From Auricularia sp. M13 (lineage: Eukaryota; Basidiomycota; Agaricomycetes; Auriculariales; Auriculariaceae), in assembly GCA_037042915.1 (NCBI GenBank), contig CM073196.1:1302001-1366000 (forward strand): DNA of 64,000 nt, in the 5' to 3' direction. The translations under genes were made by a program, and so were the position numbers. Each line of letters begins with the position of its first letter. Positions within the stretch are counted from its first letter, which is position 1. The notes under the pieces were generated by a model. It saw only the letters and a program-made list of their open reading frames with translations, was not told the DNA's origin and made no database searches. Below are positions 1 to 64,000 of the stretch, piece by piece.

Positions 1-1190
1 CCGACGGACGTCCTCCAGCTCCCATTTGTTTGGCGGGCTCTGAGGACACGAGTTCAGTGCTATGCTCATCGTCTAGTTCCCCTTCCTCCAGCTCCGCGAA
101 TCGTGGCCTCTTCCCGAAAGCATTTTGTTGTCGGTTTTCCATAGCGGTCGTGAAGATGCGGCAGCCAGACAAGATGACGCGCAAGTGCTTTATTGATTGC
201 TCCCGGGTATGGGCGCATAAAGGAGGCCAACTTGCGGCCAATCTCTGAGAGGAGGGGAACAGAGTAAGATGCGAAGTAGCGGGGACGAAATAGCGCCGGC
301 TCTTGTGCCGGTGGGCGGCCCCAGACCCTGACGAATTACGACGGAGGTTAGCACGCATTTCCAACTCCGCATTCGCGTCCTGTTGGTACAATTTTCTGGC
401 CTCGAGGCGCATCAGGCTTTGCGCCAGCGACTCGACGCGAGCCAGGAGACCGCTGTTCGCAGGTGCGCCCCGCCTGCTGCACATGATGCTTCTTTAGCGC
501 TGAGCAGGCTAAAGGCCCAGAGTGTCGCGCCCAACCGAACACATAAACCGCGGATATAGCCAGTCCGACGCCGTATTCGCTTCGCTCGGCAATTTATCCG
601 ACGTGGGCCCTGTAGATTCTGCGTGCTCGCTGGTGAGCCCGAAACCTTCCAGGCGTCCTCGAACTCATTTGCATTGCCAGCGACCGTTAGCAGCATCCAC
701 AGTCCTTGCATAGTCTGGCGGACGCGTCTTTGCAGACAGGCGCGCAGCTTCCTACCGGTAGTATCCCGATCGTCCTGCTAGTTATCCAAGACGTGTCGGG
801 TTTGCGCCCGCGAACTCGCCCGGATTCATACGCGCTTGATCCAGCCATTCTGCTATCCGTCTACTGAGCATGCACGCCCGGCTGTCGCATTACTCGGGCT
901 GTTTGCCAGGAGGGCTTCCTTAGACTTGTTTATGGCGGGTGCACAACCGGTTTCTCTTTCACGTCCCTCGCCCCGTATCGCAGCTCACGCAGCCGACATG
1001 CAGCATTCATTTTACGACATCGCTCTGCCAGTCTAGCCTCGCTGCCCTCGTCGTCCGAGTAACGGCGGGGGCGACACGCGCGACGTCGGATTGTGGACAG
1101 ACAGTTGATCGGAGTGCTTGGGCCACTCGGAATTTCAGGTGTGTGGGCGTAATGGAGCCCATTCTACGATCATCTAATATTCTATACAAC
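1..1190. other. Unassigned intergenic sequence
   Basis: I see no convincing gene here. Frames on both strands are short, overlapping and arginine/serine-rich, without a recognisable family motif. A decayed gene cannot be excluded, because the next kilobase is a clear gene relic. Confidence 0.4.
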
Positions 1191-1194
1191 GGCG

Positions 1195-2230
1195 GTCGCG
1201 TTAGCCACGCCCGCTCCAGCGCCCGCGCCAACGCCGCACCCTATCCCCGCCCGGCAACGCGCCGCCCAACCGGCCGCGTGCCATCGCCAGAACCAGCACA
1301 GACGTCGCCGCGCAAACCGACTCCCTCTCGTCTACACTGCTTTGACCTGCAGACGGTCGACACGCTCGCCAGCGTGACAGCGACGCCGAATCGGAGTCAT
1401 CGAGCAGTAGCCGCGTGCGCCGCTCGTCGCACACCAGCGCCCGTACCACCACGATCCCTAATGCCGATCTCTCTCCGCGTCTCGCCGCCATCCCGCCACC
1501 CGCCCCTGCGCACTCGCAGCGCGACTTCAAGATCTACGAGTTCATCTGGCCGCACCTGATCATGCCGCCGCTGCACCACGTCCGCAAGCGCATTAACCAC
1601 CGCACCATCGAGACCATCGAGCAGGAAGTCCAGCGGCTGCTTGAGGCGGATGCTGCCGCCGACTCGCGTGCTCGAGGGCGTCAATCCCGACCTCTCCGAT
1701 TCGGAGTTCATTCAGCGTGACGACTTCGACCCGCAGACGCCCTGCCCGCGGACGAGGCCGCGAAGACCGTTGGGCGCGCTGCCGCCGAAGAAGACCAACA
1801 GGAAGAAGCTGCGGATGAGGACGACGCTATGGATGCCAAGTTGCAGCCGCATTACGCCGCGCCATGGACGAGGGCTCGTCCGCCGAAGAAGAGGGCGCCG
1901 TGGAAAGCGGGGCGAGGAGCTCACGAATATGCAGACGCAGTCGGTCAGCGAAGCGGGCATCCTGTCCGGGGATGTGCTCGAGTTATGCACAGAGCGCGCC
2001 CCTTCCGACGCCTTCTCGTCCCGCGGGAATCAAGGCTTTGGAGGGACGCTGCTGAGCGAGTGCCGCAATATATTCGTCGACAGCTGCAGGCAAGTGCGCA
2101 GCGTCGTCTTCGTCGCCGCCGAAGGCCCCGGAGCCAGAGGTTCGCGTACCGTCCCCCGAACTCGTTTCTTGGCCCCAATGCACGGGCCCGGTAGCTTGAC
2201 CTGCGAGATTTGCGACGCCGGACTCTAATG
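1195..2230 (+). pseudogene. Relic of TFIID subunit 7 (TAF7) gene
   Basis: In the family, TAF7 is a TFIID subunit that binds TAF1 and carries a conserved central segment followed by a very acidic tail. Seen here: at about 1525-1650 one frame reads a WPH..PPLHHVRKR stretch, followed by a helix containing NHRTIETIEQEVQRLLE. This matches the TAF7 pattern WxHG(I/L)TPPxxxVRKRRFR plus the downstream helix. The next family segment, containing NPDLSDSEF, follows at about 1681-1712 but in another frame. The acidic tail (DEDDAMDA, then a DEG.SAEEEGAVESG stretch) appears in further frames to about 1930. The conserved RRFR after VRKR is missing. No frame spans the locus and the N-terminal TAF7 domain was not found, so this is a frameshifted, 5'-truncated copy. 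A functional TAF7 must lie elsewhere. Confidence 0.6.
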
Positions 2231-2469
2231 CTGTATTTTCCCTCTGATCTCTCTAGCGCTTGTATTTGAGAACATTTGGAAATCTACCCTGATAGCAACA
2301 ATTCATTCAAATTCTGGGCTCTGGCATCAACCGCGATGCTGAGTAGCATACACAAGAAGCCTGGTTTTCATCGTCTGGACAACACAGTTAAAATGAAATC
2401 TACAGCTTGCTCTCAACACCTTCCGATATCTTCGAGACCCGTACAATCCTGCGATGCGACATGTAAGCA

Positions 2470-3567
2470 TACGCGATGAGATGTAGACCTGGGCGCACAA
2501 TTTGCCTGTGTGGCCACCGTTGTAGAGCAGAGAGAGGGCCTTCTGCGCAGTCTTCAGGCCGTCGACCAGGTGGAATCTGCGCTTCAGCTTGCCCCGCGCG
2601 ATCCACTCCTGCGTTTCCTTGATCGCGGGGCAGAAACAGTCAATGTATCAGTCAAACACCAGGAAGCCCACCATGCGCCCGCGCTGGAGATGGGGTTCAG
2701 GTAGCCCGTGAGGCCCTTGGGGTTTGGGGTCGTCTGTGGCGCACGATTTAGCTGCGAAGGCAGGCGTGCAAATCCAGGACGCTCACTATAGGCCGAGATG
2801 TCATCGCACACAACGACCCGCGCGAACTTGTTCATCCGCGTCAGCGCAAAGCTGAGGATGTCGCCGCTGTCGAAGTAGCCGACGTTCTTTATGAAACAAT
2901 CGTAGAAGTCCATGTCCTTGTAGTTCAGCGCCTTCTTGACGCCGAGCTCCTCGTCGAGCCACTTGCACTTGTCTGCAGAGCCGTAGACCTCCAACCCCTT
3001 TGAGGACGCCCAGCTGGCAGACGATTGAGCTAGTGCGCCTGCCGCGCCGGAGACGACAAGCTTCTCGCCGGGCTCGGGCTTGCCGATATCGAGGAGACCG
3101 ACATGCCTGCAGTGCGTGAGCTAGTGTAGTTCCAATATGACGCTCCCGCGTACCAGTGCTGCCAAACGGCCCCAGCAAGTCGAGAAGCTGTCCAGCAGGC
3201 ACTCTGCGGTAATAGGCTGGACAGCCACATGTAAAGAGCGTACTCTCTCAGCTGGAGGAGCTCGTTGACGCACCAAGCCGGCCCTTGACGGTATCGCTAA
3301 CGTTGAGCTTGCTGTCCAAACCTTGATGACACTGCGTGCATGGTCTCGCCGATGGACGGGCGACACGTAGCTGCCCTTGTCGTTGAGCCAGCCGCGTATT
3401 GCGGGGTCGAGGCTGAGGTAGTAGACGGCAGCGAGCGCCTGATGCTCGCCGAGCTCGATGTCGGCTGTGGGCTGCCCCTTCTCGACGCGGAATGTCTCGT
3501 GCGGGATGATATACGCAACAGCGCGCTCGGCTAGAACAATGCCGGTGTAGGTTGCTGGCAGCGACAT
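2470..3567 (-). pseudogene. Relic of NADP-dependent alkenal/prostaglandin reductase-like MDR gene
   Basis: The family (zinc-free medium-chain dehydrogenases such as leukotriene B4 12-hydroxydehydrogenase and CurA) reduces the double bond of alpha,beta-unsaturated aldehydes and ketones with NADPH. Seen on the minus strand: an ATG at 3567 opens the family N-terminus, including the LSLDPAIRGWLND stretch. A glycine-rich GAAGA dinucleotide-fold segment comes next, in another frame near 3030-3060. Then comes the region SADKCKWLDEELGVKKALNY with FALTRMNKFARVV (about 2780-2990), and finally a C-terminal GKLKRRFHLVDGL segment near 2600. The pieces are in order but in at least three frames, and expected segments between them are garbled. 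I read this as a full-length but multiply frameshifted pseudogene. Confidence 0.75.
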
Positions 3568-4477
3568 GTTGTGAGTGACTGAGCGGCGCGTTGGGATTCG
3601 TGGTGTAGTAGAACGCCGGGCAAGAGGAAAATGTGAATGCTCCGGATCACCAGCGAACGTTGGCCCGGTCATGAATGCTACATACGTTGATGATCTGTAG
3701 GTAATCAAGCTGCGTACGGACGAGTAGTGCGCTGGGGTTGGATGAAGCTACTTACCCGTCAAGTTGACCGCGGAGGAAATGTGAAGATTCTGGCACCCAC
3801 GTGCGCTCGTCAACGGCCAACCCGCAAATTTCGGCGCCGCCGGCTTTTCTGGGAGGGTACGGCGTCGGCGATCGACTGCGCAGCGGCAGTGCGCAGAAAC
3901 TTCTCTTGCGTACCACTACAGGCGGCCCACATTCCGCGCGGCACACTCGACGACGAGCTTCCGTTCCCCACCCTCGCGCGCGCGCACAACCCTCTCGGCG
4001 CGTCGCTCGTCATGCACTCGCACATCAGCCGGGGCGATGCCGCGAGGATGCGAGGATGCGAGTCGCGTCGTGGTCACAAGCTGGTCCCAAGTAGGAAAGC
4101 CAGGAATGCCGGGCCGCGACGCCGTATTCGCCTGAGTCTCGCAAGCTCGAACACTTGCCCGCTGGGTGCGCTCAGCGTCGTTTCCAGGCCGCCTTTTGTG
4201 TCCGCAGCTTCAGTGAGACCGAAAATACAGCTTTCGAATGAAAACAGTTTTATGTGGCAAGCCACCTGCCTCCAGCATTTGTTGTGTAAAACTGTGATTG
4301 GCACTTTTGGAACACGAGTGTGATAGATGCATGAATCTCACGATCAAAATTGCTCCCCATGGCATGGGACTTCCTCAAATTACGTTCGGGTTCCTCATTT
4401 TGGTGTTATAATGTAGTACATGCGCGATATCGAGACATTCTACTGCAGTGTTCCCTGGGATTACACACTGCTCGCAA
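3568..4477. other. Intergenic, nothing recognised
   Basis: Spacer between the reductase relic and the end of the F-box gene. Open frames of up to about 200 codons exist on the plus strand (3727-4323), but their composition is Arg/Ser/Ala-rich and no motif or homologous segment is recognisable. The 4200-4470 part is AT-richer and probably holds the 3' end of the F-box transcript. Confidence 0.4.
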
Positions 4478-5992
4478 TTACCAGTTCAGCCAACCCATCC
4501 AAGGCGGGAGAAAGGCAAACGGTAGTACATTCGCTGGCGAGGGAGGTTTCTTCGGGCTACGATGGAACTCCCAGCTATCGTCCTGAACGATTTGCTGCGT
4601 GATAGATCCAAAAGAATGCTTTGCGGAGGATTCCACGAGGGAGATCCTATGAAGAATCACTCTGAGTGACCGTGGCCGCAAGATAGACAATGCGCTCCGT
4701 GTGAATTTCCCCAGTGCGTCCTCCGAGATTTCGATCTTGTCGTAAGGAAGCTCGGGTCGGAGTGTAAGTGAGCCCATGCGAGGGCAGCGCAGGCTCCCCC
4801 AGACCCACATGCCTATCATAGTGTCGGTAGGAGCCCACTCAGAGCTTCTCATATTAAGGATAAGCTTCTCGAGATGAGGAAACTCGAATGACAACCTGCA
4901 CAGCTCCGCAAAAAATGGGAACAGCGACAGGGAGAGAATGGTCACCCTACCGGGAGGCAGAGCTCCCACGAGGAAGCGCGTAGTTAGCATATAGTTGGCG
5001 TTGACGTCTGAAAAATGTCGAATTAGTTTTCTATCTTCGGTGACCATGGTCAATGTGCCAGAGTCCCATTGATGAGTCCCGATGCGGATGTAGAGCTTCT
5101 GATTCGGCATGACACAACGCAGAGCCGTTGCAGACGGAAGCGAAATCGTGAAGTGCAGCGTCAGGATATTGTATACCTGTGGCAGATGAAGCCAAGCTTC
5201 GTCGTGAATTACGAGGTGCTTCAACGACCCGAAGAGGGCGGGCAATGTTGCCGGCCGTCCGACGCACGCAGGTATGAGTAGATCCATGTCGATTGTAGAT
5301 AGGTCCAAATGTTCGATATGCGGTAGCCAGGCAAGCAAGCAGGGCATCCATATCGGATGGCCAGGGCATGCCAATTTGATAACTTTGGGTATGCGCCCAC
5401 CCGGCGGAGAGTCTGGGGCGAGCAAAACGTTCTCCAGGTACAGGCGCTCGAGCGAGGGGTATGCGTGAAAGCCCCTCAGTGCGGGCACATCGCTCGTCTG
5501 CCCTTCGATGATGACTTGCAAGTTTTTCAGCCTTGGGGCTGCGAGTTGGAATAACGGCCAGAATAAGTGAACCGTGTCGCGGCTAATAACGAGCGCTAAC
5601 TCCTCTGCGCGGGCGATGTGCTTTTGCAGGGCGGGGAGAAGAGTGTCCGAGACCATGCTGGAGGGCAGCGTGCATCGCATGGACAACGTGATAACGGAAT
5701 CTTGGCGTTGATTCGCGTTGAGGCGATCGAGGAAAGACGCAAGTTGTCCTGGTCTCAGTTCCTGCTCATCGAACCAATCCGACTCGGGAATGAGCGCGAG
5801 AGAACTCCAGAAGGTTGGATGGTGGCGAGCTGCTATTCTCCACGCTCGGCATACATGCGTACAGTCGAGCAGAGTGTTCAAGTCGACGTCGTCGAAGACG
5901 TTCAGTAGTACATCCGTTGCAAGCGTGGCTCGCATTTCCCGAATGGCTTGGTGAGAGAACGGGGCAAAGTGATGGAATGGGACAAAGACCAT
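4478..5992 (-). CDS. F-box protein with degenerate leucine-rich region
   Basis: Single-exon gene of 504 aa. F-box proteins bind Skp1 through the F-box and present substrates to the SCF ubiquitin ligase. The F-box lies at residues about 20-60: LATDVLLNVFDDVDLNTLLD, then a conserved VCRAWR and the trailing hydrophobic segment ending PTFWSSL. The remainder has spaced leucine-rich stretches such as LKNLQVII, LERLYLENV and LEKLILNM, as in the large agaricomycete F-box/LRR families whose substrates are unknown. The ATG at 5992 is the first in frame. No break is visible, unlike the neighbouring genes to the left. The substrate cannot be inferred. Confidence 0.85.
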   Translation of the reverse strand: MVFVPFHHFAPFSHQAIREMRATLATDVLLNVFDDVDLNTLLDCTHVCRAWRIAARHHPTFWSSLALIPESDWFDEQELRPGQLASFLDRLNANQRQDSVITLSMRCTLPSSMVSDTLLPALQKHIARAEELALVISRDTVHLFWPLFQLAAPRLKNLQVIIEGQTSDVPALRGFHAYPSLERLYLENVLLAPDSPPGGRIPKVIKLACPGHPIWMPCLLAWLPHIEHLDLSTIDMDLLIPACVGRPATLPALFGSLKHLVIHDEAWLHLPQVYNILTLHFTISLPSATALRCVMPNQKLYIRIGTHQWDSGTLTMVTEDRKLIRHFSDVNANYMLTTRFLVGALPPGRVTILSLSLFPFFAELCRLSFEFPHLEKLILNMRSSEWAPTDTMIGMWVWGSLRCPRMGSLTLRPELPYDKIEISEDALGKFTRSALSILRPRSLRVILHRISLVESSAKHSFGSITQQIVQDDSWEFHRSPKKPPSPANVLPFAFLPPWMGWLNW

Positions 5993-6590
5993 GAAATTGC
6001 AGGCGGCATATAAAGAGTTTCGCCAATGTAAGACAGTTCAATGAAACCATGGATCGAGTCAGAGCTGTGCATGAGACTGATAATCCTTGTCGTTACGCGT
6101 TACGCGTTACATGCCTGGTTTGATGCAATTGGTGGCAGACGAAGCTTGGGGAAGTACGACTGGTCACAGGTGAATATGCCTGTCAGCGCAAAACCACACT
6201 TATCGAGAGCTCTGCAGTGGCGTAAGGCGACGTCCTCGAGCAAATAACAGAGCAGAAGGTCACCACTACACGGGGAAGGTGTGCCAAATACACGCCATGA
6301 TCGGCCAAGAGATAGCGACGGCGGCGTGCAGAGTGCGCCTGGAAGCGCAGTTTACCACGGCGGCAGCGGCGACAAGAGGACCCTGGGCAGCGCACTCCTG
6401 CGTCCACGGCGAATATGTGCCTGCGCGTGGCCGACGAAAGAGATGAGTGTGAGGGAAGGCTAGAATAAATGAGTGAGTCTTACCTCATCGCGCAGGCGGG
6501 CGATAGCGGCCAGCAGCAACACAATCCAACGTCCGCGGCGATTGTATGCTACCGCGTCAGGAATGTCAGAGCGAAGAACAGCCAGCATGG
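5993..6590. other. Promoter side of F-box gene and spacer
   Basis: Non-coding spacer between the F-box start and repeat array B. At about 6092-6112 there is a short run of repeated GTTACGC units, too short to be telomeric. No other structure was recognised. Confidence 0.4.
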
Positions 6591-7965
6591 ATTGAGCTTA
6601 CCTGGGGATTGCGGGCGCGCGATGACGGGCAGAGGACCTGTGGGCAGGGCAATCCGTTGTCGGTGGCGATTGTATAACACTGTGCCGGAAGTACGAACAC
6701 GCTGGACGGCGAACACGGCTGAACGGAGCCTACCTGAGCATCGTGGGCCGCGGCGACGAGCAGAGTACGGCGAAGGCATTCCATAGTCGGCGGCCATTAT
6801 ATGCTACTGTGCGGGGGATCTGAGCGTGCGGGACGGCAAGCGCGGCTGAATAGAGCTCACCTGAGGATATCGGCCGTGGCGACGAGCAGAATGCGGCGGG
6901 CGCACAATACGGCGCCCAGCGAGATTGGATGCCACTGCGCGTGAAATGTAAGCGCGACGACGACGAGCGGCTGAATAGAGCTCACCTGAGCATTGCAGGC
7001 CGCTGCGACGAGCAAAATCGCGGGCGCAATTGAATGCCACTGCGCATGAAATGTGAGCGCGCGTGACGCGAGCGCGGCTGAATAGAGCTCACCTGAGCAT
7101 CGCGGGCGCGGGCGACGAGCAGAGTACGGCGAAGGCATTCCATAGTCGGCGGCCATTATATGCTACTGTGCGGGGGATCTGAGCGTGCGGGACGGCAAGC
7201 GCGGCTGAATAGAGCTCACCTGAGGATATCGGCCGCGGGCGACGAGCAGAATGCGGCGGGCGACAATACTGGCGCCCAGCGAGATTGGATGCCACTGCTC
7301 GTGGAATGTGAGCGCGCGTGACGACGAGCGCGGCTGAATAGAGCTCACCTGAGCATTGCAGGCCGCTGCGACGAGCAAAATAGCGGGCGCAATTGTATGC
7401 CACTGTGCGTGAAATGTGAGCGTGCGCGACGCGAGCGCGGCTCAATAGAGCTCACCTGAGCATCGCGGGCGCGGCGACGAGCAGAGTACGGCGGACAATG
7501 CAATCCGCGGACCGCGGCAACGCCACGCTACAGCGCGGGCGATGTGAGCGTGACATGCGGCGAGCACGAGCGGATAGAGCTTACCTGAGCATTGCGGGCC
7601 GCGACGACGAGCAGAATAGTGCGGGCGAACAATGCGGCGCCCGGCGAGTTTGTGTGCCACTGCTCGTGGAATGTGAGCGTGTGACGACGAGCGCGGCTGA
7701 ATGGAGCTCACCCGGGCATCGCGGGCCGCGGCGACGAGCAGAGTACGGCGGACGATGCAATCCTTTGAACGCACGACTGTATGCTACAGCACGCGAAATA
7801 TGAGCACGCTGGACGGCGAACGCTGAACGGAGCTTACCTGAGCATCGTGGGCCGCGGCGACGAGCAGAGTATGGCGGAGAAGGCATTCCATCGTCGGCGG
7901 CGATTGTATGCCACTGCGCGTGGAATGTCAGCGCGGGACGACGGGCGCGGCTGAACTGAGCTCAC
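6590..7965 (-). repeat. Tandem array B, left copy (about 12 units, minus sense)
   Basis: Read on the minus strand, units of about 105-131 bp repeat from 7965 down to about 6600. Each starts with a GTGAGCTC or GTAAGCTC motif (a 5' splice-site-like sequence), then has CGCTCACATT and a CAG about 54 nt later. About 73-75 nt follow that end CGCGATGCTCAG, just before the next GTGAG. Boundary motifs fall near 7965, 7838, 7707, 7580, 7450, 7343, 7215, 7085, 6980, 6855, 6727 and 6600. The last two units are mosaics of other units. Unit lengths are not multiples of three, so a continuous repeat protein is unlikely. Confidence 0.85.
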
Positions 7966-8575
7966 GCAGGCACCGCTGCTCTCGCGCTGGCCGTAAGTCT
8001 TTCGGGGCACGCCGTCATCGCGCTCCGAGCGCCGGTGGGCAGACTCCCGCCGCTTCACGTCGGTCGCCGATACTGCCCGCTTGATGATGCGCGATCCACG
8101 CTGAAAGCCCGCACCGTGGCGCAAGTAGACGTGGACCTGCTGGATCGAGCTCCTGCGGGGCAACGGGATAGGCCTCGACATCCAGAGCCATCGTGGTCGG
8201 CAGCGGCGAATCGTTATCTGGGGAAATAAACGCCGCGCTGGTCGTGTGGGTCGTCGAGGGGCGCGAAATAGCTGTCGTGCAAGTCGTGGGCGAGGTCGTC
8301 AAGAGCGCTTTCAAGGAAAGGACGCAGGCAGCAGTGATCAGGACAGATGGCCAGTGAAGCATCCAGCCGTGAATAGAGCTGCAGGATACTGCGGAGTAGG
8401 CATCGCAGCGGGCCTATGGCCGCCGCTGACGGTCGCGACTTCGCCCAGTTCTTGGCGCGCTCGCAAATGCGTCGGTGTAGGTAGCCGCTTCTTCGTGCAG
8501 ACCGTCCTAGCCAGCCTGTGCACAGCCGGCAATAACGGCCGCACTCGCGCTCCCAATGTGAATGTCCGCGGGCTG
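6740..8575 (-). repeat. Left arm of a large inverted repeat
   Basis: This segment is the near-identical reverse complement of about 17130-18965. Translated blocks of more than 60 and more than 110 codons are identical between the arms, for example minus-strand 8015-8362 against plus-strand 17336-17683. The differences I see are small indels, such as one base near 7997 against 17696 and a six-base insertion near 8555. Homology stops at about 8575, where the two flanks diverge. The loop between the arms is about 8.55 kb. Confidence 0.85.
7966..8191 (-). pseudogene. Histidine acid phosphatase-like N-terminal fragment, left arm
   Basis: Mirror copy of the fragment at 17507-17729. One frame gives ALDVEAYPVAPQEL. 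After a one-base shift another frame gives QQVHVYLRHGAGF. Members of histidine phosphatase clade 2 have a YPVAP..L..EQVHVY.RHGERTPVGVR segment at this place, with the catalytic RHGxRxP. Here the residues after RHG are altered and the frame is broken, so it cannot encode an active enzyme. The fragment runs straight into the first unit of array B. Assignment rests on this single short motif and is moderate. Confidence 0.45.
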
Positions 8576-8825
8576 TGTCTGGTTCGGCTCAGCCCGGAAT
8601 CTTTCGACAAACACACTTCTTGAAGGTTATTTAATGCGCTGCAGGAAAGTCCCTGTCCTCGCTTTATCTTTGTCATGAATCCCACCTCAATCACCAGGTT
8701 CACAACAGTATGTCTCTCCCGTCGTCGGTGGCGTCTACCACTAACTGAAACCGCAGTCACCCGAGCTCCTCCCCAATTCTAATCACTTGCCCCCCGCGCC
8801 AACGAGCTCTCACGATCTCAGTCAC

Positions 8826-9437
8826 ATGAATGGCAGTGAGCTTCGCCCAGCTACCCAACAAGCCTCCTGGGCCCCCACCGGTCGATCTGTCCGCGTCACT
8901 GCTTTTCTCGGCAGGGTTAACACGCCCAATTTGTCCGCTCAGACTCCCCCGTCCTCCAGGAACAGCCCGTTCAGTCCGCTCTCAGAACCTCAATCAGCTC
9001 CACGCTCCGTCGATGACTTCGCGTCGCCGATGGTGTGGTACGTCTACCCCATTGGAGCGGGCCGACGGCCCTATTTCCCTCGCCGGCCCACCGGAAATGG
9101 AATGAGTGATCTCCCGCACCAACCATCCGACTGTGGGAATCCGCATACACGTGTGCCGAGTGCTCAATACAACGTTCGCACCCTGCACAATGGGCCGAGG
9201 GCTCACACAACTAATCCGGCGGTTCTGAACCAGAAGACAGTTCACGAGGATGCCAACTCGTGGTACGATCGTGTCACGAGCGATTCGGAGGAGTCCGGGA
9301 GTGACACCGACCTTGCGTATAAGAGTGATACCGGCAGTGTTGCGGAGGACCGTTCCCGCACCGAAGTCACGCAGGAGGACATACAGGCTGCCTTGATCTT
9401 GTGCCAGTTGCGCAACAGCGATGGTAGCACCCGCTAG
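8826..9437 (+). CDS. Hypothetical acidic, disordered protein
   Basis: Open frame of 203 aa from the first ATG (8826). The N-terminal half is rich in Pro, Ser and Arg, with a short VWYVYPIGAGRRPYFPRR patch. The C-terminal 60 residues are acidic (DSEESGSDTD) and end in a predicted helix, VTQEDIQAALILCQL. I recognise no family. It lies just outside the inverted-repeat arm, with ordinary codon use and no break, so it may be expressed. It could equally be a fortuitous frame in GC-rich DNA. Confidence 0.4.
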   Translation: MNGSELRPATQQASWAPTGRSVRVTAFLGRVNTPNLSAQTPPSSRNSPFSPLSEPQSAPRSVDDFASPMVWYVYPIGAGRRPYFPRRPTGNGMSDLPHQPSDCGNPHTRVPSAQYNVRTLHNGPRAHTTNPAVLNQKTVHEDANSWYDRVTSDSEESGSDTDLAYKSDTGSVAEDRSRTEVTQEDIQAALILCQLRNSDGSTR

Positions 9438-10390
9438 TTCGGATTCAAGTCTCTCATAGAGGGTTAAAGGCGTCGGCGTTATCGGCGTCGAGATTTGACT
9501 TGTATGCGTTTTCGCTTTTGTCCACATCGAATCATACACTTCACAACTAGAAAGCCGACATAACAACGGACTAATGAAGGTTGACTGAGGACACCGAAAG
9601 ATACATTACACCCATCACAGTGCGAAAACAAGGCCACAAGGTTGGAGCGGAGTCAGGGGTACGACCATGGCTGGGAAATTTGAGCAAGGTGAGAAGCAGA
9701 GATGCAGCTAGAATATCAAAGACGAGGTCAAGCTGGGCCGTCTGCGTGAATGGGAGGACAGAGCTCACGGCGTACACGTGAGGGATACTCCATTGAGAAA
9801 CACGATGTGTAGATCCCGATGAGGTGACAAATTACACGGATCGCGACCCTGCATGAGCCCTGCAAGGCTATCTAGATCAAATGGGGATGGAGGTGCGATT
9901 TCCTATCGCGGCGGACGCTGAGGTCACGCTGCGCAATTATCGCGGTTGAGTCCGGGGCGAGCCGAAGTGGATGGAGGCCACGAGACGGCGGGGCCCAGCG
10001 AGCGTGAGCGAGGAAATGCAACGGAGCCCGCAGACTGTCGGGCAAAAGTGCAGTGGGATGGCGAGAAATGGGGAGGAGGAAGCAGGATTTTTTCCCCTGC
10101 GCAGAGGGTGGGCGCTCGCGCTCGTGGAACTGGAAGCAACCGGGAAGCGCCGGTCACGCGTATCCGAGATCCGACCAGGCTCTGAGCTGGCTCATGCTGC
10201 CAGGCTCGAGCCTTGACGATACGACGGCGGATCGATGAGCCATCGGGCCCCTGGACCAGACTGTGCGTACGCTGCTCTACGCGCTGCGCCCGACTGAGCT
10301 GAACCATTGTCCAGAGCATCTAACTGGATCTGATCGCGCCCAGTCGCGCCGGCGCCGCTGCGGACCCGTGGTCGACGACGAGGCGCACAC
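9438..10390. other. Spacer with a possible membrane-protein relic
   Basis: On the minus strand, 9571-9777 encodes a hydrophobic segment (LDLVFDILAASLLLTLLKF, then SHGRTPDS and another hydrophobic stretch). This resembles one loop and helix pair of the multi-pass DUF6533/6534-type membrane proteins common in agaricomycetes, but no start or further exons are visible. The rest (9780-10390) is GC-rich and shows nothing recognisable. Confidence 0.25.
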
Positions 10391-10394
10391 TGCG

Positions 10395-13300
10395 CCGTGA
10401 GCGGCGCGGAACGGGACGTCCTGACAGCTTGCATCACCGGCAACGCGTACCCGGCGTCCATGCGGCCCCAGCACCGGTCACAGGCGGTCGCTGGCGGCCG
10501 TGCGTGCGATGGCCGCTGCGCAGGAGAGAGCGGTAAGCCTTCTGTGCTCGCGGCTCCTGTGCTCACCGGCGCCGATGTACAGTGCAGGTCCAGCGAAGAG
10601 TGGGCGCTCGCAGCAGAGCGGCATTGATCAGCGGCCACCGGCCACCGGTTACAGCTCGTCGACGCTCATGGGCGCCGCACGGTAAGCCCAGGCGTGCTCC
10701 ATGCTGCGGGTATCGTGCTGAGCGTCCTTTGCGACAGCAGCCCCGCGTTCTCGGCGAAGCTCTGCGATCTGGGCGACGCCCAGGTCGTTTCTGCGCGTCG
10801 CCGCCGTCACAGACAGCCTCGGTACGTCCCAGGTATTCTCATAGCGCGGATAATGTACTCACTGCTGGCCGCAACGGCAGACGCACGTTCCAGACGATGT
10901 TCGGCGGTCTGGGCAACGCTCAGGTCGTACTGCGCGTCGCCGCCGTCACAGACTCTATCGGTAAGACCGCGTTGTCTTTATCGCGACGATAATGCACTAA
11001 CTACCCGGTACAGCAGCACCAGCAGCTTCACGAGATTAATCTGCGACCCCCACGTCGTTCTGCGCGTCGCCGCCGTCACAGACTCTATCGGTAAGATCGC
11101 GTTGTCTTTATCGCGACGATAATGCACTAACTGCCCGGTACAGCAACAGCAGCAGCTTCACGAGATTAATCTGCGACCCCCACGTCGCTCTGTGCGTCGC
11201 CGCCGTCACAGACAGCCTCGGTAAGCCCGTGCCTGACTTCTGCTCCGGGCTTCGTGCTGACTGTCCGTTGCGTCAGCAACCCGGCGTTCTCGACGAAGCT
11301 CTGCGGTCTCTGCGACGCTGACGTCGTTCTGCGCGTCGTCGCAGTCACAGAGCCACCGGTAAGGCCGTCTTATGCTCGTCGCGCCGATAATGTTCTGACG
11401 TCCTTTGCGACAACAGCCCCGTGTTCTCGACGAAGCTCTGCGATCTAAGTGATGCCCGGGACGTCCTGCGCATCGCCGCCGTCACAGACACCGTCGGTAA
11501 GTCCTCATTATGCTCACTGCGCGCATAATGTGCTCATTGCTGGCCACGGCAGTGGCCGCACTTTCTGGACGATTCTGCGTTGTGGGCGACGCACCGGTCG
11601 TCCGCGCATCGCCGCCTGCGTCGACCCCATTGGTACGTCCGGCTTATGCTGCTTATGTGCTGAACCTCCATTGCGACGGCAGCCCCTCGTTCTCCCATCT
11701 CTGCGATCTGGGCGACGCCGCGGTCGGCCTACCCGTCGCTGCCGCCTCGGGTTACATCGGTACGTCCGACTAATCTTCATGGTGAAGATAGCCCGCTCAC
11801 TATTCGCCGCGACTGCAGTCCCTGATCCTGGACGAAGATCTTTGTTCTGGGCGACCTCCAGGTGGTTCTGCGCGTCGCCGCCGTCGCACGACGCATCGTT
11901 ACTCCCGGCTTATCCTCATTGCGAGAATAGGACGCTCACTGTCCCCCGCGACAGCAGCCTCTCGTTGTCGACCAGGCTCTGCGATCTGGCCGACGTCCAC
12001 GTCGTTCTGCGCGTCACTCCCATCACATACCGGATCTGTAAGCTCGGCTTATGCTGCTTGTCCTGGTAATGTGCTGACCGTCCGTTGCGAGAACAGCCCC
12101 CATTCTCTGCGATCTGGGCGACGCCCGCCGTCACAGTTCCTAGCTCACTGCTCGCCGCATCTGCTGCACCACGTCGTCGACAAAACTCTGCGTTCTGGGT
12201 GACGCCCTGGTTGTTCTGCGCGCCACTGCCGTCACATATCGCATGGTACACCGGTAAGTCCGGATTATGCTCATTGCGCTGGTAATGTGCTAACCGTCCG
12301 TTACGACAGCAGTCCCGCGTTTTCGACGAAGCTCTGCGATCTGGTCGACGCCCGGGTCCTTCTGCGTGTCGCCGCCGTCACAGACCCCATTGGTAAGCCC
12401 ATGCGTGACTTTTGCTGCCGGCACCGTGCTGACGGTCTGTTGCGGGAGCAGTCGCCCGTCCTGGACGATGCTCTGCAGTCTGGGCGACGCTCAGGTCGTT
12501 CTGCGCGCCGCCGCCGTCATAGACGCCATCAGTAAGCCCGCACTGTCTTAATTGCGACGATACTACACTAACTGCCCGGCACAACAACAGCAGCACGTTC
12601 CCGTGTACTCTATAATCCATGTGACGCCCATGTCATTCTGAGCATCGCCGCCATCGCAGACTGCACTGGTACGCCCAGCTTACTCTTATTTCGAGGATAG
12701 CGCGTTCACTGCTCGCGCGACAGCAATTTGATGTTTTCGACGTCGCTCTGGGCTGTTCTGTCCGTCGCCGCCGGCTCAGGCTGTTTCGCTACGCGTAGGT
12801 GGTCTTTATTCCACCGATGGCGTCCTCACTGCCCGTAGCACAGAAATCCACGCTCTCGATCAAGCTCCGCGATCTGTGCCATACTCAGGTTGCTTTTCTT
12901 CTAGCCGCGAGCCGCAACTGCCTCGGTAAGCCGACACTATCCTCATTCCGACGATATCATGCTCACGGCTCGCTGCGACAGCAATGCCACCTTTGTGAGG
13001 ACGCTTTACACCCTGTGCCTTTTGCTCGCCGTCGCTCAGCCTGATCCGGGTGACGCCTAGCTCGAGCTGCTTGCCGTCGTTGCCTGCATCCCCCTCCTCA
13101 CCATGATAGCCCGCTTAATGCACATCACAACAACGGCCGCGAACATGCTCCGCCTGACGCCCATGTCGTTCTGCCCACCGCCTCGCGTTCTGCCTGGCCT
13201 GGTACACTTTGTATTATCGTTACGAGCATGGCGCGCTCACTGCACGTTATGACAAAGGTAGCACGTTCTCGAGGGTGCTCTATGATCTCGGCGACTCACA

Positions 13301-14230
13301 AATTGTCCGGCTCGTCGCCGCCGGCTCAGACTTCATTGGTCAAGATCTGCGCGACAGCTTCCGAACGTTCGCGAGGTCGCTCCCCGGTTCGGGCGACGCT
13401 CAGGCTGCCGTGCTCGTCGTCGAGCTCACACACTGCAATCGTACGCACCGGTTATCCTCGTTGGAAGGATATCGTGCTCACTCTGCAATTTGATGTAGCA
13501 GCAGCACTTTCGCGACGCCCAGATCCTCCTGATCGTCATCGCCGACCCAGACTGCATCGGTACGCCCGGATCATCATGTTACAAGGACAGCATATTCACT
13601 TCGCTGCGGTAGGAATGCCACGATGTCGATGATCCTCTGCATTCTGCGCGGCGTCCAGGTCGTCCTCCTCGGTAGCGGGTCTTACTCCATCGGTACGCCG
13701 GGACATACTTCGTATGGTAATATTGCCCTCATTACCCGGTTCACCGCAGCCCAGTCTTCCCTACGATGCGCTGCGACCGCGCGGAACCCCTGCTTTTCCC
13801 CGTCGTCGTCGCTCGTTCCGGCTGCTCCTTCATGCCCGGCGACCCTTGCCTTGCTGGTCTTATGCTCATGTTCCCTCACTGCTGCCTCCTCTGACTGCTC
13901 ATTGCACCCTATTCTGCAATCCGGTGGTGCCCTGCTCCGTTTGCTCCTGTATCGCCTGTCCCGTGCCTTGTTACGCCAGGATTGTTCTCATTGTGAAGAT
14001 AATGCGGCGATCTCGCCATTTTCTTCAATGACTTCCGCTTCACCTGGTCGCAAAAGCTTCATCATCCTTACGCTACTGACCTGTCGCCGACGACGCAAAT
14101 TGGACTTGAGCATCGTCTTCATCTTTTGCGGCCATTATACTCTGTTGATGGAATGTAGCCTGCAAGGCCTCATCACTCCGTCTCCTACCCTGTTACTTGC
14201 TGTCAGTCCTTTAGGCAACATTCATTAAAT
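10395..14230 (+). repeat. Tandem array A (about 24 intron-plus-exon-like units of about 139 bp)
   Basis: Read on the plus strand, units repeat with a GTAAG or GTACG motif at about 10531, 10682, 10819, 10961, 11091, 11221, 11359, 11497, 11633, 11760, 12038, 12254, 12393, 12532 and 12669, and more diverged to about 13690. Typical spacing is 130-140 bp. In well-kept units, GTAAG is followed by a TGCTCA..G(A/G)TAATGTGCTGAC or CTAAC segment and a CAG about 59 nt downstream. About 80 nt follow, containing GAAGCTCTGCGATCTGGGCG and TCTGCGCGTCGCCGCCGTCA. Units decay towards 14.2 kb. The 80-nt segment is not a multiple of three, so exon tandem splicing would rotate the frame. The order is donor, branch-like CTNAC, acceptor in most units. 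Confidence 0.8.
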
Positions 14231-14247
14231 GTTCTCCATCTTCCTAG

Positions 14248-15361
14248 TTACAAAAACACGCGATCGTAGAATTTGTCGTCTTTGGGCTTACGCTGGACAA
14301 GGTGATGATATCCCTGTGCGCTACGGAAGCAGAACTGGCGTTTACGCCAATCTATCCGTCCGTTGTACTTTCGAATCCAGGTCGACCCGAGGATTAGGTC
14401 AATGCCGCAAAGTGTGTTATCCACCACAAATGCCATCATGTCCTGTTTCATGCCGCCCAAACTGACCGTGAAATATGCCTTGGCAAGACACGGCCACGAA
14501 CCTCCATCATCAAAGCGAGTGAGTTTGACGTCGTCGACGTTGCTGTACCAGCCAAGGTACGGGACACAGCTCATGGTTGCCCCGATTCTCTGCGCCGCAT
14601 GGTATGAGATGTAAACTCCTTCTTTGCCTATGTCGGGGTGCACCCTCAGTCTATAGCCGTGCGCCTTTCCCCAGTAGATGGGAACATCGCGAAAGTTGCT
14701 GGGGTCATCACCGCCGTCGATTCTCAACTCGCGCGGTCGAAGGTAAGGGACATCGGCATCCGTACTGTCGCCGTCCACCGACGCCGTGGATTCGGATACA
14801 TATTCACCACGGTCATCCGCCCTGACCTGGAATTTTGAGCACCAGCTGCCCAGCCTAAATCCGAAGTCTCACTCACCTCAGGCGAAGGGCTTCGTGATAC
14901 AGCACGGCGCCTCTTTGCAGCATTTCGTAGATATCGTTTGAGAATTGCCTTGAAGTGCCAGTCGTCTTCGTAATCTGCCAGTTGCGGAAACGCCTCGCGG
15001 GCCTGCCCGGTATGAGACACAGGTTCCTGGTGACGCACGGCGTACCCTCTTGCATATATCACCGACGACAATGGTTGGGAGTCCGCAATGTGCAATTCCC
15101 TTCAGTTCATCAAGATATTTGTAGGCGGCGCAGCGTATGAACTCCTATGGCATTTCTGAGACCAGACACAGAAACAATTACTTGACATACCTGTACGCTT
15201 TCGTAGAGAGCTTCTGACCAGCCCAGAGCACCACGTATAGCATGGCTCCTCCGCAGGGATTTATAACCACCAAGAGGCTTCTGATGGATAAGGGCAGCGA
15301 GCTGAACCTGTGTCGACTTTGACATCGATCTCCCGAGAGGTAGACTGTCCTCGCGATGCAT
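14248..15361 (-). CDS. Retropepsin-like domain protein, domesticated or degenerate
   Basis: The last two exons join cleanly: exon from about 15095 to 14877, intron 14876-14827 (50 nt, GTGAGT...CCAG), final exon 14826-14248. A likely first exon begins with ATG 15361 and encodes MHREDSLPLGRSMSKSTQVQ. How the exon at about 15190 joins the next one is unresolved. The C-terminal 100 residues end with ILGSTWIRKYNGRIDW, the signature that closes Ty3/Gypsy-type retropepsin domains (ILGxDWLxxxxxxIDW). The usual catalytic D(S/T)GA is absent. At its expected place stands HPDIGKEGVYISYHAAQRIG, whose second half keeps the FIS..A..LG pattern. No reverse transcriptase, integrase or LTR is adjacent, so this is more like a host gene derived from, or related to, retroelement proteases than a live element. 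Confidence 0.6.
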
Positions 15362-15880
15362 GAATCGGTATTCAAGTTTCAAGCTAGTACGGGTGGTATT
15401 TATATGCCCGCCTGCCAAGTCACCTGTTACAAGCGTCACACGCCTGTGACGCAAGTCATGATCGGATAGAACCGAACACCTTGATGCTCTCGCCGCTTCG
15501 CCGTCCACGCGTACGACTTCGCGCTCCACAAGTAAACGGTATCCAAAGCTCTTTAATTTACTTATTCATGTGCCTACTCTGTGCACCGAAACGGGCACCA
15601 TCGCTTATGACAGTGGCCAACGGTCGGCCAACGTTTCCCGTCTCTTTGTGTCACAATGAGCTCATAACGGTGATTTATCCCACCTTCTTAAGGAGCCCGT
15701 GCGTAGGAGTTTCACCTTTGTCTTCCACCATCGTCGCATGTTGCACGAACGCTGACTCTACCCCAATGTCTCCGTCGGCATCAAGCGCATGTCCTCACGA
15801 CGAGGCATCACGGTCGCTGCACGAATACGCAGCCTCAGCCGCAAATGTGAACGCGTATAATTTGACTGTACTAGATCATC
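15362..15880. other. Spacer between minus and plus genes
   Basis: Divergent spacer between the retropepsin-like gene (minus) and a possible RING-like gene (plus). It probably contains both promoters. No clear TATA box was recognised. Confidence 0.35.
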
Positions 15881-15881
15881 G

Positions 15882-16495
15882 TTGCTTATTCTCGCTCAGG
15901 CTGCGGAAGAACTGTACGCCCTTGCGCAGCAGCGCGGCGCCGAGCTCCTGCATCTCAATTCCGAGTATACCGCACTCAAGAATCAACTAACTGAGGAGAG
16001 TACTCGCTATCAATGGCCTCGCCATTTCTTACTGTATACTACAGTTGCAAAATATCGTGAATTCGGCGGCCCATTGCGGTATTTGCTCTCAACTGTTGAC
16101 CTGTCCCTGGGTGTAAGCACCCACACTGTCATCTTCGAATGGTACTCTCATGATGGAGCAAGGATGACCGATTGTGGTGCGTCGTCTGCGTGTTTCAGCA
16201 CTGTCGCTCAATTCGAGCTGCTCAAGGCTGCATTGCCTGCGAGGCGTGCATCGTGGTGAAGTTCGTGGATCAAACATTCAATTGCGTCGTATGCGGGGCT
16301 GGCGTATGGCATACCCCGGTTCCGGCATTAGTGGTGAAAAGACTTGTAGTTGCCACCTTACTGGCTCAAGGGCGCCAACCGCCTGACACATCAGAGCTCG
16401 ACGCTGCCATCTGGCAAAGGAGATTTCCCAACTGCTTTATGAACTGTGGTGCCCACGTTGCGATAGCTAATACCGTTCACGTTCCCGCGGAGTAA
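15882..16495 (+). CDS. Possible coiled-coil and RING-like protein (fragment)
   Basis: Two open pieces suggest one gene. The first (from about 15882) encodes a helix rich in Ala, Leu, Glu and Gln (AQAAEELYALAQQRGAELLH) that could form a coiled coil. The second (16172-16495) is cysteine-rich: CVVC, then GCIACEACI, then NCVVCGAG. The spacing resembles a RING finger (CxxC...CGHxFCxxCI...CxxC), but the histidine position is Cys and the preceding Cys is Gln. The pieces are in different frames and I could not find a good intron joining them, so a decayed gene is as likely as a live one. Confidence 0.35.
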
Positions 16496-17129
16496 AGAAA
16501 GTTTGGCAAGCGATCTGAGATAGATTTCGTATTCAATTAAACCATGCCGATTGCAGTAATATTAGTCATCAGAGTGCGACCATGTGAATGCGATATAATG
16601 ATAGGATAGGATAGGATATCTAAAGTGAGAAATGTTCCGTTTCGAACAAGTATTCCGTGCAGAAATTCAAGCAAGGTGACGAGCGCCGACGGATGCACGG
16701 CATCACCTGCGCAGGTTGCGCGCTGCGGGTTGCAACATCATCGAACCTGCCTCCACATTTGTCGTCGCCGCCCAGCACACTCGCCATGCATTCAAATGAA
16801 CTTCAACCTATACAAGCTCTGCCTGCAGCCCTAAACGCGGCGGGTGACGCTTAGCGCACGCAAGTAAACTGACGATGCTTGTTATAAGACCTCCAACGGC
16901 GAGCGATGTACCTTACGACATCACACATATCTGCTCGCTGAATAGTAATGTGGCCACGTCATCAGGGCCCAGTACAGTACAGCTCAGCCGAACGTCAACA
17001 GCGCGTTGAGGTTGGGCCGCGCGGCGGAGGCCGCGAAGGGGGCAAGGGGACGGGCGTCATGCACGGCAAGTCGGGCCGGTGTGAGCCTTGTCCGCGATGC
17101 GGACTCTAATTCGTGATGTCGCCGAGCGC
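16496..17129. other. AT-richer spacer with short microsatellite
   Basis: Contains a GATAG/GATAT-type microsatellite at about 16593-16620 and no convincing gene. At 17000-17100 the sequence becomes GC-rich and approaches the inner edge of the right inverted-repeat arm. Confidence 0.4.
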
Positions 17130-18965
17130 AGCCCACGGACATTGGGAGCGCGAGTGCGGCCGTTATTGCCGGCTGTGCACAGGCTGGCTAGGACGGTCTG
17201 CACGAAGAAGCGGCTACCTACACCGACGCATTTGCGAGCGCGCCAAGAACTGGGCGAAGTCGCGACCGTCAGCGGCGGCCATAGGCCCGCTGCGATGCCT
17301 ACTCCGCAGTATCCTGCAGCTCTATTCACGGCTGGATGCTTCACTGGCCATCTGTCCTGATCACTGCTGCCTGCGTCCTTTCCTTGAAAGCGCTCTTGAC
17401 GACCTCGCCCACGACTTGCACGACAGCTATTTCGCGCCCCTCGACGACCCACACGACCAGCGCGGCGTTTATTTCCCCAGATAACGATTCGCCGCTGCCG
17501 ACCACGATGGCTCTGGATGTCGAGGCCTATCCCGTTGCCCCGCAGGAGCTCGATCCAGCAGGTCCACGTCTACTTGCGCCACGGTGCGGGCTTTCAGCGT
17601 GGATCGCGCATCATCAAGCGGGCAGTATCGGCGACCGACGTGAAGCGGCGGGAGTCTGCCCACCGGCGCTCGGAGCGCGATGACGGCGTGCCCGAAAGAC
17701 TTACGGCCAGCGAGAGCAGCGGTGCCTGCGTGAGCTCAGTTCAGCCGCGCCCGTCGTCCCGCGCGCTGACATTCCACGCGCAGTGGCATACAATCGCCGC
17801 CGACGATGGAATGCCTTCTCCGCCATACTCTGCTCGTCGCCGCGGCCCACGATGCTCAGGTAAGCTCCGTTCAGCCGTGTTCGCCGTCCAGCGTGCTCAT
17901 ATTTCGCGTGCTGTAGCATACAGTCGTGCGTTCAAAGGATTGCATCGTCCGCCGTACTCTGCTCGTCGCCGCGGCCCGCGATGCCCGGGTGAGCTCCATT
18001 CAGCCGCGCTCGTCGTCACACGCGCTCACATTCCACGAGCAGTGGCACACAAACTCGCCGGGCGCCGCATTGTTCGCCCGCACTATTCTGCTCGTCGTCG
18101 CGGCCCGCAATGCTCAGGTAAGCTCTATCCGCTCGTGCTCGCCGCATGTCACGCTCACATCGCCCGCGCTGTAGCGTGGCGTTGCCGCGGTCCGCGGATT
18201 GCATTGTCCGCCGTACTCTGCTCGTCGCCGCGGCCCGCGATGCTCAGGTGAGCTCTATTGAGCCGCGCTCGTCGTCGCGCACGCTCACATTTCACGCACA
18301 GTGGCATACAATTGCGCCCGCTATTTTGCTCGTCGCAGCGGCCTGCAATGCTCAGGTGAGCTCTATTCAGCCGCGCTCGTCGTCACGCGCGCTCACATTC
18401 CACGAGCAGTGGCATCCAATCTCGCTGGGCGCCGTATTGTGCGCCCGCCGCATTCTGCTCGTCGCCACGGCCGATATCCTCAGGTGAGCTCTATTCAGCC
18501 GCGCTTGCCGTCCCGCACGCTCAGATCCCCCGCACAGTAGCATATAATGGCCGCCGACTATGGAATGCCTTCGCCGTACTCTGCTCGTCGCCGCGGCCCG
18601 CGATGCTCAGGTGAGCTCTATTCAGCCGCGCTCGTCGTCACGCGCGCTCACATTTCATGCGCAGTGGCATTCAATTGCGCCCGCGATTTTGCTCGTCGCA
18701 GCGGCCTGCAATGCTCAGGTGAGCTCTATTCAGCCGCGCTCGTCGTCGCGCGCGCTTACATTTCACGCGCAGTGGCATCCAATCTCGCTGGGCGCCGTAT
18801 TGTGCGCCCGCCGCATTCTGCTCGTCGCCACGGCCGATATCCTCAGGTGAGCTCTATTCAGCCGCGCTTGCCGTCCCGCACGCTCAGATCCCCCGCACAG
18901 TAGCATATAATGGCCGCCGACTATGGAATGCCTTCGCCGTACTCTGCTCGTCGCCGCGGCCCGCG
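17130..18965 (+). repeat. Right arm of the large inverted repeat
   Basis: Near-identical reverse complement of about 6740-8575. The inner part (17130-17506) carries open frames on both strands that are identical in both arms. One on the plus strand (about 17113-17484) is Cys/Trp-rich at the start and ends DDPHDQRGVYFPR. I recognise none of these. The arm continues through the phosphatase-like fragment and about ten units of array B. The right array extends further (to about 20.0 kb) than the left. Confidence 0.85.
17507..17729 (+). pseudogene. Histidine acid phosphatase-like N-terminal fragment, right arm
   Basis: ATG at 17507 opens ALDVEAYPVAPQEL. The homologous continuation, QQVHVYLRHGAGF, lies in another frame. 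Family members have EQVHVYxRHGERTPVG here, RHGxRxP being the catalytic loop whose His is phosphorylated. A third frame near 17680-17715 reads TACPKDLRPARAAV, which could be the decayed segment after the loop. The fragment ends at the GTGAG of the first array B unit, at a place where a phosphatase intron could have started. It is non-functional as it stands. Confidence 0.45.
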
Positions 18966-20010
18966 ATGCCCGGGTGAGCTCTATTGAGCCGCGCTCGTCG
19001 TCGCGCACGCTCACATTTCACGCGCAGTGGCATTCAATCTCGCCCGGCGCTTCATTGTTCGCCCGCACTGTTCTGCTCGTCGCCGCGGCCGATATCCTCA
19101 GGTAAGCCCTATTCGGCTGCGCTTGCCGTCCCGCATGCTCAGGTCCCCCGCACAGTAGCATATAATGGCCGCGGATGGTGGAATACCTTTCCCGCCGTAC
19201 TCTGCTCGTCGTCGCGGCCCGCGATGCTCAGGTGAGCTCTATTCAGCCGTGCTCGTCGTCGCGCGCGCTCACATTTCACGCGCAGTGGCACACAATCTCG
19301 CCGGGCGCCGCATTTTTCGCCCGCAGTATTCTGCTCGTCGCCGCGGCCCGCAATACTCTGGTAAGCTCTATCTGCTCGTGCTCGCCGCATGTCACGCTCA
19401 CATCGCCCGCGCTGTAGCGTGGCGTTGCCGCGGTCCGTGGATTGCATTTCCCGGCGCATTCTGCTCGTCGCCGCGGCCGATCCTCCGGTAAGATCTATTC
19501 AGCCGCGGTCGTTGTCCCGCACGCTCACGTTCCACGTGCAGCAGCATACATTTGCGGCGTTCAAAGGATTGCGTTGCCTGCCGCATTCTGCTCGTCGCCG
19601 CGCGCCCGCGATGCCTAGGTTAGCCCTATCCGCTCGTGCTCGCCGTATGTCACGCTCACATCGCCCGCGCTGTAGTGTGGCGTTGCCGCGGTCCACGGAT
19701 TGCGTTGCACGCCGCATTCTACTCGGCGTCGCGGCCGAGACCCTCAGTTAAGCTCTATTCAGCCGCGCTCATCGTCCCGCGCGCTCACATCCCTCGTACA
19801 ATAGTATACAATCGCGGCATTCAAAGGATTGTGTTGCCCGCAGTACTCTGCCCATCATCGCGCGCTATGTGAGCTCCCTTGTGTCTTACTCCCTGTCCAT
19901 CACGCTCATGCTTCTGTGCGACAGCATCCACGCACTGCTGATGCTGAATTCCGCTGTCCAGTCTCCTCAACTCGTCGCCTCGCACCCGCAGTGTCGGATA
20001 AGCTCCATTC
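17730..20010 (+). repeat. Tandem array B, right copy (about 19 units, plus sense)
   Basis: GTGAG/GTAAG unit boundaries lie at about 17730, 17858, 17989, 18118, 18248, 18356, 18484, 18611, 18719, 18846, 18974, 19102, 19232, 19361 and 19488, then diverge to about 19996. Most spacings are 127-131 bp, with two short units of 108 bp. Each unit has a 54-nt intron-like part (GTGAGCTCTATTCAGCCGCG... ending GCAG) and a 73-75-nt part ending in CTGCTCGTCGCCGCGGCC...CTCAG. Outer units (after 19.6 kb) are more diverged, as expected at the edge of an array kept uniform by recombination. Confidence 0.85.
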
Positions 20011-20275
20011 TGCCGTGCTCGCCTGGCTCCCTATCTTTACATCGCCATTCTGCGCGCGAGGAGAAACGTTGCAACGCCGTCTCGAGTCGATGATAACATC
20101 CATTTCTTCATTTTCACGCTGTGGGGCCCTGCACCCCAATTTGACACCCCGACCCCCTGATACTCTCCGTGAAGCGTCATCGCATCCGCACACAGCGCCA
20201 TTGTGACAGTTGCATGGCCGGACATTGAAATTGATCATCAGGCCTGTGACTCACGGCCAGCTTTCAATATTTACT

Positions 20276-20321
20276 TAACCCCCGCACCTTCGTGTCTCTC
20301 CCTTGCTTTCTCCTCCCACCC
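20276..20321 (+). promoter_or_regulatory. Pyrimidine-rich tract just upstream of the WD40 start codon
   Basis: A CT-rich run (CGTGTCTCTCCCTTGCTTTCTCCTCCCACCC) ends at the ATG. Such tracts are common at transcription starts of fungal genes. No TATA box was seen within 100 bp. Confidence 0.4.
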
Positions 20322-21883
20322 ATGGTCGTCCCACCTCTGACACCGAGCTATGAACTTTGGTTTACTACGTCCACTCACAACAAGCCTATCAGCTTTCTCT
20401 CTTTTTCTAATAGCGGGGAGCTTCTCGCCAGTGGAGGTAGGTGACCTAGTCAGCCATGTGCGGCTCTCATACTCCGTAGACGATGAGGGTCAAGTCTTCA
20501 TATGGTCGCTGGGGTCTGGTCAGTGCTTCCAAGAACTGCAATGTCCTTCAGCAGCCGTATCTTGTTGCTGGGGAGATGATAAAGAGCTCTTCATCGGCTG
20601 TGGCAACGGAGAAATCCACCTTTTCGAGCATTCAACCCCTCAAGTAAGTCGATTCATTGTCTGTGAATAGTCCAACAAATCGCGCAGAACCGCTTTGAGG
20701 TCAGCGCACGCATCGCCATCAATGATACAAAGCAAAACGTGACAGCAATGAGCGTTCACGGAAACCGCTTGGCGGCTTGTTCGGGGAAATTCGTTCATTG
20801 CTTGCTCGTCGAGCACCTTGGTGAGAATGTCCACGATTGACGGGCTGTATTGATCATGTGTATCGTGCAGGGCTTCGCGCGTATCGATCATGGGATGTGG
20901 AGAAAGTCCGGGAGATGCGCAGCGTTCATTTTCTAGACCGCCAAACCATTCTCTCGGCATCTTTGAGAGAAGGCGTATGGTAAATGGAATCCTGATGCTC
21001 ATACACACGCGACTGATGCTTTGCAGCGTGCTGTTGGATATTAATGAACCGAGCCGCCCGCTCTGGCAGCGAAAACTCGGGCACAGGATGTAAGCAGCTT
21101 CGTTACCTGAGCTCCTGATTAATTTCCGTGAACCTAGAGGTGAGAGTGCCATGTCACCAGACAATCGTTTCTTCCTTGCCAGCGACCTTGCTGGCTCGGT
21201 TCGAATGTACCAAGTAACACCTACTGGCCTACGTGCTTTCCGGACGTTCTCATCACCCGTCGATCTGTCTTGCAATTACCCCCTTCAAGTCTGCTTTGCT
21301 GAAGGAGTATCGCTCGTCGTGTCAGGTAGCGGCTGTGGTGAGGTTCGCATATGGAATATGTATACCCAGCACAAGACCATCTTGTTGCATGGCCGACGTG
21401 AGGACGCCGTTGTAGAATTCTCGGTTACTGATATGGTATAGCCAAGTCAAAGGCCGCCGGTGACGACTTTCAGTTGACACAAACCGTCGCAGTAAGGCTT
21501 CCAAGCTATTACGGTGGTGGTATACTAATTCGATTACTATAGGCACACTCCACACCGACTCTCCATCTGTTGGCAAGCGCCTGTTCAAGGAATTCAAAGC
21601 ATACCATCAAGATCTGGAAGCGGCCAAATAATGTGATGCATCTACTGACTGCGCAATGTTGAGAATACTGACCAGGACACAGGTAGTCCCAATTAGCGAT
21701 ACTGAGGAACGCGACATCGAGGATCGACCTGGCATAATCCTTGTAAGGATCGCAGTTGTAACCACGGCCATTGTCGGGACTGTTTACCTGTTGAACCTAT
21801 GTTTCTATGGAGTTGTGGAAAGGATGGTCGAGCTGTGTATCTCCTGGTGGAAACGCTTGTATGTCTCCGGAACTTGGTGGTGA
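20322..21883 (+). CDS. WD40-repeat protein with C-terminal membrane segment
   Basis: My nine-exon model is 20322-20436, 20480-20643, 20688-20820, 20871-20979, 21027-21089, 21138-21435, 21474-21491, 21543-21632 and 21683-21883. All phases close and give 396 aa. WD40 blades are visible as HNKPISFLSFSNSGELLASG with the GQVFIWSL strand, MSPDNRFFLASDLAGSVRMY, and LHLLASACSRNSKHTIKIWK. WD40 propellers are scaffolds for protein complexes; the partner is unknown. The last exon encodes a hydrophobic helix (IILVRIAVVTTAIVGTVYLL) followed by Trp/Lys-rich residues, implying membrane anchoring after the propeller. Exon 7 would be an 18-nt microexon (LTQTVA); its upstream intron (38 nt, GTATAG donor) is the weakest junction. 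I chose the ATG at 20322 over the later one at 20350 because only it gives the conserved first blade. Confidence 0.8.
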
Positions 21884-22653
21884 GAATGGGGTACTGTAAT
21901 AGCCTGTAATGGAGGAGGCTCGAGGCCGATTTCATCAATAAACAGTTGACCGACGCGTCCTGAATTTAGGACAGACCGCTGAGCCATGCCTTTGCGATGT
22001 CTCGCCTCCGCAACGCGGAGGTTGTAGGGTAACGCTGCAACTGGGATGATGACCGCAGCAAGCGATTCTTAGTAAATGTCGTTGGCGGTAAGTACGCCAC
22101 AATGCCTGCGGATCCTGATGCCTGTGAGAACGCCTTTGGCCGGCAATTGAGAGCGGCGGTGGCACCACTGTTGGGTACAGGAAGCCTCGGCTTGCGGGCA
22201 GGAAAGAGCGAAAGAGCTGAGCTGAAGTAGCTAACGACCTTGCCAATGAAGAGCATATCCGCCGCAGCCGCTAACAGTGACTGTGCGAACGAATCTTTAC
22301 AATCGTCTTCCGTCTACCCCCGCGGAATCAACGGACTTGACGAACTGGCCGAGAAGGTGGGAAGGCCTGGGAATGCGCGAGGTCTATGCCGTTCGCAATG
22401 GAGACCAATGCGTTAGCCCGTTTGCCTACAAGGCCGCGATATAGTATTACACAGGTATTACTGTGCACGTGTCATGCGGTTCCCCGGAAGCAGTCCTATC
22501 GAATTCGCCAGCTTGCGTAACTTTGTGTGCAACTCGCTACAGAAATCATTCAAATTTATAAACCGGCTTCATTGAGTTCACCAAGAAAAGTAGCCGCAAC
22601 ATATCTCATGAGACCGGGGTGGGCTACGTAAAACCCAAGTACGCCCCGAGGTC
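21884..22653. other. Spacer, nothing recognised
   Basis: Open frames on the minus strand (about 21935-22256) are 96-103 codons long and overlap each other, with a Ser/Arg-rich composition. One could be a mitochondrial-targeting-like N-terminus (MLFIGKVVSYFSSALSLFPA). I could not link it to further exons or a family. Confidence 0.3.
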
Positions 22654-23817
22654 TCATAGCGGCGACAGCGATCGCAGATAGGCCACTCCAGCTTCGTTGA
22701 CAAGGTTTTCCACATCCTGGTCGCTCAGAAAAGTGACGCTGTTTCGCTCCGCATGTACCCTGGCCCTGCGAATAACCTCCAGCACGCGTTTTTTCAACGG
22801 CCGATAAGCCTTGCAGTTGTACGCGAAAGTGGTCTTGCTGAGCTGAGGGACCTACCGAGGGGGATGTGAGGATGTCAAGTCATGTGGCCGTTCAGCTCAC
22901 AATTTGTGCCATAAGGCTAGAAGTGGCGTTGATGACCTGGGCGTCGGAAGAAGGAGCCAGTCGATGAGTCGTTGCCCAGTCAACAAATTTGCATGCCCAG
23001 TCGCAAGCTTCTTCACTGGCAAATGGCTTGTTTTTGCTAAAGAGAATGGTGGGCAATGGAATCTTTCTGGCTGACGGCGTGGTGCTATGGCTTTGTGAAA
23101 TAACGCGGTTCGACTGCGCAGAGTGTAGTTGCGTGTCGTTATCAGGAGCTCCGTAGTCGACCGAATAAGCCTGCAAGACAGATCATGCGTCAGCCCTTCA
23201 TTTTGACCCCGGGTGCGGCGTACCCGAGCTGAAACGGTAGGAGTCGACGGTACAGTTGCATGAAAGGAATCCTGCTATCCAAATGAGCCTGACCGAAAAG
23301 CGGCAGGACAAATCACTTACATCGTTGGGCCCACTAAGGTCGTATTCTATCTCTATTTCGGACTCCTCTATTTCGGACTCGAGGCCCGGTGGAGGTGACT
23401 GTTGACTATCGAAGAATTGTCGGTCGTGAGGGATAAGGGCCGCCCTTCTAGCTCCCCTCGAACGATGCTCACAGTGAGATAGCATAATTTTTGAGCGGGA
23501 CGAGCTTGTTCTCCTCGACGCAGTCTTGAATGAAGCGGTACGAAGCGATTACACCGCCTACACCGTCAAACGTATCGTCCAGCTTTGTGCGGGCAGGATT
23601 GACGAGAATTATGTCTGAACCAAGGACCTCATCAGAGATTTGAGCGCCCAGGGCCTTCACAGCGTGAGTGCAGATGGTCGAGAAGATTATCGGCCTGTCG
23701 CACCTTGACCTGCGCCTTGAGATGCGCTCGTTGATTTTCTTCGCCTGGTCGGCAATAAACAGTCCTATCTACGTAGACGACTTGAGCATCTAGATGGTGC
23801 GTGAGACGCTGGGCCAT
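22654..23817 (-). CDS. BRCT-like domain protein, possibly Rap1-related
   Basis: Probable multi-exon gene from ATG 23817 to stop 22654. A central exon (about 23660-23470) encodes GAQISDEVLGSDIILVNPAR, then GGVIASYRFIQDCVEENKLV and PLKNY. This is the second half of a BRCT fold (hydrophobic strand, aromatic W/Y in the last helix) as in BRCT proteins of basidiomycetes. Next comes an acidic linker (ESEIEESEIEIEYD), then a helical domain (CKFVDWATTHRLAP, and later YNCKAYRPLKKRVLEVIRRA). BRCT, acidic linker, then helical DNA-binding domain is the layout of the telomere protein Rap1, but the similarity is weak. The junction near 23700 requires an intron or frameshift I could not settle. Confidence 0.5.
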
Positions 23818-24117
23818 CCTGGCAAGGTCAATGGACGAAGACAAAATGTGGCGCGACTATTTCAAGGTCCGCGTTGAACTTTGCCTCACCGTCCGCGGAC
23901 GCCACCACTAGGTTACAGCCTGTCGACCACATCCTTCCATTTGTTCCAGCCGTGCGCATCCACGTTGCGCACTATCAGCAGGCCGCTATGCATTTCCCAG
24001 TTTAGAGTTGGTTGGCTAATGCGCTCGCAGCTATATGATAGCATATACCCCAAGGCAACGGGGGACTGAATACACGCCGATCAGGAGGGACCTACATGGC
24101 AAACCCACGTGAAGTAA

Positions 24118-25013
24118 CCTGGAGAAGCAGCCGAAGAAGGACCTGATCATCAACGAGGTCCTCGTCATACGCGCGTCGCGGCACCCGAACATCGTCAACT
24201 ATATATCGACTCGTTCTTGTACAAGAACGACCTGTGGGTCGTCATGGAGCACATGGAGGGCGCCTCGCTCGCCGACGTTGTCACGGCGAACTTGATGAGC
24301 GAGGGCCAGACTGCGGCTGTGAGCCGCGAGACGGCGCGCGGGCTCGAGCATCTGCACCGCCATGGCGTTATTCATCGCGATATTAAGAGCGACAATATTT
24401 TTCGAGTCTTGTGGGCGATATTAAACTGAGTGCGTCGTTCCTTCCTTCCCGCTTTCCTTTCATTTCGCTGTTTTCTCTCCATGTTGCCGCTTGAGCTTCG
24501 CGCTGACGCTCGCCGCTCGCTCCCCGCAGCGAACTTTGGGTTCTGTGCGCAGATCAGCGACCCGGCGCACAGCAAGCGGACGACGATGGTCGGGACGCCG
24601 TACTGGATGGCGCCGGAGGTGTTGACGCGCAAGGAGTACGGGCCGAAGGTGGACGTGTGGTCGCTCGGGATCATGCATGCGATCGAGATGGTCGAGGGCG
24701 AGCCGCCGTACCTGAACCAGAACCCGCTCAAGGCGTTCTACCTCATCGCGATGCAGGGCATGCCCGCGCTGCAGAACCCGGACGCGCTGAGCGCCGTGTT
24801 CTGCGACTATCTTGCGAAGTGCCTCGAGGTCGACGCGGAGAGGCGGCCAGATGCGAGGCAGGTGCTTGAGGTACGCTTTTCTTCTTTCCGTCGTGGGCTG
24901 TCGCGTGCTGATTCTGCGAACTGTAGCATCCGTTCATGCAGCTCGCGGAGCCGCTCAGGACGCTCGTGCCGCTCATCAAGGTCGCGCGCGAGACGGCGAA
25001 GAACAAACAGTAG
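24118..25013 (+). pseudogene. C-terminal relic of a PAK/Ste20 (p21-activated) protein kinase
   Basis: PAK kinases act downstream of Cdc42/Rac in polarity and MAPK signalling. Homology begins abruptly near 24118 ([12 protein letters not shown]) and runs to a stop at 25011-25013, so the CRIB domain and the ATP-binding lobe are missing. The kinase core is clear: [47 protein letters not shown], and the end [20 protein letters not shown]. Two introns are preserved (24430-24529 and 24871-24926). Breaks: a two-base insertion near 24205, a one-base loss near 24402 after SDNI, an extra codon in GIM.AIEM, and the DFG metal-binding Asp replaced by Asn (TNFG across the intron). A truncated, dead copy. 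Confidence 0.85.
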
Positions 25014-25545
25014 ACGTCGCCGGTATATCCCCCTCCCCCCCCCTTCCCTCCCTGCCTATCCTCGCGCACTGAATTCCAATCCTACGGACGTCGCTGTTGT
25101 ATCTCTTTTTCTCTCCCTCTCCTCTCTCCCTCTCTCTCCCTGCTATCTTCTCTTCTCGTGGTTCCATTCCAACCCGGTTCTCTCATATCTGTGAACTGGT
25201 GAACTGGCTCTCTTCTGGATACCGCATCCCTCCCAGTAACACTGTTTTTGTGCTCTTTCTCTTGTCCGAATCTGAACGTATTCACCCTCTTGCCGTATTC
25301 TCCGGACGTGACACGGACAGTCTGGTACGTCCGCCGCATAGGCGATAAGGATGTGTACAAGGCCGTGCAAACTCGCATGAGCTATCGACAAAAATCAGTC
25401 TGAGGCGACTCGCACGATTCAGCTCGAGTTGAAGCGTATCTGCAATCAAAGCTCACTCCCACTCAGCCTGCATGATCTCACCAACCCATTCCAAAGCGCA
25501 TGCCATCATCTCTACACAGTCCCGCGCGCAGATCTAACCATGCCG
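25014..25545. other. Polypyrimidine-rich spacer
   Basis: Contains C-rich and CT-rich runs at 25028-25060 and 25100-25145. These probably derive from the 3' flank of the kinase relic. No gene recognised. Confidence 0.4.
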
Positions 25546-27570
25546 TCAGCTCGCAGGTAAGTATCGCTCGCAACGAGATGTGGAGCTCGCGAAGGCAGAC
25601 GCCGCGCAATCAAATAATGGGTAAGTAGCGGCTGTTGAGTTTAACGACATCGTGCGTCTCTTTCCGCTTTGCATCGCACACACAGGTCGGCAGTCTCCCA
25701 GGTCGGCAGTCTCCCAACGCGCTTCATACTCCCCACTAGGCGCAGACGATTTCGGGCTGACGCCCGCCGAGATCCTCACGGCGAGCTGAACGCGTACCGT
25801 GTTGGAGTGAATTGACGGTGTCTCATGAAAAACGAAGCGATGGGTGAGAAAGAGTTGAGACTGAAGAGCGCTTAGCTGCGGTACCTGTGGGAACATGTGT
25901 GTTAGAACATATCAGGCGCGCCTGTGACATTGGAACCGGCAGCCCCGATGGCCAAAATGACGGCGCCGACGAGCGCTCTTTCGAGATCTGTGAACAGCAT
26001 CAACGGCGGTGAATAAAACATGGAAATGGCTATCCTCACCGTGTTGGACGGGAGCGTGTGCTGCAGGACGCGGAACAACGCGGGCAACACTGGGATTTTA
26101 CCAGTGCTGTCGTCGCGTGACGCGCCGCGGGAATACTGATCCCGCGAAGACGCGACTGAGCGAGCACTCATGCGAGCGACAACGCCGCTCCGACGCAAAC
26201 TGTTAGCAGCATCAGCGGCGGGAAGAAGAAAACGGTCAAAAGATCACATTTACTCACCCTGAGCTATCCTGCGCAATGTACACTGTGTGGGACGGCTTCT
26301 AGATGTTGAAATCGACGTTGATGATTTCCTTAAGACGCAACGCGCTGTGCGGGACGCTGCGTGGTGGGCGCGACTTGGCGCAGACAAAGCTCGAGAGCTT
26401 GCGCCACAACTCTGCGGGCACTTGAAGCTTGCGCGCCTCGCACACCTCGTCGGCGAGCAGGAGCAAGGTCGCGCAGCGTTATCTGCAGCGCGCCGTGCTT
26501 CGCGGGCAGCAACCGCAGCGAGTCCTCCAGCCCGCCCGCGTGCTACTTCGAGTTCGCGCGCATCAGCGTCTGCGGCTGCTGCTCGCCGGCGGAGCTCGCC
26601 GGCGGCGTCTGCGTGCGCAGGCACTTGCATGCGCTGCGCGGCCATGACGGCCTGCATGAGCGTGTTGTAGTTGCGTTCCACCGCCGTCTGGAATTGCGTC
26701 GCCGTTCCGTCAGGAGAGCCTGAGCTGGGACCATGCACGGAGATGGAGATGACGCGGACATCGGGGACGAGTTGCGGGAGTCGACGACGCCGTGGGACGG
26801 CCATAACGAGCCGCGCACAAAGAAGGTGAGAGTTTCAGCGGTATGGGACAGGCTGTCGTGCTGGACGCGCCGCGTCAGGAGTCCAGCAGACGGTAGCGAC
26901 CTGCCGGCGCTGACTGGGCGCGAGCACGGGCAGCAGCGTCGAAACTGCGCAACGAAAAAGTAAGCACAGGTCAGTCAAAGATGCAGGACGACGTACCTAA
27001 CTGAGTGCGGTGGAAAGCAGGACGCATGCTCGGCGGGCGCGTCGGGATCGAGATGGGACTTGAGCAGGACCGGCCGGCGCAGCTCCTTGGGCCGGGAGCG
27101 CACGAGCTGGCGCGTTATCATGCGGTCGTACTGCTCTGCGACGTACAGCAGCTCGGTGGCGTCGGCGGGATGGATGCGTGGCGGGGGCGGCGTACTCAAT
27201 GACGATCAGCGCGGTCCTTGCGCTGCGGAAGAGGCCTCGGCGGGCGGCCGAGCATCGGATGTCGCGACGCGTGCGCCGACTCGGGCGCGTGTTTCGACCG
27301 CGCGAGATTAAACGGCATGCAGGCAGAGAGTTGGCGCGCACGCTGGAGCGTGGTGTGCCCGAACACGAGCTGGCAGGACGAGACAGCGAGGGTACGGGGG
27401 CTTTCACGCCCGCGCCGCCGAAGAAACGGCGTGAACGTGCGTCGCGCACAAAGACAGCGAAGGAGGTGTGGCAGGGAAGAAGGCAAAGTCAGGCAGATGC
27501 AGACTGCTCTCTTCTCGCCCGCCATGCAAGAAGAGAGAATGGGACGCGGGCGCGATGCGGATGAATGTAA
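25546..27570 (-). pseudogene. Unassigned decayed gene or genes, minus strand
   Basis: Several minus-strand segments look protein-coding but sit in different frames. At 27185-26985 is HPADATELLYVAEQYDRMIT, then LLKSHLDPDAPAEHASCFPP, apparently spliced (GTACGT near 26995 to GCAG near 26947) to a segment with GRYRLLDS. At 26700-26620 is QTAVERNYNTLMQAVMAAQR. At 26420-26290 is ARRVVAQALELCLRQVAP with ASLKEIINVDFN. At 26198-25902 is a segment with SNTVRIAISMFYSPPLMLF. I recognise no family. The retained splice signals argue for a former gene; the frame changes argue that it is no longer intact. Confidence 0.35.
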
Positions 27571-27896
27571 ATGAACGAGTATTGCAGCTTGAATAAATCA
27601 ATGCGGCTTGTGTGAAGCTGGAATTACGCGACGATGTTGAGTAAGGACTCGTGGGGGTTATCGGTAGCACGTACGACGATGAGCGGAAGACGATGATGAA
27701 TAGCGAGTGGAGGAGTGCAGAGCACGCCCAAGAGTTCTGTTAGCGCGAGATAGGTGAGGTGCTGAGAGAGAATATCGAGAAGGGGCGATGGTGAGCTCTC
27801 GCCGTGACGCCGGTGCCGGTCTGCTACAAGCCCGTCGACGACTTTTCGCCATCGCTCTGCAACCCGGTTGTAGGCGCACTGCAACATCGCGCCATC

Positions 27897-28299
27897 ATGG
27901 ATTCTTTCCTCGAAATGGATGTCACCGACGCGACCATCCACGCCGACGTCTATTTGCCACCCGACGAGGAGACGGGTGCCGTCGATGGCGGCGACACGCG
28001 TATCGTCGCGCGCGATCCGCTACACCTCGTGAGCATTGGTTTTCGACCGCTATTCGATTTCATTTGACGTACCTCAGCGTATTATTGATGTCGTTGCACG
28101 CCCACTCAGCAGAGTTCCTAACGGCGACGAGGTCATCGACATGGTCATCTCGGTCTTGGGCGTGCTGATGGGCACTTTCTACCAGCATCTCGCCAAGTGG
28201 ACGGCTGTGGCGACGGTCGTCTACATAGTTGCCGTCTTCTGCCTAGGACGTCTCCGTGCCCGCATTCGCACGCTATCCCGTCAGCCGCAGGCTCCATAG
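27897..28299 (+). CDS. Small membrane protein of unknown function
   Basis: Two exons (27897-28028 and 28078-28299) separated by a 49-nt intron (GTGAGC...CTCAG) encode 117 aa in phase. The N-terminal half is acidic (MDSFLEMDVTDATIHADVYL, then DEETGAVDGGD). The C-terminal half has one membrane helix (TAVATVVYIVAVFCLG) followed by a basic tail (RLRARIRTLSRQ), consistent with a tail-anchored or single-pass protein. A preceding amphipathic stretch (VISVLGVLMGTFYQHL) could be a second helix. No family recognised. The splice junction keeps the frame and the gene has no breaks. Confidence 0.6.
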
Positions 28300-28830
28300 A
28301 GAAAGAACCTGCTCACATTTCTTGATGTATTCTTACTGCGATAGTGTGTTTTGAACAACTTTGTGCCCTGCGGTGAATATCATGCCCTTGTATTGTATAC
28401 CTTTCGAGAAATATTACCTTATACCGTAATAGTTCAGCGGAGCAAGTTGCAGACAATCGGCCACGACGGGATATTCCGAAACGATCACATGATTGCCAGT
28501 TGCACGTGATACGTATACTTCTGGGAAACTATTTTCCTTATGCTCTAGTGCGGATACATAGTAAGCTTACAATGCCGGAAAAATTCAAGTGTTGATTACG
28601 CACTCACTTTTACTGTCGACAACGGCGGGATATCTCCCCGCACAGTTTTGACGCAGTAAAGCGCGGATGACGCGTTCGCGGTGTTCTCAAGGTTAGGGAT
28701 TAAGTAATTGCGGACACCCTCAAATGCAGGGCGACACCTTTGCTTACCCTTCTGATATCGCCCGCCCTATCACAGCGTTCTTGACAACGAAATCATGTGC
28801 TGCGCGGCTTTGGGCGCGAACAATCCCACC

Positions 28831-28884
28831 GTTCATGCAGCGCACGATGGAGCCTTCGTTCATGCAGTGCACGATGGAGCCTTC
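28831..28884. repeat. 27-bp tandem duplication
   Basis: Two adjacent copies of GTTCATGCAGYGCACGATGG plus AGCCTTC, differing at one base (C/T). Confidence 0.85.
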
Positions 28885-29638
28885 GCACTCGCAAGAAATG
28901 ATATTAAACTTCTTGCGGGAGGGTACACCAATGCCCAGGCGCCGACATAGCAGCATCCGGGAGGCTGTGAAAAGGACGACTTGGTCGCGTTCGTCTCTGC
29001 CCATCCTCATCGCGCAGAAGCACGCACTGCGCAGACTTTAACGAGCCTAGTTGCAGCAGCCTTCTGCCACGGTAGCATGATCAACATGCGGTACCCAGCC
29101 GGGGGTGCTGGCCGGGTACGCCATTCGTGAAGGGCGACTTGGTCGCATCGATGGCTCCTGCCTAGCCCTATTTTTCCCTCACGCGCGCAGCATCCCAAGC
29201 AAATCCTGCGCTATCGTAGTCCTCTCCTGGGCCGTCGAATGCGGCGCAAGCAAGATGGTGCGTTGACAAAAGGATGATAACAGTCGGAGTTCGCGGCTGA
29301 CTCTGGATCGGACTTGATGTTCTCCTTATCGAGCACCGCGGTCCCAATCTTTACACCAGAGCGCTTACACTGCTCGTTTGTGGCATGAAGTTTTACCCGC
29401 AAGACGTTGAGCAATGAGCCAGCGCAATGACTGTACAGTGAAGACGCCGTTCACGGCGGAACTCAAAGACCGGTGGCCGGTGAAGAGCAACCAAAGACGG
29501 TGGCCGGTGGGGGGATGATATGAGCCTACTCTATGCACGGGATGAGATGGGCATCGCGACGCTGCGTGAGGGGGGAGAGGGGTAGCGAACGCGGCGCACA
29601 ACGTGCGCCGATGGAGCACCACCGTCATCCAGCTCACG

Positions 29639-29705
29639 CCAGTGCCGGTGAATCTGCCGGTGGCCGTGCCGCTGCCGGTGCCTGTGCCGGTGACCGGTGC
29701 CGGTT
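29639..29705. repeat. GTGCCGGTG-type minisatellite
   Basis: Imperfect tandem copies of a 6-9-bp GCCGGT/GTGCCGGTG motif over about 67 bp. A related GTGGCCGGTG motif also occurs at about 29470 and 29501. Confidence 0.7.
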
Positions 29706-30529
29706 AAAGGACATTTCGTCTTTTGCGGAGAGCAAAAGCCTATATTTTGCCGGCAAACTAGCACTGAGCATGCTGCCGCTCGAACCAGGCAGAGTTTTGC
29801 AACGTTCCTGAATTTGTGCATTGTTCGCCCTGGACGAGCCCAAATTTTTTCCGAAACGCAACAGATCGAGTGTTGCGCCAGTTATTCGGAACCGGGAAAC
29901 CCCATATGGTCCGACCCTGAAGGTACTTTGAATTTTCCGAGTTCATGAAGTTTGCATTGCGCCGCATTTGGTAGATCCCGCATTTCAGGTGAGTCGACGT
30001 CTGAAATTCTGCGCCCGTCGCGGGATCCGGGATATTTGGATCCGGGATATGTCTTAATTCCCACGTGTCGTAGAAGTCCGGCTTTTGTGTACAATATAGT
30101 ATCGAATGTTCATTCCGTTGCGACACTGGGCCTGGTGCGGAACCCAAAAAATGACGTGTTGCCGTGTTCGCGGATGCTAGAGAAGCGCGAGCATGTCTAT
30201 TTGACCGTTTACATCCTCTGTAATAGTCGGGCTTGTGCGCGGCCCGCAAAATTCTCAGACCAAATGTTCCCGACCACGCAACATCCCCTCATCTCCGACG
30301 CTTCGGAAAATTTTCGATTCCTTCCAGTGACATGTAGGCCGTCCAAAACCCTTCTGGCGGTGTTTAACTCCGCTCGGATTGCTATAACTTGTACAAATAA
30401 ACAGCATCATCCCACGCTCTCATCAATTCCATCCCACACAGCGTCACCCTCGATGAGCGCACCCGAAAGTCTGTGAAGCCCCTGTACCGCGCAGGCTGCT
30501 CAACGATGGCCATTACCGCAACACAGGAA

Positions 30530-30861
30530 AGATTCTCGGTGTCCCCGTTGTGGACCGACTGAGAGCGGCCTCCTCGAGTTCCAAAGGCCTATCCAAGGTC
30601 ACCGTCCGCGTCAAGATAGCCGACGGCAGCTTCCGCGACGAGCACGGTGTTGCGAATTCCGTCGGCGAGATGATGGAAGAGGCGGCTTAGTCCAAGGTAA
30701 GTACGTGGCTCACTGCAGCTTGAATGCCCGGGTTTGCACGCTGACTTGGTCTGTTGCGGAATTTAGGCGTTCTATTCGGCGTAAGAGGCTGCGGTGAAGG
30801 AGGCGCTGCAGCTGTTCGAGCAGTATATCAGAATTTTCGACCTCAAGGCAGGGAAAGTTTA
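30530..30861 (+). pseudogene. RAD52-like fragment, copy 1
   Basis: One frame encodes SKVTVRVKIADGSFRDEHGV and, after an intron-like GTAAGT...TTTAG (about 30697-30768), continues AFYSA, stop, EAAVKEALQLFEQY. This follows the core of the RAD52/RAD22 annealing domain: a beta strand xVRVxLKDGxxHEDxG, then KA.KEAVTDALKRALRxFG. In-frame stops precede the intron (EEAA then TAG) and follow it (FYSA then TAA), and the N- and C-terminal parts of RAD52 are absent. Assignment rests on about 50 residues. Confidence 0.5.
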
Positions 30862-31149
30862 AGCAACAAAAGAAATTCACTCAAGGTGTTGAACGGCAGC
30901 AGTTTCATGCATACTGTCTCCCCTGTGAAATATGCTTCGCTTACACACTGACTGATAATTGTCCCCGGTTGTCCGCAGGTTCACATTCCGCTCAAAGAGC
31001 CCGGACAAACAAACGATATCATCAACTCACCCTTCATGCCGCGTCATCTGTCCTCGGCTGGAGGTGAGCCGAGGGACTCACGCTGCGCATGCTCAGGTCT
31101 TGTGTGGTAGAAGGCTGACAACGATGATCTTCAGGTACAATTCTTGGTA

Positions 31150-31469
31150 TCTCAATTGTGCACCAGGAAACGACGGTGGTCCGGGATGCAGGCAACCGCG
31201 ACCAGCCATCCTTTAAGCCATTCGTGGCCACATCCAAAGTTACCGTCCGAGTAACAAGGAAAGACGGCAGTTATCGCGACGGTCACTGTGGTGTTTCGTG
31301 CGAGGCGGATAGCTATAGTTCCGCCTACGAGGAGGTACGCCAGAGCTTTTAGAGCACCGGCAGTCAGCAGCCCAAGGCTGACAGCCTGGTCTTACACCAT
31401 TATTTATACAGGCCTTTGAAACAGCATACGGCAACGCTGTTGATTCGGCGCAAATGATGTTCACACTAT
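31150..31469 (+). pseudogene. RAD52-like fragment, copy 2
   Basis: Frame encodes SKVTVRVTRKDGSYRDGHCG, then VSCEADSYSSAYEE. An intron (31335-31411, GTACGC...ATACAG) joins it to AFETAYGNAVDSAQMMF before a stop at 31467-31469. Compared with RAD52 the DGSY(H/R)(E/D) strand and the following EE..ETA.xNAVxxA helix are recognisable. The helix lacks the KRALR continuation. Copy 2 has no internal stop but no plausible start or RAD52 C-terminus. It faces the convergent UROD/MetE-like gene. Confidence 0.5.
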
Positions 31470-31655
31470 ATCCATGATCGGTGTTCAAGTTACTGCCATT
31501 GCGCTGTCATTCAACTGCATCCCCCTCGTGTTCTTCACGTTCATGTGGACTGTGATATTGCGTTGCGCGCAGCTGGCTAGGCTCAGGCTGGTGGTACAGG
31601 TGTTACAACAAGTTTCGAGGTGTTATCGTCCCGCTCCTTTTCTCACCATTCAACC

Positions 31656-33407
31656 TCATCCCCAAATTTGCTTGGCGGTCTCCGACACGAGCTTGAGTTT
31701 CTTCGTAACGTCCTCGCTCGTGACGTTGTTGCCATCAGAGTGCGACGCGAAGCCGCACTGCGGCGAGATGCAGATCTGGTTGAGCGCCTCCTCCTTGCTC
31801 CGCTTCGGCTCGCCGTTCGCGATGAGCTCCGCGGCCTGGTTCACGCGGCTCTTGAGCTCGTTGATGTCCTCCAGCTGCGCGATCTTGCTGGAGATGAGGC
31901 CCAGCACGATCGTCCGGTCCTTCGGCACGAACTTGAGCGGCTCGAAGGTGCCGGCGCGCTCGGTGTCGTATTCGAGCTGTGAGGCAATGAGATATGCCAG
32001 TGGCGTGCGAGAGAGAAAGTTTACGTACGTAGTAGCAGTCCATCTTCAGCACGTTGAAGAGTTTGATGGCAATCCGGTCGTAGCCACCTTCGGAGAAGTG
32101 GATGCCTCCCTAAAGAACTGTCAGGTGCGCTGCACCCATAACTGTATAAAGCTGACGCACCCTGAAGTTGCCACGGCAAAGATGGATGCCAACCGTGAGG
32201 TCCTTGGGGCGTCCCTCAATGATCTTGTTGTAGACGTCGATGTAGAGGTCAAGCAGGCGCTCCGAGTCAATTCCCTCCTCCTTCATACCCGAAATCATGC
32301 TCTCAGCGCAGAAGTAAGCCAGAAGCGGGTCGTCCCACTGCAGGTTGCGCGCTCCAGCAGCATAGAGTTCGTTTACTTCTTCGCGGTAGGCCGTGATGAT
32401 GTCCGCGAAGTACTCCTCGTCCGTGGCATAGACGCTTTTATCGTACGCGTATTCACCTGAACAACGCTAAGCAAGTGCTTTGCAACGAGAGATCGACTGG
32501 GCGAACCGTGGCGTAAATGGAACCACTCCGGAGCGCAGAGAGTTATCTTCAGGTTCGGGACTTCCTGTATAACTGGTTACGATACTACCCAGGCATGCAT
32601 CGTGATGTATACCTCAGGATTGACGAATTTCTTCAACTGCTGAAACTGCGGGACATAGAGCGACTTGCCCGCAGGCCGCTTGATTTTGCCCTTTTGGATA
32701 GATGAGTATAATCGCGCCGGCAAGCCATGCACCACGAACCTTGCAAAGGTAAGACGCGGCGTTCTTGAAGTTCTGTTTCTTGAATGCGGCCGTATCCGGG
32801 ACATAATCCTACGATCGACCATCTTGTTAGCCAGTCAAACGTGCGCCTAACATCATGCAGAAACAGTATACCTTGAACCATTCAAGCGGCACCTCCGGCA
32901 CGTACGTGAAACCGTGGCCGTCCAAGTTGTCGAAGAAGCCATCTACGGACAGGGGCGGCGGTCGGCAAGCCGAAATCTAAACGGCGCTCGGCTGGCACAC
33001 TCACCGTAGAACATGTGGCTAGAAAGCGCCGTTCGTTCAGAACTTCGCGTTCGCAGGCGCGTGCGTTCTCCGCGTCGGACTCACCGCCTGAACTCGCCGT
33101 CCGTGATGCTCTGCAACAGCGCTCAGCCGAGTGCGGGGAAGGCGGCAGACCGGCGCACCTTGATGCCAGCGTCGCGCTGCATCTGGACGATTTCCGCGAT
33201 GGCCCTGTCCTCCTCAGCGCGCAGGTCCTCAGCATCGATCTCCTTCCTGTCGAGCGCCGCGCGCTTCGCGAGCAGCTGAGGCGGCCGCTTTAGCGATCCT
33301 GAGGCCCAGTCCCCATTTAGCATCCCCCGGCCCAGCACGACGCTTCCGACTGCACACGCACCGAGATGCTCAGCTCTGAACGGCGGGTTGAGACGCGGGG
33401 TCGACAT
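31656..33407 (-). CDS. UROD/MetE-like protein (cobalamin-independent methionine synthase C-terminal family)
   Basis: My eleven-exon model is 33407-33362, 33298-33159, 33110-33085, 33018-33005, 32942-32872, 32808-32740, 32690-32613, 32564-32507, 32456-32161, 32109-32029 and 31976-31656. All phases close, giving 399 aa. It is a TIM-barrel relative of the catalytic half of MetE and uroporphyrinogen decarboxylase, found widely in fungi as a single-domain protein; its substrate is not established. Landmarks: RAEHLGSLKRP at the N-terminus, GIKSITDGEFRRHMFYDGFF, ITLCAPEWFHLRHGEYAYD, LQWDDPLLAYFC, GIHLCRGNFR, and near the end ISPQCGFASHSDGN, whose Cys corresponds to a metal-ligand position in MetE. 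No break seen. The start ATG is the only one giving the conserved N-terminus. Confidence 0.9.
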
Positions 33408-33923
33408 CGATAATGGTGGTTCGGGTGATGGATTGTCAGTCGACGTGCGGGGGATCGTCAGTGTCTAAGTCACGCGCCGGTGACCTTTATATCCCAGCCT
33501 TCCCATGGCCAGTGGGACAGGCACAACAGTTTTTCCGATGCTACGGAACGGCTTCAGCTGACAGCACCGGCAACCAAGAATCCTGAGCCGTTCCATTGGC
33601 CGGAGCTTGAGTGTGAAACAACGGCGAGCCCGCAATTCCCACACGGTCGATATGTAAAACAATCTCGCCAACTTAGGAGCTCGAGGCTGCATGGGCGTGC
33701 AACTTGCCTGCTTGAGGCTGCACCGGCGTGCCGCTTGTGACGCCTACTCAAAGACGATAATATGCAGACGAAGCCCACGATGGTTTCCAACGTCCATACG
33801 ACAAATATTGCCTCTGCGTGCGCAGAGTAGAACAGAATGTAGCTGCTACACCTCTATCAATACAACAAACCGCAAAGGTAGAAGTACAATGGACTCAGCG
33901 CGGGAACCAACGTGTATATGTTA
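33408..33923. other. Spacer between two minus-strand genes
   Basis: Promoter region of the UROD/MetE-like gene and 3' end of the TBC gene. No TATA box or other element recognised. Confidence 0.4.
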
Positions 33924-36661
33924 TCACCGTAGCACACCAAGCGGGTCTTCAGTAACCTGCGTGGGCGACGTCAAGTTGCCATAAGTCATCCCGGATGGCT
34001 GATCGGTCGCAATGCGCGACGAATGCGCATACGCGCCCATGCGCGGCGGCGGGCGCGGCACGGCGACCGAGGACGGCGCCGCGAGATTCGGCGCGTCGGC
34101 GTCGAAATTCGATGGGGTGTGCATCCATGGCGGTGGGGGCTGCTTCGGGGCCGCTGGCGCGCTGTGCGCGGCGGGCGAGATGCCGCGCCGCGAAGGCGGG
34201 AATGACAGCGCGCTCCCGGGCCCAGGCACCTGGGCCGTGCGCGTGAGCGACGGCGCGGGACCGTGGAACTCGCGCGTGGAGAGGTACGTCCGCGGGCGCG
34301 GGTGCGTCTCCAAAGACGGCGCAGCAGCCAGCGGAGGCCGCGCGGGCGGCGCGTCGCGAGGCTTTGGGCTGAGAGCCGCAGCCGCCGCGCGCTCGGCCTC
34401 CTCCCTCGCCCTCTTCCTTCTCCGCGCCAGCTCCTGTTCCCCGAACAGCCGGTCCTCGTCGACCTCGCTGAGGCTGACGTTCGTCACGGCGCCCTTCGTA
34501 AGAAGATCGCGGACGTAGGAAAGCGTCTCGAGCGCTTCGCGCTTCTGTGGCTCCACTTCGCCCTCGCCCTGCAGCAGCACGTCGACTGCCCATCCAACCG
34601 ACTCGCTCAGGCGCTTCTGCAGTAGACGCATCTCCGCCACCTCCGCCTCGATCTCCAACCGCGACTTGGGCTCCCACGGCGGTCGCTCATCGGTCGTGCG
34701 CAGGTCCACGCCGTTCAACATGTTCATATCGGACGAGCTGGAAGCCGTGCGCGACAGCGCCGCACCGATATCAGGGATGTTCTTCTATAACGGGCCGTCA
34801 GGAACATGAAGGATACGAGCCCGCGACGCAGGGGCTTACTCTAATCTCCGAGACAGTGTTGAAAAGAACGCGGTTGATGCCCAAACTCTCGCCCGTGTCC
34901 AATAAGCGGCTCGCTATCATCTCTGGCAGGCCGATGTAGTCCTTGCGATCGGCTGTTGATGTCGGCGGGCTCTTCATTGGCTGGCGGTCGCCCGCGGGGA
35001 GACTCTTCCGCCTGCGCTGCCTGGGCGGCGAAGCAGGGACTTGTATGGGAATGCTGAACAAATTTCGATTCTCCGTCACCACGCTTGACCCCATCCCGGG
35101 ATTGGGCGACCCTTTCATCGCGAGTGCCTGCTGCAAGAGGACCACCGTATGCTTCACGCCCGCGGCTTGTTCTAGCTGCGAATCGCTAAATGGGGAGGCT
35201 GGATAGCGCAGAAGCTGTGTCAGCTGGCCGCTGTAATCTGCGGGGATGACTGCAATACAGATCAGGAACCGGAAGATGCAACAAGAAGCACGAAAGGCAC
35301 GAACGCTCGTTTCGTATTCGAATAAGCATAGCAACGCAGATCCACTGGGCGACGTCAAACATCTCCTCGCAGGCGAAGAGCCCGTCCCAGAGCAGCATGG
35401 CGTCGGAAAGGCTAAACTCTCGAGTGAACAAGAGGCGAAGCCAACGGCTGTCAACGAGCTCAGCATGGAAACGCGGTTTAGCGCCTTCAAAGCTTACATT
35501 CCATAGATTTGCGGCTCCACGCCGCCCTTCTGCAAGGCGGCGTGCAGAACAGGGTCCACGGAGCGGACGAGCTCGGTGTTGATACGGTTGCAGACCTGGA
35601 CAATGGGCGCCACGTAGGGCGCAATCTCAAGGTGTCCGTCGGCAGCGAAGGTGGTCTGCGGTTGCTCGCGCCACTCATACCAGATGCTGATGTTGTTCAT
35701 GACCTCACGGAAGAGCGCCCAGGCATCAGCCTCGATCCACGTGCGGTCGCAGAGATCCAGCAGTTCTGTGCGCTGGCTGGGACCCTCGCTGTCGCGCGCT
35801 TCCTGCGGGTCGAGCGAGTCGTGGTCGACGGCATGGAGGATGGGCGCGAGCAGCTCGTGCATACCCTGTCGATAGCCAATGTTGGGAAAAGTGACTGCCT
35901 GGACGAAGAGAATGTTGGTGAGCTGCGCCTGGACGGCGGGCGCGCGGAAGTAGTCCATGTCGGGAAAACTGGTAAGGAACGCGTCAGCGCAGCTGTGAGT
36001 CAGGTGAGGCCAACGACCAGTGCCACCCACGTTCTGTCGACGTCCTGGGCAATGGTCCTGCGCAGCTCGATGGCCGCAAACCAGTCCCGCCAGGGGTTCT
36101 GGGCTGAGTCAGGCAACTGGCGGTGCCGGCGACGCGTCAGCACGCACCTCGTCGTCCAGGCTGAGCGGGTTGTTCGTCGACCAGTCCACGCCGGGCGACG
36201 CGGCGTGCTTGGGCGGCAGCGCCTGCCCCGGGATGCGGAAGCCCTCCTCGTAACCGCCGTCGGGCGCCCGCATCTTATCTGTGAGCAGCTGCACGTACTC
36301 GGCACGGAGCGCGCGCAGGGACTCAACCAGCCGCCCCGCTTGTGCAGGCGTGCCCAGGCTCGCCGTTAGTGGCGGCCCCGGGAACAGGAAAAGCTGCAGG
36401 CGCGAGCATAAGCGCCGGCCTCGAGATGCCTTGCCACAGCGCGCACCTTCCACGCAATGCTCCGTCCCGCCACGCCGTGCTCGTTGTCGGGCGCGCTGGG
36501 CAGCAGCAGTTTGCCGTTGGCGGCGCGGTCCCTGAGCTTGTCGAGCGTCGCGCCGGACGCGAATATGCGCGCATAGGCGTCTCTGGCGCGCTGTTCAGCA
36601 CCGCCGGCAGCAGCGACGACGGCAGGGCTCACTGGACGTCCTTGGGCGGCGGATGGCGCAT
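33924..36661 (-). CDS. TBC-domain Rab GTPase-activating protein (TBC1D5-like)
   Basis: TBC proteins stimulate GTP hydrolysis by Rab GTPases. The gene is read from ATG 36661 (first exon encodes MRHPPPKDV, then a 50-nt intron) through several short-intron exons to a stop at 33924. The catalytic fingers are present: the arginine finger in RRTIAQDVDRT (IxxDxxR, about 36060) and the glutamine finger in NIGYRQGMHELLAPIL (YxQG, about 35880). The TBC C-terminus follows: RWLRLLFTREFSLSDAMLLW, then LIRIR. The N-terminal part with MRAPDGGYEEGF and NNPLSLDDE is characteristic of fungal TBC1D5-like proteins, which in animals act on Rab7 and retromer. The last exon is a long charged and Pro/Ala-rich tail. 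The gene is divergent from MOT1. Confidence 0.85.
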
Positions 36662-36824
36662 ACAGGGCACGCTGGGAGCACTGGCGATATAGGCTTTTTG
36701 GAAGTCAGCCTTGATTGCTTCCGGAGCCCGGGCGGCCGCAACACAGTATAAAGGCGCGCCCAGCCTCCGAGCGGCCAAAGCGACCGCCCTCCACTCAACC
36801 CGGTCTCCCGGCCCGGAGCCCCGC
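36662..36824. promoter_or_regulatory. Shared bidirectional promoter, with a TATAAA facing MOT1
   Basis: Only 163 bp separate the start codons of the TBC gene (minus) and MOT1 (plus). A TATAAA lies at 36747-36752 on the plus strand, about 73 bp upstream of the MOT1 ATG. It is followed by a GC-rich stretch with GGCGCGCC. No comparable box faces the TBC gene. Confidence 0.5.
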
Positions 36825-39800
36825 ATGTCGTCACGGTCCGTTCCAACTCCGCCTGTTTGCACAAACTCACACAAACTGTTGTTTTGCCCGGAAACAGCTT
36901 GGATCGTTTACTTCTCCTGCTCGACACCGGCTCCTCGCCTGCAATCCGCACCACCGCCGCAAAACAACTCGCCCACCTCGCTGCAAAGACCGTGCGCAGA
37001 GATGTCGGCGGGGACGACTCGGTTACCGTAGACGCCAAGGGCGTCGTTTCTACCTCTGCTGTTGCAGATATTGCCTCCTCAGAGTGGACCGAATTGCTTT
37101 CGGTCGTCGCCCGCGTATGTCTCATCATTCCCTCACTGAGTCTCAGCGCTCATGGAGCATATTCAGATCGTTCCCTACCTCCATTCCAAGTCTACAGACA
37201 CGCGCACAGCCGCGTCCGTCGCCATCTCTAATATATGTTCCCTTGTGCCGATCTGGGTGCCCGAGCCTGGGCCGCCCTCAGACGACATCAGCATGGACGC
37301 ACCAGCCTTCCCGCATTTCTCAGTTGCAGATTTGCTCGCATCGAATAACCTGCTCCTTGCATCATCCGGCAAGGAATACGCCAGGGCTGCGGTCCCAGCG
37401 TCTGCAGCCGAACTCCAGAAGGCACGCAAAGAGGCCATGAACCGGCTCGGTATCGACTTCCTCGCCGTCGGCGGGGACGACGTCGGCGACCTGGACTGGA
37501 ACAAGGAGCTAAACGGCGAGAGCGGCGCGTCGAGCTCTCGCGCCACGCCGTCGGAGCTGAAAACAGATATTGACCCGAAGAGCGAGAGCGAGGAGACGCT
37601 TGTCAAGATGGAGGTCGACACGCCCTCGCCCAGCACGCCCGTCAACACCGCCGCTGCGTCCTCCAGCAAGCCGCGCGCCCCGCCGCCCCCGCCTCCGCCC
37701 GTGAAGGTGGAGAAGGAGGAGTCGCCCGCCCCGGCGGAAGATGCCGGCATGTCTGCGCGCGAGCGCAACCGCCTCAAGCGCAAGCGCAAGGCGGGCAACT
37801 CCGCCTTCGTTGCGGCGCCACCGCCCCCGCCGCAGGGCGCGCGGTACAACGTGGCTGCGACTAACCAAACTTCCACCAAGTATGCCCTTCATTTTAGTCG
37901 TCTCATGATTGGCTGTTGACACGCCCTCGTAGGGTCCGCCTCGTCGCGAAGGACGAGGCAGCAGACGGCCAGACGTCGCCCACCACCGCCCAGCCGGGCC
38001 GCGCGGACGAAAAGGTCGTGATAGACCCCAGCAAGGGTGGGCAGGTCGAGGCGAAGGAGAAAGTCAGCAGCGTCAAGGCGCTCGAACCCTCTAAGGAGGG
38101 CATGTGGATATGGGACGGCCTCGTGCGCGTGCTCGAGGTCGATCTCTTCTCCGCCGCCTGGGAAGTCCGCCACGGTGCGGCCATGGCGCTCCGTGAAGTC
38201 GTCAAACTGCAGGGAGCGGCAGGTGGCATGGTCAGCGGACAAAGTTCCGCGGACAATGAGATCGCCCATGAAAAATGGTGCAACGACCTCGCCGCCAAGC
38301 TGCTCTGCATTTTCGTCCTCGACCGGTTTGGCGACTTCGTGTCTGACCAGGTAAGCTTCGACCACCTGCCCAGTCCGGAACGCATTCCTAATGAGGGTCG
38401 ATACAGGTCGTTGCTCCAGTCCGAGAGACAGTCTCGCAGACACTCGCGTCGCTGCTTATGCATATGCCGCACCGCTCCGTGCTACAAGTGCACAACATCC
38501 TCCTGGATATGATCAAACAGGAATTCCCTATGCCAGCATCTGCGGTTGGGCGGAATCATATATGGGAGGTGCGGCATGCCGGACTCCTTGGCGTCAAGTA
38601 CGAAGTGGCCGTGCGCAACGACCTCGTCAAGGACACCTCGCCGAGTGGGACGGAGGTCTTGCGGGGTGTCGTGCAAGCCGCATTACTGGGGTATGTGCAG
38701 CCTCAGTTGCAGTTTCTTCGGGTCTGAATCAATACTTGGTGCAGCTTGAACAGTGCAGACGACGATGTTCGCAGCGTCGCGGCGTCTTGCATACTGCCTG
38801 TCGCGAGCAACCTCGTCGATCAATTACCGGAGGAGTTGCCCCGTGTGATGGGCGTACTTTGGGAGTGTCTCGGTGGCATGACAGACGACTTGAGTTCCAG
38901 CGTCGGGGCAGTGATGGACCTGCTAGGTGCGCAGGGCTTAAACGTGTGCCTGCAAAGTCGCTCATGTCTGCCCAGGCAAACTCGTAACGTTCGACAAGGT
39001 CATCGAGATTCTTGCAGACCCCAATGCATCGTAAGTAATGACTTGCTGCGTAGCTTCTACATAGTGCTGAATGTTTTATCTTAGCCAACCGCTCTCCACG
39101 TTGGCGCCGACACTGTATCCTTTCTTCCGGCACACGATCAAGAACGTCCGACTCGCCGTCGTAAAAACGCTGCACTCGTTCCTCACCGTCCCCAACCTAC
39201 CGCGCGACTGGATATCGCAGCCCTTCCTGTGTCTTCTCCTGCAGAACCTGGTTGTCGAAGAGCGCGCGGACATCCGCGCTGCGACGCTGCTGGCGTGGCG
39301 CACGGCTGTCGACATCCTGAGCCAGGACGGCGCCCTGCTGGAAGCTATGGCACCTGCGTACGCGATCATGTCGTGGTTCGAAATCGTCATGTCCCCCATC
39401 GGACAGAAGATGCCTGTCGACAAGTTTTACAACCCAGCTGTTGGCGGTGAGAGCTATACGGAGAAGCATAACGTCGACAAGCACATGATCAACCAGGACC
39501 TGGCGCTCGTCAGCACGGAGGACATCTTGCGGACGAGGCTTGCCGGTGCACAAGCCCTGGCTTTCCTAACGGCTCGCTGGCCCGTAAGTCATACGAACTC
39601 TGTAGTGGCTCTTTCTGACGATCCATGCGTAGGCGGCTTCGCGCGATACAACCTTCGGTGACCTGTTCAGGCATTACACAGGTTCAACCAGCATGCTGCA
39701 GAAGATGTTGGGCGCAATTGTCATCGAGGAATGGGCCAAGCAGACCGAGGCTGACGGCACGTCTGATAAACCCACGCCACTGGTATCAATATCGCCACTC

Positions 39801-42800
39801 GCGAACGAGCTCGGCAAGGGAATGTTGACCTTCCTCGAGGCACCACCGCCGTCGTCGTACCACGAGCAGTTCAACCCGTTGTACGGCCTCATGTCTGAGT
39901 GCCAGGCCCTCATGCAGGGCCTCGTCTCACAATGCAAGGTCGCCGCTGGGAAAGTGCCGCAGGTGCCATCGCAGCCAAACCTCGATGGCGACGCGCCCGG
40001 GACGTTCTCCATCGCCACTGCGGTTGAGATTACGCAGAAGTCCTTCAGCAAGGTGGTCAAGGAGGTGCTTGGGCGCACGAAGCGTAAGGAGGTCGCGGCG
40101 CTCGAGGAGCGGAGGAAGAAAATCGTCACCGCCATCGAGGCGTACAACAATACAAAGACGCAGTATGACACTCGTGTTTGTGCTGCATACGCTGCGGCTG
40201 TCATTTCGCTGCGACTTCCTCCTGCCGTGTTGAGTCCTATCATCAAGGGCATCATGACGGGCATAAAGGTATTTTCTCGTGCAGCTGACTGCGATGCCCA
40301 ATTGCTGATGTTACTGTAGTCTGAAGACAACCTCGACCTTCAGACCCGCTCAGCTTCTGCAATTGCGTCGGTCATCGAATTCTGCACACAAAACTCGTTG
40401 GCACAACCGCTGGTGAAGATTGTACAAAATCTATGCACGTTCCTTTGCTTCGACGAGGAGCACACTCCTCTGTTTGCTCAGAAGAACAAGGTCTTCGATG
40501 GCGTGCTCTCGTTCAAGCCCGCGACGCAATCGCCTGCCAAGGCATCGGCGAACGACAAGGATACTCCTCCGCCGGACGACAGCAAGGCGAAGGTTATGTA
40601 CAGGGGTGCCACACTCGCTTTTACGTCGCTCTCGGCCAAGTTTGGTGCAAAGTTATTCGAGTCCGTGCCAAAGACCTGGCAGTGTATGGCAGATACTCTC
40701 ACTAAGGTATACGAGTTCAAAGGTTCGTGTTCACGCAGGCAAGCTCTGGACTGACGCTGATCGACTGTTCTTTCGATAGAAGGGGACGAACTGCCGGACG
40801 AGGTCATGAAGAATGATCCCTCACTCGGCCAAGGAGTTCTCGATGCGCTGACTGTATTGGCGACCGTCGTTCCAGTGCTCGAGGAAAGCCTCGCTCAGCG
40901 CACGAAGGAGCTGTTCCCTTACATCGCCGCCGCTTTGCGAAGTCGTTATGCCATCGTACGACAGTCAGCCGCCAAATGCTTTGCACGGATCTGTGATGTA
41001 TTGACCACCGACGCGATGCGATACCTCGTTGAGACGATACTGCCGTATCTCAGCGACGCATCCTTGGTCGCGAATCGGCAGGGAACTGTCGAGCTCATCT
41101 ATCGTCAGTCCACCTGCTCACTTGCTCAATATCGGACCACTCATTTCTTCTCTAGATCTCGTCCAGATACTCGATATCAAGGCTCTACCATATGTTATCT
41201 TCCTCATAGTTCCTGTGCTCGGTCGCATGAGTGACTCGGACGAAGAGGTGCGCGCAACGGCGACGAACATTTTTGCGAGCCTGGTCAAGATGGTCCCTCT
41301 CGAGGTAAGCAATTGTCAGTCGTTCGCTGCAGTAGTACTGATGCTTCGGAAGGCTGGCTTGCCCGATCCTCCGGGTTTCGCGGAGGAACTGCTCAAGCGT
41401 CGGGAAGAGGAGCGTGACTTCCTGTCACAGCTGCTGGATGGCAGCAAGGTCGTCCCCTATAATATCCCTGTCAAAATCAACGCCGAGCTCCGCAAGTACC
41501 AGATCGACGGCATCAGCTGGCTGGCTTTCCTCGCTAAGTATCAGCTGCATGGCATTCTTTGCGACGGTGTGTCTATCTGCATCGCCGGTAACCTTAGTCT
41601 AATGCTGTATGCAGACATGGGCCTCGGCAAGACGCTACAGTCTATCACTATCCTTGCGAGCAAGCATCATGAGCGCGCCGAAAAGTATAAAGCCACAAAG
41701 AGCCCAGATGCCCTTCACTTACCTTCGCTGGTTGTGTGCCCGCCAACGCTGGCAGGCCATTGGTATCACGAAATCAAGAAGTACACTGACAACCTGCGCC
41801 CGCTTATGTATGTCGGTACGACACGCGAGCGCACCAAGCTCCTGCCAACTCTCAAGAAGCACGACGTTGTCATCACCTCGTACGACGTCGTGCGCAACGA
41901 TATTGCCAACCTGATGGACATCAACTGGCACTATTGTATTCTTGACGAGGGCCACATCATCAAAAATCCTCGGACGAAGCTTTCGAAGGCTGTCAAATGC
42001 ATACGCGCCCAGCATCGACTCCTGCTGTCCGGCACGCCGATTCAGAATAACGTGCTCGAGCTCTGGAGCTTGTTCGACTTCCTCATGCCCGGGTTCTTGG
42101 GCACCGAGCAGTCGTTCAACGAGCGCTTTGGCAAGCCCATTCTGACCAGTCGAGACGCCAAGTCGAGCTCCAAAGCGAGCGAAGCAGGTTCGTGGCATGA
42201 CCTCGAACTCGCAGACAGTTCTAAACTCTTTGTAGCCGCCCTCGCACTCGAGGCCTTGCATAAGCAAGTGTTGCCCTTCCTCCTTCGTCGGCTCAAAGAA
42301 GACGTGCTCAATGATCTACCGCCAAAGATCATTCAAGACTACACTTGCGACTTGTCCGACCTGCAGAAGCATTTGTACGACGACTTTGCCAAGTCGCAAG
42401 TCAGCCAAGAGGTTTCGACTGCCATCAAGTCCAGCGCCGACGCTAGCGGTCCGAACACGCATGTCTTCCAGGCGCTACAGTACCTGCGCAAATTGTGCAA
42501 CCACCCGGCTCTTGTGCTCAAAAATATGCCGGAGAAGAACGTGGGCGAGCTCGTCGAGCAGTTCTCGAAGAACTCCTCGGGGTCGTTGCGGGACATTGAG
42601 CACGCGCCGAAGCTGCAGGCCCTCCGGTACGTCCACTCCTTTCGTCTTATTTATGGACTTGCCTGACACACGTTGTAGTCAACTGCTGCTCGACTGTGGT
42701 ATCGGCACTGGTTCAGGCGGCGATGCCAAGGACGAACTGTTGGATGACGCCGCTGCATCGTCTGCAGGACTTGCGCAGCATCGCGTGCTCATTTTCTGTC

Positions 42801-43457
42801 AGATGAAGCAGATGATCGACATCATCGAGGAGGACCTCTTCAAGCGGCACATGCCCTCGGTCACTTACATGCGTCTTGACGGCAACACGGAGGCGAGCAA
42901 GCGACACAACGTTGTTCAGACCTTCAACGCCGACCCGAGTATCGATTGCCTTTTGCTCACCACGCATGTCGGTGGTCTGGGCCTTACGCTCACCGGCGCG
43001 GACACAGTCATCTTCGTTGAGCACGACTGGAATCCCATGAAGGACTTGCAAGCCATGGACCGCGCACATCGTCTGGGGCAGAAGAAGGTTGTCAACGTTT
43101 ATCGTTTGATTACGAAGGGGACGCTGGAAGAAAAGATCATGGGGTACGCTCGCTCTCGTTCAACCCTAGTCGTACTGACTATCTGTTCGCAGCCTGCAAC
43201 GGTTCAAGCTCAACATCGCGTCGTCGGTGATCACACAACAGAACTCCGGGCTAGGCTCCATGGACACCGACCAGGTGTTGGACCTATTCACGCGCACCTC
43301 GGACGAGGAGGAAGCCGCCGCGAAGAAGAAGAAAGAGAAAGAGAAAGAAGGCCCGGTCAGCCAGAAGAGCGTGCTCGAGGGACTCGAGGACCTGCCGGCC
43401 GAAGACGAGTATCAGGAGTTGGATCTTGCGAGTTTTATGGGTTCTTTGGGACGTTGA
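36825..43457 (+). CDS. Mot1/BTAF1, TBP-removing Swi2/Snf2 ATPase
   Basis: Mot1 binds TBP through HEAT repeats and uses ATP to strip it from DNA. My 16-exon model starts ATG 36825 (11-nt first exon, intron 36836-36897 with a GTCCG donor); exons end at 36835, 37114, 37879, 38350, 38690, 38926, 39030, 39583, 40268, 40722, 41103, 41304, 41566, 42626, 43143 and 43457. All phases close and give 1951 aa, close to yeast and human lengths. The N-terminus reads SSRLDRLLLLLDTGSSPAIR. The charged linker holds ARERNRLKRKRKAG, and WEVRHGAAMALREVV is a typical Mot1 segment. ATPase motifs: DMGLGKT (I), LDEGHIIKN (II), LLSGTPIQNN (III), THVGGLGLTLTGAD (V) and MDRAHRLGQ (VI). The C-terminus ends in a KEK-rich linker and LASFMGSLGR. 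No break was found. Confidence 0.95.
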
Positions 43458-43725
43458 CTTATCCAATTCGACTTCATTCCCCCGCCTCATGCTTTCTTCG
43501 ATCGACACCTGCATTCCTCTCCCTGATCTCTCGCACCCGTGCTGTCTGCTTACCTGTATGACATGTCTCGTTGCTATGAATGCCATCCATAGATAGATAT
43601 CTAGTAATTAGATGTACAATACAATCTGAACATATTTGACTCTGACCTCGAGCTGCATGGTCAGCAAGAGTGGATGCTTCGGAGTCCGTGCTTTGGCTTG
43701 AGTGCCTACTATCCTTCAACCTGGA

Positions 43726-45969
43726 ATGGCGCGGGTTGCGATAGTCGGAGCCGGTCCTGCTGGGCTAGTAGCATGCAAGACCTTCCTCGAAGCCGCAGAC
43801 CCGTCCTTCCCTTTTGAACCTGTCGTGTTTGAGAGCGAGGGGGACATCGGTGGCACGTTCCGCTACCGCTCATACGAGAACGCGACGCTCGTCTCGTCCA
43901 AGCAGCTCACATGCTTCTCCGATTTCCGTTTGCCTCTTGATCACCCGGACCACCTGACGCTCGAGGCATGTTGGCGAGCTGTCCTACGCGCTCGGCTGCC
44001 GCACTGAACGCGCTCCCGGCTGACTGCAGGAGTACTGCGACTACCTGCGCGCCTATGTCTCGCATTTCGGATTCTGGGACAGGATCAAGCTCAACACCAA
44101 GGTCACGTACATTTCCAGACATCCTAAGGGCGGGCATGTCGTGGAATACGTGACGCGCGGCGAAGACGGGCATTGGGAAAGCAGTATGTCGCGCATTGAC
44201 GCGTGCGGCCTCCGCTGAACTTGCCATGAAGCTCCGCAATCCATGCACGTCGACTACGTGGCAATGTGCAGCGGTCTTCACGTCGTGCCGTCCATACCGA
44301 CCATACCGGGCATCGAGCATGTCGGCGCGAGCTCGTCTACCAATGACATCAATCGCGCGTTTCACTCCGTCGATTACAAAAAGCGCGAGCAGTTGAAAGG
44401 TCGGCGGGTCATGATTTTGGGAACAGGCGAGACTGGGATGGATCTCGCATACGAGAGTGCAAAGGCAGGCGCGAAGGAGGTGGTGCTGTGCTCAAGAGGA
44501 GGGTGAGTGCCATTCCAACCCAATGATCTCCTCGGAAGCTAACGACATTTCAGCTTCCTGTCCTTCCCAAAGGCTTTGGTGAGGAATTCATCGGTGTTTT
44601 GTGGATCACAATCTCATGCGCCCTAGAACGATTTCGAAATCTTCGGTGTCAAGTTCGTCTCTGACCACCCGGTGCCGATCGACTCCCTCATCACGAATCT
44701 TGGCGAGAGCGCATACGTAGTAAGTCGACCATCTTACATTCTATCTGAGCTGACTGTACCTCAGCATCCGTGGATAGCGGCTTCGCATCTGCGTTGGTTG
44801 TGAGTAGCCACATGGTCGCGACGGTACCCCTACTGGCTCACACGCAGCCAGCGTCAGCGACTTCGTGATCAAACGCGTGATGTGGTTCTTGACGGGGACG
44901 CAGGCTGGCTGTAACCAATGGGCAATAGCCACAATTAACGTGCCGTAGACTGGTCCGCTGACCGATGCTGCAGGTCGGAGAACTTGAACCAGAGAGATTA
45001 GGCCGGGCTTATGTGTTCCTCAACAAGGTCTGTTCCTCCTTTACCATAAGTATTTCACAGTGCTGATTGCTCTTAGTCTCATAAAGCCATGCCTTACATC
45101 AACCGACCGTACCGAAATCGTCCACGGATACTCGACTACATGTCGCGGTACATCGATCCCCCAGAGGACTCGCCTCCGCAGACAAACTTCGCAGTCGACC
45201 TCGCACCATTTCCCACCCATTTCACATCCGAGGGACGCGCAGTGTTCCCGCTCAGCAAACGCAAGGACGCGATCCGCATGGCCTCGCGCGACGTCCGGCC
45301 CGACATCGTCATCTTCGCCACGGGCTACACGCAGCAGTTTGGACTCTTCCGCACAGAGGACAACTACCCCACCGCCTCTGAGGCGGACGTGCGGAACATT
45401 GTGCGCACCGGCGACGAGACTGTGGCGTTCCTCGGACACGTGCGGCCTGGCGTCGGGGCTATCCCTCCCATTGCGGAGATGCAGGTTATGTTCTGGATCG
45501 CCTTGCTGAGAGGGCAGGTGCAAACGCCGCTCCCTCCGCCACACTACCATTTATTGGTCAAGGAGACTGCCAGGATCAAGTACGGTGTCGACCACAGCAC
45601 GTACATGTCTACCCTTGCACGCGACATCGGCGCTTCTCCCGGACTGCTAGCAACCTGGTGGACTTACGGGACGCATGTTCTCCTGTGTTACTGGTGCGCT
45701 CTCTGTCGGTTCTATGAACATCCACACCTGTTGCTAATAACTGTATATCCAGCTTCGGAGCTGCGTTCACGCCGTTCTACCGCCTCTTCGGACCATTCGT
45801 ATCTCCAAAAGCGCCAGAGGTCATCAAGACAGAGATATGGGATACAATTACTCGACGCGGTATACTCGGGAACTTGATCATGGGTCTGATTCCCATGATT
45901 TTCTACCTCACTCTCAGCGGCATCTGTCTTGTAGTCGAGACCGTGCTCAAACTTGTACATATAGTGTAG
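43726..45969 (+). CDS. Flavin-containing monooxygenase (FMO-like)
   Basis: FMOs oxygenate N- or S-containing or carbonyl substrates using FAD, NADPH and O2; the substrate cannot be told. Seen: N-terminal FAD motif VAIVGAGPAGLVA (GxGxxG), FRYRSYENATLVSSK, the FMO fingerprint FHSVDY (related to FxGxxxHxxxF/Y), the NADPH motif MILGTGETGMDLAY, IFATGYTQQF, and a C-terminal hydrophobic helix (IMGLIPMIFYLTLSGICLVV) that probably anchors it in the ER. First exon 43726-43965, with a GC-AG intron 43966-44029, then 44030-44183, 44232-44502, 44554-44578 and 44627-44719, followed by further exons to the stop at 45967-45969. One junction near 44915 is unresolved and may also be GC-AG. No frame-breaking stop was seen. 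It lies 268 bp downstream of MOT1 in the same direction. Confidence 0.85.
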
Positions 45970-46286
45970 CTATTAGCAGGCGCTCCGACGAAGAGCATGT
46001 CGGTGCAAAGCTTGAGTGAACGGGGCCGGCAAATCGGCGCTCGTGTCTTGCTCGTGTCTCATTCTCAGCGTGGGTACAAGTGCATGAGCTCACCCTGAGA
46101 CAGCATGCATGCCACCTGACCTTCACAATGCGTGTCCGCCGCCTTTCACTGCTGTCGAGGGTCGCTCCGAGGACGGGCGTCAGATGTCAGCACGTGGCTG
46201 TTCCACTCCGCGACGGCGTTTGCGCCCCCCGGTCCGACGCGCGCTCTGCACTCCGCTGCGCGGCTTTGTGTCCTTTCCATCCCGCG
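45970..46286. other. Intergenic, FMO 3' end and promoter of next gene
   Basis: No element recognised. A frame open upstream of the chosen start of the next gene runs through most of this stretch, but its composition does not resemble the downstream protein. Confidence 0.4.
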
Positions 46287-47833
46287 ATGTCTGGCAGTGG
46301 CAAGGCGTCCAAGTCGGCGCCGGCGCTGCCTTCGTTCCCGGTCCCAGAGCGCCATGAGCCCGCCGTCGACGACCTCATGGGCCCGCTGGCGCGCCTGAAG
46401 CTCGCGGGCTACCCGACTGGCGGCTTTGTGGGCGGCTTCTCGAGGCCGCCGTCGTCCGTGGCGAGCTCGAGCGCTGGTTCTGGTCCTGGGCGCAACAAAC
46501 CACTGCCTCCGCCGCCGCCGCCCATGCCCATGCCGCGACCAGTGTCCCTCCCAGCCGGGCTGAGCTCGACGTATGGCACCCTGGTACCTATGCCCCCAGT
46601 GCCGGTGCCGCCTAGGATGTACCTGCCCCAGCCTCCGCCGCCATCGGCTGTCGAAGTCTTGCTCCAGCAGCCCTTTCCAGACAACTGGAAGCCCCTCTCA
46701 CACTCCGCGCCGTCGACGACCGCCACAACACCGGCGCCTAAGACGCCACAACGGCGCCGAAGCTCGTCCAGTACCACTGCGAGTGGCCTGGCTGTTCCCG
46801 CTCCAGTTCCAGCAAGAGCGACCTCAGCTCCTCCAGCTGCTTCGCCCGATGTATCTCAGTGCAGCGGTGTCACCAAGCAGGGCAAGCGCTGCGGGAACAA
46901 AGTCAAGGCCAGCTTGCCCCTTACATACATAGACGGCGCGCCAGAGGAACTGGAGCGATACTGTCATGTTCATCTCAAGGAGACCTTGGATCCTTCAGGC
47001 TTCTACTCGCGCAAGAAGAAGTCTGCTTGGATCAGCTTCGACGGTGCGAACTCTTAGATGTTTGCCAATGCGCAATCTGACTGTTCGTCAGACTATATAC
47101 CGGCCTGGCTTTCTCCAGAAACGAAGGCTGCCTTGCGCGCGGAGATGGTGAAAGCTGCTTCGCCCTCGGATTCGGATGGGTACATCTATACCTTCGAGCT
47201 GCGACGTACGGACCATTCTCGGATCCCTCGACATTACACTCATACTGTTCTAGAGCCAGCGCTCTCGTCAGACGTCCATCTCAAAGTGGGTCGGACGAAC
47301 AACGTTACTCGTCGGCTGCACGAATGGGGCAAGCAATGTGGCAAGGAAGTTGTGCCACGCGGTCTCTGGCCTGCCCCTGAGGACGACGGTGCAAGCATGC
47401 TCATTGGGATGATACGACCCGGGCCGCCTGGTCCTTTCGTGGGCCGTTTGGAGCGCCTTATCCACCTCGAACTGGCAGACCTGGCAGTGAAGGCGCCGTA
47501 TCTCCCAGCCGACCAACGACCCAAGTTGCCCACGCGTCCACAGGCCAGAAGGAGCAGCTCGGATGACATGGGCACAAAGAAAACCGTGACCTCTCCTGGC
47601 CGACCTCCTCGTCCTTATGTACCCTGCGCGTGTGAGTTGCAAGCTATACTTTTATCACCGACGCTCTACTGACGCCTCATCTTACAGGCGGAACTCTGCA
47701 CAAGGAGATTTTCGTGCTTCCCCGCGCCAAGTCCGGCAAATACAAGGACCACATCTGGGAGGACCTCGTTAAGGGTGTTATCGTACGCTGGGGTCAATTC
47801 GTGAATGACCATGTCGCGCTGGCTCAACCGTGA
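46287..47833 (+). CDS. T5orf172 (DUF1766, GIY-YIG-related) domain protein
   Basis: Three exons: 46287-47043, 47092-47631 and 47688-47833, with 48- and 56-nt introns in phase. Residues 1-200 are proline/serine-rich (PPPPPPMPMP, VPMPPVPVPP). Then comes a Cys/His cluster, CSGVTKQGKRCGNKV with YCHVHLKE, a likely zinc site. The T5orf172 domain follows: GYIYTFELRR, HLKVGRTNNVTRRLHEWGKQ and LERLIHLELAD. The YIYTF..KVGRT order is the GIY-YIG-like core. The third exon adds CGTLHKEIFVLPRAK and WGQFVNDHV. Domain members include fission yeast Mug113; their activity is unproven, although nuclease relatedness is likely. The ATG at 46287 fits better than an upstream one because the sequence before it is unlike the family. 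Confidence 0.8.
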
Positions 47834-48015
47834 GATATCTGCTGTGCATTGTTGCTGTGCTAGCTCTCTTCCCTGCTCGGTAAGGACCTGTATTCTATCA
47901 TGTACGTCCGACATGTGTATCGTCTCTCAACACGGACCTTTTGACGCTCGGGGCCGCACTGTCAGGTTCGCAACCGAGCTTCAAAGCTGCCGCAGTCCAC
48001 GGTTTCCCCACTACG

Positions 48016-48410
48016 ATGCTCGCTATGCTCAGAGCTGACCAGCTAGTCGCAGTGGCAGCTGCTGGAGCTTGCATCCTTAGTCTGTGGAGTCTTATCGTGC
48101 GCAGACGCAGGTTACCACACCCTCCAGGCCCGCCTGAACGCCCAATTCTCGGCATCGATCCCAAACTCCTCCCAACGTCGGAACCGTGGAAGCTCTATGC
48201 GCAATGGTCGAAACTGTATGGTAAGCAATGCGAAGAGATCAAGTTGCTAAACATTTGCGTTGTGCGAACTGAGCCGCTTTGGCGGCCTCTCAGGTCCCAT
48301 AATTTCTTTCCATATCCTAGGCCGTCGCGTTATCGTCCTCAACTCCTTTGCGACAATGACCGCACTCCTCAGCAAGCGCGCATCGGTATACTCAGAACGA
48401 CCCTTGCGGA
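48016..48410 (+). pseudogene. Cytochrome P450, 5' part, cut by insertion
   Basis: Exon 1 (48016-48220) encodes an N-terminal membrane anchor (LVAVAAAGACILSLWSLIV), basic residues and the LPHPPGPP hinge of microsomal P450s. After an intron (48221-48293) exon 2 continues with GPIISFHILGRRVIVLNSFA and stops being P450-like exactly after SERPLR at 48410. The same bases recur at 60792-60807, where the P450 resumes in the same phase. Without the insertion the two parts would form one gene about 180 bp downstream of the T5orf172 gene. As it stands the frame runs into the element and stops near 48491. Confidence 0.9.
48395..48410. repeat. Target-site duplication, left copy
   Basis: GAACGACCCTTGCGGA, identical to 60792-60807. 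It lies inside P450 exon 2. The preceding A (48394) also matches, but that base cannot be told from the element's poly(A). Confidence 0.9.
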
Positions 48411-50900
48411 GGACGGCTTTCTCCCGAACCACAATGTTCGGTCTGCTACACCAGGCGAAAGCACACCCACGTCCCCCGCCGTCAGATGAATAAAGAACGC
48501 GCAGGCGCTGCCTGTGGAATATGACGTTTTTTTTTCCTCCAAAAAAAAGAGGAAATGTCTTTTACTACGAAAATGAAGCTCATGAGCACCGTAACGACAA
48601 GAGCGAGCTCGGTCAACGCAATCGCGGCCAATGTAAATGCATAAACGACGCTCCACGCGCGGTGCAGAGCGTGAGCGCTGCCTACAAGTACAGGCTCGAA
48701 CAGCGGCGCAGTAGTATCCACGCGCGAGTAATGGCGCGGCGCGCATGAGCCGCCACGTCCACCAGCACCCGTCGCTCCAAGGGGCAGAAGGACAAGCCGG
48801 GCCTCAGAGCCTTGAAGCACACGAGTTTTTTTTCTTCCTTTTGAACAATTCGTGCGATTTTCTTAGGGCCTAGCGCCCTTTCCAAAGTGTACATCGAGTA
48901 AAATCAGCCGCAAGAAACGACACGCGCTCCAGTTCGTAGATTCCTACAGAGCAAGATAAGTAGAGCCTGGCACTGCAGATAGCGAGCGACGCGTACCGTG
49001 TTTTATTGAACAAAAAGCCTGCAACGCGTCAGCAAGTCGAGGGCGAGCAGTAAGCGGGGATAACGCACCTAAGCAACGGCGGAGATTACGCAAGAAGCCG
49101 AGGCGCCGCCGGAAGACCCGCCGGAGCCGGCACCGCCAGGCCCATGGGACGTGCAATGCAAGCAGGCGCACTCTGCGTCGTGGAAGATCGAGAGGACGTA
49201 GTCGAGCGCGCAGCCGCGGCAGAGGCCACCGAAGAGGAAGACGGCGACGAGACGCGCGTACTGGGCGCTGTCAACGACGACGAGCAGCAAACTGGAATAA
49301 AACGCACCTCTTTGCAGATCGCGCATGGGCAGTCGTCAGGCCGTGCTCCAGGCGTGGAGCAATGATCGGAGCCGCAGTCCTGGACGCGCTGGACGAGGCC
49401 GAGGCCGACGACGCGGCGCTGCAGGAGGTGAGCAACAGGCTTCGCGATGAACGAGTACACAGACGCACCTTGCAGAGGGAGCATAGGGACCTGCTGAGCA
49501 GGGGTGAGCAGAGAACGAGCGGGGCAGACGACAGACTCACTTGTCGTTGCCGCACATGCTGGGAGTGGGAAGAGAGAGTCTGGGGAGGCCGGGAAAATCC
49601 GGCACGTCCACATCCAGTCGGGACCGTCTGCCTCCGGCCTCGACGCCCTTCACGCCTCGCCGTCGCGGATCGAGTCAGACCTGACACGTTGCCGCGCCTG
49701 TAGCTTGCAACCCAAAGTTCGGTGAAGTATAACCCAAAGTCGAGTGTGAAATATCTGCAAGTTTTGTCCATGTGGCCACGAAGGCGAGCAGATGCGCGTG
49801 GCTAGATAAGATAACGCCGATCATAGATTAAACACGGCGATCCCCCCCTGCACGACGTAAACAAACAAACCCGGCTAGCCAGAAGGCCACGAGACAGGCG
49901 GATCCTCCCGAAAAGGACCGATCGCAGACCCGTGACGTCAGAGCACGGAAATGATTATCAAAGTCCATGTGCGCAAGGAGCTGCAGGAGCATCAGAAAGC
50001 GGAAGTGCCAGACATCGACTCCGGGAGGTCAAATTGAGCAGCCTTAGGCGTACCCCCTGAACGCCTGAGCGGTTCGGATACATGAGGCCCACGGCACAGA
50101 TAACACAGCCATCTCGGGCAAGGGATCGGAACGACCAAGCATAGAGCTGAAACCCAGGAGCGCTGAATAGACCCAATGCACCTATGCAACGCAATTACAC
50201 ACACAAGGAACAGGAAGTCAGCACGAGTATCGGCGTAAGGCACGAATCTGAAGGCCTGCTGTCTGGAGACACAGCGACTCTCCCAAGTTGACACCGCTGT
50301 GCTAGCGCATGCGAAACCAGTCCGCAAGCAACGTAACAAAATTCAGCGCTCCCAATCGTCCAAGCAAGCGGAAATCGAGCGCCAGTACTGGATTGAGAAG
50401 TACGCAGCGGTAGAGCTGTAGGGGAGAAAGCAGAACGCCGCGACTCTTCTGTCTGGAGCACGTCGCGCATCTATGCACACGGAACACAGGCGGACCAGTG
50501 GACAAGACTCACAGGGCACTAGCTCTTCTGTCTGGAGTACGTTGCGCCCAGGAGTAATCAAGGGCGCAAATTGAGCACCTAACGGGGGCCCTGCGCATCA
50601 ATATCGGATCAGTACGTGGCAAATATGAGCATCCAGATACCTGACCTAATGATCGTGACACTACGAGAATGACCACGCCAGTGCGGAACAGACCGGAAAT
50701 TCCTTTTCCCCCTTCTCTATAGTCTTAGATCACCTGAGCCCCCCAATGCTAGTCGGGAAGGATCAGCTGAACATACCAGCGCACCGGGAATAGGACACGC
50801 AGGCCAACGCTACATCCAGCACCCCGTTGCGGGCACAACGAAATGAGACATAGCGAAGGGCTGACGAAACCTGTGACCGGCGCGCCGGGAAAAGGCGAAA
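48411..50900. other. 5' region of the insertion, with gene-like minus-strand segments
   Basis: On the minus strand, 49770-48480 has several short open segments separated by splice-like GTGAGT/GTGCGT...CAG stretches. One is cysteine-rich (DCGSDHCSTPGARPDDCPCA, then ICKE, about 49430-49320). Another is hydrophobic with cysteines (QYARLVAVFLFGGLCRGCAL, then FHDAECACLHC, about 49270-49140). A third is a membrane helix (FTLAAIALTELALVVTVLMS, about 48640-48580). A T-run (48527-48536) and an A-run (48541-48548) lie close to the left edge. This might be a captured host gene, an older nested insertion or just 5' UTR. No family was recognised. Confidence 0.35.
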
Positions 50901-50989
50901 ATAACGCCCAGAGATCGTCGCGAAGCCAGTAGCTGTATAAGAGTGGCGTAGGCCTCAAGGACTGTCTTCCAACTCCCCCCACCAACCAG

Positions 50990-51764
50990 ATGGGGTCCCT
51001 AGAAGTCCTCCCCCGCCCAGCGCCCGAGCTGAAATGGTGGTCGCCATCACCGCCCTCAGAAACTGAGGACATACAGACGCCGCCAAAACAGATGCCCATA
51101 GAGCAGGGCGGTCACAGCGCAGAGGAACCACGGACCCCACGCAAGCAGTGGACGAGCAGCGAGAGGATCGCAGCCGAAGGCCTGGCAGCCATGCGAAGGG
51201 CACCGGGAGGAGGTGAAGTGATCGAAACTCCGAACAGACTCCGATGCTAACTGAGGATGCGCCTCCCAACGAATCAACACAGATAACCGCAAGTCATCAC
51301 TCAGTCAATGCACGCGAGAAATTATCCCAGAAAACGCGACCGCAGTTAAAAACGCGGATACTGCGCCGCAAACAGTAGAACGTCGAGACAAGGACTCCAA
51401 AGCGACCGGAAAGTCCGCAAAGAAGAAGATTCGCCGTGGTGGCCCGAGACCACGCTCGGAGAACCTCGATTTAGTCGCCACTGCGCCGGACGAGGTCCTC
51501 GAGAGAGCCAAGGTGTGGCTGAACATGGGCGGTCGTCAACAAAGATGCGAGTGCTTTGGCCCATGCCGGACGACATTCAGCAAACGAGACGCCAGAGAAC
51601 GTCACTGGGCGCAATTCCCAGGATGTGAGGAGGAGCACGTCAAAGCCATCCAAGGAACGATATACGTGGCAGACTACCAGGAGATGCAGAGCATCAGAAG
51701 GAAGCGAAGAGCGAAAACTGAGGCCGGAAAAGGTCCACAATTCTTCAATATATTTGCACCTTGA
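50990..51764 (+). pseudogene. ORF0-like frame in the LINE 5' region, zinc-finger-like C-terminus
   Basis: Coding-like sequence in two or three overlapping frames. 50990-51250 (86 codons) is rich in Pro, Glu and Ser. From 51255 a second frame stays open to 51764 and ends with a basic stretch (KSAKKKIRRGGPRPRS) and a Cys/His module: CECFGPCRTTFSKRDARERH, then WAQFPGC and EEEH. The Cys/His spacing suggests a single zinc finger. I do not recognise it from known LINE ORF1 proteins. A frameshift near 51240-51260 separates the halves, so this copy looks broken. Confidence 0.45.
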
Positions 51765-52550
51765 CCTGTGTCATGTAAAGCCAACGTCGAAACAATTCTA
51801 GCATCGGGCGTAGTACGCGAAGATCGGGATAAGAGCGATAATCACGAGCACGGAGCTGCCACGCAGGCTCGACCGGCAATAGCAGCCTGAGCACCTCGCC
51901 AACCTGATTGGAGGTCCTCAGGCGCCCATGATGGCGCAGTTGTCAATGTGCACCGGTCTGTACAAGAACTAATAGGACCCCTTGGTAGGGAACGCGTCCC
52001 TAAGTAACGTACGATGCATCAATCTAAAAACAGGAAGTATAAGTCACGTTTGATATAGATGGGGCGGCTTGCAAAGGGTCTATCAGCATCACCGGAACGC
52101 TGGGGGCCCTCAAGTGTGTGCGTGGGAGCGGCGGGCGCTGGGAAAGATCACCGTCAGCTGTCTATGGAACTCCGACGAGCACAGCTTCCACCACCCAGCG
52201 CCTTTACAAGACACTGGCCGATCACAACGAGGGCTGACAACCAGCTGAAGGCGCTCCAACGTGCGGCCAGGCCCAATAACGGCTCAGCGCGAGTAGTTCA
52301 AAGGCTTGTGCGGTATAGAAGCCCTGACTTCCCCTTGCTCCACGTACATGCCAGCTCCAGAACACATCGCCAAGGGCACGCCAGGGGCTCAGCACACTCA
52401 ATGGTAGCAGTGACGCCCCTCACGAGCATAAGCCGCAGCTCAGGTGAACAGGATCGTCGAAGGTGGTCACCTACTTAAAAAGAAGCGCAGAGGTGCTCTG
52501 TTTCAACGCACTCACCCCATCGCAACCTCCCTCGGTGACACGGCCGACAA

Positions 52551-54740
52551 ATGGCCTTGGCTAGCACGCCCCTCGTCCCATACACAGAGGACGGCGACGA
52601 CCCCATCGCCTCGTACTCACCAGTGGCCCCGTCGCTGGACCTGCCGGCGGCCCCGACGCTCACATCAGACGGCTTCGTTCGCGAATGCGAGGAATTGCAG
52701 ACCACCTCAGGGATCCCCTTCCTCCCATCGTCGCCTGCCCTGGACCCGGACCAGCCTTTCACCGCGTCCCCGGCACGACCAGCGACCGTCCGAAAGGCGG
52801 ACGACGCAGCGACCCCGAGCGATAGGCGCCGCGACCTGGCCACATCGGAGGACAGGCGCGCCCGCCGTCGGGCGTCGATGGAGGCTCTAGAGGACACAGA
52901 GTGGCCTCCGCTCCGCGCGCCCGGCACGCAGGGCCCGCAGAATCGAAGCACGGGCGCTGTGAATGAGAGCCACATGGAAGAGACTGTGGGCCTCAAGGCC
53001 CCCATCCAGCAACCGGTGTTCAAACGCACGGATCGTCCCACGAATGCTGGGCGTCGCCCAGCACCAGTGGGCGCGGGCACGACGACGGGCAACGCACAAA
53101 GCGCCCCAACAGCGGCGCGCCCCATGTCATATGCACCGGCGCAGCGATCAGCGGCCTCGGCCACTCCAGCGGGTCGGGCGCAGGAAAAGAGGACGCACGA
53201 AGACGCCACCAACAAGGTATGCACGAGCACTCTGGAGAAAGAACAGCCTGCTTACTTAGTCAGGCAACGGTGGAAGATGTCTTCAGCGTCAAGTTGGAGA
53301 AGGTGGACGTCCCGCGACAGTCCTGAACAGGACGTACGAGCTCATGGACAACGACCAGCTCCGGGAGACAACGAGTGACCAGGCGCATAGCTCCCGCGAG
53401 ATGCAGTGTGGGCGCGAGCGGCCGCAACTGCGAGGCGCCTGTCGGAACGAGAATCCGCGCTGCCCGCGGCAGGGAGATACGCGGTGCGCACCACAGAGGC
53501 CTCCCAAGTCCCGAGCGGCGTAGGAAATGGCGCACACGACGACGGGCCCGCAGCACAGCCCCAGGACGATGGGATGGACGTAGACGCATTCGACGACGAG
53601 GCCTATCACCGCTCCCTGAACCTCCCGTCAGCGCAGCACGTGCCGAGGTTCACGCTGGACCTGGACGACGAGCTAGAATACGCCAGCACGCACGAAGAGG
53701 CTCAGGAGGACGACGACGGGTCGCAAGAACTCCATGGCGCATTCGCAGAACGAACGGTCCACGTCGCGGCGAACCTCGACAACCACCCGCTGGATGGCAT
53801 GGAGCAAAATGGGCACCTCGCGAACATGTTGCCGACCCAATTCCAGGCGTGGGATGCGCACGTTGGTTACAAGGCGGTCTTCATCTGCGACGACTTAGAC
53901 GGCACTGACCCGGAGAACATGAACCCGGTGGCCGCCATAATGAAACTAACGCGTCAGTTCCAGGGCGCATGGCCTGGAAGCTCGCCAGAAGTCTCACGAG
54001 CGGAGCCGGACCCCAACAGCGCTGCGCGCGTTCGGAAGAACACCTTCCTGATCAAGAACATCTCGAGCGAGCAGGAGGAGGCACTAACACACCGTCGCCA
54101 CTACATCATAGGCTGCGCCAAGATTACAACGTTCCCCTTCAAGCTGACGGTCTCTCCCTTCATGGGGACGGTCCCGGCGACGGTTCTTGACGGCGAGCAA
54201 GTACGACGACGGGTAGTAGAACGCTGGGCCGAAGAACCGTCGGTCATCACGATTTTCGACAAGTACGGCCCCACCCTGTCCCTCTTTCCCTGGCTGACAG
54301 ACTCCAGGCACGTGCGCTACAAGTTCTCAACGGAACAGATGCGAGCGCGTTTCTTCAAGAAGCTGACAGTGGTGCCAATGGTGACCAAGACCTTCGGAGA
54401 AGCGGTCACGGAGTACAACATTTACGCCCCAGCGCCATTCCTATCCCCGGCGCTGCATCGGGAGCTTCGCGCAGCGCTGAAAAAGGTGCTCATAGTCGAC
54501 AACTTCGCGGGGGTCATTGCCCTGCGTGATCCCGACTGGGGATGCACTGCGTGCCCAAGCCGCGGCCACCCGCGCGGCCTGTGCAAGACGCACGAAGTCG
54601 CTGGATGGCACCCGCCTGCACCACCGGTGCCCTCGCAGCAAACACAAGTCGCGACGTCCTCCAGGAACCAGCCATACAACGCTGGTCGCGGAATGCGAGG
54701 CGGCCGAGGACGGGGCAGAGGACGCGGACGCGGACTCTGA
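52551..54740 (+). pseudogene. LINE ORF1 (gag-like nucleic-acid-binding protein), frameshifted
   Basis: ATG 52551 opens a Pro/Thr/Arg-rich disordered region to about 53215. Between about 53215 and 53405 the reading moves through at least two other frames (for example DVFSVKLEKVDVP, then NRTYELMDNDQLRETTSDQ) before returning to the first frame for the rest. The C-terminal part (53406-54740) has an acidic stretch (DDGMDVDAFDDEAY), a folded domain of about 250 residues and a canonical CCHC zinc knuckle C-x2-C-x4-H-x4-C at 54543-54584 (CTACPSRGHPRGLC). It ends in an RG-repeat tail (GRGMRGGRGRGRGRGRG). Such proteins coat the element RNA. A spliced intron starting GTATGC at about 53216 could remove part of the disturbed region but does not restore a single frame. 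Confidence 0.8.
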
Positions 54741-55242
54741 CCGCACGCGTGAAACGGCTGCTACGCCCACGCCCCTTACGCGCCATCTCCCACCCCAGCC
54801 CCCCAAAACGAACGCGCCAAAGTGCGAATATCCCCAATGCCGTCGCTTTAACTACTCTCGAGCAACTTCTTGACTAGACGCCCAAAGTAGAGTAACAATA
54901 TCGTTCCCCTCGATGCACGTCGCCCAACTAGAGCTTCCTACAAAATAGATGAATATTCTTGACGTGATCAGAGTCAGCGGCATCTAACCGGAGATGCTGG
55001 AAAGGAGTGTAGCGCGGACCTTGGGAAAAAACCGCGTAAGCCGAAGGACCCTATATACTGACTGCACTTGTGGCGGGACAGGAAGGTTCTGAGGCTGGGT
55101 GGAAACGGCGGTCTATTTAGACCTCGGATGTGCCGTGCGGAGACGCTGAAGCCGAGGAGAAACTTTCAGGGTCCGGACCCTGATAGAAGTATCTGACAGC
55201 ATAATCCGCCGCGTCGGCCGGATTGCCGACTATGCTACGCGG

Positions 55243-58200
55243 GTGCGCTGGCCCGCGGAAGCGAAGCACGCAGCGCAACCAAGCACAACCTCTAAAACTC
55301 TCTCAACGGTGACGACTGACTGGCAGGACTACACGCCCTCTGACGTTGGAGCCTGGCACGGTACGCCCGCCGACGCTGACGGCAAGGAAGGCGCAGAGGT
55401 TTCGGGCGTTTCTCGAAGGGGCCCAGGGGAGGCCCCATGTACCAGAATACAGAGCACACCAGCTCGTCCCCAGCAGGCAGCGACGCCGACAACCAGCCCG
55501 ATGACGCCACCATCATGGCGCTCGGTGCGACACACACCATCTAGCCCGCGCCCGACGGGCCCACAGACACCACTAAACCGCATCAATGGGCTGAGATCCC
55601 AAACATCACCGCTATCGGGCCCAATCTCTATGCAGGTATCGCCGCAACAGGCCAGCTCGCCAAGGATACCTGACAAGACGGAGGGCCAACGCGCGTCCAA
55701 AAAGAACACCAGAGCGTATATTAAACTCGCGTCCGAGAACATGCGGGGACGCGGGGCAGCATCTGTAGCCGGCAGCCTCAAGTGGAGAAAGCTAGCGGAC
55801 GACATAAGGAGGTCAAAGATAGGGATTATGGCTGTCCAAGAGACACACCTTTCTGACGACCACCTGAACGAGATCAGCATCTTCTACGACCACCTGCACG
55901 TCGAGAACACGGCCTCCCCTGACAACCCCACGGGGGCGGGTGGGGTGGCAATCATCTTTAACAAGAATCTGACGAACCATAAGTCAGTGGAATCGCATGT
56001 GCTCGTTCCCGGGCGTGCAATACTCACCACGATGGTATGGCATCGCGAGGAGCGCCTCACAGTCCTGGCAGTCTACGCGCCCACAAACCCGAAGGAGAAC
56101 TACGATTTCTGGGGGATAGTTCGACGGCAGCTACGCCGCAGGCCCAGATCATTCCCAAAGCCAGACGCCTTGCTGGGGGATTTCAATTTCGTCGAAGACC
56201 CGGTAGACCGATTCCCAGCACGGACGTCAAAGATAGATGCACCGGGGTCTTTCGACACCCTCAGGGCATACCTCGGCGTAGTGGACGGATGGCGAGACAC
56301 CTTTCCCCAAAAAGTAGAGTGGACGTGGCGAAATCCCGCGCAGTCAGCGATGTCTCGCCTAGACCGTATATACCTGAGTCGGGCACTGCTGAAAGGAAGC
56401 AGAAACTGGGGAATCGACTTGTCCAACCTGACGGTTAATGACCACAGCAGAGTGAGGGTGGAGCTCACGAACCTGGACGCTCCCGAACTCGGTCCAGGCA
56501 GATGGACAATGAAAGACTCGCTAACGAGAGATGGCCTGTTTATGAATAGAGTGAACAAGCTGGGCAAACAGGCACAGATGGAGATAGGAGTACTCACGGA
56601 GAACGGCAGGTCCGCAGATAACAACCCCCAGGTCATCTGGGCGAATTTCAAAAACAGTGTTATCAAATGTGCACGCCAGCGCAGCCGGGAAATAGGCTGC
56701 ATGCGAGACAACTTACGATCGAAGGCCCAAGCGAAACGAGAGCTCGCCGTGGAAGCCTTGACGTCCGCAACCTTACACGAGGAGGTCGAGGCCGCCAGAA
56801 CACGCCTACGGGAGGCAGAGGAGGAGGTACACAGACTCCAGGATGAAGCACACGACCGCTTTTCAAACATCGCAACGCGCGCGTGGGCAATCGGAGAAAC
56901 CATGCACAAGGGCTGGTTCAACTGGGCGAAGGAGAGCCGGCAAAAGGATACAATCTCTCACCTGCAGAGACCGGATACCTTCCCGCCAGTGTACACCCAC
57001 GACTCAAAAGGAATGGCGAAACTAGCGGGCGAATATCACGAAAGCGTACAAGCCAAAGATCTGGACGCACCCGAAATGGAGCGCGAAACCGCAATAAATC
57101 GAGTCCTGGGCTTTGTCCAGAGCGACCGGGATTCAATCATTGAGTCCGACCTCGACGACACGATAACAGAGACCGATGTCGAAGAATCCCTTCTCGCGTC
57201 CAAGAACGGCTCAGCGGCGGGCACGGATGGCCTCATATATGAGCTGTGGAAATCCCTACACAAATTCCACTGCATGACCAGGCAGCGGGACGAGCCATGG
57301 TTCAACATAGTGAGCGTGCTGACGGCAGTGTACCGGGACATAGAGGAATACGGCCTGACCCAAGGCTCGGCATTCACAGACGGGTGGCTCTGCCCACTCT
57401 ACAAAAAGGGTGAGAGATGTAAAATAGAGAATTATCGGCCTATCACCTTGCTGAATACGGACTACAAAATCTACACCAAAGCCTTGGCCCTGAAACTTGC
57501 ACGAATAGCCCCACGGCTCATCCATGTATCGCAAGCCGGCTTTGTGAAGGGGCGAAGTATAGCAGACCATACCAAAATCTCGACGCTGATCCTGCACTAC
57601 ACCGAAGCGATGGAAGAAGACGGCGCGATCATTGCGCTTGATCAGGAGAAGGCATACGATCGCATTCGACATGACTACTTACACAGAGTACTTGAAGCAT
57701 TCGGCTTTCCCAACAAATTTGTGCGAGTGATCCGCACACTCTATGACAACGCATACACGTCGGTGATGTTGAACGGTTTCCTGAGCCCGAGGTACCGAGT
57801 AACGCGTGGAGTGCGCCAAGGAGACCCACTATCGTGCCTTCTCTTCAACCTGGCAATAGAGCCGTTGTCGGCAATGCTGAGAGAATCGCCGCTGCGAGGT
57901 TTTGCGATACCAGGCCTACAAAAGAAATTAATCGCAACACTATATGCGGACGATACAACGGTGTACCTGGGTAAATCAGACTCATACCGGGACCTACTCG
58001 ATATCCTGGACTGTTGGTGCCTCGCCGCGGGAGCCCGCTTTAACATCTCCAAAACGGAAATCATTCCGCTTGGATCAGAAGGCTACAGGGCAAGCCTCAT
58101 CGCGACCAGATGCCTGAATGAACATGATGAGCCAATCCCAGACGGTATACGAATCGCACGCGACGGTGAGCCAACACGCATCCTCGGAACATGGCCCGGG

Positions 58201-60586
58201 AACGGCGTCGAGAGCGCGAATGTCTGGTCAGTGACGATGGCGAAGATACAAGACCAACTGACCAGATGGGAAAGGAAAAACCCAACGCTGAACGGCAGGA
58301 GCATCCTCTCACAAGTCATATGCGGCGGACACACGCAGTTCCTGACGGCGGCGCAAGGTATGCCACGTCAGATTGAGAAAAAGCTCGACAAAATGGTGCT
58401 CGGTTTCTTCTGGGGAGACACGAGGAGACACCCGATAAACATGACCACCCTGCGCAACCCCAAGAGCATTGGCGGGATGAGCCTCTTCCACGCCGAGAGC
58501 CGGAATGAAGCTCAATATATCTCCTGGCTGCGCGCATTTCTGTCACCGCATGCCACAAGACCGATCTGGTGTTTTATGGCTGACCAGATCTTCCGGAAAG
58601 CCATCTCAAGCAAAGATGCAAGGAGGATCCCACAGCCAGCGCGCATAGACCCCTTCCAACAAGACTGGCGCCCAAGCTCGAAGAAGCTACCATTCATGCT
58701 GCGTCAGCTGGTGCGGGTAGCAGACAAATACCAGCTGTGCATGGACGCACCGCAGGTGTCGGCCAATGTCAGAAATGGAGCGCCGATCTGGGGACACCCG
58801 GCCCTTATGAACGACTTGGCCCTGCGAGGTAAACGCCCGAGAATAAGGTGCCTAAAGACCGCGCACGCAGTGGTAACTGTGGAGGACCTGGAGGAGCTAG
58901 GCGAACAAGACGACCCAGAGCACGAAGAGAACTCGGCGTGCGGGTGTGAGAACTGTTCCGCAGACAGACAGGAAGGATGTGCCAAGCCGCACAGATGCCA
59001 GGCGCTGGCCAGAGACATAATAGCAGATCTTGCGCCGAAATGGAATCCGACGACGGCCTGCCTCGAGCCGGCCAGAGACCTCTGGAACGCCTTTGAGGAC
59101 CAACGGCAAACGGCAATCGCAGACGGCGAACCCATCATCTTCGACGCGTCATTGGACATGGGGGACGAGCCATCAACCTACTTTAGGATGTTCACAGGCT
59201 CAGTTGGCCTCGTGCCGAGACCCGCGGAGGTACTCAGACGCTACGAGGCAGCAGAGCGTGAGTACGGCACCCAGGACGACTCGCCGGTACAGGTAGCTTT
59301 GGGAGCGGCAATGTACAATGCGAACTCCTCGACGATGCGAGGGGGCTGCACGGCGTACTTCCCCGACGGGGACGCCGTAGACTTCGCCGGTAGGGGATCA
59401 GGCGAATCACACTCGTATATGCGAAGCCTAGCCGTGGCGCTCTACATGGCAGTCCGCGCGGCACCAGCGCACAGACCGCTGCATGTAATCACGACGCACA
59501 AGCAGCTGGTCGAAGTGATGACAACAAGGCTGTCCTACCACGAAGACTGTGGATGGATGGACATGCCGGCAGAGGCGGATGCACTCCGCGCAGCGGCGTC
59601 AGCTCTGCGTGAACGCTCCGCAGAAACCTCGTTCACCTTCATCAGCAAGTCCCGGGCAAAAGGCTGGCCCCAACTAGTGGATGCCCGCAAAATGGCGGTA
59701 GTCGCAGCAGAACTCGGCCCGGACCACGAAATTGACCTAGCAGCATCCGTGGCATTTGACAAGCCGGGCATCGCACTGCACAGTCTGAACCAGCGCTTGG
59801 CACACAGAGCCATTCGGTATACGGTGGCCACGACATCGCCGAAAAGGCGAACCACCGTTGATAACATTCGCACAGTACAGCAGAGTGTGAAGCGGGAGTG
59901 TGGCTTCACACCCACGTCCGCGCAGATTTGGGACGGCCTGAAGTCCAGAGACCTATCCAGAGCAGCGAAACTTCCTGTGGAAGAGCCTACACGGGGCGCA
60001 CAAAGTCGGTGCATACTTTGCTAAGATGCCTGAACCCTGGAGGAGCTACAGTATGTGCCCTAGCTGCAAGGTCGAAGAATCCTTGGAACACATCCTCTTT
60101 GCGTGCCCAGACTCCGGGCAACAGGTCGTGTGGCCGATGGTTAAGAAGCTCATGGAGCACAAGCGAGTAACGATTGCACTGGATATCGGCCTCGTCCTTG
60201 GCTGCGCAGTTGCGAGGTTCCCTGGCATAGGATCGGACCGCTGCAAACCGACGGAGAGGCTGTTCAGAATAATGGTGTCCGAATCGGCCTTCCTGATCTG
60301 GAAAGTAAGGTGTGAGACGCGTGTTGGCCACGCGGAGGATCCCGAATGGAAACTCCCCCTCGCAGACGTGATCAAGCGCTGGGACTGCATGCGTAAGCTG
60401 CGTGTATCACAAGACAGACTCATGTCGAACCATAAGCGCTTCAAAGATGCATACATTAGCCGCTGGCTGGTCAAGGACACATGGTCCAACCTGCTGGACG
60501 AAAGGACATTCGCAATTGGGAGAAATACCCGGCGAACCGGAGTTTTAGTGGGTACGGGAGGTGCCAACCCTGCAGGCATTGGCTAG
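55243..60586 (+). pseudogene. LINE ORF2: endonuclease, reverse transcriptase, RNase H-like, zinc finger; one frameshift
   Basis: Numbering from 55243 (a GTG; the frame is also open upstream). Residues about 160-390 are an apurinic-type endonuclease (MAVQETHLS, LGDFNFVEDP, SRLDRIYLS, NDHSRV). Residues about 640-930 are the reverse transcriptase: YRPITLLNTDYKIYTKALA, ALDQEKAYDRI, TRGVRQGDPLSCLLFNLA and YADD at 901-904. Residues about 1350-1540 have an RNase H-like fold whose catalytic acids are mostly replaced. The first frame ends at 60022-60024, but the natural continuation (FLWKSLHGAHKVGAYFAKMP) begins in the next frame near 59970. It ends in a zinc-binding module CPSCKVEESLEHILFAC and a basic C-terminus at 60586. 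A one-base insertion near 59960-59970 explains the break. Confidence 0.9.
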
Positions 60587-60591
60587 ACCTC

Positions 60592-60757
60592 CAAGCCCCA
60601 CACTGTCCCATCAGGGCGTGCTAACGGCTATTTCTCCGGTTGGAGCAATTTCCTTCTTTCTTCCCCCTCCCGACGGCACCTGCCGTCCGTCCAAGCTCCC
60701 ACTCGTGGGATAGGCGATGATTTAGGTCACTATGTGATTGTGAACTCCCTAATGCTC

Positions 60758-60758
<1 letters not shown>
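60592..60758 (+). other. LINE 3' UTR with two perfect hairpins
   Basis: GACGGCA-CC-TGCCGTC at 60672-60687 and TCCCAC-TC-GTGGGA at 60697-60710 are perfect inverted repeats with two-base loops, spaced nine bases apart and about 50 bp before the poly(A). Such 3' structures can be the site where the element's own reverse transcriptase recognises its RNA. Confidence 0.7.

Positions 60759-60791
<33 letters not shown>
60759..60791 (+). other. Poly(A) tail of the LINE
   Basis: Uninterrupted run of A at the 3' junction, directly followed by the right target-site duplication. The last A could belong to the duplicated host sequence. Confidence 0.95.
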
Positions 60792-60795
<4 letters not shown>

Positions 60796-60807
60796 GACCC
60801 TTGCGGA
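60792..60807. repeat. Target-site duplication, right copy
   Basis: GAACGACCCTTGCGGA, identical to 48395-48410 and in the same P450 reading phase. Confidence 0.9.
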
Positions 60808-62494
60808 CGATGTACGACGTTGTCATGGGCCAGCGGATCGGGGTCTTCAACATCCCTGCCTCGGATGACAGGCACAGGATTTATCGAAAGCTCTTGAACG
60901 GGACGCTGAACGCACGGGCGGTGCAGGCTTATCATCCTGTGCTAGAAGAGGAATGCCGGGTATTCCTCAGGAGACTGCTTGACGCACCGGAGGAATTTGA
61001 GATGCATATTCGCCAGTGCGTTCAACGCCGTTCGAGTCGGACAGTTTACTTATGCAACTCGCTGTAGAACATCTGCGGCGACTATCATGCGTATAACTTA
61101 TGGCTACCATGTCCAGGAGAATGATCCATTTGTATCGATGCTCGCGGATACGTTCAGGGTGGCTAGTCTCGGCGCTGCACCTGGCAAGTGGCTGGTAGAC
61201 GTGGTCCCCATACGTATGCTTGTCGCCTCCCATCTGCCCTGATTCTGACCGTAAATCTCCTCACAGTGAGATTCCTCCCGAGCTGGATGCCCGGTGCCTC
61301 CTTCAAGCGTCAGGGCAAGATCTGGCAGAAGCAAATAGCCGAGCTAGTTGCAGCTCCGTTTGACTGGACGAAAGCGCAGATGGTGCGTACATCAGTTATT
61401 CGGAATCGTCTTTCGCAGAAGCTGTGGCCAATTATGCTCATAACCGTAGGCCGAAGGTACAGAGGAGCATTCCTATGTTTCACATCACGTTCGCGAAGCC
61501 CTGGTCGACGAGACGCATATCCAGAAGAGCGCGGCTGCTCTCTATATCGGCGGCGCTGATACAGTAAGTGGTAGCCCATCTCGTTAAACTCTTTTCTGAT
61601 TGACTTGTGAAAGGTGGTGTCCGCGCTGACGACATTCCTTCTGGCGATGACACTTTGGCCGGACATTCAGCGAAAGGCACAAGCTGAGATTGATGCTGTA
61701 ATAGGCCGTGGTCGTCTACCCAAGTGTCAGGATATGGACTCTCTGCCGTATTTGCGTTGCATTTTGCAGGAAATATTGCGTTGGGCACCAGTTGCACCTG
61801 TCGGTGAGAGGCAACAAAATTTCACAGCAGCCTGTAATACTAACTTCCCTCCAGGTCTTCCCCATTCCCCGCTGAACGACGATGAGTTTGAGGGATTCTA
61901 TATTCAGAAGGGCGCCTCGATCTTCGCGAATCTATGGTACGGGTTTGCGGGTTTCGTACCCTGCGCGCCACATCTCATCGAGTTGACCAGGGCAGTGTTT
62001 CACGACCCCGACGTCTATCCCGACCCCGAAACATTTGACCCTGACCGCTTCGCGGCACCATCTCTGCAGGCTGAAACGTTGCCACCGAATCCACTGGAAT
62101 TTGCGTTTGGCTTTGGCAAGGTACGCGGAATGTCAACGCCGTGCTCTCAACTGATAGCTATGCTGCCTTCCAGAGGATCTGCCCCGGCAAGTGTAGACAT
62201 ACATGAGACATCGTCGCGGATGCTCATATTTCTTAAATAGGGCTGCACTTCGCAGAATGCTCAATCATGCTGAACATGGCTTCGGTTCTCAGCGTGTTCA
62301 ACATTTCGAAAGCTCGTAATCCGGATGGCGGACTCATTGAGCCCATCATTGAGTTTACTACTGGCATAACGAGGTCTGTGCATTCAGCCTTAGGAATCCA
62401 ACTTTCCAGAGGTTGACCGTTTCACAGCCATGTCAAACCGTTTGTCTGTGAAATCCGGCCGCGATCAGCAGAGGCTGCTCTGTTGATCCAGTAG
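60792..62494 (+). pseudogene. Cytochrome P450, 3' part, separated by insertion
   Basis: Resumes at ERPLRTMYDVVMGQRIGVFN and runs to a stop at 62492-62494 through at least eight introns. Landmarks: MRITYGYHVQENDPFVSMLA; the I-helix AALYIGGADT with VVSALTTFLLAM (oxygen-binding groove AGADT type); the K-helix LQEILRWAPV (ExxR); the PERF-like FDPDRF; and the heme loop FAFGFGK, then RICPG, split by two introns, with the Cys being the heme ligand. The intron after ICPG (62187-62240) begins GCAAGT, a GC-AG intron. The final exon gives SHVKPFVCEIRPRS. I see no stop or frameshift in the conserved parts, so the gene seems to have been intact when the element inserted. Its substrate is unknown. Confidence 0.88.
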
Positions 62495-62681
62495 TACCAT
62501 TTTATGAAGTACACGCCATTCCAGATACCATGTCGTCTTATGTATAGTATTGTCATTTTCTTCATTTTATTTTTTATTTTTATTAGTTGAACAACACGCC
62601 GGTGTTGACCGAAATTCCGCAACTGTCTGACAACATCCTCTTGAACTGCATTCAGCTCCTGGCTCGGCACCTCCTGCTCGT

Positions 62682-62966
62682 ATGACATCCAGAAACCACT
62701 TCCGTACCTTGGCATTTACATTCCTCTTCACCTCAATGTCCATCAACTTGTCGTATACGCGGAACAAGCTGGCCTCTGACCGCGAGCAGTACGGCGCTCG
62801 CATAGCCATGATACGTAACCTCGTGGACCGCTTGCGCACAGGCGAGTCGATTTCCGACGAAGAGATAGAGCGCACGCGACGTTTGGCTTGGGGCCTGAAT
62901 CCAGACGGGACTGGCGAAAAGACGATTTCGTGGCGCGAGGTGTTCTTTGGCAAGAAACGGCCATAG
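62682..62966 (+). CDS. Small membrane-anchored protein, unknown function
   Basis: Single open frame of 94 aa from ATG 62682. N-terminal hydrophobic segment (LAFTFLFTSMSINLSY), then a charged helix (ASDREQYGARIAMIRNLVDR) with GESISDEEIERTRRL, and a C-terminal WREVFFGKKRP. The pattern of an N-terminal anchor plus a soluble coiled-coil-like helix resembles small mitochondrial or ER accessory proteins of fungi, but I cannot name a family. Preceded by an AT-rich T-tract region (62560-62585) that may be the 3' end of the P450 transcript or its promoter. Confidence 0.55.
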   Translation: MTSRNHFRTLAFTFLFTSMSINLSYTRNKLASDREQYGARIAMIRNLVDRLRTGESISDEEIERTRRLAWGLNPDGTGEKTISWREVFFGKKRP

Positions 62967-63246
62967 TGCGTTATCGTTGGTTCTCTGTACTCCAGCGCTC
63001 AACGCCTAAAGGCACTACAGTGCCGCATAGACCAGCCTCTGTAAACGCGGTCGAATCGCGTCTGCTTTCGCTAGCAGGCAAGCGCTTCTGGCAGACTTTG
63101 GCTCTGGAGCGCGCGACGGCGTCAGGCCATTGCCGTCCGATACTACATCCCAACAACCGGGACTGCAACAGAAGGGATACAACGGAAATGCGTGTTCAAA
63201 GCGAGAAAGCTCGATGTGCGTGTAATTATTGTACAATGCGTCAATG

Positions 63247-63983
63247 CTAGGACGAAGGTCTCTGCGATCCATCTTGCCCCAAATCAACATACATGTCGGC
63301 GTGCGTCTCTATCAGTCTTTTCAACGTGCCAACATCTATCTGCTCTGTAGACATCTTCGCTCGCTACAACAGTGGTCAGTCGATGCCATCATGGTATCGT
63401 CAAACACAGCTCGGTCGTACCATTGCGAAGCCCACGCCGCGGATGGTCCATTGGTAGACATCCTTAAATTCAGGATGGTCTTTCTTCACTCCTTTCTGAC
63501 TGAGGGCTCTGACCGTCAAGGTTTTGATAGTCTGCGATTGGTCCGTTTCAGTCACAAGAGGTGCAATGGGAGGCGTGCGCATACCGTCTTGTTCACATCC
63601 TCGAACAGAGACTCGTCCTCAGCCAAACTCGAATCAGGTGGATTCGGCGGTGCCAACGGCTTCGGGGGCGGAGCAGGCTGCTTGACTTTGTCCGTGCTCC
63701 TGCGTTTCAACGGAGGGTCTGGCACTCGAAATCCGTCGTCGTCGATGTCAAGCGGCATCTGTTTCCCGTTCAACGCGACACGTGGTGGCGGTTTCAACAT
63801 GAGCTCCTTCGCCTTCGCAAGTTTGGGGTCGACGCCAACTTTGTTACGCTTGACTGCGCGCTCCTGAACGTGGTCGGATTCCTGCGGCCGCGCATGCTTG
63901 TTTGCTCCGCGCCGAGCGTTATTTGGCAATAAGGACGAGAAAATGTCGGGGCGGCGCGGGCTGGGGTCGTCTGGTCGTGGCAT
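63247..63983 (-). CDS. Sld7 C-terminal-like domain protein, possibly 5'-truncated by window end
   Basis: Three exons (63983-63585, 63531-63421 and 63363-63247) with 53- and 57-nt introns give 208 aa in phase. The N-terminal 130 residues are disordered and charged, with KAKELMLKPPPRVALNGKQM and DIDDDGFRVPDPP. The C-terminal 75 residues (LTVRALSQKGVKKDHPEFKD, YQWTIRGVGFAMRAKM, LKRLIETHADMYV) match the pattern of the Sld7 C-terminal domain, L.xxGIxxxHPEFKELxxxxYRGxxFALR..xxxxxxxxLVExHxxMYV. In yeast Sld7 partners Sld3 at replication origins. The frame stays open upstream of ATG 63983 to the window edge, so the true start may lie outside. Confidence 0.65.
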
Positions 63984-64000
63984 GCGACGTGCTGGTGGGG

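Follow-up and report, generated by a model that had tools for sequence, protein, structure and literature searches.

In the window, a 64,000-nucleotide stretch of contig CM073196.1 of Auricularia sp. M13, the second exon of a P450 gene (locus 48016-62494) holds a 12.38-kb LINE (Table 1). The insert has definite ends bounded by a duplication, encodes endonuclease (EN) and reverse transcriptase (RT) domains, has a second copy on contig C7, and lies between open P450 flanks. We consider it very probable that a full-length, poly-A-tailed LINE with an APE-type endonuclease entered the exon and inactivated the gene. The mechanism suggested by these features is target-primed reverse transcription (TPRT), which would have created a 16-bp target site duplication and left the P450 inactive in the haplotype carrying the LINE. 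The same reading would place the element in a three-ORF lineage that combines a zinc-finger-like upstream ORF (named ORF0 here), a CCHC ORF1, an ORF2 encoding EN and RT, and a structured 5′-terminal RNA. While insertion of a LINE into a gene is ordinary, the element itself is unusual and is the more interesting part.

Table 1. Features of the interrupted P450 gene and of the inserted LINE (positions in the window).
Feature	Position	Strand	Remark
P450 exon 1	48016..48220	+	membrane anchor, PPGPP hinge
P450 exon 2, 5′ part	48294..48409	+	SERPLR last before insertion
Target site duplication, left copy	48394..48409	+	16 bp
Inserted full-length LINE	48410..60790	+	about 12.38 kb
LINE 5′-terminal structured RNA	48411..48474	+	outer helix, second helix, two inner hairpins
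ORF0 (upstream ORF)	51255..51764	+	conserved zinc-finger-like domain 51543-51689
ORF1 region, gag-like	52539..54740	+	CCHC knuckle 54543-54584
ORF2	55150..60024	+	endonuclease and reverse transcriptase, YADD at 57943
ORF2 3′ end, in another frame	59942..60586	+	weak zf-RVT match
LINE poly-A tail	60759..60791	+	33 A; last A possibly part of duplication
Target site duplication, right copy	60791..60806	+	16 bp
Remaining P450 gene	60807..62494	+	exon 2 remainder and nine more exons, open to stop at 62494
P450 intron	62187..62240	+	fits as GC-AG, not GT-AG

The P450 reading breaks off after SERPLR (48409) and resumes in phase at 60807; a sequence-only reading had placed the join at 48410 to 60808, which is the same join. 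The joined parts encode 506 amino acids, collinear across the join with five aligned relatives (503-505 amino acids), and this collinearity and the open flanks bear out the claim of that reading that an otherwise intact P450 was split by a LINE. The closest named relative is from Auricularia subglabra (70%). Pfam finds PF00067 (P450) in the downstream piece at 61611-62140, and the joined protein contains FGFGKRICPG, EILR, and GGADT, which we take to be the haem motif FxxGxRxCxG, the ExxR motif, and the I-helix motif xGxDT. Near-invariant columns were used in place of dS, the best genomic paralogue being only 55-62% identical; the set comprised the 103 of 120 listed P450 proteins that have 470-560 amino acids. 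None of the 45 near-invariant sites is changed in the interrupted P450 (average in the other sequences, 1.0; n = 103), and zero deviations are also found in 41% of the 103 compared relatives. The protein lacks three columns that are filled in over 90% of the compared sequences. The conserved motifs are undamaged, as previously claimed. The splice signals, which that reading also called undamaged, are not all of the usual kind: the intron located after the CPG codons of the haem loop fits the relatives only as GC-AG. A GT-AG reading of this intron was dropped because it adds two residues that are present in none of the five aligned relatives. Since a minority of normal introns are of the GC-AG class, this intron need not mean damage. 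Judged from its sequence, the P450 appears otherwise sound, with no visible decay.

The duplication at the insertion boundaries is exact over 16 bp (48394-48409 and 60791-60806), and the insert ends in 33 A's (60759-60791), both as initially described. An additional A matches on both sides as a 17th base, and its assignment is ambiguous. In a direct-repeat search with a minimum length of 16, this pair is the longest repeat linking both ends of the insert, and no LTR-like repeat is listed for the insert. We do not find it credible that 16 bp should match by chance precisely at the two ends of an element with a poly-A tail. The second full-length copy, on C7, is about 99% identical, collinear with the whole insert (98.7% over 7,209 and 99.2% over 5,193 aligned positions), starts at the same GGACGG, and has its own, different duplication of 10-13 bp. 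Duplication, poly-A tail, and C7 copy together support a single LINE insertion event, as had been proposed.

The insertion is probably young, its age being bounded by the divergence of about 1% between the two copies. It is unlikely, although worth weighing, that the insertion is instead old and fixed and that the P450 is a relic looking intact by chance. The LINE copy bears frame changes, and the intactness of the P450 is weak evidence on such a time scale. The perfect duplication, the pure A tail, and the absence of change at near-invariant P450 sites speak against great age and uphold the claim of youth in the sequence-only reading. So does the low divergence from the C7 copy, much of which would predate the insertion because dN is below dS in ORF2 between the two copies. 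As dating evidence, the state of the P450 weighs less than that reading supposed: it gives no fine date, since 41% of relatives are equally free of deviations and 1.5 kb should have gathered no more than a few neutral changes even at the upper age bound. Other strains may carry an empty allele, as that reading proposed; the present assembly contains none, a 121-bp left-flank probe giving one match.

It is very improbable that the 12.4 kb are a nest of two or more elements, in which a LINE of ~8 kb lies within or next to an older sequence of 4 kb. The length is great for a fungal LINE, as the printed Tad-like element LINE-Tad-RtPc5 of Paracoccidioides is described with 5,905 bp and two ORFs of 572 and 1,312 amino acids (PMC4427930). 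However, the entire 5′ region is 98.7% identical in the C7 copy, on C6 an 11-bp duplication encloses 11,495 bp of a related family that has the same 5′ RNA and an ORF0, and many RT copies are preceded by an ORF0. We rejected nested elements on the strength of the C7 copy: because it is full length, with its own duplication and the same 5′ end, all 12.4 kb are one element. At the other three related loci tried (four in all), no target duplication of at least 10 bp was found. Two of these three loci are interrupted by other sequence.

We also give little credence to a P450 that still works, either with the LINE spliced out as an intron or from a downstream start. An open frame does run from the poly-A tail into the P450 (60753-61067), but a protein started downstream would be missing the first 107 residues or more, membrane anchor included, and the ends of the insert are not GT...AG. 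We infer that the P450 has lost its function in the interrupted haplotype. An assembly error at the P450-LINE join is extremely improbable: small homopolymer indels hint at leftover sequencing error in the insert, but a chimaera would not yield a 16-bp duplication exactly at ends confirmed by an independent copy, and it was rejected because the C7 copy has both insert ends in common.

The element has the features of an APE-type LINE, namely, a YxDD reverse transcriptase with an apurinic-type endonuclease upstream, a poly-A tail, no LTRs, and a duplication that differs between copies. In ORF2, Pfam detects the endonuclease (PF03372, E = 1.6e−10, residues 214-418) ahead of the reverse transcriptase (PF00078, E = 1.6e−33, residues 752-972); the zf-RVT match reaches 20.6 bits, under the Pfam cut-off of 27.5. 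In the P450-locus copy, ORF1 and ORF2 both carry frameshifts when set against the C7 copy. These lie at homopolymers or short repeats and reflect either a defective copy or small assembly errors; neither the frame changes nor the unusual make-up of the 12.4-kb element had been noticed in the sequence-only reading. The ORF1 frame, interrupted in the P450-locus copy, stays open for 591 codons in the one on C7, and ORF2 frames are open over 1,797 (C6) and 1,817 (C11) codons in relatives. In two families, the CCHC knuckle sits in the final third of ORF1 (70 of the 81 RT matches used, 11 fragments being left out). No Pfam family, RRM included, was detected in the ORF1 pieces.

Of the 81 LINE RT matches in the genome, 50 have a relative of ORF0 upstream within 15 kb and on the same strand, compared to 2 with one downstream, 0 with one on the opposite strand, and a random mean of 0.88 (maximum of 4 in 200). 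This count used 81 of 111 RT matches (the 30 weakest were left out) and all 77 ORF0 matches, and in its random control the lengths of contigs C2 and C12 were guesses. No ORF0 was found within 15 kb upstream of the remaining 31 RT matches, and for 25 of the 77 ORF0 matches the 15 kb downstream contain no RT match. Between families, the dN/dS of ORF0 is 0.17-0.25 where estimable, at dS above 1 (12 of 13 sequences, one with an in-frame stop being left out; pairs with pN below 0.30). In another family, two recent copies differ by 5 nonsynonymous changes and 1 synonymous change over the whole ORF0, with no sign of constraint. In the family of the inserted element, the first Met of ORF0 is residue 91. 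Searches of public proteins gave no ORF0 relative at E of 0.001 (31 candidates) and, with a nine-member query, none at E of 0.01 among the 7,992 candidates listed; the nine were taken from 13 ORF0 sequences, leaving out C7, C8, C1:5196, and the one with the in-frame stop. There was no credible match in Pfam and PDB. Our guess is that ORF0 presumably acts in nucleic-acid binding or RNP formation.

The fold at the 5′ end of the LINE comprises 64 nt and is backed by covariation (15 compensatory cells versus 5.5 in shuffles, 0 of 500 reaching this value), in an alignment that was fitted to the structure and in which 4 of the 7 rows are those used for the model. With four sequences from three families as its input, the model detects two more families (E = 1.6e−12; E = 3.5e−7 to 3.8e−7), in both of which the match lies upstream of ORF0 on the same strand. 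Among the 20 sources searched were 10 ORF0 loci outside the model, of which 3 have a match; at the other 7 no match was found, and their 5′ ends may lie outside the examined stretch. As a single sequence, the RNA folds unremarkably (z = −1.25). Some LINEs, R2 among them, carry HDV-like ribozymes at the 5′ end. The fold resembles them as a structured RNA at a LINE 5′ end but differs in that its supported helices are nested, as predicted by a folding tool that predicts no pseudoknots, and in that Rfam gives no HDV match up to E of 5, only two unrelated weak hits. We guess that the RNA presumably serves 5′ end definition, translation, or 5′-end joining, and the fold is possibly a self-processing or 5′-joining signal.

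Most descriptions of LINEs give one or two ORFs, and those of the Tad1 clade two ORFs and about 6-7 kb. With ~12.4 kb and an ORF0, the element departs from this description, although size may be no strict criterion. Compared by layout rather than by RT clade, it shares with the Tad-like RtPc5 the EN and RT in ORF2, a separate ORF1, a poly-A tail, and the absence of LTRs (PMC4427930), but is longer and has a third, upstream ORF and a 5′-terminal RNA fold. The ORF1 of type I LINEs is described as an RRM followed by CCHC (PMC4120745); the position of the CCHC knuckle is similar here, whereas no RRM was detected and ORF0 is separate, with another cysteine-histidine pattern. In Marasmius oreades monokaryons, new Tad1 and Inkcap LINE insertions with variable 5′ ends are reported as directly seen (PMC9674265). 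Ours is likewise a LINE insertion in a mushroom, but it is full length and known from one assembly. No three-ORF fungal LINE appeared among the literature matches listed, which consist of titles and abstract openings, cover few subscription journals, and have Repbase outside their scope.

In our reading, these copies form a lineage of three-ORF LINEs ~10.4-12.4 kb long. The chances appear about even that it represents an undescribed lineage of giant LINEs, characterized by a zinc-finger-like ORF0 under purifying selection between families, a conserved branched RNA at the exact 5′ end, and young P450-knockout copies. The third, upstream ORF and the defined RNA structure at the 5′ end recur across several families of the genome, which would allow one to ask which additional protein and RNA are required for a very long LINE to be copied at full length. 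The insertion would also serve as a clean presence/absence marker for the P450 and for recent LINE activity. The host belongs to a mushroom group that includes cultivated species.

The P450 gene in the window carries an ordinary LINE mutation that is both real and young. The sequence-only reading had described a P450 interrupted after SERPLR by a LINE of about 12.4 kb, and the analysis bears this out: the break is in exon 2, and 12.38 kb lie between the two copies of a 16-bp direct duplication, which is exact, as had been read, and this insert encodes an endonuclease (PF03372) and a reverse transcriptase (RT; PF00078) in Pfam. The 33 terminal A residues of that reading were also counted, although the last may belong to the duplication. 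Besides the duplication, a repeat search with a minimum of 16 bp found no terminal repeats of at least 16 bp in the insert. The P450 part 3′ of the insert consists of ten exon pieces and is open up to its stop codon. With a GC-AG intron near the haem loop, the two P450 parts (107 and 399 amino acids) align collinearly with five relatives across the join. GC-AG is the better model for this intron because the GT-AG alternative, which was set aside, adds two residues seen in none of the five relatives. Of the claim that motifs and splice signals are undamaged, the motifs stood, but one splice donor is not of the usual kind; as GC-AG introns are a normal minor class, this need not be damage. Among the matches listed, the nearest P450s with a named source belong to Auricularia subglabra (70%) and Exidia glandulosa (57%).

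Features at the disrupted P450 locus (window positions)
Feature	Position	Strand	Basis
T5orf172/MUG113-type ORF, directly upstream of P450	47058-47672		
P450 gene, start to stop	48016-62494		
Duplication, 5′ copy	48394-48409		exact match
LINE insert	48410-60790	+	
ORF0 (LINE upstream ORF)	51255-51764	+	
Duplication, 3′ copy	60791-60806		exact match
P450 intron with GC donor, near haem loop	62187-62240	+	sequence reading, supported by alignment of five relatives

Each end of the insert, 5′ and 3′, has one further near-identical match in the genome, and both lie on contig C7, 39 kb apart. Alignment recovers the whole element there (98.7% identity over 7,209 and 99.2% over 5,193 aligned positions), split by a nested 27-kb element. 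This C7 copy begins with the same GGACGG, preceded by a few extra G, and a separate 10- to 13-bp duplication flanks it. In DNA searches of the genome, no place other than the C7 copy and the window insert (the C4 copy) contained the complete first 4 kb. Given the collinearity, shared start and separate duplication of the C7 copy, the element includes these 4 kb, which precede the usual LINE ORFs.

The nested element itself (C7:1939277-1966287) has a 3-bp duplication (ACC), subterminal repeats of about 130 to 155 bp and a Ulp1-protease ORF. Near-identical matches to its 624-bp left end occur at three other places (on C6, C2 and C7), one over 514 bp only. The nested element is probably a DNA transposon, young and very large.

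The window LINE is a long form of a known kind of element, and nothing comparable was found in the part of the literature surveyed, Repbase and most subscription journals lying outside its scope. ORF0, a third ORF besides ORF1 and ORF2, has 77 matches in the genome, its own locus included. Among the strongest 81 of 111 RT matches, 50 are preceded on the same strand by an ORF0 match no more than 15 kb away (range 5.4 to 14.7 kb, below 8 kb in 45 of 50), whereas the controls counted 2 on the downstream side, none on the opposite strand and a random average of 0.88; 31 of the 81 lack one, and 25 of the 77 ORF0 matches lack a downstream RT match. Identity to the window RT was compared for 70 of the 81: at 61% or above, 46 of 56 have an upstream ORF0, 9 do not, and in one further match, on C7, ORF0 is present on the far side of the nested element. 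Below 61%, ORF0 occurs in 0 of 14.

The cysteine/histidine pattern of ORF0 is zinc-finger-like; profile searches found no support for a zinc finger. Thirteen positions of this domain are invariant in nine members (C100, G102, C104, R114, H117, W118, C124, E125, H128, I132, G134, T135 and Y141), and the first Met in the window LINE's family is late, at residue 91. Codon changes between families fall mainly at third positions, with dN/dS of 0.17 to 0.25 where estimable (rough values, since dS exceeds 1). Constraint is visible between families only, because recent pairs show 5 nonsynonymous and 1 synonymous changes (whole ORF0, C8 versus C1, another family) and 3 and 2 (C4 versus C7).

The predicted fold of the first 64 nt of the LINE has an outer helix, a second helix and two inner hairpins. 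The 5′ end of a related C6 family, with 11,495 bp between 11-bp duplication copies, is predicted to fold alike; as single sequences, the window LINE is unexceptional (z = −1.25) and the C6 family has z = −2.43. A covariance model built from four sequences of three families matched the 5′ region of two further families, 1.2 to 1.3 kb upstream of their ORF0 matches; these hits came from 3 of 10 ORF0 loci outside the training set. In an alignment of seven sequences that was fitted to the structure, four of its rows also having built the model, 91.4% of cells pair, both sides change in 8 of 20 pairs, and 15 compensatory cells are observed versus 5.5 in shuffles. The match between the C1 and C8 copies starts with the outer helix's first G, and therefore the fold sits at the exact 5′ end. 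Element spans measured from these ends are estimated at 10.4 to 12.4 kb.

One training sequence, C4:2978886-2978947, is a LINE 5′ end 85% like the window LINE over 62 bp and fits the model; none of the 111 RT matches lies within 15 kb of it. It is unusual for a LINE to leave a 5′ end by itself.

That the disruption is young, as first proposed, agrees with the roughly 1% divergence of the C4 and C7 copies, which are separated by 122 substitutions, 98 of them transitions (42 in CpG context), and by 14 indels, including the tail and one at the nested-element site. In ORF2 (endonuclease and RT), dN (0.006) is below dS (0.016); therefore, much of the divergence predates the insertion, having accumulated in active lineages, and 1% overstates the age of the insertion. 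For assumed, uncalibrated substitution rates of 1e−9 to 1e−8 per site per year, the upper bound on its age comes to about 0.5 to 5 million years. None of 45 near-invariant columns is changed in the P450, against a mean of 1.0 among 103 relatives, 41% of which likewise have 0; this fits recent gene loss. We infer that a neutral 1.5-kb gene would gain only about 7 to 15 changes at the upper bound, so the intactness of the P450 is by itself weak evidence of age. Frame-changing indels interrupt ORF1 (gag-like) and the region close to the ORF2 end in the C4 copy, whereas the C7 copy has open frames there (ORF1, 591 codons; ORF2, two parts of 153 and 1,660 codons). Because these indels are located in homopolymers or short repeats, they are possibly residual sequencing error.

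The differences between the copies are unevenly placed, with 30 of the 122 packed into one kilobase (window 53400-54400). Over 53391-54740, there are 28 synonymous and 5 nonsynonymous changes, and dS is 0.087 versus 0.016 in ORF2. This patch likely derives from another subfamily via recombination or template switching.

The genome comprises 52.1 Mb over 14 contigs, and the GC content of the window is 57.6%; two reports give 43.6 to 49.8 Mb for A. heimuer strains, with GC of about 57% where stated (PMC9225563; PMC11856363). Large tandem arrays, with periods near 108 to 129 and 363, occupy window positions 6700-8000 and 17700-19800, and by eye their units appear to be mutual reverse complements.
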